62,084 bases of DNA, taken from NCBI GenBank assembly GCA_002869925.2, contig NEWT02000035.1:428483-490566 (forward strand), in the 5' to 3' direction. The notes below the pieces were generated by a model. It was given only the letters and a program-made list of their open reading frames with translations, was not told where the DNA came from and did no database searches. This stretch comes from Nitrospira sp. CG24A (GTDB lineage: Bacteria > Nitrospirota > Nitrospiria > Nitrospirales > Nitrospiraceae). The translations under genes were made by a program, and so were the position numbers. Each line of letters opens with the position of its first letter. Positions within the stretch are counted from its first letter, which is position 1. This document shows positions 1-62,084 of this stretch, in pieces.

Positions 1-480
1 GTGCTCGCATGAATCGCAAACCGCCCGCCCGCCGTGTTGGTCAAACTGTACGTCTTGGTATCCCCGCTATCCACGTCGGTTCCCGTCACCGTCCCCACCA
101 CCGCCCCGGTCGCCGCGTTCTCCGCCACCCGGCTCGCCGACAACGCCAGGTCTGTCGGTCGCTCATTCACGTTCGTCACACTGATCGTAAAGGCTTCGTC
201 GTAGGTCAGCCCCCCGCGGTCCGTCACCCGCACCGTCACGCTATGGCTCGAGGCGCTCTCATAGTTCAACAAGCTGCCGTTCGCCACCGTGAGCACGCCC
301 GTGCTCGCATGAATCGCAAACCGCCCGCCCGCCGTGTTGGTCAAACTGTACGTCTTCGTCTCCCCCGCATCCACGTCGCTGCCCGTGACGGTCCCCACCA
401 CGGTGCCGGTCGCCGCGTTCTCCGCCACCCGGCTCGCCGACAACGCCAGGTCCGTCGGCGCGTCGTTCACGCCACTGACC
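1..480. repeat. Tandem 300-bp repeats encoding cadherin-like domains
   Basis: Positions 1-56 and 301-356 are identical, and 121-150 and 421-450 are identical, so the period is exactly 300 bp (100 codons). The stretches between are similar but diverged, mostly at silent positions. This is a coding tandem array inside the giant surface protein gene and probably continues to the left. Near-identity at the DNA level suggests recent duplication or gene conversion. Confidence 0.93.
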
Positions 481-1748
481 GTCACCATCGTATCGTAGTT
501 CGCACTGGTGCCGCCGTCGCCGTCGGTGAGCACGTAGCGCACCGTGCGCGCGCCGGTCGTCGGCGCATTGGTGTCGGTATCCTGATAGGTGATGTTCCGC
601 ACCAAGGCGGTCACGGCCGTGGGCGTTGCACTGGCGTTTAACGTTACGACAAGATTGGTTCCGCTTCTGCCACCTGCAAACGTCCCGATGGTCATGCCGC
701 CGTAGGTCACATTGCTGCCGCTCACGCCAATCTGGCCCTCGCCGGCGCCTTGATTGCGGATCGTCAGCACGTCCTCGGCACTGTCATTGCCCGCAGGAAT
801 CGAGACGGTCAACCTCCCGGTATCGAAGTTGGCGCTATCTACGTCAGCCACCAAGGCGTTGCCCCTCTGCTCGATGACCACGGCTCCAGCGCCTTCGCTA
901 TAGCGCAGACTGTCGCCGCTGAGATTGGTAATCGTCGGAGGCCGCTCGCCGGCGAGCAAGCCAACCCAATTCGCCTGCACCCCATCGTCCACGGCCACCT
1001 GCGTTTCGACAGTCCCGATCTGCGCTTCCAACACCCAGTCGCCGCCCAATCCGGCAAAGCCGGTGGCGTCCGTACTCGCGGCGACGTCGGCGCCGGTCAA
1101 CTGACTCAGCAGCGTGGCCGCATCTTGGCCAGCCGGACCTTCAGCGAAGTCGCAACCATACACGAGGATGTCGGCTTGTTCAGACAGCGCCTGCTGGATG
1201 GTAGCCAGTTCGTCGGCATACTGCCCCGTCATCGAATCGTGTGTAAGCGCGCCGGTTCCGATGTTGAGCCGGCCTTCGGCTCCGTGGGTGATGAGATGGA
1301 TGGCGTCGATGCCGGAACGGTCGGCGAGCGACTCGGCGATCTGCTCCATACCGTCGCGCGTGGCATCGAGCATGATGATCTCGACGTTGGACCCCATCCC
1401 AGCCACGAGCGATTCATAGTCAGGCACGGTGGGATCGATGAAGGCGACTTCGGTGGTAGACTCGCCCGGTGAGTAGGAAACGATGGCTTGCAGCAGCTCC
1501 TGACTCTCTGTCTGTTCGGTGGAGGTCTGGTCTGCGCTGCCATCAGAGGACACCGCGGCATCGGCCTGCTCCTGCGCCACCTGTTCCGATGCCACTTCAG
1601 ACGCCGTGGCCGCCGCCGCCGCGTCGAACATCAATCGCTGTTCGAGAGAGAGAAGCGACTGTTTCGGATGGGGTGAAGACGAGGGAGTGCGATGAGCTTT
1701 CGGCGCGGCTGGTGCTGCCGGCTTCTTGGTCTTTCGCCAATTGAACAT
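1..1748 (-). CDS. Giant LEPR-XLL/DUF4347/cadherin-repeat surface protein, N-terminal part (runs off left edge)
   Basis: The minus strand is open from an ATG at 1748 to the window edge, giving at least 582 residues. Residues 35-42 read LEQRLMFD followed by an alanine run, which resembles the LEPR-XLL leader of very large bacterial surface proteins. Residues about 100-250 match DUF4347, with an HLITHG segment (His155) and a VYGCDFA segment (Cys199). A beta-rich segment and then cadherin-like repeats follow (DLALSASRVAEN ... LLNYES), encoded by DNA that repeats every 300 bp. There is no ordinary Sec signal peptide. It lies 226 bp downstream of four exporter genes on the same strand, so it is probably their cargo (inference). 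Likely role: secreted adhesin or matrix protein. The full length and C-terminal signals are outside the window. Confidence 0.88.
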   Translation of the reverse strand, partial: MFNWRKTKKPAAPAAPKAHRTPSSSPHPKQSLLSLEQRLMFDAAAAATASEVASEQVAQEQADAAVSSDGSADQTSTEQTESQELLQAIVSYSPGESTTEVAFIDPTVPDYESLVAGMGSNVEIIMLDATRDGMEQIAESLADRSGIDAIHLITHGAEGRLNIGTGALTHDSMTGQYADELATIQQALSEQADILVYGCDFAEGPAGQDAATLLSQLTGADVAASTDATGFAGLGGDWVLEAQIGTVETQVAVDDGVQANWVGLLAGERPPTITNLSGDSLRYSEGAGAVVIEQRGNALVADVDSANFDTGRLTVSIPAGNDSAEDVLTIRNQGAGEGQIGVSGSNVTYGGMTIGTFAGGRSGTNLVVTLNASATPTAVTALVRNITYQDTDTNAPTTGARTVRYVLTDGDGGTSANYDTMVTVSGVNDAPTDLALSASRVAENAATGTVVGTVTGSDVDAGETKTYSLTNTAGGRFAIHASTGVLTVANGSLLNYESASSHSVTVRVTDRGGLTYDEAFTISVTNVNERPTDLALSASRVAENAATGAVVGTVTGTDVDSGDTKTYSLTNTAGGRFAIHAS

Positions 1749-1973
1749 AACGATGCTCGACCCTGACTTGGGGAAGTTCCCACCTCATCATCGGCAGAAC
1801 GCGAGCCGATCTGAAGCCTCAGATATCGAGTGGCAAACGTGGGGGCACGGGATCGAATGTGGAAGGAATATCCGCTTCTATTGGACAAGAACAGAGGGTG
1901 CTAGCTCGTGCAATTATCGGACTGGAGATCCTGACACAGCAGGGTATGATCCTTCAGATCAGGCGCGCCTGAA

Positions 1974-4112
1974 CTAGAATCCACTCTCCCGAATCATCAC
2001 CGCCACCGCCCGATCCCATGCCCGCTCGGCCAGGCTCTCTGTCTTGCCGGTGACATGCAATTGTCCAGTCACCGTTTGATCCACCGGCTCCGTCTGATCC
2101 AGCACCTCAAGCTCGACGCGATAGACGGATTGCTCAGCCTGCACGCGCCCGCGGGCATCCTTTCGTGCCGGCACCTCACCCCCATAGATCGACGCCAAAT
2201 AGGGCAGGGAGAAATCCTGCTCATCCACGTCTCGAATTTCGGTCACACGGGCGCGCCGCGCCGATCGGGTGACATCGTTGGGAATAAAGACCGCCTCCTG
2301 TCCAACCGCCAGTACGCTCAAGTCTTCGACCGGCGCCAATGCCGCGATGGCTGCGCCCTGTGGATCGATGACATAGGCGACGGCCAGCTTCTCATTGATC
2401 CAGCGGCCGGGATAGAGCGAGTCGGCTCGATCGGCGACCACGCCGTCGATGGGTGACTGCAACAGAAGATTGCGCTGCCGTTCGGCCAAACCGTCCAGCT
2501 CGGCCAACTTGGCCCTCAGTGACTCGGCGATCACCCGTCCTTGGGCCCGATCGTCGGCATACCCGGCTTGGCGTTGCAGCCGGAAGTCCAATTGATCCAC
2601 CTGGGTCTGCGCAAGTATCGCGTCTTTGGCCAACTTGGGGTTTTCCAGGATGAGCAAGATATCGGCTTTCCGCACGTGCTGGCCTGGACGTACCGACACC
2701 GCCACGATCCTGCCCGAGGCGGGAGGGTACAGAGTCGCGTACGACCTCGCATATAAGACTCCCGGAATCGCCACACGACTGGACCATGGGATGACTGTGA
2801 GTATCAGCAGCAAGGCCACGACAGCCATCGTGACCGCGAACCGGCTCGTCTTGGCGAAGGCCGCCCGTCGACTCCACCATGCCGTGAGTTCTCGCCAAAT
2901 GGGCAGGCAGATGAAAAAGAGAATCTCGACAAGGAACAGGACGATTCCCAGTGCTTTGAAAAAATGATGATAGACCATCACCGCAATGCCGGTGAACAGC
3001 ATCAATCGATAGGCCCACATCGCCCAGGCATAGGCAACCATGATCCGGCGAGTCGAGAGCCCCACCGACTCTGGTTGCGGCGAGCCGGCGCCAAATAACA
3101 ACTCGCGGAGTTTCCACTGGCCGAACGCACAGGCGCGATCCTGTAAATTGGGAAGTCCCAGTCCATCCGCCAGTACATAGTAGCCGTCAAATCGCATCAG
3201 CGGGTTGAGATTCACCGTCAGGCTCATGATCCAACTGCTGGACGCGACCACAAAGGCCATACTCCGCATTGTCCCATCGGGCAAGAAAGCCCATAGCACG
3301 GTCGCGACCGCTGCGAGTCCCAGCTCCGCCACGACCCCGGCCCCAGCGATGGCCAGCCGCTTGCGCTTGGAACTCAGTCGATACGAATCGCTGACGTCGG
3401 AATAGAGCACCGGCATCATAACCATAAAGGCCACACCGATGGTCGGCACACGGCACCCGAACCGGGTGGCTGTGTAGGCATGGCCGAGTTCGTGCACGAC
3501 CTTCACAAGGCAGAGGACCACGCCATACATGACGGCCCCGCGCCAGTTGAAGAAATGGAGGAACGTCGAGACAAACGCGTCCCACTGCCGACTCACGAGG
3601 AACAGCCCCATGACCCCGATCGTGCCGAAAAGCCAGGCCGCCGCCGCCGTATAGAACGGCGCCACCAGTGGCAACGTGGCGTGGAGAAACTGATGCGGGT
3701 GCACGAGCGGAATCTTGATAAAGAGGTAATGGTGCAGCAGCCATTGCCACCAAGCCTGATGGCGCGCCGCCTCTTGCTGAACGTAGTCTTTGGTCTCCCC
3801 GCTCGCCGACTGCTCGGTCAGGTTGTTCGCATAGAGAAATTTGACGAGGTCTTCTACATCTTCCATCCCAATGCGGGAGGTGGTGTTGTGCGCGATCTCT
3901 TCAACCAATTTTTCGATCGTCCCACATGGCCAGCGCTGCAGGAGTTGATAGACATTCCACTCGATTTGAAAGTACCTATTGCGGACCGGATCGACGACGG
4001 TCCAGGTGGGAACCCCTTCGCTGGTGGGAGCGCCTCGCAGAAATTGCAGGTTCTTTCTGAGCGGAGGAAGCTTCCGCTCCTTCGGTACCTGAGCGGGAGG
4101 AGGTCCGGCCAT
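1974..4112 (-). CDS. PqqD-like domain / site-2 protease (M50) / HlyD-type adaptor fusion
   Basis: A 712-residue inner-membrane protein. Residues about 30-100 look like a PqqD/RRE-type winged helix. Residues 140-440 hold a multi-spanning M50 domain with the zinc motif HELGH at 207-211 and a second motif NPLMRFDG at 303-310. After a last membrane span near 430-450 comes a lipoyl/HlyD-like barrel with coiled coil (LYPPASGRIVAVSVRPGQ onward). M50 proteins fused to adaptor domains are known, but what they carry is poorly defined. The start has GGGAG 9 nt upstream and lies 3 nt after the preceding gene, so the two are co-transcribed. I infer that it is the inner-membrane component of an exporter for the downstream giant protein. 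It could instead be a processing protease or a general efflux component. Confidence 0.88.
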   Translation of the reverse strand: MAGPPPAQVPKERKLPPLRKNLQFLRGAPTSEGVPTWTVVDPVRNRYFQIEWNVYQLLQRWPCGTIEKLVEEIAHNTTSRIGMEDVEDLVKFLYANNLTEQSASGETKDYVQQEAARHQAWWQWLLHHYLFIKIPLVHPHQFLHATLPLVAPFYTAAAAWLFGTIGVMGLFLVSRQWDAFVSTFLHFFNWRGAVMYGVVLCLVKVVHELGHAYTATRFGCRVPTIGVAFMVMMPVLYSDVSDSYRLSSKRKRLAIAGAGVVAELGLAAVATVLWAFLPDGTMRSMAFVVASSSWIMSLTVNLNPLMRFDGYYVLADGLGLPNLQDRACAFGQWKLRELLFGAGSPQPESVGLSTRRIMVAYAWAMWAYRLMLFTGIAVMVYHHFFKALGIVLFLVEILFFICLPIWRELTAWWSRRAAFAKTSRFAVTMAVVALLLILTVIPWSSRVAIPGVLYARSYATLYPPASGRIVAVSVRPGQHVRKADILLILENPKLAKDAILAQTQVDQLDFRLQRQAGYADDRAQGRVIAESLRAKLAELDGLAERQRNLLLQSPIDGVVADRADSLYPGRWINEKLAVAYVIDPQGAAIAALAPVEDLSVLAVGQEAVFIPNDVTRSARRARVTEIRDVDEQDFSLPYLASIYGGEVPARKDARGRVQAEQSVYRVELEVLDQTEPVDQTVTGQLHVTGKTESLAERAWDRAVAVMIRESGF

Positions 4113-4115
4113 GGA

Positions 4116-5480
4116 TTACACTCCCAGCAGTTGGCGTAGGGCGGCGAATGGGCGGCGGAAGAGCAAGAACGCGAGCGGGCCTCGTTCACCGTAGACTTTG
4201 GCAGAACCTTGCCAACCGATACGGATACGCGGATCAGTAGCGGCCAGTTCCGCCGTCACCCGATAGGCCAAGACGTCGCCGGGCAACACCTCGGCATGAT
4301 AGCTGGCCCGGCTCACCGACGCCGCGAACGATTCCAACGACAGGGCATCAAAGAATGCCACGACGTCTGCACCTTCCTTCAGTAGTAGCGCGTCGCTCAC
4401 AGGAAGATCGATCCGAAGTTCGATGCGTTGCGGATCGGCAATTTCCATGATCCGCTCGCCGACGGAGACTGGCTTGCCTAACCAATCGGCCTTGTCGGTA
4501 TAGAGCAACAGACCGGCTTGCGGCGCCCGCACCTCGATTTGTGCCAGCATCTCCCTGGCGTAGGCGAGCTCCGTTTCTTTGAGCGAGGCCTCAGCCTCTT
4601 TCAGCGGCGCGTCGGCCTTCCGTTGCGGGTCTGAAAAGCCGCCCTGGACGGCTTGCGAATGTTCAGCCCGCGCCACCGCCAGTTGTTTCTCCGCTACCTG
4701 GAACTGGTTACGGACATTGGTGTCTTCATAGCGGAATAAGAGTCTGTCCTGTAATACCATCGTATTGGGCGGCACAGCCACATCGGCAATCACCCCATCC
4801 ATCGGCGCACTCACAACAATGGGATCCTTCGCCATGACCTTGACCGGCGCCATCGTCGACACTCGAATCGGTACGCACAGCGCCGCGACCATTGCGGCAC
4901 CGACCAACCAGTACGAGGGCTTTTTGATGGTCGCAGACCAGCTTCTGGTGCGTTTCGACAACGCCTTCCACGCATAGGCGAAACTCCCGGCTAATCGATG
5001 GACGATCGCCACATCGTTCTCTTCCCATGGAAATTCCCGTTCGAACCACCAGCCTCCGAGCACTGTTTCATCCGGGTGCTTCAGCGGACACCAAAACACA
5101 TATCCCTGGACATGCTCGTGCCAACCCTCGCGACAGGGCTCCGGACAGGTCTCCTCAGTCACGACCATGGGCACACCGTCCGGATGCTCCCGCTGGAGTA
5201 CCTGGACCACCTGTTCGAGCCAGCGAATCATCGGCGCATCGCGATCGACAAGCGCCACACTCGATGCACAGACCACCTGCCATGGCACCGACTCGGACTC
5301 GGCGGCACTAAACAGATAGGCTTGCTGGTACGGCACAAGCCGTCGCGTCTCGTTCACGGAGAGAAACTGCAGTTCCTGAACGGTTTTTGCCGCGCGGACC
5401 TGCCCTTCGAGATGCGTGAGGGCTGCCAGGTGGACCAGGGTGGTCAGTTGCTGCGAGGTCGGTTCGGTGGTCGCGGCCAT
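4116..5480 (-). CDS. GAF-like domain / HlyD-family membrane fusion protein
   Basis: A 454-residue protein from the ATG at 5480; an upstream TTG at 5504 would add 8 residues but has no ribosome site. Residues about 15-165 resemble a GAF domain and face the cytoplasm. A single membrane span (SYWLVGAAMVAALCVPI) follows near 190, then a lipoyl-like hairpin barrel and coiled coil typical of HlyD adaptors (PIVVSAPMDGVIADVAVPPN). It is the second of three adaptor-type proteins in this operon. The GAF part might sense a ligand or nucleotide and gate export (inference). It lies 4 nt after the upstream adaptor gene and 3 nt before the M50 fusion. Confidence 0.82.
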   Translation of the reverse strand: MAATTEPTSQQLTTLVHLAALTHLEGQVRAAKTVQELQFLSVNETRRLVPYQQAYLFSAAESESVPWQVVCASSVALVDRDAPMIRWLEQVVQVLQREHPDGVPMVVTEETCPEPCREGWHEHVQGYVFWCPLKHPDETVLGGWWFEREFPWEENDVAIVHRLAGSFAYAWKALSKRTRSWSATIKKPSYWLVGAAMVAALCVPIRVSTMAPVKVMAKDPIVVSAPMDGVIADVAVPPNTMVLQDRLLFRYEDTNVRNQFQVAEKQLAVARAEHSQAVQGGFSDPQRKADAPLKEAEASLKETELAYAREMLAQIEVRAPQAGLLLYTDKADWLGKPVSVGERIMEIADPQRIELRIDLPVSDALLLKEGADVVAFFDALSLESFAASVSRASYHAEVLPGDVLAYRVTAELAATDPRIRIGWQGSAKVYGERGPLAFLLFRRPFAALRQLLGV

Positions 5481-5484
5481 GACG

Positions 5485-6270
5485 TTACGGTTGCCTCGAT
5501 GCAAATTGCGCCGTGCCGCTCATCCCGGCCAGCACATCGACCGGCAGCTTACCGAAGATGCCGATGACCTTGATCGTCTGACTCGCCGAATCCACATTCG
5601 CACCGATCTCCTTGACCTTGGCCGCATACTCATGGTGTGTTTCATCGACGGCGAATATGAAGGGGGATTTCCGTTTCAGCCACGCTAACGACGAGGAGGG
5701 CAGCACCAGCTCGATTTCGAGACTCGTATCGTCGAGCAGGCTCAGGAGCTTGTCGTTTGGAAAGACGTGTTCATGCTCGTTGACCATGACCCCGACAACG
5801 CGGCCTGAAAACGGGGCTGCGATGTGGCAGCCCTGCACGCTGATCTCAGCAATCCGAATCGCGGCATAGGCCTTCTTCGCTTCGGCTTCGGAAATCTCCA
5901 AATCCAGCGTACTGACCGCCTGCAGTTTGGTGAGTTCTTTGTTGTTCTGAAACGTTTTGTCTTTCGCCTCATGTTCGGCTACAGCCACAGCTAACTCCGC
6001 GCGATACTTGTCACAATCGATTTGCACCAGCGTGCTCCCCTTTTCAAATCGCTGTCCTTCCTTAAATGGCACCTGACTCACACGGCCCTGGATTTGAGCA
6101 TAGAGCACGGCCTGTGTCGCGGCTTTGACTACGCCGCGCATGACCCCATTTTCCAATCGCATGACGTGCGACGGTCGCTCGCCTTTCGACCAACCCGTTT
6201 GAGGGCCCACAACCACCATGGCAACCAATAACAGTCCGAACAAGGCGCTAGTGCGCCAATGATGCCGCAT
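5485..6270 (-). CDS. Periplasmic adaptor (HlyD/RND membrane fusion protein family)
   Basis: A 261-residue protein with an N-terminal signal peptide (ALFGLLLVAMVVVG). Two lipoyl half-motifs (VLYAQIQGRVSQVPFKEGQ and HIAAPFSGRVVGVMVNEHE) flank a short helical hairpin, as in efflux and type I secretion adaptors. It is shorter than most family members, which usually exceed 350 residues, and lacks much of the C-terminal membrane-proximal domain. GGAGGG lies about 9 nt before the ATG. The start overlaps the end of the TolC-like gene by 23 bp, indicating translational coupling. It probably bridges the outer-membrane channel and the two membrane-anchored adaptors. Confidence 0.85.
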   Translation of the reverse strand: MRHHWRTSALFGLLLVAMVVVGPQTGWSKGERPSHVMRLENGVMRGVVKAATQAVLYAQIQGRVSQVPFKEGQRFEKGSTLVQIDCDKYRAELAVAVAEHEAKDKTFQNNKELTKLQAVSTLDLEISEAEAKKAYAAIRIAEISVQGCHIAAPFSGRVVGVMVNEHEHVFPNDKLLSLLDDTSLEIELVLPSSSLAWLKRKSPFIFAVDETHHEYAAKVKEIGANVDSASQTIKVIGIFGKLPVDVLAGMSGTAQFASRQP

Positions 6271-7777
6271 GATTGTCCGCCCTCCCTTCTTCGTCGGACA
6301 CCCTTACAGGGAGAGACTCCCAGATAGTCCGAAGGGTCTCGGCCAGCTGTGGGACCGTCTGGCCTCCGATGCCATTCGGCACGGCATCTTGTCCCAGCGA
6401 GGCCAGCAACGTGGCATAGGCTGTTTCTACGCCGGATTGTGCGCTGTCCATTCGCACTTCGGCGAGCACATCGTTAACCCGTTCGCGAATGAGCGTGAGG
6501 TCGCTCGTGCTGTGCGTGAACCACAAATTTTTCGTATAGTCCGTGATGGCCGTTTGCGTATCGTGGTAGTTCTTCGCGTTCTCGTATTCCTGTTTCGTTT
6601 GGGCCAACTGAACGGCCCCCACATGCACTTCGGTCAGGATGGCCATGGTCATGGCCATGCTTTGGGCATCCAGGACTTCACGCTGAGCGTCCACCGCTTT
6701 CAACTTGGCGGGAGTGCGAAAGGCAGAGAGTAAGTTGTAACTCGCCTGAGAGGCATAGCCTAGCCAGTTTTGGTTAAACAAAAAGCTGTTGCTGTTGTAG
6801 TACCCGCCTGCGCTGAGCCTCAGGCTGGGAAACAACTCCAGAAACACCGCCCGGGCCTCCTTGGCGTTGATCCGCTTTTGATAGTCGATCGAGCGCAGCT
6901 CTGCCCGGAACAGCAACGCCTGTTGTTCCATGCTCTCCGTATCCAGATTGACGATCGGTAGCGTACCTGTCCTCATTGGTACCGCCAGTTCGTAGAGTGC
7001 CCCCGGCGGCAACCCCATCATCGAGGCCAGTTGAGTTCTCGCAGTACTGAGTTCACGATACAGCCGCTGAACCTCTCGCTGGATATTGAGTAAATCTCGG
7101 CGGTAGTTAAGCGGGGTGAGCGGAGACTGGAGCTTCTTGTCGACGATCTGCTGAGCGCTCTCTAACGCCTTGGTCACAGATTCGTTGAGAAACTCTACCC
7201 GGTGGAGCACGCGCTCGGCACTGATTGCCCGCCAATACGCGCTCCGAACATCCTGGGCCAACCGCACGGCAATTCGACGCTTTTCTTCCTCCGCGATCAT
7301 GACGTTGTCTGCCGCCTGCTGCGCACGCACGAACGACAACCCAAAATCCAACACATCCCAACTCAGCGCCAAATTCCCTGACGTGACGTTCTTCTCGGAA
7401 GAGGTAAAGGCCTCCACAGCTTGGCGGCCTGTCACAAGCGATTGCCCGACACCGCCGGCGAAGTTATTGCGTCCATCGAACCCGGCATTGGCCGACAGCT
7501 GCGGCAGCAAGGAATAGTGCGCGACATTGAGCTGTTGGTGGGCCAATTGCGCCTGCATGGCCTTCACCTTGGCATCCAGGTTGTATTTCAACGCGCGAGC
7601 GATGGCTTCGTAGAGATTAATCGGGCCTGAAACCGGCTCCTGAATGGTCGTCACAGTCTGGAGATCCTTCGTCGCTCGTGTTTGTACGTCTTGCATGGTC
7701 AACACGTACGGCTTGACCATGCACCCGGTGAGCATCAGCAGAGTCCCCATCGCGACCACTATGCGCTGAACCATCAT
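6248..7777 (-). CDS. TolC-family outer membrane channel lipoprotein
   Basis: A 509-residue protein from the ATG at 7777; a TTG 21 nt upstream is possible. The start region carries a lipobox (LMLTGC). Two long helical repeats with the TolC/OEP pattern follow (ALKYNLDAKVKAMQAQLAHQ; LSWDVLDFGLSFVRAQQAAD; SYNLLSAFRTPAKLKAVDAQ). It would form the trimeric outer-membrane exit duct for the adaptors encoded immediately downstream. It is the first gene of the five-gene minus-strand cluster, so the promoter should lie in 7778-8201. Confidence 0.9.
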   Translation of the reverse strand: MMVQRIVVAMGTLLMLTGCMVKPYVLTMQDVQTRATKDLQTVTTIQEPVSGPINLYEAIARALKYNLDAKVKAMQAQLAHQQLNVAHYSLLPQLSANAGFDGRNNFAGGVGQSLVTGRQAVEAFTSSEKNVTSGNLALSWDVLDFGLSFVRAQQAADNVMIAEEEKRRIAVRLAQDVRSAYWRAISAERVLHRVEFLNESVTKALESAQQIVDKKLQSPLTPLNYRRDLLNIQREVQRLYRELSTARTQLASMMGLPPGALYELAVPMRTGTLPIVNLDTESMEQQALLFRAELRSIDYQKRINAKEARAVFLELFPSLRLSAGGYYNSNSFLFNQNWLGYASQASYNLLSAFRTPAKLKAVDAQREVLDAQSMAMTMAILTEVHVGAVQLAQTKQEYENAKNYHDTQTAITDYTKNLWFTHSTSDLTLIRERVNDVLAEVRMDSAQSGVETAYATLLASLGQDAVPNGIGGQTVPQLAETLRTIWESLPVRVSDEEGRADNHAASLAH

Positions 7778-8201
7778 CGTCACCACATTCCAGACCAATG
7801 TGGGCAGAGATCGAGCCCCTGCTCTTGGGACACTGGCCCACCTGTCATATCGGCTAAATTAGGAAAGAACTGAACTGAACGGGAAGAGATGGAGCAGGAT
7901 CGGGAGGGTAGAGAACAATTCAAATGTGTCGTTCGGAACAGGTTACGAGGGAGAAGATCGGTCACCGAGGCTCACGTCGTGTTGAACCATGGGTGATTGC
8001 AACAATACCCCTCTCCTTGATTACACGATTCACTCATGAGTTCTCATTGTGGAATGAAGGCAAGAATTTTGACCACGGGTCCACAGATAGGCAAAATCTG
8101 CCACCGTCAGGGGCAGATTGCAGAACTGAACCTTGATCCGCATCACGTTCCAATGGGACAGCACAAAAGGCGCTCTAAACCGCCCAGCTCATGCATAACC
8201 T
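7778..8201. other. Intergenic region upstream of the exporter operon
   Basis: This 424-bp stretch separates the end of tag from the exporter operon, both on the minus strand. It has no convincing open reading frame, RNA gene or strong hairpin. It must hold the promoter of the exporter operon, but I see no clear sigma-70 hexamer pair. Confidence 0.5.
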
Positions 8202-8795
8202 CTAACGACGAGCACGCAAGAAGCAATCAGTTGTGTGATCGTTCACCAACCCACCAGCTTGCATGTAGGCATAGATAATTGTGCTTCCGACAAACCGGAA
8301 ACCACGCTTCTTGAGATCCTTCGACAGGGCGTCGCTTTCTGGGCTCGTGGCAGGAACCTGAGACATACGAGCCCAACGATTCACTTTCGGCTTCCCACCG
8401 ACACACTGCCAGACATAGCGATCGAACGAACCGAACTCCTCTTGGACCGTGAGAAAGGCCTGCGCATTTGTCACCGCCGAGTCGATTTTGAGCCGGTTGC
8501 GGATGATGCCGGGATTCTTCAGTAGCTGGGCTTTCTTTTTCGCCGTGAATCGGGCTACTTTCTTCGGATCGAACCCCGCAAACGCCAGACGATAGCTCTC
8601 TCGCCGCAGCAAGATTGTTTCCCACGTGAGACCCGCTTGAGCGCCTTCCAACAGCAACATCTCGAAGTGCTTCCGATCATCGTGAGTCGGCACACCCCAC
8701 TCTTGGTCATGATAGGCAATGAAATGCGGTTTGCCACCGACCCACCCGCAGCGGACCTTACCGTCGGCAATCGGAAGAAATCGTTTGATCATCAT
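8202..8795 (-). CDS. tag: DNA-3-methyladenine glycosylase I
   Basis: A 197-residue protein that removes 3-methyladenine from alkylated DNA in base excision repair. The family signature is clear: CGWVGGKPHFIAYHDQEWG near the start, then LEGAQAGLTWETILLRRE, FVGSTIIYAYMQAGGLVNDH and a C-terminal Cys. The zinc ligands expected in Tag (Cys and His near each end) are present. GGAG lies just before the ATG at 8795. A GTG 30 nt upstream is in frame but unsupported. It appears to be a single gene. Confidence 0.95.
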   Translation of the reverse strand: MMIKRFLPIADGKVRCGWVGGKPHFIAYHDQEWGVPTHDDRKHFEMLLLEGAQAGLTWETILLRRESYRLAFAGFDPKKVARFTAKKKAQLLKNPGIIRNRLKIDSAVTNAQAFLTVQEEFGSFDRYVWQCVGGKPKVNRWARMSQVPATSPESDALSKDLKKRGFRFVGSTIIYAYMQAGGLVNDHTTDCFLRARR

Positions 8796-8847
8796 CTGTC
8801 TCCGTGTAATCGATGTCACGCGCACCAGTTAGCAGATGCCTACTTCG

Positions 8848-9034
8848 ATGAGGCTGCAGCGAGTGAAGGCCCTAAGAGGTACAAACTGCACTCCGTGTGG
8901 ACCGTTCGTCCGTAGAATGGGTCTTGGCGAATGGAACAGCCCCTTCAGTACTTCCGCCCTCCGAAGAACTCCTCTTCAATGTTGAGGGTCTGAACGATGC
9001 GAGAACGCCACTGACGGAGTTTTTCAGCATCCTG
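8848..9034. repeat. Degenerate copy of the CAGGCTGCTGAAAAAGT intergenic element
   Basis: It shares GCAGCGAGTGAAGGCC on the left and the segment from TTGAGGGTCTGAACGATG to TTTTTCAGCATCCTG on the right with the clean copy at 10464-10588. The right end overlaps the final codons of the C39-like gene and supplies its TGA stop (GGATGCTGA on the minus strand). Confidence 0.75.
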
Positions 9035-9437
9035 CTATAGGAATGAACCATTTCGGCTTCATGCGACCAAAGTCGGTCCGTACATGGTGGCGAAGTGTGG
9101 GCTTCGAATCGAGCACGACAGGCCCGTGAGGCCCTCTCCAAAACACCACCCAATGCCAGAACGCGCGACCCTGCTCTTTACGCCATTTTATCGCGAGCAA
9201 CGCACGATCCGGTAAATTCTTCCATGAGGTGAACGGCTTTGGGGCACTTGCGGGCCTGATTCCATATTGCTCGAGCAGCCTTCGAACATGATGTGTCTCG
9301 GACCACAACCTCGAATCGCCCGAGAAAATGCCGAGCCGCTTCGCCACGCGTTGAGCCTGTCGATAACTCACGCCTGCCAGCACCGCGACGCTCGCAATGC
9401 CGCACCCAGTGCGCTCAAGTTGGACAACCGACTTCAT
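9024..9437 (-). CDS. C39-like cysteine peptidase domain protein
   Basis: A 137-residue, single-domain protein with no signal peptide. The start region QLERTGCGIASVAVLAG matches the C39/papain-like Gln...Cys motif; from the chosen ATG these are Gln6 and Cys12. FWHWVVFWRG and VVLDSKP then provide the expected His and Asp. C39 domains normally process leaders of exported peptides as part of an ABC transporter, but here the domain stands alone. I chose the ATG at 9437 because it places the catalytic Gln close to the N-terminus; ATGs at 9485 and 9515 are possible. The C-terminal codons are borrowed from an intergenic repeat. Substrate unknown. Confidence 0.72.
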   Translation of the reverse strand: MKSVVQLERTGCGIASVAVLAGVSYRQAQRVAKRLGIFSGDSRLWSETHHVRRLLEQYGIRPASAPKPFTSWKNLPDRALLAIKWRKEQGRAFWHWVVFWRGPHGPVVLDSKPTLRHHVRTDFGRMKPKWFIPIAGC

Positions 9438-9603
9438 CGCCACTCTCGTCTCAGTGTTCGTCCATTGAATTGTAAATCTTCTGTGCATATTTGCCACATC
9501 ATGACACCTTGTCAAGAAGATGGTGCGCCGATCAGGGTATCACCCGTCACTTCACCTGTGGTAGGTTCAAAGGTCAGCCCTCTCATCCTGACAGCGCGAG
9601 ACT

Positions 9604-10386
9604 ATGCCGGCACACACCTTACGCATCGCGTTGCTCCATCTCACGCCGATTCCCGGCGACATCACAAAGAACCGCCGGCTTGTCGAGAAGGCGGTCAACG
9701 CGGCTGCACGACTCGGCGCGACCTGGATCATCACACCCGAGCTCATCGTCACCGGCTATACCTTTGCCGATAACATCGGAACGAAGTGGATTGTGCCTCA
9801 GCCAGACCCGTGGATGACGCACATGTCCCGACTCGCCGCCAGACTGCGCGTGACGCTGTTCCTCTCCTGCCCCGAGCAGGACCGAAAGTCTCACAAACTT
9901 TATAACAGCCTATTTGTGATCGCAGCGGATGGAACCATCGTCGGCTCACATCGAAAAATTCATACGCTGCGAGTGGGATCGGAGGCGTGGTCGACGCCAG
10001 GAACGCAGGCAGTCGCCGTTCCAGTTCCTCCATTCACACGGGTTGGGATGCTGATCTGTGCAGATGCGTATACGTCAGACATCGCACGAAACCTACAGGC
10101 CCAAGGAGCGCAACTGCTGGTCTCATCGGCCGCATGGGCGCCTGGCCTGCATGGCCCGAATGGGGAATGGGAACGATGCACCCGCGACACAGGTCTTCCG
10201 ATCCTGGTGTGCAATCGGACAGGACCAGATAAGACCCTCGACTTTCGTCAAGCCGAGAGTGTCGTGGCAAAAGACGGGAAACGTCTACTGTCCTTGTCTT
10301 CAGCACGTTCGGCGATATTCGCTATCGAGTGGGATGTGAATGCACAGACATTGGCGAAACAGGACTATCAGACCGTCTACCTCTAG
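9604..10386 (+). CDS. Carbon-nitrogen hydrolase (nitrilase superfamily)
   Basis: A 260-residue protein covering the whole nitrilase fold. The Glu-Lys-Cys triad is visible: Glu46 in TPELIVTGY, Lys118 in HRKIHT and Cys152 in LICADAY. Family members hydrolyse nitriles, amides or N-carbamoyl compounds, and the sequence alone does not set the substrate. There is no signal peptide, so it is cytoplasmic. It starts about 170 bp from the divergent C39-like gene and has no obvious operon partner. An intergenic repeat follows about 80 bp after the stop. Confidence 0.9.
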   Translation: MPAHTLRIALLHLTPIPGDITKNRRLVEKAVNAAARLGATWIITPELIVTGYTFADNIGTKWIVPQPDPWMTHMSRLAARLRVTLFLSCPEQDRKSHKLYNSLFVIAADGTIVGSHRKIHTLRVGSEAWSTPGTQAVAVPVPPFTRVGMLICADAYTSDIARNLQAQGAQLLVSSAAWAPGLHGPNGEWERCTRDTGLPILVCNRTGPDKTLDFRQAESVVAKDGKRLLSLSSARSAIFAIEWDVNAQTLAKQDYQTVYL

Positions 10387-10463
10387 CAGTCTGGGGAAAA
10401 ACTATGTTGGCACGCACGCACATCGAAGGTCCGCATAGCTAGTGCAACATGAGCACGGTCCCG

Positions 10464-10588
10464 CAGGCTGCTCAAAAAGGCTGTCCAGCAAGGCCGCAGC
10501 GAGTGAAGGCCCGAGGCGTACCCTTGGGGTACGTTGAGGGTCTGAACGATGCGAGAACGCTGCTGGCGGACTTTTTCAGCAGCCCGCT
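10464..10588. repeat. Intergenic element with inverted ends, clean copy
   Basis: The left end is CAGGCTGCTCAAAAAGGC and the right end GCGGACTTTTTCAGCAGCC, an imperfect inverted repeat. A central GTACCCTTGGGGTAC palindrome is present. It lies between the convergent nitrilase-family and alpha/beta-hydrolase genes. A preceding segment (10393-10463, AAAAACTATGTTGG...) is also seen beside the copies at 52803 and 57432, so a longer composite form exists. Confidence 0.85.
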
Positions 10589-10646
10589 AGCAGGCGACGG
10601 TATCAGCATCCTCAGGTCGAGCCTGAACAATCTGAATGGACATCGA

Positions 10647-11183
10647 TTACCCTGCCAGCTGTTGAAAGATCGCGTAGCCTTCGTTCCATTCACCATGCCC
10701 ACTGTCGGCATTGATGTGGCCGGCCTCTCCAATATCGACGAAGCGGCTGCCCCAGGCGTGTGCGCAATGCTGCGCAAACGCCGATGACCCGAACGGATCG
10801 TTCGCACTCGCGACTACGATGGAAGGAAACCCGTGAGGCCGCATCGGCACCGGTGCAAACCCACATGCCTTGGCAGGAAAGCTTGCACTCTCCGGATCGG
10901 GGACCGCCACGAGAAACGCACCCTTCGGAAGCAACGCTGAACGATGAGCCCAATGAGCCACAAGAAGGCAGGCGAGGCTATGAGCTATCAGCATCGGCGG
11001 AGAAAGGCACGCTCGCACGGCAACATCCAACGCGCGAACCCAATCGTCGCATACCGGGCGGTCCCATTCTCCCAGATTCACGCGCTGCCAGTGGGGATGG
11101 CGCGACGCCCAACGGGATTGCCAATGTTGCAGCCCTGAATTGCCAATACCAGGCAGCACTAACACCGGAGTCGCTACCGACAT
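10647..11183 (-). CDS. RBBP9/YdeN-family alpha/beta hydrolase
   Basis: A 178-residue small serine hydrolase. VLVLPGIGNSGLQHWQSRW at the start is the family hallmark. The nucleophile is the Ser in IAHSLAC, with Asp in SANDPFGS and His in AGHINADSGHG completing the triad. It is cytoplasmic and its substrate is unknown. GGAGGATGAG directly precedes the ATG at 11183, which lies 1 nt beyond the stop of the upstream methyltransferase, so the two are co-translated. Confidence 0.9.
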   Translation of the reverse strand: MSVATPVLVLPGIGNSGLQHWQSRWASRHPHWQRVNLGEWDRPVCDDWVRALDVAVRACLSPPMLIAHSLACLLVAHWAHRSALLPKGAFLVAVPDPESASFPAKACGFAPVPMRPHGFPSIVVASANDPFGSSAFAQHCAHAWGSRFVDIGEAGHINADSGHGEWNEGYAIFQQLAG

Positions 11184-11184
11184 C

Positions 11185-11985
11185 TCATCCTCCGGCCTTC
11201 CTGCCACTCACGGCAATGGTGGCGTAGTAGATAGCCCATGTGCTGGGATCGTCGGCGAATCGGCAATACCGTTCAAGATCCGACTGTTTCACCACTCCTG
11301 TAGCCAAATACTTCTCCCGCAATTGCTCAGCCGACATCTTCATCACCGTGGCCATGCCGGACCTGCCTGCACAGATCGGAGCATCGTTCTCTACAATGAG
11401 GTCTTGTAGTCCGCACCGTTGCAGCAAGGCGGGCAACTTCAAGCCCAGCGCGTAGTCCATCCTCAACGTCACGTACATCTTCGCGATAGCCTGACTAACC
11501 TTATAGAAGGACGCGAGGTCCTCCTCTTCGCCGACAATCCCACGCGACGCAGAAAAGTCTGGCTCCTCCAACACAAGCCAGCCTCCCGGCTTGAGGCAAT
11601 CGAGCATCTTCGTCAACGCCACCTCATAGTCAGCGAGATGGATCAGGACATACCGCGCATGCACCACATCGAACGATTGCTGCGACAACTGAGCCGTGCG
11701 AATATCGGCTCGCACGATGCTCACATTGGGTCGGTCCACTTCACGCAGAAACTTCGGATCGAGATCTACCGCCACAACCCGCCCCGTCGGACCAACCACT
11801 TCACCCATCCAGTTCATAATGGATCCAGCACCTGGCCCAACCTCAAGACAATGCCAGCCGGACTGCAGGCCATTATCGAGCAACCGTTTTCGACTCGCAG
11901 GATCGAACACCTGCTCGATCACCCGAAGCCGTTCCAGTTCACGTTGGTCGTCAACTCGCTGAAAGACATATGCCGATTCGGCCAC
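11185..11985 (-). CDS. Class I SAM-dependent methyltransferase
   Basis: A 266-residue protein with a GTG start preceded by GAGG. Motif I is LEVGPGAGS near residue 47, an acidic residue ends the next strand (VVAVDLDPKF), and VHARYVLIHL and LKPGGWLVLEEPDF follow. This is the standard Rossmann methyltransferase layout of small-molecule enzymes. The C-terminal part (SAEQLREKYLATGVV) resembles the substrate cap of UbiE-like enzymes. It forms a two-gene unit with the downstream hydrolase. Substrate not predictable. Confidence 0.88.
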   Translation of the reverse strand: MAESAYVFQRVDDQRELERLRVIEQVFDPASRKRLLDNGLQSGWHCLEVGPGAGSIMNWMGEVVGPTGRVVAVDLDPKFLREVDRPNVSIVRADIRTAQLSQQSFDVVHARYVLIHLADYEVALTKMLDCLKPGGWLVLEEPDFSASRGIVGEEEDLASFYKVSQAIAKMYVTLRMDYALGLKLPALLQRCGLQDLIVENDAPICAGRSGMATVMKMSAEQLREKYLATGVVKQSDLERYCRFADDPSTWAIYYATIAVSGRKAGG

Positions 11986-12268
11986 GCGACAACCTCGCCC
12001 TCAATGTACAACAGAAGATCTGATGGGCCAAAACACTGGAGGAGTACGGAGTATAAACCACTACCAGGCGGGGAGAAAGGCTGTCCACTTCCTTGATGTG
12101 CACATCCTTCTCATGTCTGTACATAGCGCGGTAACTTCTCCACACAACAATAGCCGGCCTCTCCTCCCGACGCATGCATATGACTTACCGCTTTTCACGA
12201 TTAGTTTCTGCTATATTAGCGACTGAACACAGCAATTTCTCAACACCCTGTTACATGAGGACTGTTCG

Positions 12269-12652
12269 ATGGAAACTTCCCAGAGAGATGCGCTTCTTGG
12301 AACGATCACGTGGTGGGGCTTTCACGCCCTTCTCGTGTGGATAGGAGCCTGGCATTTTTTGTCTAGAAATCTTGCCGATGGGGGCCTATTCGTGTCGGAC
12401 CTGTTCGCCGGCGCTCTCCTACTCGCCACGGCGCTTTCACTTCTTCGGCTCTCGATAGGTTGTCACTTCCTTCGTTTCGTGGCCCTCATAGGCATCTTGC
12501 TCGTAATCTATCGTGCATGGAATGGGAAAGTCGAATTGGGCAACCTGGCCGACGTCGCGATCTGGGCGTACACATTTTATTCCTTTGGTCCAAGTAGTTG
12601 GCGCTTTTCCCTCTATAGCCCACTTGGCGTCTTTGGGAAGTTGAAAGCGTAG
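12269..12652 (+). CDS. Hypothetical small membrane protein
   Basis: A 127-residue protein with about four predicted membrane spans (ITWWGFHALLVWIGAW, LFAGALLLATALSLL, FVALIGILLVIYRAW, AIWAYTFYSFG). GAGGA precedes the ATG. A TATATT hexamer 50 nt upstream could be a -10 box, but no good -35 is visible. I do not recognise the family. It is monocistronic and faces the porin gene across a shared terminator hairpin. Confidence 0.65.
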   Translation: METSQRDALLGTITWWGFHALLVWIGAWHFLSRNLADGGLFVSDLFAGALLLATALSLLRLSIGCHFLRFVALIGILLVIYRAWNGKVELGNLADVAIWAYTFYSFGPSSWRFSLYSPLGVFGKLKA

Positions 12653-12716
12653 ATACATCGAACGCCGCACTGATCGATCTCAGCCCACACTCTCCAGCTG
12701 AAGTTTCATGGCACAA

Positions 12717-12740
12717 GCCGACTCGCCTATGCGAGTCGGC
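12717..12740. terminator. Bidirectional terminator-like hairpin
   Basis: A perfect 10-bp stem, GCCGACTCGC / GCGAGTCGGC, with a CTAT loop, sits between the convergent genes ending at 12652 and 12763. There is no long U-tract, so termination in either direction is plausible but not certain. Confidence 0.7.
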
Positions 12741-12762
12741 CTCAACTCCACGTATTCCCTCA

Positions 12763-13977
12763 CTAAAACTGTAGATAGGCATTGATGGCGACAAGGACCT
12801 GATTGTCCTTCTGCCCATCGTTATAGGGATTCCGTCCACCCGCAAACCAGTCGTACCGGACTTCCGGACGAATTGTCACGTTCGGATGCAGGTAGTAATT
12901 CACTCCGCCGGTGAGCGAGTAGAAACTACCGGCGAACGGAGCGAAGTTGGGATTTCCTCGATCAGGGGAACCTCCAACTCTGGTGCCCGCTTCATCCCGC
13001 ATCCATTCGAACCGGAGTCCCGCTTTCACTTTTTGATGCAGCCGGTAATAGAGATATTGATCGATGCCATACCATCGCGCAGTTCCCCCACCGATTTTCC
13101 CATCCTCTTGATAGGCGTAGTGGTGATGGAAAACATATTCAAGATCGTCGGTAGGATTGACGCCAATGATCGCGCTATAGCGGGTTCGTTGCCCGGTTCT
13201 TTCGGCAATCGCCGTCGGTTCTTCTCCCGTAATCACTCCAAACGAGGCCGTCAAGAAATTATTCTCCATCGCGTATTTGGCTTTCAGAACATAGGCCGGC
13301 TTGTCGCTCCGCCGATCGAACGCATCCCATCCATTCACCACGCCTCCTTGGAATGTCACTTGCGGCGTGACATTCCAGGTGGCGAGACCGCCCCAATGAG
13401 TGAACGGACCGGCAAACTGATAGGAATACGATTTTGAATAGAAGAAGTTCGCCGGAGCCGGCACCCCTTCATACCCGATAATCGTGTAAAAGTGTCCCGC
13501 TTTCACCGAAACCGTCTGGTTCCCGACCTCGGCATACATCTGCGGAAGCGCGAATCCATGCTCCTCACGGTTCCACTTGGGCGAACCGGATTGATTCCGC
13601 TCGATCCCGTTGCTCTGAGCCAAAAAGTAATCATGTCCGTACATGGCATCGACTCGGAATCCCACATCAATCCCGCTCGTGGCTTTCAGAGCCTTCTCCA
13701 CAACCAGATACAACTGATTGAGCACCGGTCTGTCGCGATCGATCGCATTGTAGGGTCCGTTAAAATGGGAGGTCGGACTCGATCCGTTAAACGTATAGCC
13801 TCCGTCCACCCACCCCCGCACAGAGATCGGCCAACTTTGAGGAAAGAGCCGCTGAACAGCCGCATTCCCTTGAGCCGACGAATCCGGCACAGCCGCCTCA
13901 TCCGCCCAAACTTGGCCGACGCCGGCGAGCAACCCGATCAGTCCACAGATTCCCACACTGAATTTCCCTACCTTCAT
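12763..13977 (-). CDS. Porin-like outer membrane beta-barrel protein
   Basis: A 404-residue protein from the ATG at 13977, preceded by AAGGAGG. A signal peptide (GICGLIGLLAGVGQVWA) is followed by alternating aromatic strands (VKAGHFYTIIGYEGVPAPAN, YVFHHHYAYQ) and ends in AINAYLQF, with the C-terminal Phe expected of an outer-membrane barrel. It resembles the BBP2/DUF1597-type putative porins. The role is presumably diffusion across the outer membrane; the substrate is unknown. Two GTCAC-GTGGC inverted motifs lie 190-250 nt upstream. Confidence 0.85.
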   Translation of the reverse strand: MKVGKFSVGICGLIGLLAGVGQVWADEAAVPDSSAQGNAAVQRLFPQSWPISVRGWVDGGYTFNGSSPTSHFNGPYNAIDRDRPVLNQLYLVVEKALKATSGIDVGFRVDAMYGHDYFLAQSNGIERNQSGSPKWNREEHGFALPQMYAEVGNQTVSVKAGHFYTIIGYEGVPAPANFFYSKSYSYQFAGPFTHWGGLATWNVTPQVTFQGGVVNGWDAFDRRSDKPAYVLKAKYAMENNFLTASFGVITGEEPTAIAERTGQRTRYSAIIGVNPTDDLEYVFHHHYAYQEDGKIGGGTARWYGIDQYLYYRLHQKVKAGLRFEWMRDEAGTRVGGSPDRGNPNFAPFAGSFYSLTGGVNYYLHPNVTIRPEVRYDWFAGGRNPYNDGQKDNQVLVAINAYLQF

Positions 13978-14476
13978 CGATAACTCCTCCTTAACGGTGA
14001 AACTGCACCGACCACTCCAACAAAAATCTCTTCGCACCCCAGCCCATGCGCCTGATCGATGAACAAAATCCACGTAGGCATCAGCAAAAACAATACCCCG
14101 CACTGTAGGAATCAATAGCATTCAAGTGTTCAGCAGTTTTCTAAGCCGCTGCCGGCGCACTCACCCGGTCGTCACAGTCATCGACTGTGGCAAAAAGTAG
14201 ATAGGTGTGTCACGCCGCGTGGCATGAATGAAACATCGCAAAGGATCTGTGACGGCAAGGATTATGGGCGATGGGTAGGCAAAAGAAGAACGGCATGAGC
14301 GAATGTCGTGTCTTGTACGACTCTGCTATTCACATGCGACCAAGTGTCCTGATAGTGCCGCAAACACCTCACGCGAGAACAAGGCGAGAACAACTTCTCA
14401 AAACTGTCATACCTCAAGGCAGAAGGTCAACCAACAATCCGACCGGATTCACAATATTAGATTACAAGACGCGACC
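13978..14476. promoter_or_regulatory. Intergenic region with two GTCAC...GTGGC inverted motifs
   Basis: About 500 bp separate the porin start from the recognisable part of the DUF4153 remnant. GTCAC-11-GTGGC at 14171-14191 and GTCAC-5-GTGGC at 14209-14223 are imperfect inverted repeats. They could be operator half-sites for the porin gene on the minus strand. The rest shows no convincing gene; the lost 5' part of the DUF4153 gene may once have lain here. Confidence 0.35.
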
Positions 14477-15937
14477 CTAATCTTTTTCTTCCTCTTTCCC
14501 TACCTTCAGATCTATCAACGCAGTGGCGAGGTAGCATTCCCCTATCAGGAATTGTATCGCCACAGTTGGAACAACTTTTTTCTAGCCGGACTTGGCTGGT
14601 TCTATGCAGGGATCTATTGGGCTCTGGTGTGGATGTGTGGTGGCCTCGTTAAGGCTTTGGGCATTAACACCGTTCAAGAACTCATTTCCAAGCCAAGCTT
14701 CATTGCCATTACGACAGGCATCATGGGAGGTGTGGGCATCGCACTCGCCAAAGAACACGCTCACATCATCACAACGATACGATCTATTGCCGCAGCATTA
14801 TTTCGTTCACTTACCCCCCTCCTTGTGGTCATCGTACTAAGCTTTCTCGCCATTCTTCCCTTCACCGGCCTTGCACCGCTTTGGGCCACGAAGTGGGCTT
14901 CATCCATTCTCTTAGCACTATTGCTGCTCATCCTCTTGTTTGTGAATGCCGTGTTCCAAGATGGAGAAGGTACCAGCCCATACGGAACTCTCGTCCGGCG
15001 TGGAGTTGAGGCCATGCTGGTGGCTATGCCGATTCTGGTTGGACTTACCATCTACTCAATGAATCTTCGGATAGAACAATATGGTTTCACGCCAGAACGT
15101 TACTATGCAATTGTCTTTGCGATTGTCCTTGGTGGCTATGGCATAGGATACGCCTGGAGCGCAGCAAGAACGAGTTCGCAATGGCTGGGAGGCATTCGCG
15201 GGTTCAATGTAGCCCTCTCCTTTTTGGTACTTGGGCTCGCCTTCGCCACGCACAGTCCTCTCATGGACCCGCTCAAGCGCAGTGCAGAAGATCAAGAGCA
15301 GCGGTTCCTCAGTGGCAAGACAGATGTGGCTCATTTCGACTTTGGCACCATGCGATTTGAACTGGGGCACTATGGTCAAGAGGTACTTGATCGGCTCGCT
15401 CAGTTAACAACTCATCCAGAGCATCAACAAATCACCATCTAGCTGACAAGACTGAAGCAGACCAAGAATAAGTGGGAGTGGACAAAACCTGCACTTCTTG
15501 TTACGCCGAAAGAGTTGTTGGTAAAACTCACAGTCTCCCCTCCCAACCACACCTTGCCTAGCGACCTTTTCTCCAGCATCCAGAACGAATCGACTCGACA
15601 TCTTGTCGATGGCTGCACAACAACCCATCCGTGTGACATCGTTGCCGGGCAATGGGACGATGACCCTGAGCTTGAATATGCACTACTCAACGGTTGTGGA
15701 CACATTGCAAAAGGCTGCCACAATTACACCGTTGCGCTCTTTAATCGAGTCGGTGCCTCAGCATGGAAGCTGGTTGCTTCTATCTCATTCGCAGGAGACG
15801 GCAAGGAATTGCCACGAAGGGAAACCCTTCTGGCCGCACGAGAAGGCCGACTTGTTTTCAGTGGAACCCAGTACCATTGCGTAACGGTGGGGAAATCGCC
15901 GAAGGTGTGTGACTACTGGGGGTATGAGAAAGAGTAA
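14477..15937 (+). pseudogene. Broken DUF4153 membrane protein gene
   Basis: Homology begins around 14477 (FFFLFPYLQIYQRSGEV) without the usual first membrane spans, continues through several spans, and reaches LSGKTDVAHFDFGTMRFELG. An in-frame TAG at 15440-15442 then interrupts it. After the TAG the same frame stays open to 15937 and encodes the expected periplasmic tail with paired Cys (PCDIVAGQWDDDPELEY, NGCGHIAKGC). So it has lost its N-terminus and carries one nonsense codon. The upstream frame to 14303 has no membrane-protein character. Two separate proteins from a split gene are possible but less likely. Confidence 0.72.
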
Positions 15938-16152
15938 CCGGCCAACGAGTATGTGACTCCAAGGTTCAACTCATTCAATCTCCATCTCGAGGGTCGGACG
16001 CGTTGACGGCTGTCGCGTCTGGCTCGCTTACGACTATCGAGGAACGAACGACGAGAGACGCCGTCTAGTCCGCAGGATTCATGAACGGTTCAACTCTAAT
16101 TGCGGAGTTAGAAGTCAGAATTCTATGCTGCCACCAATCCTAGCCCGTCGCT

Positions 16153-16368
16153 CTACGCGACGTGACGGAGCCGCGGCTTAGCCGATTCTGTTTCGAGCAA
16201 CCGCCCTGCTCCCGCCCGTTGGATCATCCGATGCTGCTGAATGAGCGGATCGACAATGTTCCCGCAGGACACACAGCGCCATCCTTTCATCCACATCGGA
16301 ATACTGCTTTCTTGAATGTCGATGAGGCTATCGGTAACCATGAGACCATCACATCGTGCACACTCCAT
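16153..16368 (-). CDS. Small zinc-ribbon protein
   Basis: A 71-residue protein starting MECARCDGLM, with GAGGAGGG immediately upstream of the ATG at 16368. Two CxxC pairs (CARC and CVSC, about 35 residues apart) should bind one zinc. The pattern between them (MWMKGWRCVSCGNIVDPLIQ) is that of small zinc-finger proteins common in Nitrospira and Deltaproteobacteria. Function unknown; it may bind nucleic acid or another protein. Confidence 0.75.
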   Translation of the reverse strand: MECARCDGLMVTDSLIDIQESSIPMWMKGWRCVSCGNIVDPLIQQHRMIQRAGAGRLLETESAKPRLRHVA

Positions 16369-16600
16369 GGGACCCTCCTCTGTTAAGACTGACACCTACG
16401 ACACCGTACCCACTCCCTTTCAAGCCTAGCAGACGCGTGACCAACTGTTTGCCTCCTAATGCTAGCAATCGCAATGCCACGGGTGTTGTGGCGAAGGCTT
16501 GCGTGTTTTCCCAATGAATCGTAGAGTACCGACGAATAGCATTCGCCCTCAACTGATGATAGATGCGACAGATTGGTCTCATGCGGCAAAAATGCTGTGC

Positions 16601-16724
16601 AGGCTGTTGAAAAAAACCCGCCAGCATCGTTCTCGCGTCGCTCAGAAGCTCAACCTACGGGACGAAGTACGATTCGCCTCCTCGCTCGCTACGGCTTTGC
16701 TGGAGAGGATTTTTGAACAACCTG
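16601..16724. repeat. Intergenic element with inverted ends
   Basis: CAGGCTGTTGAAAAAAACCC at the left and TTTTTGAACAACCTG at the right form the inverted ends. The interior (TCGTTCTCGCGTCGCTCAGA ... CGCTACGGCTTTGCTGG) matches the copy at 48715-48925. It occupies the gap between the zinc-ribbon gene and the Rqc2-like gene; the rest of that gap (16369-16600) shows nothing else. Confidence 0.82.
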
Positions 16725-16830
16725 TTGGCCCGCGAGCCGATCGAGCCGATGGCCCAAGTAGGAAAAGCCTCTCCTTCGTGATCGATCTACGCAGTGTTCT
16801 TTGTGCGTACAAACCATTCGGAGATTACTT

Positions 16831-18279
16831 GTGGCATTAAGCGCGACAGAAATTTCGAAGGTGATGGATGAATGTGCCCTGGTTCTGGCTGGAGGCTGGA
16901 TTCAGAAAATGTATCAGCCGACAGATCGTACCGTGGTGCTGGAAATTCGCACGCCGGGACGGACGCACCGACTCCTCATCTCATGCCAGCCCGACACCGC
17001 CAGGATTCACATCACCACGACAGCCTTTCAGAATCCACCGACACCTCCACCCCTCTGCCAATTTCTCCGCGCACACCTGCAAGGAGCACGCATCGACCGG
17101 ATCGAACAGCTGCACGGAGACCGAATCGTTCAACTTGCACTGACGGCAAAGGAGGGTCCCTGCAGTCTGGTCGCTGAACTGACAGGGAAAACATCGAACC
17201 TCGTTGTCCTCGATGAGGCAAGCCGTGTCCGGCGAGATCTGAATGGAGAAAAAGGTCTGGTGGGACAGCTGTACGCGCCTCCCTCTCATTCGCAACGAGA
17301 ACGAGGCGCTGCCGACCAGGCGCGATTCAGTCAGAACCTCCCGGAATCGCTGTTTCCTCTGTCCGCTGCCATCGAAACTCACTACCGTGCGGCCGAGGGT
17401 GTTTCAATTGTCGAAACTGCACGGAATACCAGGGCAGGAATACTAAGAAAATCCATCAAGAAGCTCCGCCGCCGCATTGAGGCCTGGCACGAAGATCTCG
17501 CTAAGGCAGAGAAGTATAAAACCTACGATCGCTATGGCGAACTGATCAAGGCAAACCTCGGAACCATCCGCAAGGGTCAGACCGACGTGGCCGTGGTGGA
17601 TTATTTCGATGAGGAACTTCCGACCCTGACGATCCCACTCGACCAAGCCAAAACTCCTCAAGGCAATATGGACGATTATTTCCGAAAGCATCGGAAATGC
17701 CTGGCGGCGGAGCGGGAACTGCGCCCACGCATCGGAGAAGGAGAACGAGAGCTGGAGGCTCTGAAGGGAGAGCTCACCGCCATCGAACAAGGCGCCTGGC
17801 AACCGCCCGAGAAACCGAGCCAGATCGCGCGAACGACAATCCGGCAGCGGGAAGGCAGGGGAAAGGGTCGTCAGGAACAACGTCAAGGTCCGTTCCGCCG
17901 CTTCACCTCGTCAGACGGTTTGGCGATTTATGTCGGAAGAAATGCGCGGGAGAACGACGAGTTGACGTTCGGTCTTGCCAAAAGCGATGACCTCTGGCTC
18001 CATGCCCGTGGGACACCTGGATCACACGTCGTGGTCCGCACGGAAAAAGGAAGCGACCCGCCGTCCGAGACCATACGAGACGCGGCGACACTGGCGCTGC
18101 TCTATAGCGACTTGAAGAAAAGCGGCAAAGGCGACGTCATCTACACAAGACGTAAATGGGTCAAGAAGGCCAAAGGCCAGGCGCCGGGAGCCGTCATCGT
18201 GACGCAGGAGAAGTCGATGCATGTCAGTCTGGAGAAAACACGACTGGATGCACTCAAGGCTCGGTCAACTCGCGAGTAG
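16831..18279 (+). CDS. Rqc2/NFACT family protein (RqcH-like)
   Basis: A 482-residue protein from the GTG at 16831, preceded by GGAG; an in-frame TTG at 16801 lacks such a site. It has an N-terminal NFACT-N/FbpA domain, a middle coiled coil (GILRKSIKKLRRRIEAWHED) and a C-terminal NFACT-R domain with DLWLHARGTPGSHVVVR. In bacteria RqcH binds obstructed 50S subunits and recruits tRNA-Ala to add alanine tails for degradation. It is shorter than the roughly 570 residues of Bacillus RqcH, mostly in the middle. The ribosome-rescue role follows from family knowledge. Confidence 0.88.
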   Translation: MALSATEISKVMDECALVLAGGWIQKMYQPTDRTVVLEIRTPGRTHRLLISCQPDTARIHITTTAFQNPPTPPPLCQFLRAHLQGARIDRIEQLHGDRIVQLALTAKEGPCSLVAELTGKTSNLVVLDEASRVRRDLNGEKGLVGQLYAPPSHSQRERGAADQARFSQNLPESLFPLSAAIETHYRAAEGVSIVETARNTRAGILRKSIKKLRRRIEAWHEDLAKAEKYKTYDRYGELIKANLGTIRKGQTDVAVVDYFDEELPTLTIPLDQAKTPQGNMDDYFRKHRKCLAAERELRPRIGEGERELEALKGELTAIEQGAWQPPEKPSQIARTTIRQREGRGKGRQEQRQGPFRRFTSSDGLAIYVGRNARENDELTFGLAKSDDLWLHARGTPGSHVVVRTEKGSDPPSETIRDAATLALLYSDLKKSGKGDVIYTRRKWVKKAKGQAPGAVIVTQEKSMHVSLEKTRLDALKARSTRE

Positions 18280-18372
18280 CCATTCGAGTTTCGAACAGCC
18301 ATTATCCGAACACCGCCACCCTATCCCCAGTTCCACAAGATCTTTTGCAGATGATAGTCGGCGGATTCGCAC

Positions 18373-18579
18373 CATGTGCAAATGCTGGGGCACTACCAGC
18401 AAATTATTCTACAGGCGTTTCGGGAGGTCGAGGACTTGCCGACTTCGCTTCGCGTAAGGACGGAACAGTTCGATGGACAGATGTGGTCGTCTCTTCAAAG
18501 CGCGTGGAGGAGGTTGGACGCCGCCGCCTGCGAGTCCAGGCCCTTCATGAATGATCTGTGGGATGGAAATCCTGCGTGA
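18373..18579 (+). pseudogene. Possible remnant of a NodT-type outer membrane efflux gene
   Basis: A short open stretch encodes HYQQIILQAFREVEDLPTSL, very like the conserved C-terminal block of NodT/OprM channels (YxxTVLxAFxEVEDxLAALR). The match fades after about 25 residues and no upstream part is visible, so this looks like a decayed fragment. It sits in the 387-bp gap between the Rqc2-like gene and the response regulator. Confidence 0.35.
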
Positions 18580-18666
18580 CCCACTCCCTGTTCCTACTGC
18601 CCAAAACGTGGATTCTCTCGCCATCACCTCTGTCCAGGACTATGCTGTCGGCAAGGGAGCCGCACG

Positions 18667-19182
18667 ATGCTAGAACAGCACACAACTGCACCTCAATCCC
18701 TTCCCCCGACCATTCTGGTGGTTGATGACGAACCGTCTATCGCAAAGTTATGCAAGGTAATCCTTCAGCAGGCAGGCTTTTCCGTCCTCAATGCCGAGGG
18801 CAGCTCAGAGGCCCTCAGAGTCTGTACGCAGCACGATGGGCCCATCGATCTGCTGCTGACAGACCTCGTCCTTCCCCCTCCGGGCTTTCAATTAGCCTCA
18901 AGCGCCAATCAATTCCCCCATGTACACGGCCATGAGCTGGCTGTCCGAGCACTCCGCATACGAAAAAACCTGCGAGTCATCATTATGTCCGGCAAGATCG
19001 ATCAGGATTTGGCAGGGTACGGCTTACGCCGGGGAAGCCTTTTATTTCTTCCAAAACCGTTTGAACCACACGCCTTGGTCACACTTGTGCAGCAGGCACT
19101 TCAGGGATCTCCACCCTCAGCCGAGAGTCTGACTGAAGACCTGCCAAAAGCTCCCAGAGTCGGTGACGAGTGGTTTGATTAG
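18667..19182 (+). CDS. Stand-alone response regulator receiver protein
   Basis: A 171-residue protein with a single receiver domain and no output domain. The acidic pocket is Asp20-Asp21, the phosphoacceptor Asp66 (LLLTDLVLPP) and the conserved Lys130 (LPKPF). An insertion of about 20 residues (around 70-90) follows the phosphorylation site. GGGAG precedes the ATG. Such proteins act by protein-protein contact or pass phosphate along. No histidine kinase is nearby, so the partner is unknown. Confidence 0.88.
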   Translation: MLEQHTTAPQSLPPTILVVDDEPSIAKLCKVILQQAGFSVLNAEGSSEALRVCTQHDGPIDLLLTDLVLPPPGFQLASSANQFPHVHGHELAVRALRIRKNLRVIIMSGKIDQDLAGYGLRRGSLLFLPKPFEPHALVTLVQQALQGSPPSAESLTEDLPKAPRVGDEWFD

Positions 19183-19401
19183 GAAGTGTCGAGGTTCGGT
19201 GAAAAACCAGCTGGCGAGTGAGAGTCGTCACCCGTTGCCTGCAACGTGATCCACCCGGCACACACGATATAAGCAGGGGACCCGAAACATCACGAGAAAG
19301 CCTGGTCAAGGCTCGATAGAATGTGCCACTTCTAAATCGGGCTGCTCAGAACTCTGTCGCTCCTGTTTCGCCACCACTCATTCGATCAGTCCACCAGGCA
19401 G

Positions 19402-19437
19402 AAAAAAAGGGGCTGTTATCTTCACGATAACAGCCCC
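19402..19437 (-). terminator. Rho-independent terminator of the RRM protein gene
   Basis: On the minus strand a 12-bp perfect stem (GGGGCTGTTATC / GATAACAGCCCC) is followed by a run of seven T. It lies 22 nt beyond the stop of the RRM gene. Confidence 0.93.
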
Positions 19438-19459
19438 GGTTTGTATTCGCGAAGACAAA

Positions 19460-19789
19460 CTACCAGCGATCTCGCTTGCCACCTCCGGCACCGGCACCGC
19501 CACGACCACCACCAAATCCACCGCCACCGCCAGTGCGAGGCTCCTGGGGTCGCGCTTCATTGACGGTTAAGGTCCGACCACCCATTTCCGCACCGTTGAG
19601 AGCGGTAATGGCCGCCTGCGCTTCCGCATCGGAAGACATCTCAACGAAGCCGAAGCCGCGTGACTGTCCCGTGAACTTATCTGTAATGATCCGCGCAGAC
19701 GCGACGGCGCCATGCCGCCCGAATAGATCACTCATCTCCTGCTCAGTTGCCGAATAGGGCAACCCACCGACATAGATCTTTGAACCCAT
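19460..19789 (-). CDS. Glycine-rich RRM RNA-binding protein
   Basis: A 109-residue protein with one RNA recognition motif. RNP2 is IYVGGL at residues 5-10 and RNP1 is RGFGFVEM near 44-51. A Gly/Arg-rich tail (GGGGGFGGGRGG) follows. Such proteins in cyanobacteria and other bacteria are often cold-induced and bind single-stranded RNA. AAGGAGG lies just before the ATG. It is a single-gene unit with its own strong terminator. Confidence 0.95.
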   Translation of the reverse strand: MGSKIYVGGLPYSATEQEMSDLFGRHGAVASARIITDKFTGQSRGFGFVEMSSDAEAQAAITALNGAEMGGRTLTVNEARPQEPRTGGGGGFGGGRGGAGAGGGKRDRW

Positions 19790-20026
19790 CTGGGGTTCCT
19801 CCTTATGAGTATGATGATATTGTCTTGTACACGAGGAACGGAGGAAGGAGCGGGCCGAAGACGCGAAAGATGCGGCGGCTTAGGTCTGGCTTCCGGCGAG
19901 ATTCTCGGGCAAGGCAACATCGATGCTGCAGACCTGTATATTTCGTTCTACCTCGCCGCCAGGCCCCTGCGGTAAGGTCATTCCAGGCTATCACAGCTTT
20001 CTTGAAAATGGCAATCCGAAGCCCAG
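19790..20026. other. Upstream region of the RRM gene
   Basis: About 240 bp between the RRM start and the next intergenic repeat. It must hold the RRM promoter. I see no convincing hexamer pair, gene or hairpin, and cannot say whether there is a cold-responsive leader. Confidence 0.4.
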
Positions 20027-20236
20027 CAGGCTGCTGAAAAAGTCCGCCAGCAGGGAGGGGATGGCCCGGTGAGTCCCCTGTGCTCGCGGAACGCGCACGA
20101 TAGGAATGTGTTCGTTCGACGCGCGCAGTGGAGGACTCGCCGCGCCATCCTGGGGAAACAGGAACGAGCAAGCTTGGAAGAACCATCGTTAGTTGCTCGC
20201 TGTGGCCTTGCTAGACGAACCTCTTGAGCACCCTGC
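20027..20236. repeat. Intergenic element, long variant
   Basis: CAGGCTGCTGAAAAAGTCCG at the left and CTCTTGAGCACCCTG at the right bracket a 210-bp element. Its interior differs from the short form (CCTGTGCTCGCGGAACGCGC) but matches parts of the copies at 52803 and 57432. It lies between the RRM and ABC-2 permease genes. Confidence 0.78.
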
Positions 20237-20328
20237 GATGATGTTCTCCTCTTGTGACATGCCTTTGGCCCACCGAGGCTCTGACGTATCACTACGTTTC
20301 CTCTTACCCTACAAAATTCAGCATTGCC

Positions 20329-21120
20329 TTACTCCCCAATACGCACCAGCAATCCCCGTTTCTTACAAAGCTCAAACGTCCAATGGAAGGCGGCAATGAC
20401 GATGGCGAGGAACAATACATTAAGACCGGTTGCCCAACCAAGATGTGCCGTCGGCTCTGCAGAGCTGTTCATCACGGCACGCATCCCTTCGAACACGTGA
20501 GCAGCCGGGTTCATCCAGGCAATGGCCTGCAGCCAAGCTGGGAGCACCTCCATTGGATAAAACACACAAGAAATCGGCTGGAAAAGAAAGACCATGCTCC
20601 AAGCCAGGACTTCCGCCTCCTGACCAAACCGCATGATGAGGGCCGTGGTGAGGACCCCAATTATCCATCCCGTCATGACGAGATTCAAGACGAATGGAAT
20701 CAGCCACATCCCGATCACGAAGATATTGTAGGAGTAGAACAGACCGGCGCACACCACCATCACGACAGAAACAGCGATCACTTTGAGGACGCTCATCACC
20801 ATTGTCGCGGCGAGGAACTCGCTCGGCTTCAGCGGACTGGCAAATAGATTCATGAGATTTCTCGCCCAAATCTCCTCCAAAAACGAAATCGTCACTCCCT
20901 GCTGGGCTCGAAATAGGATATCCCACAGAATCAACGCGCCTAAAAAAAACGTCACAACTCCAGGGATCTGCCCCTGGAATTTCATGAGATAGACCGTAAT
21001 GAATCCCCAAATGACGAGATCTAAGAACGGCCAGTAGAAGATTTCCATCATACGCGGCAAACTTCGCCGGTACAGGTACATATACCTTACCACCAACGCA
21101 TAGATTCGATGGGCTTTCAT
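20329..21120 (-). CDS. ABC-2 type transporter permease
   Basis: A 263-residue membrane protein from the ATG at 21120, preceded by GGAAGAAG; 30 further upstream codons are open but come from repeat DNA. About six spans are visible (IFYWPFLDLVIWGFITVYL, VVTFFLGALILWDILF and others), with the ABC-2 signature region near LAWSMVFLFQPISCVFYPME. It should pair with the ATPase encoded upstream to export a lipid, polysaccharide or drug; the substrate is unknown. The 284-bp gap to the ATPase gene is filled with hairpins and repeat DNA. Confidence 0.9.
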   Translation of the reverse strand: MKAHRIYALVVRYMYLYRRSLPRMMEIFYWPFLDLVIWGFITVYLMKFQGQIPGVVTFFLGALILWDILFRAQQGVTISFLEEIWARNLMNLFASPLKPSEFLAATMVMSVLKVIAVSVVMVVCAGLFYSYNIFVIGMWLIPFVLNLVMTGWIIGVLTTALIMRFGQEAEVLAWSMVFLFQPISCVFYPMEVLPAWLQAIAWMNPAAHVFEGMRAVMNSSAEPTAHLGWATGLNVLFLAIVIAAFHWTFELCKKRGLLVRIGE

Positions 21121-21165
21121 GTCATCTTCTTCCCCGTCTCCCCCCTCAAAAACTTGGCCCACACC

Positions 21166-21260
21166 GTGGGCTGGCTGGGATGTTCCCCACTGCGCGCATC
21201 GGACGAGCACCGTTTCATCGTGCGCGTTCTGCGAGCACAGGGAACGTCCCCACCGGCCCG
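21166..21260. repeat. Partial copy of the intergenic element interior
   Basis: The segment GGCTGGGATGTTCCCCACTG through GCGAGCACAGGGAACGTCC resembles 57498-57585 (GGCTGGGATGATCCCAACTG ... GCGAGCACGGGGATCGTCC). Terminal ends of the family are missing or decayed. It lies inside the gap of the ABC transporter operon. Confidence 0.6.
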
Positions 21261-21285
21261 CTCTTTTATTCTCTTTCGCCGAATA

Positions 21286-21400
21286 CCCCGTAGCTTGCTA
21301 CGGGGATGAAGGCGAGGAGAACCCTCCGTAGCCTTGGCGAAGGAGGGTCAGGCAGGGGCTTCAGAGAATTTCGCAAGATACCCCGCAGCTTGCTGCGGGG
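21286..21400. repeat. Three hairpins between ABC ATPase and permease genes
   Basis: Two near-identical palindromes, CCCCGTAGCTTGCTACGGGG (21286-21305) and CCCCGCAGCTTGCTGCGGGG (21381-21400), flank a third hairpin with arms ACCCTCC / GGAGGGT (21321-21348). The rightmost hairpin is 4 nt beyond the ATPase stop. They could protect the upstream mRNA or attenuate transcription into the permease gene. Confidence 0.85.
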
Positions 21401-21404
21401 AGCT

Positions 21405-22133
21405 TCATTTCTCCCGCGCCAACTTCACAAACACTTCTTCTAAGTCCGCCTCCCCAAACCTGACCACAATCTCCTGCGCCGTCCCTTCCGCCACAATCTT
21501 CCCACGCTGGAGAAAGATGATCCGATCCGTCATCTCTTCCATCTCATGCATGTTATGTGACGTGTACAACACGCTGAGCCCGGACGATCGTCGCTCCTCT
21601 TTGAGAAAACCTCGAATCTTTTGCGCAATGTCTGGATCCAGACTCGCCGTCGGCTCATCAAGAAACAGAATCTTCGGTCCGGTCAGAAAAGCCTTGGCCA
21701 GCCCAAGAAGAGTGCCTTGACCGGAGGAGAGCTTGCGCGTCACTTTATGGCGAAATTCCTCCATCTCAAGCCGCTTCACAATGTCGTTGACCCGGTTCTG
21801 GATCTGAGTCAGACCATAGAGCCGCGCAATCACCCAGAGATTCTCTTCGACCGTAAGCGCCTGAGGCAAAGAGACATAGGTGGAAGAAAAGTTCACTTGC
21901 TGGAGAATTTCTTCACGATGAGTCGCCAAATCGAGCCCGAACATCTGAATGGAGCCGGCAGTCGGTGTCACGACCCCGAGCAACATTTGAATCGTGGTGG
22001 TTTTCCCGGCTCCGTTCGGGCCAAGCAACCCAAGAATCTCTCCCGGCCTGATGTCGAACGAAATATCGTTGACGGCGACAGATTCGCCAAACCGCTTCAC
22101 CAGATGTTGGACGTGCAAGACAGGTATGGGCAT
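21405..22133 (-). CDS. ABC transporter ATP-binding protein
   Basis: A 242-residue ATPase. The Walker A is GPNGAGKTTT, the signature loop LSSGQ, the Walker B ILFLDEPTASLD, and the switch His is in YTSHNMHE. It matches the subfamily pairing with ABC-2 permeases (drug, lipid or polysaccharide export). The permease gene is 284 bp downstream on the same strand. It lies about 65 bp downstream of mobB, so it may extend the molybdenum cofactor transcript, though its role need not be linked. Confidence 0.93.
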   Translation of the reverse strand: MPIPVLHVQHLVKRFGESVAVNDISFDIRPGEILGLLGPNGAGKTTTIQMLLGVVTPTAGSIQMFGLDLATHREEILQQVNFSSTYVSLPQALTVEENLWVIARLYGLTQIQNRVNDIVKRLEMEEFRHKVTRKLSSGQGTLLGLAKAFLTGPKILFLDEPTASLDPDIAQKIRGFLKEERRSSGLSVLYTSHNMHEMEEMTDRIIFLQRGKIVAEGTAQEIVVRFGEADLEEVFVKLAREK

Positions 22134-22198
22134 GAATGATCAGCGACTGAGCAGGATAGTGACCGCGCGGGAGCACCAGCGATGGGAGTTAGCCCGTG

Positions 22199-22723
22199 CT
22201 AGGCGTCCATCCCTCGCTCTGTGCAAGAGAGTGACCGTGGGAAGTGCTTCATAATCAACGCCGCCACGCCAACGACATCGTCCAGTCCAAACAACGGAAC
22301 CGCGAGATCCACGGGCTTGTCCGATACCACCGCAAGAAGCCCTTCCGTCGACACAGGAATTTCACCGATCTGCTCACGAACGATGACGATCTTCGGATAG
22401 TGTTCGTGCTTCCACCCTTCGGCAATAATCAAGTCGTAGGTGTTATCGAGAAACCGATCCCGCACGGCCTCGACGTTCAACTGATCAGGCACGTCGGCAA
22501 ACATCGCCATACTGCCCTTGGAGAGCACCATCACACTACTGGCCCCAGCTCGCTTATGGCGCCAACTGTCTTTCCCTTCCGTGTCGAGATCGAAGCCATG
22601 CCCGGCGTGCTTCACCGTCGCCACTTTGTAGCCGGCCTGGACTAACTGAGGAATGACCCGTTCGATCAGCGTCGTTTTTCCGCTGTTCGATCGACCGACA
22701 AAAGAAACAATAGGGACGGCCAT
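22199..22723 (-). CDS. mobB: Molybdopterin-guanine dinucleotide biosynthesis protein B
   Basis: A 174-residue GTP-binding protein. The P-loop is GRSNSGKTTL near the N-terminus, followed by VATVKHAGHGFDLDTEGKDS and LIIAEGWKHEHYPKI, all typical of MobB. It assists MobA in attaching GMP to molybdopterin. The ATG at 22723 has AAGGAA upstream and gives the standard N-terminus. It follows moeA by 74 bp and belongs to the same cofactor cluster. Confidence 0.93.
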   Translation of the reverse strand: MAVPIVSFVGRSNSGKTTLIERVIPQLVQAGYKVATVKHAGHGFDLDTEGKDSWRHKRAGASSVMVLSKGSMAMFADVPDQLNVEAVRDRFLDNTYDLIIAEGWKHEHYPKIVIVREQIGEIPVSTEGLLAVVSDKPVDLAVPLFGLDDVVGVAALIMKHFPRSLSCTERGMDA

Positions 22724-22797
22724 ATGCAAACATTCCTTCATGCTCCGCACAGATCAATCGGCCATGGATACCCACGCAGCCGTACTGAGCGCGCCGT

Positions 22798-24096
22798 TCA
22801 GCAACAAGAGAGCCCATGACCGCCCGGGCGAGCCGGATCGGCATAGCTGGCCCAGGCCTCTCCGCTCAACAGTTGTACCGACACCGGATCGCCCGGGTTG
22901 ACACGTTCAACTTCGACCGGGATGTCGATCAAACAATTGGCTTTCACCATAGACGTCAATATCCCGGATCCCTGCGCCCCGGTCGTACGAACCTTGAAAA
23001 CCCCTTCTTCTCGCGTAAGCACCCCGCGGAGAAAGTGACGCCGATCCGTCCGTTTGGAAAACTTCTCCTGAAAGATCGCCTGCACAACCGGACGACCATA
23101 GCTCCGGTGCCCGCTCATTTTCAGCATGGCCGGCCGGACCAGTTGTTCGAATGTGACCATGGAGGACACGGGATTCCCCGGCAAGCCGAACGCCAACTTG
23201 CCCTGAATCTTGCCGAAGGCAAGCGGCTGTCCAGGACGGATCGCTAACTTCCAGAAGTTCATGGCTGCGCCCAGCTCCTGGAAAACTGCTTTCGTGAAAT
23301 CGTAGTCGCCCATGGACACACCACCGGACAGCACGAGAATATCTGCCGTCAGCCCCTGTGAAATCTTGTCCTTCAACGCAGCAGGCGTATCCCGCGCAAT
23401 CCCCAGTAGCAGTGGAATGCCGCCCGCCTCCTGCACCGCTGCCGCAATCCCGTAGCTATTGGAGTTGATGATTTTCTCCTCGCTGAATCGCTCGTCCAAA
23501 TCCGCCAATTCGTCACCGGTCGAAAGGATCGCGACACGGGGCCGCTGATGAGCGAAGACGAACGACTTCGCGAGGATCGCCAACATCCCCGCTTCCCCTG
23601 GGCGAATCTGAGTCCCCTTGCTGATAATGCACTCGCCTTTCCTGACGTCTTCGCCTTGAGGCCGAATGTTGGCCCCTTGCTGTTCCGGCTTAAAGACACG
23701 TACGGAATCCGGTGTATGCTCAGTATCCTCCACCTTCAAAACTGTATCTGCCCCCTTCGGGAGCGGAGCCCCGGTCATGATGCGAATCGCCTGCCCCGCA
23801 CCAACGGACTTTGAAGGCATCTTGCCTGCAGCGACATCCTCGATTACTGCGAGCGTGACCGTTTTCTGAATGGCATGCTCCTGCTTAATATCGTCCCACC
23901 GCACAGCGAATCCATCCATCGCGCTGTTGTCCCAGGGTGGATTGTCCCGTTCCGCCACAATATCCTCGCCAAGGACACGACCCAGCACATCAAGGATCGA
24001 AATTTTCTCCAGGCCCAGGATCGGCGTAGACTCCAAAACAATCCGTTGCGCCTCCTCCAACTGCGTAAGCCCCTGTGTTACGTCTAATGCTTTCAC
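22798..24096 (-). CDS. moeA: Molybdopterin molybdenumtransferase
   Basis: A 432-residue protein that inserts molybdate into adenylylated molybdopterin. Diagnostic blocks are DNPPWDNSAMDGFAVR, IMTGAPLPKGADTV, STGDEL and VLSGGVSMGDYDF. Length and domain order match MoeA. The start is a GTG with GGGGAGAAG upstream, 12 nt after the Mrp-like gene stop. With mobB and the tatC gene upstream it forms a cluster serving molybdoenzyme maturation and export, since many molybdoenzymes travel by Tat. Confidence 0.95.
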   Translation of the reverse strand: MKALDVTQGLTQLEEAQRIVLESTPILGLEKISILDVLGRVLGEDIVAERDNPPWDNSAMDGFAVRWDDIKQEHAIQKTVTLAVIEDVAAGKMPSKSVGAGQAIRIMTGAPLPKGADTVLKVEDTEHTPDSVRVFKPEQQGANIRPQGEDVRKGECIISKGTQIRPGEAGMLAILAKSFVFAHQRPRVAILSTGDELADLDERFSEEKIINSNSYGIAAAVQEAGGIPLLLGIARDTPAALKDKISQGLTADILVLSGGVSMGDYDFTKAVFQELGAAMNFWKLAIRPGQPLAFGKIQGKLAFGLPGNPVSSMVTFEQLVRPAMLKMSGHRSYGRPVVQAIFQEKFSKRTDRRHFLRGVLTREEGVFKVRTTGAQGSGILTSMVKANCLIDIPVEVERVNPGDPVSVQLLSGEAWASYADPARPGGHGLSCC

Positions 24097-24108
24097 CTTC
24101 TCCCCTTA

Positions 24109-25062
24109 TCAGTGCGCCTGCCGGGATCCAACATTCACGAGGGACCCGCGCTTCTTGCAGAACGCTTCGACCTTGTTTGCAATCTCGTGATAACACTCGG
24201 CCGTCGCCGTATCGGAGTTGAACATCGCAAACGGCTCACCAGCATCGGACTGGATCACGACATCGGGATCGAGCGGAATCCGCCCGAGGAAGGGTACACC
24301 CATATCCAATGCAGATGCTTCTCCGCCTCCCTTTCTGAATACCTCAATATGATTGTGGCAATGGGGGCACTCTAACCCGCTCATATTTTCAACAATCCCA
24401 ATGATCGGCACTTCGCTGTCTTTGCAGAATGTGACCGACTTGCGTGAATCTAAGAGGGCCACTTCCTGCGGCGTCGTCACAATCACCGCACCGCTGACAT
24501 TGCCGAGCAGATCGATGGTCGTGACCGACTCGTTGCCGGTCCCTGGAGGAAGGTCGACAAACAAAAAATTGAGATCCTGCCACTCGACACCGCCCAAGAG
24601 CTGGTTGATGAACTCATACTTGTACGCATCGCGCCAGATGATCGGATCGTCAGAGTTCTGCAATAAGAAAGACATCGATGCAATCTTGAGGTTGTACGCC
24701 TGGAAGGGAATGATTCCCCCCGAGCTGCTGATCTTGAGCTTCTGCCCTTCGGCACCCACCATCTTGGGAATGTTCGGGCCATGGATGTCCATATCGCAAA
24801 TGCCGACATGCCACCCTTTGAGCGCGAGACTCACAGCAAGATTCGTCGTACAGGTACTCTTTCCAACTCCACCCTTGTTGCTCATAATGAGCACTTTGTA
24901 TTCAATCCGTTCCATCCGTTTGGCCACCAGCCAGCGACTGTGCCCCTCCTTGTCCTTCTGGCACGTTTCATTTTCGTCGCAGATCGCGCAGGCCCACATA
25001 TACACACAGGCATCGCTGCCACCGGAACTGGGAGGTTGAATCACATTTAATTCACGCGCCAT
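24109..25062 (-). CDS. Mrp/Nbp35-type Fe-S cluster carrier ATPase
   Basis: A 317-residue P-loop ATPase with the deviant Walker A SNKGGVGKST at 61-70 and CPHC at 232-235, the cluster-bridging motif of Mrp/ApbC proteins. The N-terminus carries four cysteines (19, 25, 28, 34) in an Nbp35-like spacing, absent from E. coli Mrp, which suggests a second cluster. It probably delivers Fe-S clusters to apoproteins. It sits between tatC and moeA, 47 and 12 nt away, so a role in maturing molybdo/Fe-S enzymes is a reasonable inference. Confidence 0.9.
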   Translation of the reverse strand: MARELNVIQPPSSGGSDACVYMWACAICDENETCQKDKEGHSRWLVAKRMERIEYKVLIMSNKGGVGKSTCTTNLAVSLALKGWHVGICDMDIHGPNIPKMVGAEGQKLKISSSGGIIPFQAYNLKIASMSFLLQNSDDPIIWRDAYKYEFINQLLGGVEWQDLNFLFVDLPPGTGNESVTTIDLLGNVSGAVIVTTPQEVALLDSRKSVTFCKDSEVPIIGIVENMSGLECPHCHNHIEVFRKGGGEASALDMGVPFLGRIPLDPDVVIQSDAGEPFAMFNSDTATAECYHEIANKVEAFCKKRGSLVNVGSRQAH

Positions 25063-25109
25063 GCTTTTTCCCTTTGTGAGATATCACGCTTGATCCACCT
25101 GAATGCTGG

Positions 25110-26054
25110 TCATCGTCGTCGATCTGTCGGCACGCCGACATAGTCGCTGCCTGAGGACTTCGACATCGCACTTGGGGACGCTGCCCCGGCTCCTGCCGTA
25201 GCCATTGCGACTGCTGGAACACCAGTCGGACTTTCTGCAGGTTTAGTTTTACCGAAATACTTGGCGCCGAAAATTCCAACCCAGTACAGAAGAAACATCG
25301 GGCCCGCCATGAGCGCTTGATTAAACGGGTCAGGCGTCGGTGTCAGAATTGCGGCAATCACAAAGGATCCCAGCAACGCCCACTTCCAATATCGAATCAA
25401 AAACGGCGCATCGACCCACCCTAGTTTCGCCATGAGTGTGATCGCCAGCGGAACTTCGAAAATCAGCCCGAATACCATCAAGAACCAGAGAGCGAACCCG
25501 ACGTACTGCGCAATGGAGATCTGAGGAACGAATCCGGCGTTGACGCCATAGGCGATCAAGAAATTCAGCGCAAACGGCAGCACGAAGAAAAAGGCAAAGC
25601 CGACGCCTGCGTAAAAGGCGACGGCGGTCAGCATCACAAACGGGGCGACAAAGCGCCGCTCCTGGGCATGGAGGCCCGGCACCACGAACTGCCAGATCTC
25701 AAACAAAATGTAGGGGGTTGCGGCAACGACGGCAAAGAGTCCGGCAACCTTGACGTTCTGCCATAACGCTTCAGCCGGCGCAAGGAAGACAAACGGAACC
25801 GTGGGTAGATCGGTCGGCACCCACGACAAAGAGCCCAACGTAAACATGTTTTGAAGGGGGATGCGAAGCCACTTGACCAACGTGTCGGCATAGAAAAATG
25901 TGCCGGCAAACACCACGGCCGTGATGATGGCCACTCGTGTCAGCCGGACCTGGAGCTCCACGAGGTGCTCCATGACCGGCATTTTCTTATCTTCCAGCGG
26001 CTTGAAGATCGTGTCCTGCAGCCACTGATGAATTGAATTCGGGCCGTTGGACAT
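25110..26054 (-). CDS. tatC: Twin-arginine translocase subunit TatC
   Basis: A 314-residue membrane protein with six spans. The conserved N-terminal block MPVMEHLVELQVRLTR, the loop SPAEALW-like segment (LAPAEALWQNVKVAG) and FEIWQFVVPGLHAQERR are present. TatC binds the twin-arginine signal of folded export substrates. The C-terminal tail of about 45 residues is Ala/Ser-rich and longer than in E. coli. No tatA or tatB is in the window. A strong 17-bp hairpin just upstream separates it from htrA. Confidence 0.95.
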   Translation of the reverse strand: MSNGPNSIHQWLQDTIFKPLEDKKMPVMEHLVELQVRLTRVAIITAVVFAGTFFYADTLVKWLRIPLQNMFTLGSLSWVPTDLPTVPFVFLAPAEALWQNVKVAGLFAVVAATPYILFEIWQFVVPGLHAQERRFVAPFVMLTAVAFYAGVGFAFFFVLPFALNFLIAYGVNAGFVPQISIAQYVGFALWFLMVFGLIFEVPLAITLMAKLGWVDAPFLIRYWKWALLGSFVIAAILTPTPDPFNQALMAGPMFLLYWVGIFGAKYFGKTKPAESPTGVPAVAMATAGAGAASPSAMSKSSGSDYVGVPTDRRR

Positions 26055-26073
26055 ACGATCCGTTCATCCGATA

Positions 26074-26114
26074 GCTAGCCGGGACCGCTCAGATACCGAG
26101 CGGTCCCGGCTAGC
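26074..26114. terminator. Long perfect hairpin between htrA and tatC
   Basis: A perfect 17-bp stem (GCTAGCCGGGACCGCTC and its complement) with a 7-nt loop starts 11 nt beyond the htrA stop. No U-tract is visible. It may terminate or attenuate transcription from htrA into the tatC cluster. Confidence 0.85.
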
Positions 26115-26124
26115 GTCATGCCTG

Positions 26125-27642
26125 TTATTTGGGATTGACTGCAACAAACAAGCTGTTCCCCTGCCGGCTGAGAAGCAGAACGGCCAGCTCATCTTTTTTC
26201 AGCTTACTCGAAGCGCTCTGGTAGTCTTCGAGTGTCTTCACGACTTCATGGTTCACTTCCTGAATCACATCGCCACGCTGCAGACCTGCTGCTTCTGCCG
26301 GGCCGCCGCCCTCGACTGACATGACGACGACACCCGTCATCTTCGCCGGGATATTCAATTGACTCATCGTGGCCGCGTCCAACCCCTGCACTCGAATGGA
26401 CGCCAAGACATTATCGGGCAACTTCGCCGTTTCGACCGGTTCCTTAGGAGAGGCCGGCTCTTTTTTCGCCAACATCTCATCCGTCGGCCGCTCCGCCACC
26501 TTCACAGCGATCGTCTGCTCCTTCCCGTCTCGCAACACCTTGACCTGCGCATCCTTCCCGACCATCGTGCGCGCGACGAGATTGCGCAACTGACTCACAT
26601 TCTGGACTTCTTTTCCGTTGAACGCGATCACCACATCACCGCGCTTCACACCCGCAGCATGGGAAGGACCACTCTCATTCACGTCGCTGATCAATACGCC
26701 TTTGCGCTGTTCCGGGAGTTTGAAAGATTTGGCCAAAGCCGGCGTAATTTCTTGAATGGCGACACCCATCCAACCCCGGACAACCTTGCCGGTCTTCTGT
26801 AAGCTGTCGACGATATCCAACGCAATGCTGCTGGGAATGGCAAACCCAATCCCCTCCGACCCACCCGTCCTGGAGAAGATGGCCGTATTGATTCCGATCA
26901 GCTCGCCGCTCACATTGACCAACGCCCCGCCGGAATTGCCGGGATTAATTGCGGCGTCGGTCTGAATGAAATCTTCATAGTCTGCAATCCCAACGTTGCC
27001 GCGCCCCAAGGCGCTGATGATGCCGAGCGTCACGGTTGAACTCAGTCCAAACGGGCTACCGACGGCTAATACCAAGTCGCCGACCTGCAACTTCTCATAC
27101 TCGGCCCATTTTAAGGATGGGAGGTCCTTCGCCTCGATCTTGACTACCGCCAAATCCGTCTTCGGGTCGGTTCCTACCACTTTCGCGCTGAACTCACGCC
27201 GATCGCTCAGCGTGACGGTAATCTGCGTGGCGCCTTCGACGACGTGATTATTCGTCACGATAAATCCATTCGAATCAAAAATGACCCCGGACCCGGCACT
27301 CTGATCAGGGCGTCCATGTCCACCACCAGGCGGCATCGGCGGAGGCGTTGGGAGTTCACCCTCCGGCGCTTCTTCACCTGGCGGTCCTCCAAAGGGACCT
27401 GGCGGTACCGGCGCCTTCCGGCCTCGCCCCCTCCCTTCTCCACCACCGGTGACGGCAATATTCACGACCGCAGGCGTCACCTTCTTGACGATATCGGAAA
27501 ACCCTTGTGTCATCCCGGCGGGAACCCCAGCGGCCAAGGCCGTCGGCTCACTAGGCAGGAGAGTAACGGCAACGGCGCCCATGACTAAACCGAGACCGGC
27601 AACAAGCCTTCGAATATTCCACACCCGACTCCGCATGACCAT
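26125..27642 (-). CDS. Periplasmic serine protease, HtrA/DegP (Do) family
   Basis: A 505-residue protein from the ATG at 27642 with GGAGG 8 nt upstream. A signal peptide (LVAGLGLVMGAVAVTLLPS) leads to a trypsin-like domain with His133 (TNNHVVEG), Asp163 (PKTDLAVVK) and Ser237 (NPGNSGGAL). Two PDZ domains follow. Between signal peptide and protease core is an unusual Gly/Pro/Arg-rich insert of about 50 residues (residues 65-115), longer than the loop of E. coli DegP. It serves quality control of envelope proteins. Confidence 0.95.
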   Translation of the reverse strand: MVMRSRVWNIRRLVAGLGLVMGAVAVTLLPSEPTALAAGVPAGMTQGFSDIVKKVTPAVVNIAVTGGGEGRGRGRKAPVPPGPFGGPPGEEAPEGELPTPPPMPPGGGHGRPDQSAGSGVIFDSNGFIVTNNHVVEGATQITVTLSDRREFSAKVVGTDPKTDLAVVKIEAKDLPSLKWAEYEKLQVGDLVLAVGSPFGLSSTVTLGIISALGRGNVGIADYEDFIQTDAAINPGNSGGALVNVSGELIGINTAIFSRTGGSEGIGFAIPSSIALDIVDSLQKTGKVVRGWMGVAIQEITPALAKSFKLPEQRKGVLISDVNESGPSHAAGVKRGDVVIAFNGKEVQNVSQLRNLVARTMVGKDAQVKVLRDGKEQTIAVKVAERPTDEMLAKKEPASPKEPVETAKLPDNVLASIRVQGLDAATMSQLNIPAKMTGVVVMSVEGGGPAEAAGLQRGDVIQEVNHEVVKTLEDYQSASSKLKKDELAVLLLSRQGNSLFVAVNPK

Positions 27643-27859
27643 AGCAGTGTTCCTCCACGGGTTGACCGACACGACCACATGAGCCGCGCAGCATATTGTA
27701 CACTATCCATTCCAAGGGCTTCAAAGACTAATACCCTCCGTCGAAACCTTATCGGACAGAGCGTGAAGGGGATTGCTCAGTGTGGCCACGATGCGCGAGG
27801 GATGGGCAAACGATATATTCCTGCGACACAGTGGCAGATCGAATCGCCGCTTCGGATTC

Positions 27860-28603
27860 TCATACCCCACGCCACACATTGTGCAGCTTCAACACCAATC
27901 GCTGAGCCGCTTGCTCGAAGGACACCACTCGTAGCGTATTCGGCGCGCCCGCGTCTGTCGGAGGCCAGATACGCCGCTCATCCTGTGGACGCAAGAAGAT
28001 CGCAGGATACCATTGATCGATCCCTGGCGCACTCGGACGATCCAGGGTAGCCCAACCCCGTCCCTCAGCCTGCGCGACGACCTGATGTTGCTTCAAATCC
28101 AATAGAACAAACTCCAGCAGCGACCAGTTGTCTCGACGAAATCCAGGCTGTGCATGCGTGGTCAATCCTAGAGAGAGGGTGACTGGATATTCCTGCTCAG
28201 TGCTGGAGACGACCACAACAGCCAGATAGTCGAACCCACGTTGCTGCCCTAATTCTGCGAACTGGGCCACATTTCGCTGCGGCCGCGGCCCGATACCGTC
28301 CACTGAAAGTATCTCTGTGATCGCAAGAGGAATCGCACGACCAAGATCCCGTTGCAGACTTTCGCCGAGGCGAACCAGCGCCTCTTCCGGCAGATTCGGA
28401 GCCGCGCCCGGCTCTGCCGTATCCGACACCATGACAAGCCCGGCCTGTAGGGGGCGTTGATCGATCTTCGTGAACGCTTCGCTGCTGACCTGACGCCATG
28501 AGGACACATACTCGCCAATCCGTGCCGGTGGAACGGCGGAAGCACAAGACACGAATAATACTGAACTGAGCATGAGGCTGAATTGATGAAGCCAACGACG
28601 CAT
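27860..28603 (-). CDS. Hypothetical lipoprotein
   Basis: A 247-residue protein from the ATG at 28603, preceded by GAGGTGGGG. The N-terminus is a lipoprotein signal (LSSVLFVSC). The body has no family I recognise, though GFDYLAVVVVSSTEQEYPVT and QVVAQAEGRGWATLD resemble envelope lipoproteins of the CsgG/curli-assembly-like type that report on parameters of an outer-membrane complex. It is divergent from the pseudocaspase lipoprotein across 277 bp. Longer in-frame starts to 28687 would bury the signal. Confidence 0.65.
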   Translation of the reverse strand: MRRWLHQFSLMLSSVLFVSCASAVPPARIGEYVSSWRQVSSEAFTKIDQRPLQAGLVMVSDTAEPGAAPNLPEEALVRLGESLQRDLGRAIPLAITEILSVDGIGPRPQRNVAQFAELGQQRGFDYLAVVVVSSTEQEYPVTLSLGLTTHAQPGFRRDNWSLLEFVLLDLKQHQVVAQAEGRGWATLDRPSAPGIDQWYPAIFLRPQDERRIWPPTDAGAPNTLRVVSFEQAAQRLVLKLHNVWRGV

Positions 28604-28880
28604 TCCCCACCTCAGACCCTGCAGAGCTTCCTCCGCCGCTTCATGCTCCACTGTTGTACGTTCGCTCCCCATCAGCAGATCTGTCAAGTGGGCGGAACCC
28701 TCCCCTTTGCAACCCCACCAGAAGACGCGTTCTTCCAGAATTCACCCGACGGACTTCAGCTGTTCTACACGATATCTATGGATTCACCGGCTCGCAAAAC
28801 GCCCTAAGCCCTGCTACATTCAGCCTCATCTATCGATTCGGGATCGGGTTTGAACTCCGGTCACGCCAGATTATTTCATC

Positions 28881-30782
28881 ATGGCCATTGAACGGCGCCC
28901 AACAGGCTTTCCGCAGCAACTTACCATACGATGGGCCATTCTCTTGTTTCTGCTCATCACAGCCGGTGAACTGTCCGGATGCGATCAGATGACGTCGGTG
29001 CTGCACCGGACCCCCTTACCGGACTTGGGTCCTCGTTTAGCCAACTCCGTGAAGCTGACCTTCGATCCCTCCTTCACTAATCTCACGATGCCGTATACGG
29101 ATGGGTGCAATAGCCCCCATGAACTCAACGTGGGTGAAGCAATCGAATCACTGATGATTGACGCGGCCTCCAAAAACTTTAGGGCTGTGACCGTCGCCGA
29201 TGGAATCCCTGCGCAGATCCCGCACGACAAGGAGATCATCATCACACTCCAACGCTCAGGCCTCAAACTTTGGGCCGATCATGTCTACGATCGGGTACCC
29301 GCAGACATGACCCTTGAGACGCTTGTCACCCTAAAGGATGGCGGGGGAAGAGAGCTTGGCAGGCAGAACGTTTCCATCGTGCACAACCAACGCCTTATTC
29401 TCGAACCGACCCCACGCCGATGCGATTATGGCAATATGAGGGAATTCGTCCATGACGCGGGAATCGCCCTCTCGACACAATTCATGCGCGCTGTCAGAAC
29501 CCAGTTGGCCGCGACGGATGGATCCATTCCCGCACCGGTGACAGCAGCACCCCTCAGACCGGTTCCGCCGACCACGGCCATATCGGCCCAAGGCATTCCA
29601 TCGGCACTCATGTTTAAGGCCACGGTGCTGGATGAGAACAGTAATTTGGTCTTTGAAGGAGGCGAGCGCATTCGGGTGCGCGTCGATCTCGTGAACCGAG
29701 GCGAGCAGGAACTTCAAGGCATTACAGCAGCCCTGACGGGAACCGCCTCGCTACTCGCGCAGTTTCCAACGACCGCGCTGTCGATCGGACGACTGCAAGC
29801 GGGCCATTCACGCTCGATGGAATTTGTGGCGACAATACCCCAATCCCTCCAACTGGAAAAAGCTGAGATCTCTGTGGCGGTCGCTGACTCAGGAACTCAT
29901 ACGCAACCACCGCCACAAACCCTGGCACTGGCGATTCAACCAACCCGTATCATAGTTGACGATGTGAATCTCATCCCTGGTGTTGTGACCGCATTTCGGC
30001 AACCCCACACCTACTTACTCTCAATTGGAATCGGATCCTACCGAAATACGCACATTCCATCCCGCAAATTTGCTTCCTTGGACGCCCAGGCAATCTCGAA
30101 CTATTTTCAAGCTCTCGGTGGCGTGCCTGCCTCCAACATTCTCCTCCTGCAAGACTGGAGGGCCATACGCTCGGATATCGACGAAGCGTTGCTGGACTGG
30201 CTGCCGCCACGCATGAACAACGATGCCGTCGTCATTGTATATTTTGCCGGGCTGGTTTCAGTCAGTCCGACCGGAGAAACGTTCCTCGTCCCCTACGATG
30301 GGACGGCCACGACCGCCTCACGATCATACCCGGTTAAAGATTTGGAGGCGGCGCTGTCTCGCTTACACGCGAGACACACCGTGTTTCTATTCGATGGAAT
30401 CGTGTCGCCTATGGAGCCGGATAAACGGACCAAGACTGCGCTGACCACCCTTCCCGAATGGAACCCTCCGGGAAGCTCGACTCTTCATGTCATCGGAATC
30501 AGCGGCATTGGACAGGGATTGGAGGACGACCAGCATCAACATGGCCTGTTCACCTACTACCTGCTGCGGGCACTGCGCGGCGAGGCTGACCTCAACCGAG
30601 ATGGCGACGTGACGCTCAGCGAAACGGTGACCTATCTCAGTCAGAAAGTGCGCTGGGCTTCCAAGGCCCGCATGAACCAGGAGCAACGTCCGTTTGCCGT
30701 TCCAGCAATCAGCCCGACCGATCCTTCCGCTGCGTTGATATTAACCAAACCTCCTGCCATCCAGAGCCACGAATCTCATTAA
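28881..30782 (+). CDS. Lipoprotein with degenerate caspase-like (C14) domain
   Basis: A 633-residue protein with a signal and lipobox (LLFLLITAGELSGC). Residues about 240-330 look like a CARDB-type beta domain (GERIRVRVDLVNRGEQEL). From about 376 the caspase-like fold begins (YLLSIGIGSYRN, LDAQAISNYFQALGG). The strand that should end in a catalytic His-Gly reads VVIVYFAGLVS (about 449-459), and the one that should carry the catalytic Cys reads FLFDGIVSP (about 498). Both catalytic residues are missing. An EF-hand-like loop (DLNRDGDVTLSE) follows. It is therefore probably a non-enzymatic scaffold or binding protein anchored in the envelope. Confidence 0.82.
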   Translation: MAIERRPTGFPQQLTIRWAILLFLLITAGELSGCDQMTSVLHRTPLPDLGPRLANSVKLTFDPSFTNLTMPYTDGCNSPHELNVGEAIESLMIDAASKNFRAVTVADGIPAQIPHDKEIIITLQRSGLKLWADHVYDRVPADMTLETLVTLKDGGGRELGRQNVSIVHNQRLILEPTPRRCDYGNMREFVHDAGIALSTQFMRAVRTQLAATDGSIPAPVTAAPLRPVPPTTAISAQGIPSALMFKATVLDENSNLVFEGGERIRVRVDLVNRGEQELQGITAALTGTASLLAQFPTTALSIGRLQAGHSRSMEFVATIPQSLQLEKAEISVAVADSGTHTQPPPQTLALAIQPTRIIVDDVNLIPGVVTAFRQPHTYLLSIGIGSYRNTHIPSRKFASLDAQAISNYFQALGGVPASNILLLQDWRAIRSDIDEALLDWLPPRMNNDAVVIVYFAGLVSVSPTGETFLVPYDGTATTASRSYPVKDLEAALSRLHARHTVFLFDGIVSPMEPDKRTKTALTTLPEWNPPGSSTLHVIGISGIGQGLEDDQHQHGLFTYYLLRALRGEADLNRDGDVTLSETVTYLSQKVRWASKARMNQEQRPFAVPAISPTDPSAALILTKPPAIQSHESH

Positions 30783-31030
30783 CCCGCATTATTCATGATG
30801 GTTGGTTGCCCTTGGACTTGCTCAGGGTCCCGAGCCCAGTCGAGGGACGAAATTGCGCAGTCGCCAGGCGAGACAGGCGCGCGGAGCCGCGAGGGAGGGA
30901 TGCATACTTGAACAGTATGTTGATCGACCGAGTGGCGAACCCGCCTGCCTGGACGCAGCGCAGCCGCGTCCAGGCTTGTCGTAGCGGCGAATCCGTGATT
31001 GCAGCAGAACCGTTCATGAATAATGCGGGT
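30782..31030. mobile_element. MITE-like element with 17-bp terminal inverted repeats
   Basis: Perfect 17-bp inverted ends, ACCCGCATTATTCATGA and TCATGAATAATGCGGGT, bracket 249 bp. The interior has no credible gene but holds shorter inverted segments. The left end shares its first base with the TAA stop of the pseudocaspase gene. No target duplication is obvious. It differs from the CAGGCTGCTG family. Confidence 0.78.
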
Positions 31031-31053
31031 GAATAGCGACCAGGACAGAAGGC

Positions 31054-31092
31054 AAAAAAAGAAGAGGGTGGAGGACCGAATCCTCCACCCTC
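31054..31092 (-). terminator. Rho-independent terminator of the cytochrome c gene
   Basis: On the minus strand a 12-bp stem (GAGGGTGGAGGA / TCCTCCACCCTC, 5-nt loop) is followed by a T-run complementary to the seven A at 31054-31060. It lies about 30 nt past the cytochrome stop. Confidence 0.93.
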
Positions 31093-31122
31093 TCTCTTCA
31101 AACCCGCAGACCCGTGACGAAA

Positions 31123-31569
31123 CTACTCGCCCTTACAGAACGTGCGCTCGTAGTTGATGATCGTCCAGGCTTCTTCTTCGGTAATGATTGCCGGGGTCAA
31201 GGAGATCATGCCTGTGCCTGCACTCCCGTTCTTGATGATCCAGAAGAGTTCGCCATCTTTCCGTTTTTTGTGGAACTTGCAGTTCGAGAAATCGCGGGGG
31301 CTCGGATTCAGCACCTTACCCGCCTCGCCCTGCCCATTCCCCTCCTTACCATGACAATTGAAGCAAGTGCCCTTCCCCTCGTACAGCGCCTTTCCTTTGG
31401 CAATACTCTCCGGGGTCGCGGCAACCGGATTCTTGTTGGCCTTCGCGTCGGCCATCTGATCAGGCGGAACACGCGCCTTGAGTGGATCCTTCTCTTCGGC
31501 TCCCACCATTGAGGCCGATAACATAATCAGCGCGGCGCTGATTCCCAGGAACTTAGCAACATACCCCAT
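31123..31569 (-). CDS. Periplasmic class I cytochrome c
   Basis: A 148-residue protein from the ATG at 31569, with AAAGGAGG upstream. A signal peptide (GISAALIMLSASMVGA) precedes one haem site, CFNCH at residues 69-73, and the distal ligand is probably Met121 (GTGMISLTP). It should carry single electrons in the periplasm. Partner enzymes are not in the window. The gene stands alone with its own promoter (31665-31694) and terminator, which suggests independent and probably strong expression. Confidence 0.94.
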   Translation of the reverse strand: MGYVAKFLGISAALIMLSASMVGAEEKDPLKARVPPDQMADAKANKNPVAATPESIAKGKALYEGKGTCFNCHGKEGNGQGEAGKVLNPSPRDFSNCKFHKKRKDGELFWIIKNGSAGTGMISLTPAIITEEEAWTIINYERTFCKGE

Positions 31570-31664
31570 CAGATTTCCTCCTTTGTGTTTAACCACTGCA
31601 CGTGAACTCGACATCGGGCCACCAGCTTATACGCGATCCATGTCAACGCGACAAAACGCGGGCG

Positions 31665-31694
31665 AATATAACAATGGCCTTCCACTCATGTCAA
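31665..31694 (-). promoter_or_regulatory. Sigma-70-type promoter of the cytochrome c gene
   Basis: On the minus strand TTGACA (31694-31689) and TATATT (31670-31665) are separated by 18 bp. The predicted start near 31658 leaves a leader of about 90 nt before the cytochrome ATG. The -35 is consensus and the -10 matches at five of six positions. Confidence 0.75.
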
Positions 31695-32044
31695 GCAAAC
31701 CTGAGTGCGCTGACTCGCTTCCACTCCGCAAATTTCATCACAACCTAACCAGATTATGTATCAAAGCTCGTGCCAGAATGCCTCCCTCGCGAAACACGAC
31801 ATTTCAATTAGTTAGAGATACCTCCGTCACAAAAATCACAAAGGCTTCCCAAGAATGATGCCATTTCGCCTCAGCCCTTGCTGCGACGCCCCACCCACGA
31901 CCTTGCGCACCGGCAATCTCCTGCACCACGAGTCAAAACCATCTGTCATCGAACCAGAGTCTGCATGGATTTGAATCGAGGGAACCGACTGAGTCGGCGC
32001 AGAGAATCCTCATCGTTCTACAGATGGAAGGTGCGAGCATCCAA
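31695..32044. other. Intergenic region between cytochrome c promoter and RodZ-like gene end
   Basis: About 350 bp with no convincing gene, RNA or strong hairpin. CCGACTGAGTCGG at 31988-32000 is a short palindrome that might help end the long tol-to-rodZ transcript, but it lacks a U-tract. Confidence 0.4.
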
Positions 32045-33019
32045 TCAACGTTTAATGACGATGTCGCGCGCAACTTTGCCGCTTGGACCGAAGGGCTTTT
32101 GAGGTTTGCCATTGAGTTCGGCCTTGACGCCACCGGCATTACCGAGGGTCAGGATAAATTGGTCTTGGCCTTTCCATCTGGCCCTCTCTCCAGGCCGAAG
32201 CAAGGCCTCTTGTGGACTCCCGCCATCGATTTGAACGACGACCCAGCTCAGCTCGATCGCCTCAAGGTCAAGCAACAACTGTCCTTCCGTTGCTGCGGAC
32301 CCCTCCAGCGAAATCCCTCCCAGAGGCCCGTCGCTCCCCAGTGATGCAGGGACAGAAGCCACCTGCTCTGACGCAGCAGACGACGCTGTGGAGACTGAGC
32401 CACTCCCTGACCCAGCATTATGTTCTTCGACCACCTTGGCTGGCACCGGAGGGGGCTCACTCGGCTTGGTCTTAGAAGGGGTAGGCGGAGTCGCGACAAC
32501 CGGAGGAACGGGGGGAGCCGGAGGAACCGCTTCAGCGTGCCGGGCAGGCGGCGCGTCCTGAGATTCAGAAACCGGTGGTACAGTCCGCTTGGATGTGGGA
32601 GTTGGTGTGTCTGAGCTCGAACGACGGACCAGGAGCGACGATTGTTCCCGGCTCAAGAGGAAAATAAGCGTGAGAATCGCGATGCCGATCGCGATGGCGA
32701 CGGCTTTCCGATTGGCTTTGCGTTTCCGATCTTCTTCTGCCTGCCTGGCTTTCAGACGTTCCCGCTCGCCTTGCTTGTCATAATAGGCGCCAGACGATTG
32801 AGTGAATCGTTGAATCGCGTCGTCTTCGTCGAGCCCCAGGGACCTGGCATAGGACCGGACAAAGCCTCGCGCGAACACTTGATCGGGCAACTTGGCAAAA
32901 TTCCCTTCCTCTAACGCCTTCACAAAATCGTTTCGAATTCGCGTCTTGGATGCGACGTCATCGATTGTGAGCCCCTTGGCCTCTCGCACTTGTTTAAAGA
33001 ACTCGCCGATCGATTCCAT
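32045..33019 (-). CDS. RodZ-like helix-turn-helix membrane protein
   Basis: A 324-residue protein. Residues 1-75 form an HTH of the RodZ type (EFFKQVREAKGLTIDDVASK, FARGFVRSYARSLGLDED), residues about 105-125 a single membrane span, then a long Pro/Ser-rich periplasmic linker, and the last 80 residues a DUF4115-like beta domain. RodZ links MreB filaments to cell-wall synthesis and so helps set rod shape. It is the last gene of the long minus-strand cluster, 10 nt after the TPR lipoprotein. Confidence 0.85.
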   Translation of the reverse strand: MESIGEFFKQVREAKGLTIDDVASKTRIRNDFVKALEEGNFAKLPDQVFARGFVRSYARSLGLDEDDAIQRFTQSSGAYYDKQGERERLKARQAEEDRKRKANRKAVAIAIGIAILTLIFLLSREQSSLLVRRSSSDTPTPTSKRTVPPVSESQDAPPARHAEAVPPAPPVPPVVATPPTPSKTKPSEPPPVPAKVVEEHNAGSGSGSVSTASSAASEQVASVPASLGSDGPLGGISLEGSAATEGQLLLDLEAIELSWVVVQIDGGSPQEALLRPGERARWKGQDQFILTLGNAGGVKAELNGKPQKPFGPSGKVARDIVIKR

Positions 33020-33029
33020 GCGTGTCTCT

Positions 33030-33719
33030 CTACGGCTTCAGCCGTGTCAGCAACTCCTTCACCGCAGCGGCATACTCGCCGCTCTTATCGAGTGCCATCA
33101 CCTTGGTCAGCGTTTCTCTAGAGCGTCGGTCGAACCCCAGATTGTAATAGGCACGCCCCAACTCCAAGTGTAACAGCGCTGGGGGAACATTGGGCGGATT
33201 GACGACTAAGGCATCCTCAAATGCTTCCATCGCGCCCTGATAATCCTTCTCGTGAGCCAACAACCGACCGAGATGGAATCGCGCCAGATCCGGTGTGGCA
33301 TACAAGGGATTGGTGAGCGCCTGACGAAATGCCGCGATCGACTCCGTCCATCGCCCCTCTCTCTCCAAAATCTGACCCAAATACGTATAGGCTTCTGAGT
33401 AATTCTCATCAAGCTTCGTCGCAGCTATCAATTCTTCTTCTGCTTGGGGCAATTTCCCCTGCATCGCCAGAATATGGCCGAGCCCGTATCGCGCTTCCTT
33501 GTTATTCGGATCCAGCTTCACCGCTTTCTGGAATGACACGAATGCCCTCTGTTGATCGGATTCCAGACTCGCCACACCTTCCTGATAGTACCCTTTCGAC
33601 TTCTGGGCCGACACGTCCGATGTGGCACAACCAGGCAGCCATCCGACCACCAAAACCAACACAACCCCCAAGCCCGCACATGGTCGAACAATCCAAGCCA
33701 CAGAGGGAATCTGCATCAC
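33030..33719 (-). CDS. TPR lipoprotein (PilW/PilF-like)
   Basis: A 229-residue protein with a lipobox (VGWLPGC) and about five TPR repeats (KEARYGLGHILAMQGKLPQA, SEAYTYLGQILEREGRWTES and others). It resembles PilF/PilW pilotins that help outer-membrane assembly of type IV pilus secretins, but no pilus genes are near. Its start overlaps the kinase stop by 4 nt. A general envelope-scaffold role is equally likely. Confidence 0.8.
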   Translation of the reverse strand: MMQIPSVAWIVRPCAGLGVVLVLVVGWLPGCATSDVSAQKSKGYYQEGVASLESDQQRAFVSFQKAVKLDPNNKEARYGLGHILAMQGKLPQAEEELIAATKLDENYSEAYTYLGQILEREGRWTESIAAFRQALTNPLYATPDLARFHLGRLLAHEKDYQGAMEAFEDALVVNPPNVPPALLHLELGRAYYNLGFDRRSRETLTKVMALDKSGEYAAAVKELLTRLKP

Positions 33720-34630
33720 GGAATATCCTCGAAATGAGTCAACTGCTTAAAGGCTCGAAACCGCTCCTGAACCTCTTTGTAGTCCAGGATTCGCAAACGG
33801 TCAAGACTAAAGGATTCTACAGCAAATGACGCCATGACGCTCCCGAAGATAATCGCTTGCTTAAACGCCTCAACCGAACGATTCCCGGTGGCCGCTAAGT
33901 AGCCCAGAAAACCGCCGGCAAACGAATCTCCCGCGCCGGTCGGATCGCGCACGTCTTCAAGCGGAAAGGCCGGAGCCCCGAATACCTGTTTCCCCGTAAA
34001 CATCAACACCCCATACTCACCACGTTTGATAATGAGATGCTTCGGCCCGCGTGCGAGTATTTTTTGTGCGACCTTTACGAGATTTGAATCTTCGCCGAGC
34101 GCCCGAGCCTCGCCATCGTTCACGATCAGAACATCGACCTGCTCCAACACCCGCCACAACGCATCACGCTTGCCATTGATCCAAAAATTCATGGTATCGC
34201 ATGCGACCAAGGGCGGACGGGGGAGCTTTTGCAACACATCGAATTGCAGCTCCGGGTCGATATTGCCCAAGAATAAGAGCTCCGGAGATCGATAGGACTC
34301 AGGAATCTTCGGGCGAAAGGTTTCAAAGACATTGAGTTTCGTATCGAGCGTGCGGGCTTCGTTCAACTGATGCGTGTACTCCCCTTTCCATCGGAACGTC
34401 TCCCCAGGCCTGCGCTCCAACCCGGTTAAGTCAATGCCACGGCTCTTGAGAAAGGTCAGATGCTGCTGAGGAAAATCTTCTCCCACCACGGCAATGAGAT
34501 CCACACTGGTAAAATAGCTGGCCGCAGTGGAAAAAAATGTGGCCGAACCTCCGAGGACCTCGCTCACTTCCCCGAACGGTGTTTTCACCGTATCTAATGC
34601 GACTGATCCGACGACGAGCAGCTTCCCCAT
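33716..34630 (-). CDS. PfkB-family carbohydrate/nucleoside kinase
   Basis: A 304-residue ribokinase-fold protein. GGSATFFSTAASYF near residue 27 is the substrate-side motif and DPTGAGDSFAGGFLGY near 228 carries the catalytic Asp. It lies directly downstream of mtnP (3-nt gap), and in several lineages such a kinase is next to MTA phosphorylase. A role with adenosine or a methylthioribose-derived sugar is therefore plausible, but the sequence does not fix it. Confidence 0.88.
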   Translation of the reverse strand: MGKLLVVGSVALDTVKTPFGEVSEVLGGSATFFSTAASYFTSVDLIAVVGEDFPQQHLTFLKSRGIDLTGLERRPGETFRWKGEYTHQLNEARTLDTKLNVFETFRPKIPESYRSPELLFLGNIDPELQFDVLQKLPRPPLVACDTMNFWINGKRDALWRVLEQVDVLIVNDGEARALGEDSNLVKVAQKILARGPKHLIIKRGEYGVLMFTGKQVFGAPAFPLEDVRDPTGAGDSFAGGFLGYLAATGNRSVEAFKQAIIFGSVMASFAVESFSLDRLRILDYKEVQERFRAFKQLTHFEDIP

Positions 34631-34633
34631 GGC

Positions 34634-35533
34634 TTACCGAGCTCCTTTCTTCTCCAGAATAACCCGATCCATCAACAAGGCCAGCTTCCGTCGGATCGAG
34701 GCCGGCATCCGATCCGGAGCCGTGATAATGGCGTCCTGCAACGCACGCTGGCACCCACACGCCTTGACGTCGGCCACCGCGCGCATCGCCGTCCGCAATA
34801 GTTGCTTCGCCAGCGTGACATTCTGACGAAGCGTGGTCAAGATCGACTCAACAGTGACGGCCTGCTCCGTCTCATGCCAACAATCGTAATCAGTCGCCAA
34901 GGCCACCGTGGCATAACACAGTTCTGCCTCGCGTGCGAGCTTTGCTTCAGGGAGATTCGTCATCCCGATCACACTCGCACCCCACTGGCGATACAACCGA
35001 GACTCCCCTTTGGTCGAAAACTGCGGGCCTTCGATGCAGATATAGACGCCACCCCGATGAACAGTGGCGCCGACCGTGCGGGCCGCATCCAACAATGCCG
35101 AGCCGAGCGAGGCGCAGACCGGATCGCCGAACGCCACATGGGCAACAATCCCTCCCTCAAAGAAGGTCGACACCCGCCGCTTGGTGAGATCGATAAATTG
35201 ATCCGGCAACACCACATCACCAGGCTTGATCGATTCCTTCATGCTGCCGACTGCGCTGACAGAAATCACCCGCCGAACACCCAACGACTTCAGTGCATAG
35301 ATATTCGCACGATAGTTGATTTCGGACGGATTGATCCGGTGACCACGTCCATGCCGCGAGAGGAACGCGATACGAACCCCCTCCAATTCGCCGAGCATGA
35401 CTGTGTCGGAAGCTGGTCCGAAAGGGGTCTTCACCGACAGTTCCTTGACCTTCCGAAGCCCTTCGACATCGTATAACCCGCTACCGCCGATGATCCCGAT
35501 GTCAGCGCGCGTCCGGTTCCCTTGTCGTGTCAT
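34634..35533 (-). CDS. mtnP: S-methyl-5'-thioadenosine phosphorylase
   Basis: A 299-residue enzyme that cleaves methylthioadenosine with phosphate to adenine and methylthioribose-1-phosphate. GIIGGSGLYDVEG, the phosphate-binding RHGRGH, the substrate loop MTNLPEAKLAREAELCYAT and ATDYDCWHE are all present. Its start overlaps the miaA stop by 4 nt. The C-terminal extension with CGC (ADVKACGCQRAL) is normal for the bacterial MTAP group. It recycles MTA from polyamine synthesis and radical-SAM or other reactions. Confidence 0.95.
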   Translation of the reverse strand: MTRQGNRTRADIGIIGGSGLYDVEGLRKVKELSVKTPFGPASDTVMLGELEGVRIAFLSRHGRGHRINPSEINYRANIYALKSLGVRRVISVSAVGSMKESIKPGDVVLPDQFIDLTKRRVSTFFEGGIVAHVAFGDPVCASLGSALLDAARTVGATVHRGGVYICIEGPQFSTKGESRLYRQWGASVIGMTNLPEAKLAREAELCYATVALATDYDCWHETEQAVTVESILTTLRQNVTLAKQLLRTAMRAVADVKACGCQRALQDAIITAPDRMPASIRRKLALLMDRVILEKKGAR

Positions 35534-36540
35534 CCTTGGCTCCCAAGTGTGGCGAGAAATCGATCCACCTGTCCGATCACCTTCGCGGCCGTGTGCTGTG
35601 CAGATTCCGACTCCTCAACCATCAACCATTGAATCCCTGGCTCTTTTCGAAACCACGTCATTTGCCGTTTGGAAAAATGTCGCGTGTCCCGTTTGAACCG
35701 TCGGACCATTTCAGCAGCATCATATTCGCCGGCCAAATGCTCAGCCACCTGCCGATACCCCAGGCCCTTCATCGCCGCACTCATGCGCGGACACCCCTGA
35801 GCCAAAAGTTGCCGCGTCTCTTCAATCAAGCCATGAGCCAGTTGCCAATCGATCCGCTCTTCGATACGGCGATACAGGGCGGGGCGGTCTCGGTTCAATC
35901 CAATGACCAAGGCCGAAAATGGCCGCTCGGCAAACCCGTGTTCCTGTTGGAACGCCGACATCCGACGTCCGGATAGCTGGTACACCTCCAGCGCGCGAAT
36001 CACTTTCGATTCGTCTCGTGGATGCAACCGCGCCGCAGTCTCAGGATCGACATCCACAAGCCGTGCATAGAGACGATCATGCCCCTGGTCCTCGGCCTCC
36101 CGTCTCAGCGCCGCCCGCATCATCGGATCGGACTGTGGCGCAGGGCACAAACCCTGGAGGAGAGTCCGCACATAGAGCCCTGTGCCACCCACCACCAACG
36201 GAAGACGGCCATCTCGATAGAGGCGCTCGATTTCGTCAATCGCCAGGCGGCGATACATCCCCGTGTTAAACGATTCGCCAGGATCGACGAGATCGATCAA
36301 CCGATGAGGGACCGCCTGACGCTCTTCCGGAGCCGGTTTATCTGTCCCGACATCCATGCCACGATAGACTTGCCGTGAATCTGCCGTCAGCACCTCGGTC
36401 TCGAACACCTTTGCCACCTCAACGGCGACGCGGCTCTTTCCCGCAGCGGTCGGCCCCACAATCACGACCACCGGTTTACAAGGGATCTGCGATTCGGAGA
36501 GGCGGCGCATCATCTTCGCAGGAACGGCCATCAGGTCCAT
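35530..36540 (-). CDS. miaA: tRNA dimethylallyltransferase
   Basis: A 336-residue enzyme that adds dimethylallyl to A37 of UNN-reading tRNAs. The P-loop GPTAAGKS, TADSRQVYRGMDVGTDKP, VVGGTGLYVRTLLQG and FKRDTRHFSKRQMTWFRKEP match MiaA throughout. The start is within the end of mutL (10-nt overlap). The first 10 residues before VVVIVGPTAAGKS look optional; an internal start is possible. Confidence 0.95.
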   Translation of the reverse strand: MDLMAVPAKMMRRLSESQIPCKPVVVIVGPTAAGKSRVAVEVAKVFETEVLTADSRQVYRGMDVGTDKPAPEERQAVPHRLIDLVDPGESFNTGMYRRLAIDEIERLYRDGRLPLVVGGTGLYVRTLLQGLCPAPQSDPMMRAALRREAEDQGHDRLYARLVDVDPETAARLHPRDESKVIRALEVYQLSGRRMSAFQQEHGFAERPFSALVIGLNRDRPALYRRIEERIDWQLAHGLIEETRQLLAQGCPRMSAAMKGLGYRQVAEHLAGEYDAAEMVRRFKRDTRHFSKRQMTWFRKEPGIQWLMVEESESAQHTAAKVIGQVDRFLATLGSQG

Positions 36541-38348
36541 CCAACCCGCCCGAACAGCTTGGCAAGCTCATCAGTTGAAAGACGAAATGCCGTACGGCGC
36601 CCATGCGGACAGGTCATGATGACCCCTTCTTGTACCCAATCGCGAATCAGCTGTTGAATTTCAGGAAGAGCCAAGGCGCGTCCGGCCCGTACCGCTCCAT
36701 GGCAAGCCAGCGAGGCCAGCACAGGTTGAATCCGCATCGCCAACGACGATGCGCGATCCCACTTCGTGACGTCATCGAGCAGATCCTGCACCAGGATCGC
36801 GCCATCCACCTTGCCGAGCCCAACCGGCACCCCGCGAATCGCCACAGCCGTGGCGCCAAATGGTTCAATCAAAAGGCCGAGTTTCTCCAGCTCATCACTG
36901 TGTTTGAGTAGCAACATGCTCTGTGCCGCCGACAGCTCAACCGGCTCAGGAATCAGCAGCGGCTGCGAGGGCATATCCCGGCTCTCCCACCCACGCCAGA
37001 GCCGCTGGAAGAGCACGCGTTCGTGCGCCGTGTGTTGATCGATTACTTGGAGTTCTTCACCGACCTGCGCCACGAGATACGTGCGGAGGATTTGTCCGAG
37101 CGGCACGATATCGACCTGCTCGGCTTGCCGATACGCTCCGGCTGCCTCGTGAACGAAGGCCAATTGATTTCCATCGGCGAGACTGGACAACACACCTCTC
37201 TCACGGTCTCGAACCTGAGAATCCTGCCCATACGTTGCACTCGATGCTGCCGGGCGAGAATCCGGAGACGACGAGATCTGCCCCTCAGCCGTGAAGGAAC
37301 CATCAGGCGCTGTGTGCGAATCGCCCAACAGGGCCTCCTGCCCGGAACCACCGAGTGCGTGGCGGACCGACTGACGCACCAATTCATGCAGCGTGTCAGT
37401 TTCCGCAAAACGGACCTCTCTCTTCGTCGGATGTACATTGACATCGAGGCGGCTCGGCTCAATATCGAGAGAAAGTACGAACGTCGGGTGAGCCCCTTTA
37501 GGCAGGAACGATCCATACCCATCCATGACCGCATGAAACACCGTCGCATTGCGGATAGGACGCCTGTTCACGAACAATTCCTGTGGCGTTCTCGAAGATC
37601 GCGCATGGATTGGATTGACCATCACCCCACGGATCGACAATCCTCCAGTCCTGCCTCGTACCTCGATGGTCCGATCGAGAAAGGTTTGGCCATAAACCTG
37701 AAGGACTCGATCGCGATCCACTGTCACGGCGGAATAGTTGAGAATCTCCTGACTGTTATGGGTCAGGCGGAAATGCACCGCCGGCCAGGCAAGACCTGCA
37801 AGCTGCACGACATGGCTGATGTGTGAGAACTCGGTCACGGGTGATTTCAGAAACTTCTTTCTGGCCGGTTGATTAAAAAACAGGTTGGAGACTTCGATTC
37901 TGGTGCCAGCGATAGGGGGTGCGTCCAGGATAGGCCCGCCTGCTCCCGCGATCAGGGTGAACTGCGATCCCATCGTATCCTGCCTCGTCGCAGTCGTCAC
38001 GAGCACATGAGAGACGGACGCAATACTCGGTAACGCCTCGCCACGAAAACCCATCGTCGTCACCGAGACAAGATCCCGATCGGACCTGAGCTTGCTGGTG
38101 GCGTGCCGCTCGAACGCACGAGGCAGATCGATACGATTAATTCCCTCTCCATCGTCCGTCACACGTATGAAAGTGAGTCCGCCGTCCTTCACATCAATCG
38201 TGATGTGCAAGGCCCCTGCATCAAGACTGTTTTCCAATAATTCTTTGACGACAGCGGCAGGACGTTCGACGACCTCACCGGCTGCAATGCGGCTGACTAC
38301 GTCGTCCGGGAGGGTATGGATCTTGGCAGAGAAACTGGCGGCGGGCAT
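36531..38348 (-). CDS. mutL: DNA mismatch repair protein MutL
   Basis: A 605-residue protein. The N-terminal GHKL ATPase has ELLENSLDAGA, DDGEGI and TMGFRGEALPSI. The C-terminal dimerisation domain has QVIDQHTAHERVLFQRLW (around 434), ACHGAVRAG and CPHGRRTAF. Endonuclease-type MutL carries DQHA-x2-E-x4-E; here Ala is Thr and the last Glu is Gln, while the CPHGR and ACHxA motifs remain. Nicking activity is therefore uncertain. No mutS is in the window. Confidence 0.95.
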   Translation of the reverse strand: MPAASFSAKIHTLPDDVVSRIAAGEVVERPAAVVKELLENSLDAGALHITIDVKDGGLTFIRVTDDGEGINRIDLPRAFERHATSKLRSDRDLVSVTTMGFRGEALPSIASVSHVLVTTATRQDTMGSQFTLIAGAGGPILDAPPIAGTRIEVSNLFFNQPARKKFLKSPVTEFSHISHVVQLAGLAWPAVHFRLTHNSQEILNYSAVTVDRDRVLQVYGQTFLDRTIEVRGRTGGLSIRGVMVNPIHARSSRTPQELFVNRRPIRNATVFHAVMDGYGSFLPKGAHPTFVLSLDIEPSRLDVNVHPTKREVRFAETDTLHELVRQSVRHALGGSGQEALLGDSHTAPDGSFTAEGQISSSPDSRPAASSATYGQDSQVRDRERGVLSSLADGNQLAFVHEAAGAYRQAEQVDIVPLGQILRTYLVAQVGEELQVIDQHTAHERVLFQRLWRGWESRDMPSQPLLIPEPVELSAAQSMLLLKHSDELEKLGLLIEPFGATAVAIRGVPVGLGKVDGAILVQDLLDDVTKWDRASSLAMRIQPVLASLACHGAVRAGRALALPEIQQLIRDWVQEGVIMTCPHGRRTAFRLSTDELAKLFGRVGWT

Positions 38349-38414
38349 GACACTAGACTCCAGAGAACGCCGAAGATAAGAGAGACGCGAAACACCGTCT
38401 CGATGGACATCCGA

Positions 38415-39215
38415 TCACCGAATTTCGGCCAGCTTATTCTTGGCCAGTTTCGCCTCGTCCGAAGTCGGGAATTCCTCGATGACCCGTTTGAGATTCTTTT
38501 TCGACTTGGCGAGGTCTCCGATTTCTCCCGCCGCGAGCCCCGATTTGAACAGTGCCGCAGGCACTTTCTCGTTTCCTGGGTACTCCGTCGAGAGATACTC
38601 CAATGATTGGATCGCGCGCACATAATCTTTCTGCTGATAGGACGACTCCCCCAGCCAGTAGTAGGCGTTCGGCGTCAATGACGTGCCGGGAAAATCTTTC
38701 ACAAACCGCTGAAATCCCGCCACCGCAAGATCGTATTTTCCATTGAGATAGTCGTTGTATGCCAGATTGAATGCGGACGTCGGAGTAATCGTGGGTACAC
38801 CAGGTATCATAGAGGTCGGCACATCTATAGAGGAGCCTGGCTTCAGTGGCTTAGGGAGGCGAGTCGAGTCAATTTGAGACGGCTCGGGCTTGGGCGCGAC
38901 AGGAAGGCTCAAGGCCTCATCGATTTTGGCCAACCGGCTCTCTAATTTTTGGACCCGTGCAGAGAGTTCGTCGAATTTCGGGTCGAATTTCTGCCTGGAG
39001 GATTCACCATCCTTCACCCGCTCCAGCGACTCCAACCGTCGTTGCAGCGCATCCGACCGCTTCTGATCTTGGTCTTGAGATTTCGACACCGCCGCCAGGT
39101 GGTCGCGCAACTCTGAAAAATCCGCATGCTTCGCACATCCGGCGAGCCATAATATCGACCCGGCCATGAGAACAGCCGCTCCCCCTGAACCCGTTATCGT
39201 GCGCATCACGGTCAT
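38415..39215 (-). CDS. CpoB/YbgF-like TPR protein (second of pair)
   Basis: A 266-residue protein with a lipobox-like signal (SILWLAGCAKHADFSELRD), a coiled coil (about 30-85) and three C-terminal TPR repeats (FNLAYNDYLNGKYDLAVAGF, PNAYYWLGESSYQQKDYVRA). This is the CpoB/YbgF architecture; in E. coli it coordinates peptidoglycan synthesis with outer-membrane constriction. Its start overlaps the preceding paralogue by 4 nt. Confidence 0.9.
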   Translation of the reverse strand: MTVMRTITGSGGAAVLMAGSILWLAGCAKHADFSELRDHLAAVSKSQDQDQKRSDALQRRLESLERVKDGESSRQKFDPKFDELSARVQKLESRLAKIDEALSLPVAPKPEPSQIDSTRLPKPLKPGSSIDVPTSMIPGVPTITPTSAFNLAYNDYLNGKYDLAVAGFQRFVKDFPGTSLTPNAYYWLGESSYQQKDYVRAIQSLEYLSTEYPGNEKVPAALFKSGLAAGEIGDLAKSKKNLKRVIEEFPTSDEAKLAKNKLAEIR

Positions 39216-40672
39216 CGCGACTCCCTCAATTGGGATAATTTATCCGATGCTTTTCCTGCCTCAGGAGTCCGTGGATACGACGCCAACACCTGGCTGAAGG
39301 CCAATGAAGCGCGCTTCCTATCGTTCATCGCCAGGTACGCATACCCTTTCTTCAAGATCGCAGCCGGCACTTTTTCGCTCCGGGGAAAATCCAATTCGAC
39401 GCGGTCATACGAATCGATCGCTTGGGGAAAATCTTTTTTGCTGTAATACGATTCACCCAGCCAATAGCGCGCATTGGGAGCGAGATCCGAGTCCCCATAG
39501 TCACGCAAAAATACGGCGAACCCCTGCCGCGCTCCATCCAGATCCCCATCGCCAAATAGCCCCAAGAGACGTTCGTATTCGACCTTGTCAGAACTCATAC
39601 TCGTCTGGGTGGGTCGTTGCGAACGCAACGACTCATCGAGCGCAACGGTCGGCGTCACCGCTTCACCTTGCGCAGAACGCGAAGCCGAAGACAAGCCTTG
39701 ATCGACCTTCGGGATCTCAGGCGAAGGCGCCGACGACCGATGCCCCGGTTTCGTGGATGGCTGACGTGCCCCCGCCCCTCCCTTGTTTCCCCCTCGCGCT
39801 GGCGCATCCTGTGCGGCCTGCTCAACGGTCTTGGAGAGTGTATCCAGGCGGCGATCTTGCTCGTCGAAACGGGTGACAAACTTTTGCGCGACAGAGGCGA
39901 TACTCTTATTGACCTCCGCTAAATACCCGCTGACCTCTTTGTTCATCTCATTGATATGAGTGGCCGATGCTTTTCCTGCCTGCTCTTCTTGGCTGATCCG
40001 CTCACTCAGGCCTGTCAACGAATCCCTGAATGCTGTGAGGGACTGACTAAATTGTGCGAATTTTGCGGACAACTGTTCGGTCCGAACCTGGGTATCCGCC
40101 AGTGCCTTATGCTGCTCCTCCAATCGTGCATCGAGACTCCTGGCCAGTCCGCTGTTCGTCTTCTGCACGACGTCGATGACCTCTTTTCGCACCGCCTCCA
40201 TCTGGCGGTTCACATCGTCAAGTCGAGTGTTCACGTCCAGACGGAGCTGATCACGGTCCTGCTTATTTTTGACATCTTGCGCATTGAGGCTCTCACGCAC
40301 CTGGTTGTAGCGCATGGTGCTCTCTGCCTCTAGCTTACCGGCCAACTGTTCGAGCCGTTTGGTTTGTTGCTCAAGTTGCGCAGAGCGCTGTTTAAGATCT
40401 TCCTGTTTTCCCTGAAGTTCTTGAGCTTGGTGCAACGCACGTTCCAGCTCGCCTCGCAACTGCGGCAGCTCCTGCTCTCGAAGCATCAAGATCTCCTGAC
40501 TCTGCCGTGCGCGGGTCTGCGCCGACTCATCGTTCGACTGTTTGATGCGCTGCTGAAGATTTCTTTCCGTCTGTTTCAGGTCGGATTGCTGGGCAACGCA
40601 GCCGGCCGACAATAGTGTGCAGACCGCACAGATGGTCATCCAGACACTCTTCGTATTTGAATGGTTCCGCAT
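39212..40672 (-). CDS. Long CpoB-like coiled-coil/TPR lipoprotein (first of pair)
   Basis: A 486-residue protein from the ATG at 40672; a GTG at 40711 is in frame. Lipobox LLSAGC, then about 250 residues of charged coiled coil (KQSNDESAQTRARQSQEIL onward), a Pro/Ser-rich linker, and C-terminal TPRs (PNARYWLGESYYSKKDFPQA) clearly related to the next gene. It is an enlarged paralogue of CpoB, with the extra length in the coiled coil. It lies about 85 nt after pal. Confidence 0.85.
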   Translation of the reverse strand: MRNHSNTKSVWMTICAVCTLLSAGCVAQQSDLKQTERNLQQRIKQSNDESAQTRARQSQEILMLREQELPQLRGELERALHQAQELQGKQEDLKQRSAQLEQQTKRLEQLAGKLEAESTMRYNQVRESLNAQDVKNKQDRDQLRLDVNTRLDDVNRQMEAVRKEVIDVVQKTNSGLARSLDARLEEQHKALADTQVRTEQLSAKFAQFSQSLTAFRDSLTGLSERISQEEQAGKASATHINEMNKEVSGYLAEVNKSIASVAQKFVTRFDEQDRRLDTLSKTVEQAAQDAPARGGNKGGAGARQPSTKPGHRSSAPSPEIPKVDQGLSSASRSAQGEAVTPTVALDESLRSQRPTQTSMSSDKVEYERLLGLFGDGDLDGARQGFAVFLRDYGDSDLAPNARYWLGESYYSKKDFPQAIDSYDRVELDFPRSEKVPAAILKKGYAYLAMNDRKRASLAFSQVLASYPRTPEAGKASDKLSQLRESR

Positions 40673-40756
40673 TGTTCCACCCACGATGGTAAAAGAATGT
40701 CCTATTCTCACTCCGCGGATCAGGGAGTCTCAACAGCCGCGATGCACAACCCGTCC

Positions 40757-41425
40757 CTACTTCCCGGTCTTCAACGCAAGATGCCCCCGCCGATTCTGCT
40801 GATAGCAGGACTCCGCATGTTCATTGCACGCCGGCCGCTCTTTTCCATACGACACCACGGACAGACGATTGGCACCGACACCAAGTTCGACCAGATAATT
40901 CCGAACAGCTTTCGCCCGTTTCTCACCGAGTACAAGGTTATAGGCGGAGGTCCCGCGCTCATCACAGTGCCCTTCGACCTTCACCAGCGCACTCACATTC
41001 GACTTCATCCACTCAGCATCGCGAGTCAGTGCCTGGCGTCCGTCCTCGGAAATCGTCCAGCTATCGTAGCCGAAAAACACATCCCGCAAGCCTGCGGCAG
41101 CTGAGGCTGCTTGCTCGGCACGCATCTCATCCAATTGTCGGCCTGCACCGGAGGGGTCCAGCTTCGCCATCATCGTACCACCACCCAGACGTTCTTCCGA
41201 AGGGTTTTTGTCGATCCCTCCAAGTCCACCGCCGACCGACTGACCGCTGGTATCAGGGAAGGTACCGACACCGGACATGGAACTATCGATCCCCTCTTTC
41301 GCCATACCTTGACCGGGCTGGGAATCGCCGCCGGATTGTACGGCTTTCTTCGAGCAGCCAGGCATACCGATCAATGCCAGGCTCAGTATCAGCCCCACAC
41401 CGCATACACTCAGTGTCTTGTTCAT
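40757..41425 (-). CDS. pal: Peptidoglycan-associated lipoprotein
   Basis: A 222-residue lipoprotein from the ATG at 41425, with AAAAGGAG upstream. Lipobox LIGMPGC, a Gly/Ser-rich linker, then an OmpA-type peptidoglycan-binding domain (DVFFGYDSWTISEDGRQAL, VKVEGHCDERGTSAYNLVLG, RLSVVSYGKERP). Pal anchors the outer membrane to the wall and is moved by TolB. The C-terminal HAESCYQQNRRGHL is typical of Pal. Confidence 0.95.
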   Translation of the reverse strand: MNKTLSVCGVGLILSLALIGMPGCSKKAVQSGGDSQPGQGMAKEGIDSSMSGVGTFPDTSGQSVGGGLGGIDKNPSEERLGGGTMMAKLDPSGAGRQLDEMRAEQAASAAAGLRDVFFGYDSWTISEDGRQALTRDAEWMKSNVSALVKVEGHCDERGTSAYNLVLGEKRAKAVRNYLVELGVGANRLSVVSYGKERPACNEHAESCYQQNRRGHLALKTGK

Positions 41426-41509
41426 ACCTCGTACTCCTTTTCCTAAGTGATTGATCTCGATCAATTGGCTTTCACGTATTCGTTCATTGAGTCAGGTGAT
41501 ACCTGCTGC

Positions 41510-42850
41510 TCAAGATGCCGGAGACCAAGAGGGCGCACTATTGTGGGTCCCCTGGAAGGTGAGCCGCTCGATGTCCTTACCGTCGGCATCGATCATATAA
41601 ATGTGACTCTTCCCATCGGCCGTCGAACTGAATACCAGGTGCCTGCCATCCGGCGACCAGGATGGCGAATCATCGACACCCTGCCCCGTCGTCAATTGCA
41701 TGCGTTTCTGGCCGTCCGGTGAAATGACACAGAGCTTATACTCTTTTTGCATCCGGCACACATAGGCAATCCAGTTTCCACGAGGCGACCAGGATGGCGC
41801 GGCATTGTAATCGCCTTCAAATGTTAGACGACGCACATTCGACCCATCAGAGCTCATCAGGAACAGCTGTGGCCCGCCGCCTCGATCCGACACAAAGACC
41901 AGCTCTCTTCCGCTTGGAGACCAGGAGGGAGACAAGTCACCGGACGGGTTGACTGTCAATCGTTGAATGGCTTTCGTCCTTGTATCCAACCGGTAGAGTT
42001 CGGAATTGCCCTCGTGACTGGAGGCAAATGCCAGGAAGTTTCCATCCGGGGAGAGGGACGGCGTGATGTTCAACCCCCCCAATGCAATCACCGTCCACCG
42101 CTTCCCCGTTGCCAACTCGATCATATCGATATTCTGCGTATTGCGATTGCGATAGGAGGTAAAAATGAGGAACCGACGATCCGGAGACCATTGCGGCATA
42201 AGATTGAGGAATCCATCGGCGGTGAGTTGGCGCGTATCATGGCCATCGTAGTCCATCACAAACAACTCGCGCGCAGCCCCCTGTTCAGCCACATACGCGA
42301 TCTTCGTCCGCGCGATCCCCGGCTCACCGGTGTACCGAAATACCAATTCGTCGGCAAAACGGTGCGCCATCAGCCGCACGACCGAGGGCGATCCTGCGTA
42401 GCGTTTTCCGCCCACGAGCTCATCGCTGCCGCTGTCATAGACGAAACCTTCCATATTCACGTCGGCTTCTTTGTCACTGCCTTTCAGGCCTGCCTTGCCC
42501 CAGACTAATACCGAAACACCCTTCTCAGCAGCCTGTCTAAATATCGCTTTGGAGCCGTCTCCTACCCCGTTACCGATATCAGATGTCTGGATCCCGAGAC
42601 CGGGCAAATCCACCAGATCGAAAACCAGGGAGCGCTTCACATCTTTTTTGAGGACTTCCTCGATCCGCCCCCCCAACCAGTCGGGACCTCCTACGCTGTG
42701 TATCCCCGCAACACCGAGGGAGATTTTTTGGAAGTCGGGACGTGTGGCTTCGAGGAACACATCTGCCGCTCCAGATTCAAGAATACCGACCGCTCCTGCC
42801 AGCAGCAGCACTCCACCGAACCAGGCACTGATCAATTTCACCTGTGTCAT
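41510..42850 (-). CDS. tolB: Tol-Pal system beta-propeller protein TolB
   Basis: A 446-residue periplasmic protein. After the signal peptide comes an alpha/beta domain (GVAGIHSVGGPDW to about 190) and then a six-bladed propeller built from WSPDG-type WD-like repeats (PQWSPDRRFLIFTSYRNRNTQ, PSWSPSGRELVFVSDRGG, PSWSPDGRHLVFSS). It binds Pal and is released by TolA. The start overlaps the tolA stop by 4 nt. Confidence 0.95.
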   Translation of the reverse strand: MTQVKLISAWFGGVLLLAGAVGILESGAADVFLEATRPDFQKISLGVAGIHSVGGPDWLGGRIEEVLKKDVKRSLVFDLVDLPGLGIQTSDIGNGVGDGSKAIFRQAAEKGVSVLVWGKAGLKGSDKEADVNMEGFVYDSGSDELVGGKRYAGSPSVVRLMAHRFADELVFRYTGEPGIARTKIAYVAEQGAARELFVMDYDGHDTRQLTADGFLNLMPQWSPDRRFLIFTSYRNRNTQNIDMIELATGKRWTVIALGGLNITPSLSPDGNFLAFASSHEGNSELYRLDTRTKAIQRLTVNPSGDLSPSWSPSGRELVFVSDRGGGPQLFLMSSDGSNVRRLTFEGDYNAAPSWSPRGNWIAYVCRMQKEYKLCVISPDGQKRMQLTTGQGVDDSPSWSPDGRHLVFSSTADGKSHIYMIDADGKDIERLTFQGTHNSAPSWSPAS

Positions 42851-43842
42851 CCGACCGACTCCCCAACGCGAAATACCATTTCAATATCCTTATAGTTGTC
42901 TGTCATTTCGGCAGGAAACGCAGGTAGGAACCGTGACTGTTGCACGGCGCGCTGGCCCGCCATATCATAATAGGCATTCCCTGACGACTGCCGGACGACC
43001 ACGTCTTTGATCGTCCCATCCCGCTGAAGCCGAAACTTGACGGTCATCGTATACGTCTGTCCGGCCATATCGACCGGAGGAGGCTCCCACTGTCTGCTAA
43101 TAATAGACTGTACACGGGCCCAATAGAGATTTGAACCCGCCGCACCGGAAATCTTCAGCGTCGTTTCAGGAGTCTTGGCCGCCGGAACTTTCACCTCGTG
43201 CTGAGGCGCCGGATTGACCGGTATCTCGCTCGGGACAACCTCTTTCGGAATATCCAGCTTGGCTGCCGGCTGAAACTGCTTGATCTTTTTCAGCTCTTCT
43301 TCTAATTCACGATTCAGATCATCACTGACCGTAGACCGCTGCGGAGTCTTTGCAACCGGATCCTGTGTCACATCCGGGATACGTGGAACCTCCGGCACCT
43401 TTGCCATCTGTTGGGGTTGAGCCATCGTTTTTGTTGCAGGGCTCAGGTCTCCAAACTTCGGCGCATCCGGCGGAAGATCGAGATCTTCCATCATGTCCCT
43501 TCTCTTCTCACCCTTTGGAGGCGCAGATGAAGGAGCCGCGCTGGGGACCACCGCCTTGACAACTGGCGCCGGGGTCGGCTTCGGCTCCGACACTTTTGCA
43601 GACTCGACTGGTTTCGGCGGCTCGGTATGCTTGACAGGCGTCGGCGGACTGACCAATGACACTTCCACAGCCGTCAATGGTCGTTCTCCATGTTGTGGAA
43701 GCCGAAGCCCCACGGCGATAAGCAACACGACCACGTGCAGGACCAGCGACAACACTAGTGTTCGCATGAGCCGAGCGGACAGCCTGGATTGATCGCCCTG
43801 ATCGAACCACGACCCTGAAAAGTGCGACGCCTGGGATGCCAT
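42847..43842 (-). CDS. tolA: TolA/TonB-like energy transducer
   Basis: A 331-residue protein with an N-terminal span (LVLSLVLHVVVLLIAVGL), a Pro/Lys-rich middle region and a C-terminal TonB_C-like domain (YTMTVKFRLQRDGTIKDVVV, FLPAFPAEMTDNYKDIEMVF). Position between tolR and tolB makes it TolA by function, though the C-terminal domain is closer to TonB families. ATG at 43842; a GTG 6 nt upstream is possible. Confidence 0.88.
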   Translation of the reverse strand: MASQASHFSGSWFDQGDQSRLSARLMRTLVLSLVLHVVVLLIAVGLRLPQHGERPLTAVEVSLVSPPTPVKHTEPPKPVESAKVSEPKPTPAPVVKAVVPSAAPSSAPPKGEKRRDMMEDLDLPPDAPKFGDLSPATKTMAQPQQMAKVPEVPRIPDVTQDPVAKTPQRSTVSDDLNRELEEELKKIKQFQPAAKLDIPKEVVPSEIPVNPAPQHEVKVPAAKTPETTLKISGAAGSNLYWARVQSIISRQWEPPPVDMAGQTYTMTVKFRLQRDGTIKDVVVRQSSGNAYYDMAGQRAVQQSRFLPAFPAEMTDNYKDIEMVFRVGESVG

Positions 43843-43870
43843 AACCACCAGCCCCCTCGCGTACGTTACC

Positions 43871-44323
43871 TCAACTTTTTCGCGGTGTTGGACCAGGGAG
43901 TTGTGGCGCTCCTACGCGCTCAGGCCCCATCGGTTCCGTCACCATCCCGATCTTCTCGATCCCGGCTTTCTTGACGCCGTCCATCACTTGCACCACAATC
44001 CCATAGGGGACGTCGCGATCGGCCCGAAGATACAGTGAGACATCGGGGTGATCCTGCTTCAAGACCTTCAATTTCTGTTCGAGCTGAGCCACACCAACCG
44101 GATCCTTGTCGAGATACAATCGTTGATCCTTTTCGATGGTAAGCACCGTACGCATCTCCGGTTTGATAGAATTCGTCGCAGACGTCGGAAGTTTGATATC
44201 CATCCCTCGATACAACATCGGGGCGGTGACCATGAAAATTATCAAGAGGACGAAGACGACATCGACGAGGGGAATGACGTTGATTTCTGCCAGAAACCGG
44301 CGGTGACGGGACTCAAGGATCAT
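43871..44323 (-). CDS. tolR: TolR/ExbD-family biopolymer transport protein
   Basis: A 150-residue protein with one N-terminal span carrying the essential Asp (INVIPLVDVVFVLLIIFMV). The periplasmic part ends in ADRDVPYGIVVQVMDGVKKAGIEKIGMVTEP cut across conserved ExbD/TolR blocks. With TolQ it forms the proton-driven stator. Start overlaps the tolQ stop by 4 nt. Confidence 0.93.
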   Translation of the reverse strand: MILESRHRRFLAEINVIPLVDVVFVLLIIFMVTAPMLYRGMDIKLPTSATNSIKPEMRTVLTIEKDQRLYLDKDPVGVAQLEQKLKVLKQDHPDVSLYLRADRDVPYGIVVQVMDGVKKAGIEKIGMVTEPMGPERVGAPQLPGPTPRKS

Positions 44324-45027
44324 CCTTGGACTCCGACCGGAACTGACTTCTTCACCTTGGACACCGTGGTCGAGAGGGACGACAAGAGCTCAATCGTGAC
44401 CGAATCCAAGCGAAACGCTGTCGTGCGAATCCGAGTCAGAAAGTAATTATAGGCAATCACCGCAGGGATAGCAGCGAACAGACCTGCTGCCGTCGCGATA
44501 AGAGCCTCTGAAACGCCGGGAGCGACAGCAGAAATACTGGCGGTCCCTTGGGTGCCGATCTCCCGAAATGCATCGATGATTCCCATCACGGTTCCGAGCA
44601 GTCCGATAAACGGAGTAATATTTCCTGTCGTGGCAAGAAACGGCAGATAGCTCTCAAGGCGTGAGAGCTGACTCTGCGCGAGATGGGATGCCGCCCGCTC
44701 TACCACATGTTGATCAACTGGTCCCGAACCGACACCATCTCTCCCTTCAACTCGCCCAGAGCCCATGCGCTCCATCACCCCTTCGAAAACACAGGCGCTG
44801 GGACTCCCTTCGATTCGTCGAACTTGCCGATACACCTCATCGAGACTGTGCGCCTTCGCGAGGAGCGCTAAGAATAACTTGTCCTCCCGGTCAGCAACGC
44901 GAAATGCGCGCCATTTTGAGAAAATGATGGCCCACGAAATGACTGAGAAAATAAACAGGATCACCAGCACAATTTTCGACACCGCTCCAAGCGAACCCAT
45001 CAATCCTGTGAGACCTGTTTGAAACAT
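44320..45027 (-). CDS. tolQ: TolQ/ExbB/MotA-family proton channel protein
   Basis: A 235-residue protein from the ATG at 45027, with GGAAAGGG upstream. Three spans (VILFIFSVISWAIIFSKWRA, LATTGNITPFIGLLGTVMG, LFAAIPAVIAYNYFL) and the conserved LATTGNITPFIGLLGTV and EALIATAAGLFAAIPA blocks identify the MotA/TolQ/ExbB fold. It is the first gene of the tol-pal cluster and of a minus-strand series running unbroken to 32045. Confidence 0.93.
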   Translation of the reverse strand: MFQTGLTGLMGSLGAVSKIVLVILFIFSVISWAIIFSKWRAFRVADREDKLFLALLAKAHSLDEVYRQVRRIEGSPSACVFEGVMERMGSGRVEGRDGVGSGPVDQHVVERAASHLAQSQLSRLESYLPFLATTGNITPFIGLLGTVMGIIDAFREIGTQGTASISAVAPGVSEALIATAAGLFAAIPAVIAYNYFLTRIRTTAFRLDSVTIELLSSLSTTVSKVKKSVPVGVQG

Positions 45028-45289
45028 GCGGGAATACCCTTTCCAAACTCTAGCAGGATACGAACATGTCGCCCTGCTCACCAACTCCACCCAGCACGCC
45101 GTACGAGAACATACGACACGCGTCCCACGGCAAACGTAATTAGACGGTTTCTTTAGTTTCCCGCGCGGTGTACTGCTGTGATTCCACCCATGCGAACGCG
45201 AAATTTTGGCATGTCAACAGCATTGTTCCGCAGTCTGCGAGGAAGCACTGACAGCTCTGCCCGCGGAGTCAAACGCACATAAGAGAAAA

Positions 45290-45366
45290 TGGCGGGGCCG
45301 ACGGGATTTGAACCCGCGACCTCCAGATTGACAATCTGGCGTCCTAACCAGCTGAACGACGGCCCC
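45290..45366 (-). tRNA. tRNA-Asp (anticodon GTC)
   Basis: A complete cloverleaf on the minus strand with encoded CCA. The acceptor stem is GGGGCCG / CGGCCCC. The anticodon stem CCAGA / TCTGG encloses TTGTCAA, giving GTC. The T-arm carries GGTTCAAATCC. Confidence 0.96.
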
Positions 45367-45488
45367 ATAAAACTCTACGTATAGCGGAAGACGTGAGGGA
45401 CAAGACTATATCTAGTGGTCAGTCCCATTAAACTTTCATGATTATTGCTCAATGATCTGTCCTGCTCCCCTTAGGCCAGCCTCTGCTC

Positions 45489-45564
45489 TGGTAGGCGGAA
45501 CAGGGATCGAACCTGCGACATCCACCGTGTAAAGGTGGCGCTCTGCCAACTGAGCTATCCGCCC
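45489..45564 (-). tRNA. tRNA-Val (anticodon TAC)
   Basis: A complete cloverleaf on the minus strand with encoded CCA. The acceptor stem is GGGCGGA / TCCGCCT, and the anticodon stem CCACC / GGTGG encloses TTTACAC, giving TAC. The D-arm is AGCTCAGTTGGCAGAGC and the T-arm GGTTCGATCC. It lies 122 bp upstream of tRNA-Asp and may share its transcript. Confidence 0.96.
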
Positions 45565-45665
45565 GATTTTCCTAGCAACCTAGGCGGGATGCTACCAACT
45601 CCACATGCCCATGTCAATCGAATCTCACACGCTCTCTGTCGTTTGTAGCATATGACGAACACCGC

Positions 45666-46604
45666 TCATTGGGTCACACCTCCTCGGTTAGACTTTTCTC
45701 CTGACTGCCGGCCCGCCCGCGGGAAATACTTATCATGAACCCGCTTCAGGCGTCCCCGTTCTATATGCGTATAGATCTGCGTGGTCGCAATATCAGCATG
45801 GCCGAGCATGACCTGAACAGACCGAAGATCGGCGCCGCCCTCAAGCAGATGCGTCGCGAACGAATGCCGAAGCATGTGCGGCGAAATGATCTGTCTGATC
45901 CCGGCCCGCAATGCACGGTGTCGTAGCAACTTCCAAAAGGCTTGCCGGGTCAACGGCCCTCCTCGCCTCGACACAAACATGTACCGTGACGCCCGTTTTT
46001 TAAGCAGCCGTGGCCGCGCCTCGTTCACATACTGTCCCAACAGTTGCCGGGCCCGCTCACCCATCGGCACGAGGCGCTGCTTTGCCCCCTTGCCCGTGAC
46101 CCGGAGATACCCGACATCGAGATTCACCAGCGCTACTTCAGCCATCACCAATTCCGACACACGAAGCCCCGTCGCGTAGAGCAACTCCAACATCGCACGA
46201 TCACGCAGGTCTTCAGGGGTCGGAACGGCCCCCAGATCCAACAATGCCGTGACGTCCTGCTGCGACAGCGTTTTGGGTAGCCGGACACCGCGTGAGATCG
46301 GAACCAATCCGATAGTAGGGTTCTCTTCGATGATTCGTTCCCGCATCAGAAACTGGAGCCATCCACGAATGGCCGAGAGACAACGCAACGAGGAGGCGCG
46401 AGACAACTGCGCCTCCTGCATGGAACGGAGAAATCCTGTTAACGTCTCAGACGTCAGAGGCCCGATCGGCGCCACCCCGATTCGATGCAAGTAGGAATGA
46501 AATTTCGTCAGATCGCGACGGTAGGCTTCGATCGTGTTGAGGGAGAGACCACCCTCCACCCGGAGACGGCTCAAATATCGCTCAGCCAGCGGGTGTAACA
46601 TCAT
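45666..46604 (-). CDS. xerD: Site-specific tyrosine recombinase XerD
   Basis: A 312-residue recombinase from the ATG at 46604; a TTG at 46622 adds 6 residues. The N-terminal core-binding domain starts at LSRLRVEGGLSLNTIEAYRR. Catalytic residues: Arg in TGLRVSEL, Lys in VTGKGAKQR, HxxR in HMLRHSFATHL, His/Trp position in GHADIATTQIYTH, and the Tyr in IYTH. Its length and context-free position fit the chromosome-dimer resolvase rather than a phage integrase. XerC is not in the window. Confidence 0.93.
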   Translation of the reverse strand: MMLHPLAERYLSRLRVEGGLSLNTIEAYRRDLTKFHSYLHRIGVAPIGPLTSETLTGFLRSMQEAQLSRASSLRCLSAIRGWLQFLMRERIIEENPTIGLVPISRGVRLPKTLSQQDVTALLDLGAVPTPEDLRDRAMLELLYATGLRVSELVMAEVALVNLDVGYLRVTGKGAKQRLVPMGERARQLLGQYVNEARPRLLKKRASRYMFVSRRGGPLTRQAFWKLLRHRALRAGIRQIISPHMLRHSFATHLLEGGADLRSVQVMLGHADIATTQIYTHIERGRLKRVHDKYFPRAGRQSGEKSNRGGVTQ

Positions 46605-46695
46605 CGAGGCCATGATAGCCAATCACGCAGATGAACACAACGAACCCCGGACGGAGTTTACCTTGACACCCCACAGGGTTTCCGATAGTAGTCAC

Positions 46696-48714
46696 ATGAG
46701 AATGACAGCGTCGTCAGACCGCCAGGAGCTCATGGCCCGCCCGTTACTATTTCTATCTGCACATCATACGTACGCTCTTTCAGTACGCTGGTGCTATGCG
46801 CTTGCGCTTGGCTTGAGCCTGCTCTGGCCAGCCGCTGGGTTCGAGCGCACGGCGCCCGTCTACGCAGAAACGGGGCCCGCGAAACCGGCGAGCCATCCCA
46901 CGCTGAACCAGGCGAAACGCTTGACCGACGCAGGGAAGGCTGAAGAAGCCGTCACCATACTTCGTCGTTTTCTGGCCACCGCTCCAAAGCCCGAGCTGCG
47001 CGATGACACATATCTTCTCCTCGGTGCTGCGCTCCATGGCACCAAGCAACACGGGGAGGCGTTACAATACTTGCTGCTGCTGCAAACGGAGTTTCCCGAT
47101 TCAGAGGTGACGGACCGAGGCAAGCTGATGCAAGCCCGAGTCCATGCGGCAATGGGGAACCTCGACCTTGCCCTGCCTATTTTGACCGGCCTGCGAAACC
47201 TGTCAAAGGATGATGCCACCAAACGTGAGGCCCTACGGCTAAGCGGCGATTTTTACGCGCAAAAAAATGACACGACCCGCGCCATTCAGGCGTGGCTTGA
47301 CGAAGTGGCGTTGGGGACTGAAGACCAAGCAGAAGATGTGCGTGCCCGCATTCGCGATCTGACGAGCGGGACATCCGACAAGAAATCCCTGGAGCAGATC
47401 CGGAGCACCTTTCCACGCAACTTTCCCGGCGATCTCGCGTCACTCCGGCTCATTGAGCTCTACATCAGCCGTGGAGAAGAACACCAGGCCATCCGGCAGA
47501 TCCAGCAATTTCTCGTAAATTTCCCGGTCCATCCGCAGGCAGCGAAAACTTCGGACTTACTTGCCACCCTCCAAGCCAAACAAAAATCCAACCAGTTTTT
47601 TATCGCCGTCGTCCTGCCGCTCTCAGGAAAACTCGCTCCCTTCGCCGGTGAAGTACTCAGTGGAATTCAGCTGGCCGTCGAAGCCAATAGAGACCGGGTA
47701 GGAGGTCCATCGGTCGGTCTGATCGTCAAAGACCTTGAATCCGATCCTGCCACATTTTTAGATGAATTCTCCGAACTGCTGAACACCGATCGCCCTCTCG
47801 CCGTGATCGGCCCCCTTCTCTCGAAAAATCTACCGGTGATGGCCGAACTCTCCGAACGAGCCCACATCCCCTTGATCACGCCGGCCGCGACGTTCCCCAA
47901 CGTCAGACGACTCGGCAACTATGTGTTCAATACGGCGCTCACCTATGAACTTCAAGCCAAACGCATCGCCTCGTATGCCATCAAAGAGCAAGGCTTCCGC
48001 CGATTCTGCATCCTGCATCCCGACACCACGTATGGCCGCGAGTTGGCCCGACTCTTCACCCAGGAAGTGCGACAACAGGAGGGAGAAGTCATCGCCGTCG
48101 AATCCTACAAAGAGGGAGAAATCGATGTGAGCGGGCAGCTCAAACGTATGAAGGCGGAGGACCTCAACCGATATGGCCTGGCCGTGCCGGTCGATCAGAC
48201 AAAACTGGCTGGAAAACTGACAAAGCTGGACAAGAAAGTCTATTATACGCCGGGCTTCGATGCGATCTTTATTCCGGGCCGCGCCGCCGATGCCGGCATC
48301 ATTACGGCCCAGCTGAATTTCCACGATATGAAGGTGCCGTTCCTTGGGGCAAATGGATGGAACTCACCGGACTTCGCCCGCACTGATGATTCGTCGATCG
48401 ATGGAGCCGTGTTCGTCGACGGCTTCTTTGTCGACAGTCACACCCCGGCCGTGCAGGATTTTGTCGCCCGGTATAAAAAACGGTTCGACGCCAACCCGAC
48501 ACTCTTTTCAACGCAAGGCTACGACGCCGCGAAATTGGTGCTGGATGCGGTTCGAAAAGGGGCCTCTTCCGGCGAAGCAGTACACGATCAACTGCTGACG
48601 CAGCCTGATCTCTCCTCCCTGACAGGACCGGCAGCGTTCGGACCAGACGGAACATTGAATCGTCCGCTCTTCCTGATACAAATCAAACATGGCCGATTCC
48701 TTCAGGTGAACTAA
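46696..48714 (+). CDS. LppC-like TPR / periplasmic-binding fold protein
   Basis: About 672 residues. The N-terminus has a hydrophobic signal (YALALGLSLLWPAAG), then TPR-like repeats (AKRLTDAGKAEEAVTILRR, TYLLLGAALHGTKQHGEALQ), then a type I periplasmic-binding domain from about residue 300 (IAVVLPLSGKLAPFAGEVLS, AVIGPLLSKN, LITPAATFPN). This is the architecture of LpoA/LppC-type activators of penicillin-binding proteins. ATG at 46696 or 46732 are the likely starts; the open frame extends upstream to 46534 into xerD on the other strand, which I discount. Confidence 0.85.
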   Translation: MRMTASSDRQELMARPLLFLSAHHTYALSVRWCYALALGLSLLWPAAGFERTAPVYAETGPAKPASHPTLNQAKRLTDAGKAEEAVTILRRFLATAPKPELRDDTYLLLGAALHGTKQHGEALQYLLLLQTEFPDSEVTDRGKLMQARVHAAMGNLDLALPILTGLRNLSKDDATKREALRLSGDFYAQKNDTTRAIQAWLDEVALGTEDQAEDVRARIRDLTSGTSDKKSLEQIRSTFPRNFPGDLASLRLIELYISRGEEHQAIRQIQQFLVNFPVHPQAAKTSDLLATLQAKQKSNQFFIAVVLPLSGKLAPFAGEVLSGIQLAVEANRDRVGGPSVGLIVKDLESDPATFLDEFSELLNTDRPLAVIGPLLSKNLPVMAELSERAHIPLITPAATFPNVRRLGNYVFNTALTYELQAKRIASYAIKEQGFRRFCILHPDTTYGRELARLFTQEVRQQEGEVIAVESYKEGEIDVSGQLKRMKAEDLNRYGLAVPVDQTKLAGKLTKLDKKVYYTPGFDAIFIPGRAADAGIITAQLNFHDMKVPFLGANGWNSPDFARTDDSSIDGAVFVDGFFVDSHTPAVQDFVARYKKRFDANPTLFSTQGYDAAKLVLDAVRKGASSGEAVHDQLLTQPDLSSLTGPAAFGPDGTLNRPLFLIQIKHGRFLQVN

Positions 48715-48925
48715 CAGGATGCTGAAAAAGCCCACCAGCGGCGTTCTCGCGTCGCTCAGAGGCTCAACGATGAGAGAAACTTCCTCGGAGACCGGAAACA
48801 CATGAGGGGCTTTTCCGTTTGCCAAGAACTATTGAGAAGAGCAAACGGCTACACGAAGTGCGGGCCGTACCTCCTCGCCTCTTCGCTCGCTACGGCCTTG
48901 CTGGACAGCCTTTTTGAGCATCCTG
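48715..48925. repeat. Intergenic element with inverted ends, long variant
   Basis: CAGGATGCTGAAAAAGCCC at the left begins right after the TAA of the LppC-like gene. GGACAGCCTTTTTGAGCATCCTG is the right end. The interior contains CGTTCTCGCGTCGCTCAGAG and CGCTCGCTACGGCCTTGCTG, shared with other copies, plus about 80 bp of extra sequence. Confidence 0.85.
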
Positions 48926-49018
48926 AGGACATTTCGAGAGCGGCATCATGATGAAAATTTCCAATGGTGTATCCTGCATAAACCGGGTTTCCCGCAGCCT
49001 GTTAAGAAAGCCGACCGC

Positions 49019-49765
49019 ATGAATTCCTTACCGCAAATCCTCCACACGATTTCCTATATGGGGCTTCCGCTCCTCTTCGCCATGGTCTTGCACGAATTCG
49101 CTCATGGCTGGGTCGCCAATCGATGCGGCGATCCCACCGCCAAGCTCCAAGGCCGGCTCACGATGAACCCGCTGGCACACATCGATCCCTTCGGGACCAT
49201 CATTTTGCCGCTGCTCTGCCTACTGATGCCGGGAGGCTTCTTTCTCGGCTGGGCCAAACCGGTCCCTGTCGATCCGCGCAATATGGGCCAACCGCGCCGC
49301 GACATGGCGCTCGTTGCAGCGGCAGGTCCGGCGATGAATCTCGCGCTGGCCGTCGGCAGCGCACTTCTCTTCGCGCTCATCCTGTCGATCGATCCCACCA
49401 TCGGAGGCTCACAGTCGACATCGGAAGAGTCCTCGCTCTCGAACACGTGGCGCCAAATGTTTCTCCAGCCGATCGCCGCCATGTCGATCTACTCCGTCTT
49501 GATTAACGTGCTCCTCATGCTGTTCAATCTGTTGCCGCTTCCTCCGTTGGATGGCGGAAGAATTCTCACGAGCCTTCTCCCTGACACCGCAGCGATGGCG
49601 CTCAGACGTGTGGAACCCTACGGCATGTTCATCTTGATGGGGCTGATCATCCTCGACCCGCAAATTCACCTGATCCATACCATCACGAGCACGTTGACCC
49701 ACAGTCTCTCTAATTCAATTCTCTCCACCGCCATCGGCCTCGGAGGAACAGGAGCGACCCCATGA
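49019..49765 (+). CDS. Site-2 protease family metalloprotease (M50B)
   Basis: A 248-residue membrane protease. The zinc motif is HEFAHG near residue 23, followed by the family tract TAKLQGRLTMNPLAHIDPFG. The third ligand is in NLLPLPPLDGGRI near residue 180. Family members perform intramembrane cleavage, but in this subgroup the substrate is mostly unknown. It is translationally coupled to trpS: its stop overlaps the trpS start (ATGA). ATG at 49019 chosen because it directly precedes the first span. Confidence 0.9.
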   Translation: MNSLPQILHTISYMGLPLLFAMVLHEFAHGWVANRCGDPTAKLQGRLTMNPLAHIDPFGTIILPLLCLLMPGGFFLGWAKPVPVDPRNMGQPRRDMALVAAAGPAMNLALAVGSALLFALILSIDPTIGGSQSTSEESSLSNTWRQMFLQPIAAMSIYSVLINVLLMLFNLLPLPPLDGGRILTSLLPDTAAMALRRVEPYGMFILMGLIILDPQIHLIHTITSTLTHSLSNSILSTAIGLGGTGATP

Positions 49766-50754
49766 CCATACCCAAGAAACGCGTCCTCAGCGGCATGCAG
49801 CCAAGCGGGCTACTCCACCTCGGCAATTATCTCGGCGCTTTGGAAAATTGGAAAAGCCTTCAGCATGAGTTCGAGTGCTATTTTTTTGTCGCAGACTGGC
49901 ATGCGCTGTCGACGAACTATGCCGATACCAGCCGTATCCATGAATTCTCACGGGAACTGCTCATCGATTGGCTCGCCGCCGGCATCGATCCCGAACGTGC
50001 GACCGTATTCATCCAGTCGCGCATCCCGGAACATGCGGTGCTGCATCTGCTCCTTTCGATGATGACGCCTATCTCCTGGCTGGAACGCAATCCGACCTAC
50101 AAAGAAAAGCAGGAAGAGATTAAAGAAAAAGACCTCAGCACCTACGGATTTCTAGGGTACCCGGTTCTGCAAGCCGCCGATATCTTGTTATATAAACCCG
50201 ATTTCGTGCCGGTAGGAAAAGACCAGCTTCCCCATCTCGAACTCACGAGGGAGCTGGCCCGGCGATTCAACGATATCTATAAAACGCCGGTCTTCCCTGA
50301 ACCCAAAGAGCATCTCACAAAGTTTCCGAAGGTGATGGGGACCGATGGGAGGAAGATGAGCAAGAGCTACGGTAATACCATCAACCTCTCCGATTCCGAA
50401 CCGGTGGTACGACAAAAACTGAAAACCATGGTCACAGACCCTGCCCGAGTCCGACGCCACGATCCCGGAAATCCCGACCTCTGCCCCGTGTACGATTTTC
50501 ACAAAATATTTTCATTGCCGATGATTCAAGCGCAGATTAATACCGAATGCCGGACAGCTGCCATCGGCTGTATTGATTGCAAGAAGCTCGTTGCCGATCG
50601 AATCATCGAACGCATGACACCGATGTGGGACGCGCGTGCAGCGATGGTGAGCCACCCCTCACGCATCGACGAGATCGTACAGGACGGCAGCCAGCGCGCC
50701 GCGAAAGTCGCGACGGCCACCCTCGCCGAAGTAAATGAAGCGATGAAGATCTAA
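49762..50754 (+). CDS. trpS: Tryptophanyl-tRNA synthetase
   Basis: A 330-residue class I synthetase. The HIGH-like motif is PSGLLHLGNYLGAL near residue 18 and KMSKS appears as GRKMSKSYGN near 195. SMMTPISWLERNPTYKEK and GYPVLQAADILLYKPDFVPVG are typical of TrpRS. It charges tRNA-Trp. It overlaps the protease gene by 4 nt. Confidence 0.96.
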   Translation: MTIPKKRVLSGMQPSGLLHLGNYLGALENWKSLQHEFECYFFVADWHALSTNYADTSRIHEFSRELLIDWLAAGIDPERATVFIQSRIPEHAVLHLLLSMMTPISWLERNPTYKEKQEEIKEKDLSTYGFLGYPVLQAADILLYKPDFVPVGKDQLPHLELTRELARRFNDIYKTPVFPEPKEHLTKFPKVMGTDGRKMSKSYGNTINLSDSEPVVRQKLKTMVTDPARVRRHDPGNPDLCPVYDFHKIFSLPMIQAQINTECRTAAIGCIDCKKLVADRIIERMTPMWDARAAMVSHPSRIDEIVQDGSQRAAKVATATLAEVNEAMKI

Positions 50755-50880
50755 CAGCCCCCTCTGTAGAATTGCTGAAAACGCTAGAAGAACGGCTAGC
50801 GGCATGGAAAAATGCCGACAGCTATTCACCATCAGACCGCGCTGGATAATCTCGTCCACACCAGCGAGCAAGAGGTTCTC

Positions 50881-51297
50881 ATGAAACAATCACAACGTTG
50901 GCTCGGTGCAGCAGTCATCGGATGCCTCTGGGGCCTCACCGGCTGCGGGACCTGGATGCATTCCGACAAACAGTCGGTCACCATTTTCACCACCCCGCCG
51001 GAAGCCGCGGTCATTATTGACGACTACCTGCACCTCACCGCCCCGGGCACCGTCACACTCAGCCGTAAGGGCGACCATCTTGCCCAGGCAAACAAGGACG
51101 GCTATGAGCCGACCTCGCTCAAAATCGACCGGACCTGGTCCTGGTGGGTCCTCGGAGATATTTTCGGCTGCTTCATTATCTTTTCACCTATTTGCATCAT
51201 GAACGACATCGAGCAGGGCGGCTACTATACGTTCGACGACAAAGTGTATGTGACGTTGAATCGCAGCACGGCATCAATCCCGGCCTTATCGAAGTAA
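50881..51297 (+). CDS. PEGA-like lipoprotein
   Basis: A 138-residue protein from the ATG at 50881 with GAGG upstream. Lipobox LWGLTGC, then a PEGA-type segment (VTIFTTPPEAAVIIDDYLHL, GTVTLSRKGDHLAQANKDGY) and a Trp-rich hydrophobic stretch (WSWWVLGDIFGCFIIFSPIC) that probably spans or dips into a membrane. Similar small lipoproteins occur widely without known function. It follows trpS by about 125 bp. Confidence 0.75.
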   Translation: MKQSQRWLGAAVIGCLWGLTGCGTWMHSDKQSVTIFTTPPEAAVIIDDYLHLTAPGTVTLSRKGDHLAQANKDGYEPTSLKIDRTWSWWVLGDIFGCFIIFSPICIMNDIEQGGYYTFDDKVYVTLNRSTASIPALSK

Positions 51298-51300
51298 CCA

Positions 51301-51933
51301 TCAACCCTGTTTCCGGGCGAGAAGATTCACCCACCGCCCCTTGCGCTCCCGGTTGGTCACCACGTTCAACTCAAGAATGGTCCATCCGGCTCGACGAACC
51401 GCGCGAGCGAGTTCGTCCTTTCTCCAGCGAGCAAAATAGCGCCCAGGGACCCATCCATCGGTCACGAGGCGGCTCTTTGTGCCGTAGGTCACCGTCGCAG
51501 CCAACAGGCCGCCTGGGCGGATGAGTCGGTACAAATCAGCCAGGATCTGACGCGCTTCCGATTTCGGAAGATGCATTAACGAGGCGGCAGCCCAGAGGCC
51601 ATCAAACGACATGGCCTGAAACGGAAGGTCGCGTAGATCGGCACAGACCAGCGGCAACGAACGATATCGACGCCGCCCCGCTGAGAGTAACGCGCTGGTC
51701 CGATCCACGCCCACAATGCGATACCCGCGCCGAGCGAGATTGCCTGCATCCTGCCCTCCACCACAGCCAAGGTCCAACAGGCTCGCACCGGCAGGGAGAT
51801 ATTGGAGCCATTCGACCAACAATGGTGGCCGGCGATGCCGCCTCTTGTCCCAGCGGGCTATGCACTCCTTCGCCGACCGTTCATACGCATCGATCGTCTG
51901 CAAAACACATTGCGTTGTGTTATCGTGAATCAC
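51301..51933 (-). CDS. Class I SAM-dependent methyltransferase
   Basis: A 210-residue protein with a GTG start. Motif I is LLDLGCGGGQDAGNLA, followed by VVGVDRT-like IVGVDRTSALLS, FDGLWAAASLMHLPKSE and LIRPGGLLAATVTYG. It resembles small methyltransferases of unknown substrate. The start is only 18 nt from the divergent gene at 51952, so either the promoters overlap or the true start is a little further in. Confidence 0.85.
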   Translation of the reverse strand: MIHDNTTQCVLQTIDAYERSAKECIARWDKRRHRRPPLLVEWLQYLPAGASLLDLGCGGGQDAGNLARRGYRIVGVDRTSALLSAGRRRYRSLPLVCADLRDLPFQAMSFDGLWAAASLMHLPKSEARQILADLYRLIRPGGLLAATVTYGTKSRLVTDGWVPGRYFARWRKDELARAVRRAGWTILELNVVTNRERKGRWVNLLARKQG

Positions 51934-51951
51934 GTTGAGAGGAGAGCATTC

Positions 51952-52266
51952 ATGATGCGAGTAGGTGGACGAACTGCCCTGGTATTGGTATTCATCCTAC
52001 TAGGAGCCGGTTGGAGCACCGCGTGGGCAGCCGATCCACCCTGCGATACGTACCCCGTACTTCTGCAAACCAAATGTGAGGCGATCTGGAAATCGCTGTA
52101 CCAGGAAGACGGCCCCGTGATCGCGCAATTCGGACTGGACCAACAGAAACGGCGCGAGGAAGGAAAAATCAATGCCGAGCAACACCTCGGAGAAAACATG
52201 GCCTTCATCAAGCAGTCCACCGAGAAACGCCTCGCACGATTGAAAGAACGGATGGCCAAAGAGTAA
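51952..52266 (+). CDS. Hypothetical small secreted protein
   Basis: A 104-residue protein from the ATG at 51952 with GAGAGGAG upstream. A signal peptide (ALVLVFILLGAGWSTAWA) precedes a short charged domain with two Cys (PPCDTYPVLLQTKCEAIW) that may form a disulphide, and a helical C-terminus. No family recognised. Confidence 0.7.
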   Translation: MMRVGGRTALVLVFILLGAGWSTAWAADPPCDTYPVLLQTKCEAIWKSLYQEDGPVIAQFGLDQQKRREEGKINAEQHLGENMAFIKQSTEKRLARLKERMAKE

Positions 52267-52270
52267 TAGC

Positions 52271-52777
52271 TTAGAGCGTGTCGGGTTTCCGTTCTTCCGG
52301 CACCTTGTCGGCTGAGTTCAATAGATCCCGCCCGACAATGATCGGCGCCTTAAAGTGAATGGCAAGCGCGATCGAGTCGGACGACCTGCTATCGAACACT
52401 TTCACATTCTCCTGGAACGGCACAGTCAACGCCCCATAGTAGGTCCCGCTTTTCAGCGTGATGACGGTCTGCGTGACTTTGCCGCCATACGACTCAAGAA
52501 TCGTACGCATTAAATCGTGCGACATCGGGCGGGGCAAGCGTTCACCATTCAATGCGCCTTGGATGGATACGGCGACCGTGACGTCTACAAAGATCGGAAT
52601 CGCCTTGCCTTCCGCATGCAAAAGCACGACCGGACCATGATCCGACATGCGGACTTTTACATCCGTGATCGTCACTGAATCGGTGGGATGCGCGACGCCA
52701 CCGTCCGCCTGGACCTCTGCGTAAAATAACCCGGCCAGGAGAATACTGATAAGGAGGACCCGATTTGGTATCGTCAT
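52271..52777 (-). CDS. Exported bifunctional nuclease domain (DUF151) protein
   Basis: A 168-residue protein with a signal peptide (VLLISILLAGLFYAEVQA). The DUF151/BFN fold follows: VVLLHAEGKAIPIFVDVTVA, MSHDLMRTILESYGGKV and SRSSDSIALAIHFKAPI. Homologues such as the Arabidopsis BFN have RNase/DNase activity, but the biochemical role in bacteria is unsettled. AGGAGG precedes the ATG. Its export is noteworthy, since many DUF151 proteins are cytoplasmic. Confidence 0.85.
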   Translation of the reverse strand: MTIPNRVLLISILLAGLFYAEVQADGGVAHPTDSVTITDVKVRMSDHGPVVLLHAEGKAIPIFVDVTVAVSIQGALNGERLPRPMSHDLMRTILESYGGKVTQTVITLKSGTYYGALTVPFQENVKVFDSRSSDSIALAIHFKAPIIVGRDLLNSADKVPEERKPDTL

Positions 52778-52802
52778 AGTTGCACCTCCTGCAGCGAGCT
52801 AA

Positions 52803-53126
52803 CAGGCTGAAAAACTATGTTGGGACCCGAGAGCTTCGATGATCCGCACGTCTGGGACAGTGACGAACGCTCCCGCAGAATGCTCAACAAGTTCACCCTG
52901 CGAGGCCGCAGGCAACTGCGCGCGTCGAACGATATAAATGATCCTCCCACGCTCGCTCGTTATCTCTTCAGGGATGGGGGCTGACTGATCTTCCACTGCG
53001 CGTGTCCAACGAGGGCCTTCTGAGGCCGCGCGTTGCACGAGCACAGAAGATCATCAGGCTCCATCCCCTCTGCGTTCCGCGAGCAGGAGAACGGCCAGGC
53101 TCCCCACATCCTTTTTCAGCATTCTG
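52803..53126. repeat. Intergenic element, composite copy
   Basis: It begins CAGGCTGAAAAACTATGTTG and ends CTTTTTCAGCATTCTG, directly abutting the TAG stop of the MBL-fold gene (53127-53129). The 5' part resembles 10393-10463 and 57362-57431; the middle (GTCCAACGAGGGCCTTCTGA) matches 57527-57546 exactly. Confidence 0.8.
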
Positions 53127-53768
53127 CTATATACGGACAAACTGATTCGTCTCCTTCTCCACCCCAATCTCGGTCTCCGGTCCATGCCCCGTCACCACAA
53201 GCGTCGAATCCTTCAAGCTGTACAACCGTTCTCGAATCGATCGTTCGATGGCCTCGAAGTCTCCGCCCCAAAGATCGGTGCGCCCGATACTGCCACGAAA
53301 AAGCGTATCGCCTGCCAATACAATGTTCTCGCCTGGAAAATGAAAACTCATGGACCCAGGAGTGTGGCCTGGCGTATGGAGTGCCACAGCGGAGACCTCG
53401 CCGACTAACAGCTTCTCCTCATCCTTGAGCCAGTAGTCAGGCATCGGAACCGGCACATAGGCCACGCCGAACATCCGACACTGCACTTCGAGATTCTTCC
53501 ACAGATCAAGATCATTTTGATGCAGGCAAATCGTCGCCCCTGTCGCCTTCTTCATTTCTCCGGACGCGAGAAAATGGTCGAAGTGGGCGTGGGTGTGAAG
53601 GATATGTGTGACCGTCAATCCGAGTTGGTGCACCTCGTGGAGAATTCGCTCGTGCGCGCCACCCGGATCGACCACGATCGCCTGCTTCGTCACCGGATCG
53701 CCGATGATCGAGCAATTGCAACCAAGGGGCGGGACGGAAAAGGTTTTTCTGATTATGGTCGTCAACAT
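53127..53768 (-). CDS. MBL-fold metallohydrolase (glyoxalase II-like)
   Basis: A 213-residue protein with the dinuclear metal motif HTHAHFDH near residue 60, VALHTPGHTPGSM, VLAGDTLFRGSIGRTD and VVTGHGPET. This is the hydroxyacylglutathione-hydrolase-like branch of the family, but such proteins often hydrolyse other thioesters. It is cytoplasmic and apparently monocistronic. Its stop codon adjoins a repeat element. Confidence 0.92.
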   Translation of the reverse strand: MLTTIIRKTFSVPPLGCNCSIIGDPVTKQAIVVDPGGAHERILHEVHQLGLTVTHILHTHAHFDHFLASGEMKKATGATICLHQNDLDLWKNLEVQCRMFGVAYVPVPMPDYWLKDEEKLLVGEVSAVALHTPGHTPGSMSFHFPGENIVLAGDTLFRGSIGRTDLWGGDFEAIERSIRERLYSLKDSTLVVTGHGPETEIGVEKETNQFVRI

Positions 53769-53823
53769 GGAGGCATGCTACCGTCCAAGCCCATCAAGGC
53801 GCAAGCAACGGCCCTTCATCCGG

Positions 53824-53948
53824 CAGGCTGTTGAAAAAGTCCGCCCGCTTCGTTCTCAGCTCATCGAAATCCTCAACGTACCCCAGAGGGCACGCCTCCG
53901 GTTTCGACTCGTCTGCGGCCTTGCTGGACAGCCATTTTGAACAGCCTG
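53824..53948. repeat. Intergenic element, short form
   Basis: CAGGCTGTTGAAAAAGTCCG at the left and GGACAGCCATTTTGAACAGCCTG at the right bracket 125 bp. The interior TCAGCTCATCGAAATCCTCA is shared exactly with the copy at 55510-55634, about 1.7 kb away. Confidence 0.87.
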
Positions 53949-54010
53949 CGGGCTGAGCGGAACCCACCCGCGACCGCCTACTCCCTGCTTTCCTCATTTC
54001 GAACTGTTAG

Positions 54011-54664
54011 TCAACCCCCTTCTGGTTCTGCTTGAACCTGAATGGTCCAGGCGACCTCGGTATCGAACAATATCCAGCTTCGCCCTTGACGACGACACCA
54101 CACGAGGAACCCTGCTCCGGTGCCGTCGGAGCGAAGCGTTTCGACATACAGCAACGCATGATCGTTACGCAGGCTGCGCGCCACACGAGAGAACGCCAAA
54201 CGATCCAAGATCGACGGCGCTTGAACCGGCATTGAGCCGGCCACCGTGACTGGGCGTGCCAGGGACACCTCCGGCTCTTCGAGCCTGCCCTCTGTGGCAA
54301 ACCGGTAGCCGGCAGCAAAGTGGAATCGCCCTTCGAGTCGGCTTTCGCTCCGATTGACTGAGACGAATTCCCGAACGAGGTCCACCGGCAGTTCACCATC
54401 GAAGTAGTCCTGCTCCTGAAACACTCCGACCGTCGTCGGTCCCTCCTGATCTGGAGAGAGGCGAAGCCTGGTCATGCGTTCGATCACGACCAACTGAGTC
54501 GCTGAGGTGAGAAACTTACCCGCCACCACTTGGTCGAACAGGGCATAGTCATCAGCAGAAATGGCATCGGTCTTCTGATCTGATCCCGCCATCGCTCCCG
54601 GTAGGCCGAGAAATACATTCATGAACAACACCGCTGCGATTAAAGCTGTCAAGCGGTTCATCAT
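54011..54664 (-). CDS. Hypothetical exported protein
   Basis: A 217-residue protein from the ATG at 54664 (54661 also possible). A signal peptide (LIAAVLFMNVFLGLPGAMA) is followed by a soluble domain with no recognisable family; LYVETLRSDGTGAGFLVWCR near the end is the best-defined segment. It is divergent from the coiled-coil lipoprotein gene across about 100 bp. Confidence 0.7.
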   Translation of the reverse strand: MMNRLTALIAAVLFMNVFLGLPGAMAGSDQKTDAISADDYALFDQVVAGKFLTSATQLVVIERMTRLRLSPDQEGPTTVGVFQEQDYFDGELPVDLVREFVSVNRSESRLEGRFHFAAGYRFATEGRLEEPEVSLARPVTVAGSMPVQAPSILDRLAFSRVARSLRNDHALLYVETLRSDGTGAGFLVWCRRQGRSWILFDTEVAWTIQVQAEPEGG

Positions 54665-54767
54665 TGTGCGAGCATAGCGTCCTGTACGACGCACGGTCAA
54701 TTCAGGGAATCCAGCGTGGACAAGTCGGGGCGAAGCGTAGATAATCCGAAAACTGGAGGGACGTCAC

Positions 54768-55505
54768 GTGCGCGATAAAACTCAATCGAACCAGTGGCCT
54801 CTATTGTGGATCGGAGCGATCGCGCTTTGTGCCTTCGCCAGCGGTTGCAAGCCTGACGACTCGCCATTCAAGGCGGAAAATGAATCGCTTCGCAAGCAAC
54901 TGGCTAAACAGGAGTCGGTGGTCACCTCGCTGCAGGACGGGAACAAGGTCATGCATCAACAGATCGATCTACTGAACCAGGAATTGCGCGATGCGATGAA
55001 ATCCGCCCAAAGCGCCAAGGCCGAAGCCAAAGCCGCCGCCGCCGACTTGGCGGTACAAGCAGCCCAGGCAAAAAAGCTGAGCGTGGATGTCCAAAAAACC
55101 GTAGCAGCCCAAGCGGCGCAGACGATCCACGTCGAAGAGAAAGGGACTCAGACTGAAGACATCCCCCGCCCCTTGAGCACCGTCGCCAAGGTAGTGGAAG
55201 ACACCCTCAGCCGTAACGGATACCACATCAAAGTGAGTATTAAGACCGACCAAAAAGCGGTCTACGTGACGGAACGAAAAGTCTCCCCGCCTGCCTCGCT
55301 GGAAGTCTCCGGCTCACGGAATCAATACGTGCTGTCGCTTCATGGCCTCCCTTCAAACATCACCCGACTCAACGTCAAAGCCGACTTTGAAAAACTGGCC
55401 CAGGGTGGGCGCGTACTCAGCGTAAGCGCGGAGGAGGTTGCGGAAATTGAACGAAGCCTGCTCCGGGAAGTCAACAAGGCTTTGGCTTCCCCCAGTAAAA
55501 CCTAA
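54768..55505 (+). CDS. Coiled-coil lipoprotein
   Basis: A 245-residue protein with a GTG start and GAGGGAC upstream. Lipobox CAFASGC, then a coiled coil rich in Ala/Lys/Glu (ENESLRKQLAKQESVVTSLQ; SAKAEAKAAAADLAVQA) to about residue 125. A C-terminal domain (HIKVSIKTDQKAVYVTERK) follows that I do not recognise. It is probably an envelope structural or spacer protein. Confidence 0.75.
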   Translation: MRDKTQSNQWPLLWIGAIALCAFASGCKPDDSPFKAENESLRKQLAKQESVVTSLQDGNKVMHQQIDLLNQELRDAMKSAQSAKAEAKAAAADLAVQAAQAKKLSVDVQKTVAAQAAQTIHVEEKGTQTEDIPRPLSTVAKVVEDTLSRNGYHIKVSIKTDQKAVYVTERKVSPPASLEVSGSRNQYVLSLHGLPSNITRLNVKADFEKLAQGGRVLSVSAEEVAEIERSLLREVNKALASPSKT

Positions 55506-55509
55506 CTAA

Positions 55510-55634
55510 CAGGCTGCTGAAAAAGTCCCCCAGCGTCGTTCTCAGCTCATCGAAATCCTCAACGTACCCCTGAGGGTACGCCTCCGGTTTCGAATCGCCT
55601 GCGGCCTTGCTGGGCGAACTTTTTGAGCAGCCTG
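55510..55634. repeat. Intergenic element, short form
   Basis: CAGGCTGCTGAAAAAGTCCC and GGGCGAACTTTTTGAGCAGCCTG are the ends. The central ACGTACCCCTGAGGGTACG is a palindrome. It begins 4 nt after the stop of the coiled-coil lipoprotein gene. Confidence 0.9.
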
Positions 55635-55859
55635 TAAGCTGGTTATGCGTCAACGCCATTCGTGAGATGAAGCAGGACTTGAGAGCACACTGAGTTTTTC
55701 CACAGCCTGCTCATACGGCAATTGTCAATTCATCCGTGAAACGCGCCTTGTAAAAGGTCGCGGAGAAAGAGCCCGCAGCAAAGTTCCCTTTTCTTGGTGA
55801 GGGGACCAGCCTTGTGTTAGCATTTCACTCCGATGGTTTTCTCAATATACGGTGAGACG
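55635..55859. other. Upstream region of the NlpC/P60 lipoprotein gene
   Basis: About 225 bp after the repeat with no gene. A weak TTGGTG-17-TTAGCA pair (around 55790-55825) is the only promoter candidate I see. Confidence 0.3.
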
Positions 55860-56528
55860 ATGCGATTCCTCTTCATCATGACCACGATCGCTATCACCAC
55901 GCTCGTAGGCTGTGTCACGCAGCCGATCGAACGTCCTCACACATCGCTACCAACAGAACGGCCCTGTTGCCGATCCGTCGAACGTCTACCGAGCCGGAAC
56001 GCGATCGTACAGACAGCGGCCAAGCTCGTGGGCGCCACCACGATTGAAAGCAACGGCCGGCACATCGCCTATGATTGCGCAGGGGTAACCCGTGCGGTGT
56101 TTCTCAAGCACGGGATCGATCTCTATGACACTGAGCCCATAGCCCCTCACGCCAACGGCGTCCGGATCATTCATGCACACATCCGGCAACAAGGCAGATT
56201 CCACCGGGGACCGGACGCCCACCCCGGCGATCTGGTTTTCTTCAATAATACATGGGACTACAACGGAGATGGCAAGGTGAACGACTCGCTGACGCACGTC
56301 GGGATCGTGGAACGGCAGGAACCGGATGGCACAGTCGTCTTCATCAGTCGCGTAGCTCACGCCGTCGAACGCTACCATATGAACCTACGTCAGCCCCACG
56401 TCCACAAAACCGCTGATGGTCGAATCCTCAACGACTACCTTCGCCGCAAGCATGTGCGAGACTCAGACAACACCCCCCACCTCACAGGGCAACTCTTCGC
56501 CCAGTTCGCCTCCCGGGTGAGACACTAG
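55860..56528 (+). CDS. NlpC/P60-like cysteine peptidase lipoprotein
   Basis: A 222-residue protein from the ATG at 55860. Lipobox TTLVGC near the N-terminus. The catalytic Cys73 is in YDCAGVTRAVF and the His146 in LTHVGIVER. A loop DYNGDGKVND between them resembles a calcium-binding EF-hand-like segment. NlpC/P60 enzymes cut peptidoglycan stem peptides. It lacks obvious SH3 or LysM binding domains. A hairpin follows 45 nt after the stop. Confidence 0.85.
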   Translation: MRFLFIMTTIAITTLVGCVTQPIERPHTSLPTERPCCRSVERLPSRNAIVQTAAKLVGATTIESNGRHIAYDCAGVTRAVFLKHGIDLYDTEPIAPHANGVRIIHAHIRQQGRFHRGPDAHPGDLVFFNNTWDYNGDGKVNDSLTHVGIVERQEPDGTVVFISRVAHAVERYHMNLRQPHVHKTADGRILNDYLRRKHVRDSDNTPHLTGQLFAQFASRVRH

Positions 56529-56571
56529 CCCGCATGGTTCATAACGGGTTGAATCTATTAATCTGATGATG

Positions 56572-56594
56572 TGATGAACGTTCGACGTTCATCA
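56572..56594. terminator. Hairpin downstream of the NlpC/P60 gene
   Basis: A perfect 10-bp stem, TGATGAACGT / ACGTTCATCA, with a TCG loop. No clear U-tract; it may be a terminator or a protein-binding palindrome. Confidence 0.6.
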
Positions 56595-56786
56595 GATCGA
56601 CAGGTCATCAGATACATGTCCCTTCTCGGTGTGTCGGTATCGAACACAACAGAGCAATTTTTATCGACCGCGTGCTTTAGTACAGGATTCATTATGCCGA
56701 TATCGACACAGCGGTGGAGATCGACCTCCAAACCGAATCACGGATGAGGGGTCACCATTTTCACAATAACCTGCTACAGTTATTTT

Positions 56787-57218
56787 ATGGCGTCAGTCTC
56801 ACACAAGAGTTCAACCAGAAAATCCACTCCTCTCCGCGAGAAAATCCTCAACGTGCGGAGCAGCCTCTTGAGTCTGCACAAGGCCCTCATTTTGGCGGAA
56901 CAAGTCACCTATGAGCGGATCAATGGCCGTGTCGAGTCAACCAGCGAACTCCTGCATTTGGTGTTGAACGATCCGTGGTTTACCTGGCTTCACCCGCTCT
57001 CGCAACTGGTCGTCCGTATTGACGAACTCCTGGACGATAAGTCTGAGCTCTCGCTTGTTGAGGTGGAGCACTTTCTGATTGAAGCCCGATCCCTCATCCG
57101 CCCTTCAGAAGAAGGAGATGGATTTGAACGGAGCTACTACGAAGCCCTCCAGCGGGAACCTGACGTCATCTTCGCCCACGTCGAAGTGAAGAGGCTTCTG
57201 ACAAAAATCGCCGCGTAA
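56787..57218 (+). CDS. Hypothetical helical protein
   Basis: A 143-residue, mostly helical protein without signal peptide (LREKILNVRSSLLSLHKALI, TWLHPLSQLVVRIDELLDD). No family recognised. The pattern of charged helices and a conserved-looking PWFTWLHPL block suggests a real gene. It stands alone. Confidence 0.65.
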   Translation: MASVSHKSSTRKSTPLREKILNVRSSLLSLHKALILAEQVTYERINGRVESTSELLHLVLNDPWFTWLHPLSQLVVRIDELLDDKSELSLVEVEHFLIEARSLIRPSEEGDGFERSYYEALQREPDVIFAHVEVKRLLTKIAA

Positions 57219-57356
57219 TGTCCTGAAATACTCACGCCTCATCTGCTTCCTGTCTTCTACCCGTGAATACACCCCGGGTTTCCCAAGCCTGTGGTCGAAC
57301 ACCTAGCCGCCCCTCCTTCACCTCGTCACGAACGCAATACCAGACAGGCTCTTAGC

Positions 57357-57608
57357 GGGCACGGAAAAACAATATTGGCAGGCTAAGACTTCGATAGTTC
57401 GCATGTATGACACAGCAGGCGTGCGCGCCCGCAGGATGCTCAAAAAGGCCGTTCAGCAAGGCCGCAGCGAGTGACCCCTTACCACCTTTTACTAAGGGGT
57501 GGCTGGGATGATCCCAACTGCGCGCGTCCAACGAGGGCCTTCTGAGGCCGCGCGTTGCGCGAGCACGGGGATCGTCCCAGCTACCCCGCTCCATTTTTCA
57601 GCATCCTG
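57357..57608. repeat. Intergenic element, composite copy
   Basis: A core from CAGGATGCTCAAAAAGGCC (57432) to TTTTTCAGCATCCTG (57608) is preceded by a segment (AAAAACAATATTGGCAGG) like those at 10393 and 52803. The middle contains GTGGCTGGGATGATCCCAAC and GGGATCGTCCCAGCTAC, inverted relative to each other. The preceding 57219-57356 holds no gene. Confidence 0.82.
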
Positions 57609-57681
57609 CTCATCCAAAAATCAAGTTTTTCTTGCTTGTACCGATACTTAAAGTAGACTCATCTACGGAGAGATTATAACT

Positions 57682-58047
57682 ATGCAACCACGATGTCGCA
57701 TGCGAGTACCGGTCCACTACCCTGCGCGTATCCAAAGCGATACCGAGGCCGGAGAGGGAGTCTTGTTCGACCTCTCACCTGCCGGCTGTCGAATGCGCAG
57801 CGACATCGCACTGAATGCAGGAACCTATCTCGCACTGCGGATTGCCGTGGCGCAGGAACCAACCCCCCTGGCCGTGGATGTCTCGGTCGTTCGCTGGTGC
57901 AAAGACGGGCACATCGGAGTGGAGTTTCTGCGGTACAGTCAGGGAGACCGTGAGCGAGTCACAAATCTTGTCGAACCGCCGCTGCAAAACGAAATACCTG
58001 CCCATCTTGCGCATGCAACATCGACCCTCAGCGCCGTTGGCTCGTAA
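57682..58047 (+). CDS. PilZ-domain protein
   Basis: A 121-residue, single-domain protein. RCRMR at residues 4-8 (RxxxR) and DLSPAGCRMRS around 30 form the cyclic-di-GMP-binding signature (D/NxSxxG). It should respond to c-di-GMP and pass the signal by contact. GGAGAG precedes the ATG. No GGDEF or EAL gene is in the window. Confidence 0.88.
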   Translation: MQPRCRMRVPVHYPARIQSDTEAGEGVLFDLSPAGCRMRSDIALNAGTYLALRIAVAQEPTPLAVDVSVVRWCKDGHIGVEFLRYSQGDRERVTNLVEPPLQNEIPAHLAHATSTLSAVGS

Positions 58048-58188
58048 TCGATTCCTACACAAAACCCTGCCCGTGTAGCGGAGCGAGACCATCGCTCACA
58101 ATGTCCTCTCGTAAACAGCGACGACCCCGACCACGAACTCCATGAACACTGTCCCTCTGCACAACCGCGCAATGTCTCCAAAAACACA

Positions 58189-58220
58189 AAGGCGGCCGGC
58201 CCATCAGGTCCGACCGCCTT
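58189..58220. terminator. Terminator-like hairpin between convergent genes
   Basis: Arms AAGGCGG / CCGCCTT with further pairing (CGG ... CCG) inside, followed on the plus strand by GTTTT. It lies between the PilZ gene and the basic secreted protein gene, which converge. Confidence 0.75.
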
Positions 58221-58249
58221 GTTTTACGCAACCAGAGTGACGTGATCAG

Positions 58250-58627
58250 TTAGTTCTTCTCGTGCTTGTCGCCGTCTTTGTGTTTGTCTTTCTTTCCATG
58301 CCGCTCACGATCACCATGCTTGCCACGGCCACGCGCGTTATCTCGGCCATGTTTCCCCTGCTCGCCGGCGACTTCATCTGCACGGTCTAAGCCTCGCTTC
58401 TTGCCGTGCCCTTTGCCTTTCCCCTTGCCCTTTCCTTGATTCTCTTCCTGCATCTCATGCTTATCGCCATTTTTCTCCCCTTCCACAGCCAGAGTCTGAG
58501 CAGAAGCTGGGGCAGGAGCGAGAGGTGGTGGGGTCAAGGCTAGCGCCGACTCCGGCGCTTGAGCCAAGACACTTGTAAAGGCATATAACACTGCCGCAGC
58601 CGTCAATGAAGCTACTGTTCTGATCAT
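58250..58627 (-). CDS. Small, highly basic low-complexity secreted protein
   Basis: A 125-residue protein from the ATG at 58627, with GGGAGG 6 nt upstream. A signal peptide (LTAAAVLYAFTSVLA) and a short Pro/Ala stretch lead to a Gly/Lys/His-rich tail (KGKGKGKGHGKKRG; KHGDRERHGKKDKHKDGDKH). No family recognised. The polybasic tail could bind polyanions such as DNA or polyphosphate, or metal ions through its His (inference). Confidence 0.78.
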   Translation of the reverse strand: MIRTVASLTAAAVLYAFTSVLAQAPESALALTPPPLAPAPASAQTLAVEGEKNGDKHEMQEENQGKGKGKGKGHGKKRGLDRADEVAGEQGKHGRDNARGRGKHGDRERHGKKDKHKDGDKHEKN

Positions 58628-58817
58628 GCACATCCTCCCTTGGTTATTTTCAATGATGAGAGCCATCTTCCCCTCACCATCGCAAGGTGATGCTACATTG
58701 AAAGAAGGAAAATGCCTACTTTTTGAAGAAAACTGAGGTAAGCTCTGTAGTTCAACCAATCCGCACAAAATCTGAGGTGGGTGGGATGGAGACAAACCAG
58801 CCAGACTGCCTCTCAGA

Positions 58818-59255
58818 CTATAATCGGCCTTCGTCGAGCTCGATCACATCGGCCCAGGTGGAGACAGGAGGAAGGGAACTGACCGATACGCTGCGCTTCG
58901 TCGCCACGTCTTGCAACCGTCCCTGAAACCGTTGCTGCGCCGCATCGTCTTTAGGGCCGGATGACAGAAGGCCCTGGCTCCATTGCGCAATTTCTTGATC
59001 CGATGGTTTTCGACTGTTGGTCTTCACCCAAGTAAGCAATTCCTCATCCGTTCCGCTAGCCAACACGCGCTGCTCGAAGGCCTTCGGATCGATCTGAAGA
59101 AAATTGACCAAGTACTTATCGAACCCCACCGTGATGTAGTTGTAGTCCTGAATCTTGCCCGCATGCCGCAAGCGAATCTTATCAATAAACCGCCCCAAGT
59201 GGGCAATGCCACCGAGGAGGGCTTTGGGACTGCGGGGATACGTTTGAGATGTCAT
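58818..59255 (-). CDS. DUF5069-domain protein
   Basis: A 145-residue protein. SPKALLGGIAHLGRFIDKIR and KIQDYNYITVGFDKYLVNFLQI match the DUF5069 family, with the typical TDEELLTWVK later. The function is unknown. It is cytoplasmic and is followed by a truncated end of the intergenic repeat (59258-59285). Confidence 0.8.
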   Translation of the reverse strand: MTSQTYPRSPKALLGGIAHLGRFIDKIRLRHAGKIQDYNYITVGFDKYLVNFLQIDPKAFEQRVLASGTDEELLTWVKTNSRKPSDQEIAQWSQGLLSSGPKDDAAQQRFQGRLQDVATKRSVSVSSLPPVSTWADVIELDEGRL

Positions 59256-59309
59256 CGCATCTGGCCTTGTTGAGCATCCTGAGGCTTGTTGAACTCTCTC
59301 CAGTGGTAG

Positions 59310-59546
59310 TTAGCTGGCTTTCCTCACTTCTTCCTTCAATCGCTCGGCAATCCACATCTTGATAATCGATTGCCTCGTCACCCCAAGACGGCTTGACTGA
59401 ACGTCCAATGACTCGATGATCCAACTGGGAAAATCGACGTTCACGCGTCTCTGCTCATGCCCGGGGCGACGGGTCTTCGAGAGGGCAAGATGAGGTGTGA
59501 TGTCCTTCCCCTCATCGAACATTTTTTCGAGAATCTTCGCTTTCAC
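59310..59546 (-). CDS. CopG/BrnA-like ribbon-helix-helix antitoxin
   Basis: A 78-residue protein with a GTG start. The C-terminal half (QRRVNVDFPSWIIESLDVQS, RLGVTRQSIIKMWIAERL) is a ribbon-helix-helix domain of the BrnA/CopG antitoxin type; the N-terminal half carries ITPHLALSKTRRPG. Its start overlaps the stop of the upstream frame by 4 nt (GTGA), the usual coupling of toxin-antitoxin pairs. It probably represses its own operon and neutralises the partner. Confidence 0.82.
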   Translation of the reverse strand: MKAKILEKMFDEGKDITPHLALSKTRRPGHEQRRVNVDFPSWIIESLDVQSSRLGVTRQSIIKMWIAERLKEEVRKAS

Positions 59547-59782
59547 AGTACAGTTCCCTCTCTTCCTTTCTGGCTCTTCGGACTGAAATCAACCGAATGC
59601 TTCCCTTCCAATAGGTGAAAAAGGCCGACCATAGCTTCTGACTGAGGGCTGCAATGAGAAGATACCAGCCAGACACGCTTGTCATCTAGAGTAGCATTGG
59701 ATTTTGACTCCCGAATTCGCGATTGCAGAGGAAGGGCGTCGACCCGCTGGACGTGACATGATAAAGCGCCCCAGAAATTCAA
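59543..59782 (-). CDS. Unrecognised small protein paired with the antitoxin (candidate toxin)
   Basis: A 79-residue frame from a TTG at 59782; an in-frame TAG lies 15 nt upstream of that TTG. It does not match BrnT, and I see no RelE or PIN motif. LLEGKHSVDFSPKSQKGREG is its most compositionally distinct part. Position and 4-nt overlap with the antitoxin gene make a toxin role likely but unproven. The IS630 element inserted 18 bp upstream probably removed its native promoter. Confidence 0.45.
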   Translation of the reverse strand: MNFWGALSCHVQRVDALPLQSRIRESKSNATLDDKRVWLVSSHCSPQSEAMVGLFHLLEGKHSVDFSPKSQKGREGTVL

Positions 59783-59870
59783 TGCGCAGCGGGCGAGCTA
59801 GAGCATTTTTGATTTAAGTGCATACAGTCTGTATGATCTCCTCCATTGTACTCTCGATGGAGGAGAAGGC

Positions 59871-60263
59871 ATGGACGCCTATTCACAGGATTTACGGGAC
59901 CGAGTATTGCGCGCGCTGGAGCGTGGGGATCGTCCGACGGCCATTGCGAACCGCTTTGAAGTGAGCCGGGTCTGGGTGTATCAGGTGCGGACCCGTCTTA
60001 AGCAGACGGGCCAGCGTGGCAGTCTGCCGATCGGGGGCCACCGACGGTCCCGGTTGGTCGGGATGGAGCCGACGCTTCGAGCCTGGCTGAAGGAAACCGG
60101 AGATCTGACCCTCGCAGAGCTATGCGCACGATTGGCGGAACACGGGATTGCGATCAAAGTGCCTGCGTTGTGGCATCAACTCGACAAGTGGAAGCTTACC
60201 CTTAAAAAAAACCCTGCACGCCAGCGAGCAAGCACGCGCCGACGTGCAAACCGCACGGCGTGA
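59871..60263 (+). CDS. IS630 transposase, N-terminal frame (OrfA)
   Basis: A 130-residue product with a helix-turn-helix (DRPTAIANRFEVSRVWVYQV) and a second DNA-binding part (GGHRRSRLVGMEPTLRAWLK). The frame continues past an A8 run at 60204-60211 into unrelated residues. The transposase should continue in the +1 frame. It binds the transposon ends. Confidence 0.92.
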   Translation: MDAYSQDLRDRVLRALERGDRPTAIANRFEVSRVWVYQVRTRLKQTGQRGSLPIGGHRRSRLVGMEPTLRAWLKETGDLTLAELCARLAEHGIAIKVPALWHQLDKWKLTLKKNPARQRASTRRRANRTA

Positions 60264-60810
60264 GTGGCAGACCACCCAACCGGCGCTGGATATAACGAAG
60301 TTGGTCTTTCTGGATGAAACCGGGGCCTCGACAAACATGGCCCGCCGCTACGGACGCGCACCACGAGGCGAACGGTGCATCGCCGCCGTGCCGCACGGAC
60401 ATTGGCACACCACCACCTTCGTCGCAGGACTGCGTCACGATGACATCACGGCCCCGATGGTGGCGGATGGCGCCATGACTGGTGCTCTGTTCCTGAAATA
60501 CGTCCAGGAGTTCTTATGCCCGACGTTGCACCCGGGTGACATCGTCATTGCCGACAACTTACGTAGCCACAAGGTGGCGGGTGTCAAAGAGGCCGTTGAA
60601 GCGGTGGGGGCACACATCCGCTATCTCCCACCGTATTCCCCCGATCTGAATCCCATCGAAAAACTGTTTGCGAAACTCAAAGCGCTGCTCCGCAAAGCCG
60701 CCCCACGCACCGTGGACGCGCTCTGGAAGGAAATTGGCTCGCTGCTTGACCGTTTCACGCCCGACGAATGCACGCACTACTTCGCATCCTCAGGCTATGT
60801 AAAGACATAA
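60148..60810 (+). CDS. IS630 transposase, catalytic frame (OrfB)
   Basis: The DDE catalytic domain follows the frameshift: Asp in VFLDETGAST, Asp in IVIADNLRSHK, and Glu in PDLNPIEKLFAKLK. It is produced from OrfA by slippage on the A8 tract (60204-60211), a +1 change, or equally by transcriptional slippage. The domain is complete to the stop at 60810, so the element may be active. Confidence 0.92.
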   Translation: MRSKCLRCGINSTSGSLPLKKTLHASEQARADVQTARREWQTTQPALDITKLVFLDETGASTNMARRYGRAPRGERCIAAVPHGHWHTTTFVAGLRHDDITAPMVADGAMTGALFLKYVQEFLCPTLHPGDIVIADNLRSHKVAGVKEAVEAVGAHIRYLPPYSPDLNPIEKLFAKLKALLRKAAPRTVDALWKEIGSLLDRFTPDECTHYFASSGYVKT

Positions 60811-60889
60811 ACTAAAAATGCTCTAGTCCCAATCCTGCGCCAAGACGATATCTTACAGCAAGATCTCGTATCTTGACTCTGTCGGCCAA

Positions 60890-61060
60890 AGGATCTGTAG
60901 TCACGACATGGAGTTGGCTGAGCCGCAAGACACCGGCAAGACTTTAGGCGAATGAGCCTGTGGGTCAGATAGGTGCTGCGGCTCTCTCGTTCAATCAGAC
61001 CGAACGGTACCTTGGGCCGTGCCGCCAATTGAGGTGGCCAGAGCCTGCATACGAGGAAGG
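60890..61060 (+). ncRNA. Putative IS110 bridge RNA region
   Basis: This stretch upstream of the IS110 transposase holds nested inverted segments, GAGCCGC (60920-60926) with GCGGCTC (60978-60984), and GCCGCC / GGTGGC (61021-61038). IS110-group elements carry their structured target- and donor-recognising RNA upstream of the transposase. The exact ends and loops are not determined. Confidence 0.5.
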
Positions 61061-61068
61061 TGAACACG

Positions 61069-62079
61069 ATGAACGAAGCCGCGTGCGTCGTAGGGATTGA
61101 TGTCGCCAAACGCAAACTCGACCTCGCCCTACTGGTCAATGGCAAGACCAAATCTAACGTGTTTGACAACATCCCCGCAGGCCATGCCTTGCTACGGCAA
61201 TGGCTGGCCGAGCGTGGCATACCACAGGAGCACACCCACATTTGCATGGAAGCCACTGGCCCGTACAGCGAAGCGGTGGCCATTGCCTTGGTTGAGGCGG
61301 GTTGGCGTGTCAGTGTCGTGAACCCGGCACGTATCAAGGGCTTTGCCCAAGGGGAGTTAGCGCGCAACAAAACAGATCGGGCCGATGCCGCATTGCTGGC
61401 CCGCTTCTGTGCGGCCATGCGGCCCAGCCTGTGGACACCACCCTCACCAGCGTGGCGCGAATTGCGCGCCTGGGTGGATCGGGTGCAAGCGCTCAAAGAT
61501 ATGCACCAACAAGAGAGTAACCGGTTGGAAGCGCATCAGGCCAGTGAGCAACTGCTGCTGGTCAAGGCCGTACACACGCATCTGGATTGGCTGGGGCAAC
61601 AGATTGCTGATCTTGAACGCCACATCAACGCCCACATTGATCGCCACCCCGATTTGAAGGGTGATGCCGAGTTGCTCCACAGCATTCCCGGCATTGGAAC
61701 GACCACGGTGGCCAAGGTGCTGGCCTATGCGGGCGATGTGCGGCGCTTTGCCAATGCCAAGGCCCTGGCGGCGTTCATTGGGGTGACTCCACGACAGCGT
61801 GTGTCCGGCAGCTCCGTCAAAGGCCGTACGATGATGAGCCGGACCGGGCATGCCGATTTACGCCGGGCGTTGTACATGCCGGGCCTGGTAGCCAGGCGAC
61901 ACAACCCGGTGCTGAAAGTCTTCGGGGATCGGCTGCGTGTAACGGGGTTGGCTCCAAAGGCCGTAGTGGGAGCGGTCATGCGTAAGCTGGCGCATCGTAT
62001 GTATGGGGTGATCAAGTCGGGTCAGCCATTTGATGCCAATTTCACCAGGGCTCGACTTGATTTTCAAGACGGTATCTGA
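61069..62079 (+). CDS. IS110-family transposase
   Basis: A 336-residue recombinase from the ATG at 61069 with GAGGAAGG upstream (an in-frame GTG at 61060 is possible). The DEDD-type N-terminal domain has VVGIDVAKRKLDLAL and HICMEATGPY, then KTDRADAALLARF. The C-terminal Transposase_20 domain carries SIPGIGTTTVAKVLAYAG, FIGVTPRQ and the catalytic Ser in VSGSSVKGR. This arrangement belongs to the IS110 group. The right end of the element lies at or beyond the window edge. Confidence 0.95.
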   Translation: MNEAACVVGIDVAKRKLDLALLVNGKTKSNVFDNIPAGHALLRQWLAERGIPQEHTHICMEATGPYSEAVAIALVEAGWRVSVVNPARIKGFAQGELARNKTDRADAALLARFCAAMRPSLWTPPSPAWRELRAWVDRVQALKDMHQQESNRLEAHQASEQLLLVKAVHTHLDWLGQQIADLERHINAHIDRHPDLKGDAELLHSIPGIGTTTVAKVLAYAGDVRRFANAKALAAFIGVTPRQRVSGSSVKGRTMMSRTGHADLRRALYMPGLVARRHNPVLKVFGDRLRVTGLAPKAVVGAVMRKLAHRMYGVIKSGQPFDANFTRARLDFQDGI

Positions 62080-62084
62080 CCCCT

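Follow-up and report, generated by a model that had tools for sequence, protein, structure and literature searches.

We describe here a five-gene locus that looks, from its sequence, like a previously untested route of protein export, and whose gene set recurs across hundreds of species, where it travels with one class of surface proteins, the LEPR/DUF4347 proteins. The locus lies at the left end of a stretch of 62,084 nucleotides from Nitrospira sp. CG24A (the window) and occupies positions 1-7777 on the minus strand, where open reading frames and Pfam matches give the order OEP channel, HlyD adaptor, HlyD adaptor, M50-HlyD fusion and adhesin. This is the co-directional set, in the same order, that an earlier note on this DNA had reported. 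The tight spacing that it described holds for the first four genes, which overlap or are 3 nt apart, but not for the adhesin, which starts 225 nt downstream. We call this SecA-less form branch A, as opposed to a sister branch B whose loci carry a SecA-like gene.

The putative substrate (1..1748, minus strand) combines an N-terminal LEPR-type motif with a DUF4347 domain (PF14252, 182.8 bits against a cut-off of 24.6) and cadherin repeats (PF00028, 55 bits). It had been described as a giant LEPR-XLL/DUF4347/cadherin protein; its domains agree with this, but its size does not follow from the window copy, of which at least about 810 aa are seen, and its score against the LEPR-XLL model NF012209 (13.9 bits) is below the cut-off of 17. 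The left window edge adjoins an assembly gap, written as 8 or more N, into which the 3′ part of the gene falls, and past this gap (L008:19290-19992) the same cadherin repeat continues and is followed by a C-terminal tail of approximately 170 aa. A paralogue on contig 8 (L049) is no shorter than 2,467 aa, and other copies extend to 4,459 aa (L160). The complete C-termini of 15 branch-A adhesins contain no RTX repeats, and neither does the C-terminal fragment of the window copy.

Despite its score below the cut-off, the window adhesin carries the conserved motif LEQRLMFDAA, and we propose the segment SLEQRLMFDA (residues 34-43; 1620..1649, minus strand) as a candidate export signal, based on the conservation of LExRxx[FL]D. 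Of the DUF4347 proteins whose N-terminus is complete, none of which had been preselected by "LEPR/LESR/LEQR", 46 of 47 show this pattern, compared to a rate of 0.0003 in shuffled sequences. Among other open reading frames of more than 250 aa it occurs in 5 of 1,200, all of them large surface-type proteins of these loci that lack DUF4347. Thus, the motif is more tightly associated with the apparatus than DUF4347 is. The adhesin N-terminus is not Sec-like, with best 11-residue hydropathy values of 0.93-1.67 versus 1.81-3.5 in HlyD signal peptides. The DUF4347 domain itself (954..1448, minus strand) is predicted to adopt a caspase/CHAT-like fold, its model resembling the solved DUF4347 protein 9qpe (Z 13.2), SAVED-CHAT (Z 9.0) and caspase-3 (Z 7.4). 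The His-Gly and Cys residues (THG, YGC) are present in the window copy, but some relatives lack the His or the Cys, such that proteolysis by DUF4347 is not general.

The fourth gene of the operon (1974..4112, minus strand) encodes the fusion, which joins an M50 site-2 protease domain (PF02163, 32.4 bits) to an HlyD domain (PF13437, 42.2 bits), and both domains are matched by Pfam in 58/58 members of the family. Its HExxH and N-P...DG zinc motifs lie in membrane helices, and H207, E208 and H211 as well as N301, P304, D309 and G310 are invariant in the 58 sequences. A fusion profile aligned with the archaeal S2P structure 3b4r over residues 195-225 (E 6.6e-5). The AlphaFold model of the fusion (pLDDT 86.8) resembles MacA in its HlyD part (Z 17.1); in Foldseek and VIA searches with the full fusion, the matches cover the HlyD part alone and not the membrane or N-terminal parts. 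At the N-terminus we find a PqqD-like domain, which the earlier note had missed and which we assign from sequence alignment and structure prediction. The window fusion has no Pfam match to PF05402 (PqqD); 2/58 family members do, two of the 58 belonging to branch B, and a branch-B fusion scores 24.5 bits, above the cut-off of 23.4. For branch A the assignment comes from the alignment with branch-B fusions and from structure prediction, which gives a domain of three strands and three helices with a compatible topology, and a PDB profile search with this region returned weak RRE-type matches alone (5v1u, E 0.89; 5sxy, E 0.72).

Upstream of the fusion, the TolC-like channel is borne out as an OEP-family outer-membrane protein at 6248..7777 (minus strand; PF02321, 94.9 bits), with a lipoprotein signal (LTGC) recognized at its N-terminus by eye and hydropathy. 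It is followed by a periplasmic HlyD/MFP adaptor with a signal peptide (5485..6270, minus strand; PF13437, 69 bits; TIGR01730, 117 bits, cut-off 94.9) and by an HlyD-family adaptor with an N-terminal domain of ~180 aa before its transmembrane segment (4116..5504, minus strand; PF13437, 43.9 bits). With the M50-fused HlyD, this makes three adaptors, as had been claimed. However, the GAF domain ascribed to one of them was not detected by Pfam in the protein at 4116-5504, and a profile comparison of its N-terminal domain with the branch-B GAF region gave a 16% probability. The protein is the equivalent of the branch-B GAF-HlyD, with GAF itself unconfirmed.

The association of the fusion with DUF4347, which the earlier note had suggested surveying, is strong in Nitrospirota. 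Among 396 genomes, DUF4347 is found in 61 of 62 with a branch-A M50-HlyD gene and in 3 of 334 without one (raw counts that ignore kinship), and for 61 of 68 Nitrospirota M50-HlyD genes a DUF4347 gene lies within 5 kb on the same strand. In proteobacterial branch-A genomes, again with kinship ignored, DUF4347 is present in 38/45, while the apparatus occurs without it in 7/45. Among GTDB species genomes, no fewer than 584 stretches carry the SecA-less fusion, and the 80 loci that we retrieved belong to Nitrospirota, Proteobacteria, Desulfobacterota and one member of the Bdellovibrionota. It is also found in 24 of 5,426 complete E. coli genomes. In the records examined, the fusion is annotated as "HlyD family efflux transporter" or "site-2 protease".

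An export system without an ABC transporter is not in itself a new concept. Kamneva, Poudel and Ward described in 2015 loci in which a secondary SecA_DEAD gene is accompanied by genes for GAF-HlyD, M50-HlyD and HlyD, noted the absence of an ABC transporter, and proposed SecA_DEAD as the motor and M50 as the pore; no substrate is given in their main text, where the biological role is termed "completely unknown" (PMC4452313). These loci correspond to our branch B, whose fusion shares about 22-25% identity with that of branch A and forms a separate clade. The SecA-like gene adjoins the branch-B fusion in 20/20 genomes, but was found in 0/51 branch-A-only genomes, and the source genome has the housekeeping SecA alone. 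Branch B also goes along with LEPR-XLL proteins (NF012209, 28 bits), the genes for which encode up to 12,918 aa. Newly described here are the SecA-less branch and the connection of both branches with LEPR proteins. The distinct secretion route that had been postulated for LEPR-XLL proteins is thus supported in the sense of a dedicated apparatus that lacks an ABC transporter and is linked to LEPR/DUF4347, by the association and the lack of a neighbouring ABC exporter gene, but not as a novelty.

We lean, by a small measure, towards the operon being a dedicated export apparatus for its own LEPR-motif surface protein. The adhesin, having no Sec-type signal peptide, would enter the apparatus via its LEPR motif, which the cytosolic PqqD-like domain of the fusion may bind in the way that peptide-maturation systems grip a leader peptide. 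From there, the chain would be passed by the fusion's membrane part, with the N-terminus leading, into a conduit made up of the TolC-like channel, both remaining adaptors and the HlyD part of the fusion on the periplasmic side. Cleavage of the LEPR segment by the M50 site is probable, either during export or after it, and DUF4347 may process the adhesin afterwards. Branch-A operons encode no motor. With a SecA-like ATPase next to the fusion in the sister branch, an in-trans motor such as the housekeeping SecA is the obvious guess for branch A, and the energy would most simply come from this protein or from the proton-motive force, whereas in branch B it would come from the operon-encoded ATPase. 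Hence the label "ATPase-free" is apt for the operon, but not for the mechanism. That all these elements add up to a distinct pathway for giant proteins, in which the signal is read by the PqqD-like domain, export is ABC-free and the motor is interchangeable (SecA-like or borrowed), is a more tentative proposal, to which we give a little short of an even chance.

The most serious competitor is a two-step route, in which SecYEG/SecA would carry the adhesin across the inner membrane, the HlyD adaptors and the TolC-like channel would serve the outer membrane, and M50 would trim the N-terminal segment at the inner membrane. It is known that M50 site-2 proteases cleave inside membranes, the branch-B SecA-like protein has SecA_DEAD, P-loop and preprotein-binding domains, and the N-terminal position of the signal is consistent with Sec polarity. 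However, the N-terminal segment lacks a Sec-like hydrophobic core, and three adaptors plus a PqqD-M50 fusion exceed the needs of an outer-membrane step. We consider this route unlikely, though still deserving of real weight.

Where HlyD and TolC genes adjoin a giant adhesin gene, its product is usually taken to be a type I secretion substrate; a considerably less probable reading is that a type I system acts in trans, with M50-HlyD as an accessory processing factor. In agreement with the earlier note, the operon lacks an ABC ATPase, and no ABC exporter gene, whose presence beyond the left edge would have spoken against the note's reading, was recognized within 40 kb left of the window. The 20 kb adjoining the window were read protein by protein, with an ABC-F protein (L008:15894-17738) as the sole ATP-binding cassette gene, and a whole-genome ABC_membrane search placed none on contig 29. 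The M50 fusion can thus be said to occupy the ABC's place in the gene order, but not to replace its function. The source genome has an HlyB-type ABC elsewhere (G000:C9; TIGR01846, 1025 bits) with a type I HlyD and TolC, which could power export, and an ABC exporter gene adjoins a Serratia locus (L123). Against this, no HlyB/LssB/PrtD-type ABC was found in G050, G057, G045, G031 or the closed chromosome of G062, all of which carry the system, and no RTX repeats were seen in the adhesin C-termini examined. Moreover, two of the adaptors score 16.4 and 18.7 bits against the type I HlyD model TIGR01843 (cut-off 208.65; the third is not among the matches listed), and the OEP protein reaches 17.9 bits against TIGR01844, below the cut-off. 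MsbA-type ABC exporters occur in every genome checked, and an unorthodox ABC partner is thus possible.

It is also improbable, slightly more so, that the fusion acts mainly in regulation or quality control, as a protease by which an adhesin exported otherwise is trimmed or released. The invariant zinc-protease residues would fit such a role, as would the protease-controlled release known for Lap-type adhesins (PMC6584795), but the fusion to HlyD and the presence of two more adaptors and an OEP channel favour transport. Least probable of all is an exporter of small molecules or modified peptides with the adhesin gene as a mere neighbour: M50 and PqqD do occur in daptide and epipeptide clusters, and among curated models the M50 part scores best against the daptide HExxH protease (NF041824, 172 bits, below the cut-off of 300), but the near-perfect co-occurrence and linkage with LEPR proteins across two deeply split branches speak against it, and no gene for a precursor peptide or modification enzyme was recognized among the longer open reading frames of the loci.

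If the apparatus is indeed a secretion route, a substrate class and a signal could be named for loci to which PMC4452313 assigned no role, and a direct genetic test would be feasible in easily grown bacteria. Cultured, non-pathogenic carriers include Azospirillum argentinense Az39 for branch A (L163) and, for branch B, Methylobacterium extorquens AM1, the locus of which is named in PMC4452313. Several published proteins were considered as described members and set aside. The Pectobacterium multi-repeat adhesin (ECA3266) has been treated as T1SS/LapG-type (PMC6963963, PMC6584795), and the text shows no locus identity; for Pantoea RTX2 (PMC11438254), M50 and HlyD are unmentioned, as are M50, DUF4347 and LEPR for the DDxP proteins (PMC7730722).

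The locus resembles several known systems in part. With the LEPR-XLL domain (NF012209), the adhesins have in common an LExR core found close to the N-terminus in giant repetitive proteins, but the branch-A form is LExRxxFD[AG]A and mostly falls under the cut-off of the model. Tce1 (9qpe), which binds Hcp3 of a type VI system, has the same DUF4347 fold but is a separate T6SS-linked protein, whereas DUF4347 is here a domain of the adhesin. The M50 maturation proteases of the daptide (NF041824) and YydH/LiaK (NF058609) families are similar to the fusion, for NF041824 over residues 38-403, a region that spans the M50 domain and a portion of the PqqD-like one; however, the fusion scores below both cut-offs, is joined to HlyD and is linked to a giant protein instead of a short peptide. 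Type I secretion (HlyB-HlyD-TolC, including Lap-type adhesin export) has in common with branch A an HlyD-family adaptor, a TolC-family channel and a very large repetitive adhesin as cargo, but branch A lacks the ABC ATPase, shows no RTX repeats in the C-termini examined, has extra adaptors and a protease fusion, and carries its proposed signature at the N-terminus, type I signals being C-terminal and usually accompanied by RTX repeats. The SecA_DEAD loci (PMC4452313) share a homologous M50-HlyD fusion, HlyD adaptors, an OEP channel and the lack of an ABC transporter, and differ from branch A in that the latter dispenses with the SecA-like ATPase and DUF3467, and has DUF4347 substrates.

The window (contig 29, 428483-490566) is part of a 3.36 Mb genome of 95% completeness, whose closest relatives among named organisms belong to Nitrospira. 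Its export locus, on the minus strand at positions 1-7777, comprises genes for an OEP/TolC-like lipoprotein, a HlyD adaptor, a second HlyD protein extended at its N-terminus, the M50-HlyD fusion and the adhesin. The earlier note had described overlaps or gaps of a few nucleotides for all five genes; this holds for the four exporter genes, which overlap or lie 3 nt apart, but not for the adhesin gene, which is separated from the fusion gene by 225 nt. The window's left edge is an assembly gap within near-identical cadherin repeats of the adhesin. On the far side of the gap, the repeat recurs, followed by a C-terminal tail of ~170 aa and a stop, such that the assembly covers this copy only in part. 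The five-gene set is present a second time on contig 8 (L049), where the adhesin ORF spans at least 2,467 aa.

The proposed absence of an ABC ATPase from the locus was confirmed. Beyond the left edge, reading the sequences revealed a lytic transglycosylase-like gene, an ABC-F gene and FKBP genes, with no exporter gene among them, and the six ABC_membrane genes of the host genome are all on contigs other than the window's. The genome has one HlyB-type type I secretion system (T1SS), a classical operon (L072:5171-10137) on contig 9, away from the window locus. Five other genomes with the SecA-less branch A of the system, namely G050 (2 contigs), G057 (7 contigs), G045, G031 and G062 (Nitrospira sp. 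UBC2, closed chromosome), have no match approaching LssB/HlyB level and none above the PrtD cut-off, their best ABC match being MsbA-like at ~340 bits, as compared to 560-584 for HlyB-type genes. The PrtD type is present in another genome, G060. The five genomes argue that the system as a whole does not need a T1SS ABC, and it is likely that it operates without one.

The predicted genomic link between the apparatus and DUF4347/LEPR proteins was borne out in 396 Nitrospirota genomes. Branch-A M50-HlyD was found in 62 and DUF4347 in 64 of them (both in 61, only the fusion in 1, only DUF4347 in 3, neither in 331; Fisher p 6e-67, without correction for phylogeny), with cut-off fusion genes in four genomes assigned to branch A by hand. 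A same-strand DUF4347 gene lies no more than 5 kb away from 61 of 68 branch-A fusion genes; none of nine genomes with only the sister branch B carries DUF4347. We consider it very likely that the apparatus serves LEPR proteins.

The series TolC, HlyD, extended HlyD, M50-HlyD and DUF4347 protein is kept, whole or to the contig end, in nearly all loci of 14 other relatives, and the conserved sets contain no ABC gene. The exception is the locus of the closest relative, G028 (91-95% identical), where the M50-HlyD frame is shortened (L050, G028:C22:461000-480000) and no DUF4347 gene lies within 9 kb of it. As far as one can tell, this is a decayed copy; adhesin and apparatus look as if they were decaying together. 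GTDB species genomes contain at least 584 fusion relatives, and most of 80 such loci examined have the same genes, with the adhesin upstream or downstream of the exporter genes. Plasmid-borne copies are found in Azospirillum, Burkholderia and E. coli; 24 of 5,426 complete E. coli genomes carry the fusion gene, mostly on plasmids. An IncF-type E. coli plasmid (L160, NZ_CP081687.1 44796-69240) has the full branch-A set, including a LEPR/DUF4347 protein of 4,459 aa. At three loci (L061 on G057:C6, and in G288 and G353), a single apparatus is surrounded by three to four DUF4347 genes, which suggests one exporter with several cargoes.

Branch B, a second M50-HlyD family, is 22-25% identical to branch A and separates from it in the tree with full support. 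Its set consists of the fusion, a GAF-HlyD, a SecA-like protein (~696 aa, PF07517 338 bits), HlyD, TolC, a DUF3467 protein and a LEPR-XLL protein. Among the 396 genomes, the SecA-like gene directly adjoins the fusion in 20 of 20 branch-B genomes; outside these it occurs in a single genome, and the 51 genomes with branch A alone all lack it. One in-frame TAG falls within the SecA-like matches from G261, G416, G104, G259 and G154; the probable cause is that the matched frame begins ahead of the true start, where the gene overlaps the M50 gene. The branch-B set is also found on alphaproteobacterial plasmids, where the annotation of the gene at the SecA-like position is SecA, "prepilin peptidase" or "DEAD/DEAH box helicase". 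Four genes bear the latter two annotations (L162:17074-19098, L168:17222-19138, L167:17139-19124, L169:17180-19141), and the one checked, in L162, has full SecA domains. The operon on the Thalassospira marina plasmid L170, which branches off first among branch-B members in a midpoint-rooted tree, contains no SecA-like gene. In both Nitrospirota (L064:6794-7138) and Alphaproteobacteria (L170:12681-12977), branch-B loci also encode the small DUF3467 protein.

Branch B had already been described in 2015 by Kamneva, Poudel and Ward (PMC4452313), who recognised that an ABC is missing and proposed SecA_DEAD as the ATPase and M50 as the pore; in its main text, their paper gives no substrate and makes no mention of a SecA-less branch. 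The earlier note picked up something real, but its novelty must be cut back to the widespread SecA-less branch and the link of a substrate to a type of locus known since 2015. That housekeeping SecA drives branch A is a tentative proposal.

The fusion model (pLDDT 86.8) has a small domain of three strands and three helices (residues 23-95), about seven membrane helices (156-440, an approximate count from the helix list) and a HlyD part (442-696, Z 17.1 to MacA). Given the odd, if approximate, helix count, the PqqD-like domain would face the cytosol and the HlyD part the periplasm. Across 58 fusion sequences, the zinc-protease residues do not vary. The DUF4347 fold resembles CHAT/caspase domains as well as a solved DUF4347 protein in 9qpe (Z 13.2 to the latter), and His or Cys is missing from it in some relatives.

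The motif LExRxx[FL]D lies 45-101 aa ahead of DUF4347 in 46 of 47 proteins with a complete N-terminus (shuffled rate 0.0003); the remaining one has LEPRVVYD. In the protein from the E. coli plasmid, the sequence is ALESRQLFDGAA. Among other ORFs above 250 aa it occurs in 5 of 1,200, all of them large surface-type proteins from the same loci without DUF4347. The LEPR segment has no Sec-type hydrophobic core; whether the PqqD-like domain reads the motif is, in our judgment, close to an even call, leaning slightly against. RTX repeats are absent from 15 adhesins with a complete C-terminus and from the C-terminal fragment of the window copy, and several end in a hydrophobic stretch and a short tail. 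Together with the N-terminal signature, such ends suggest that LEPR adhesins are exported from the N- to the C-terminus, which would be the reverse of type I secretion.
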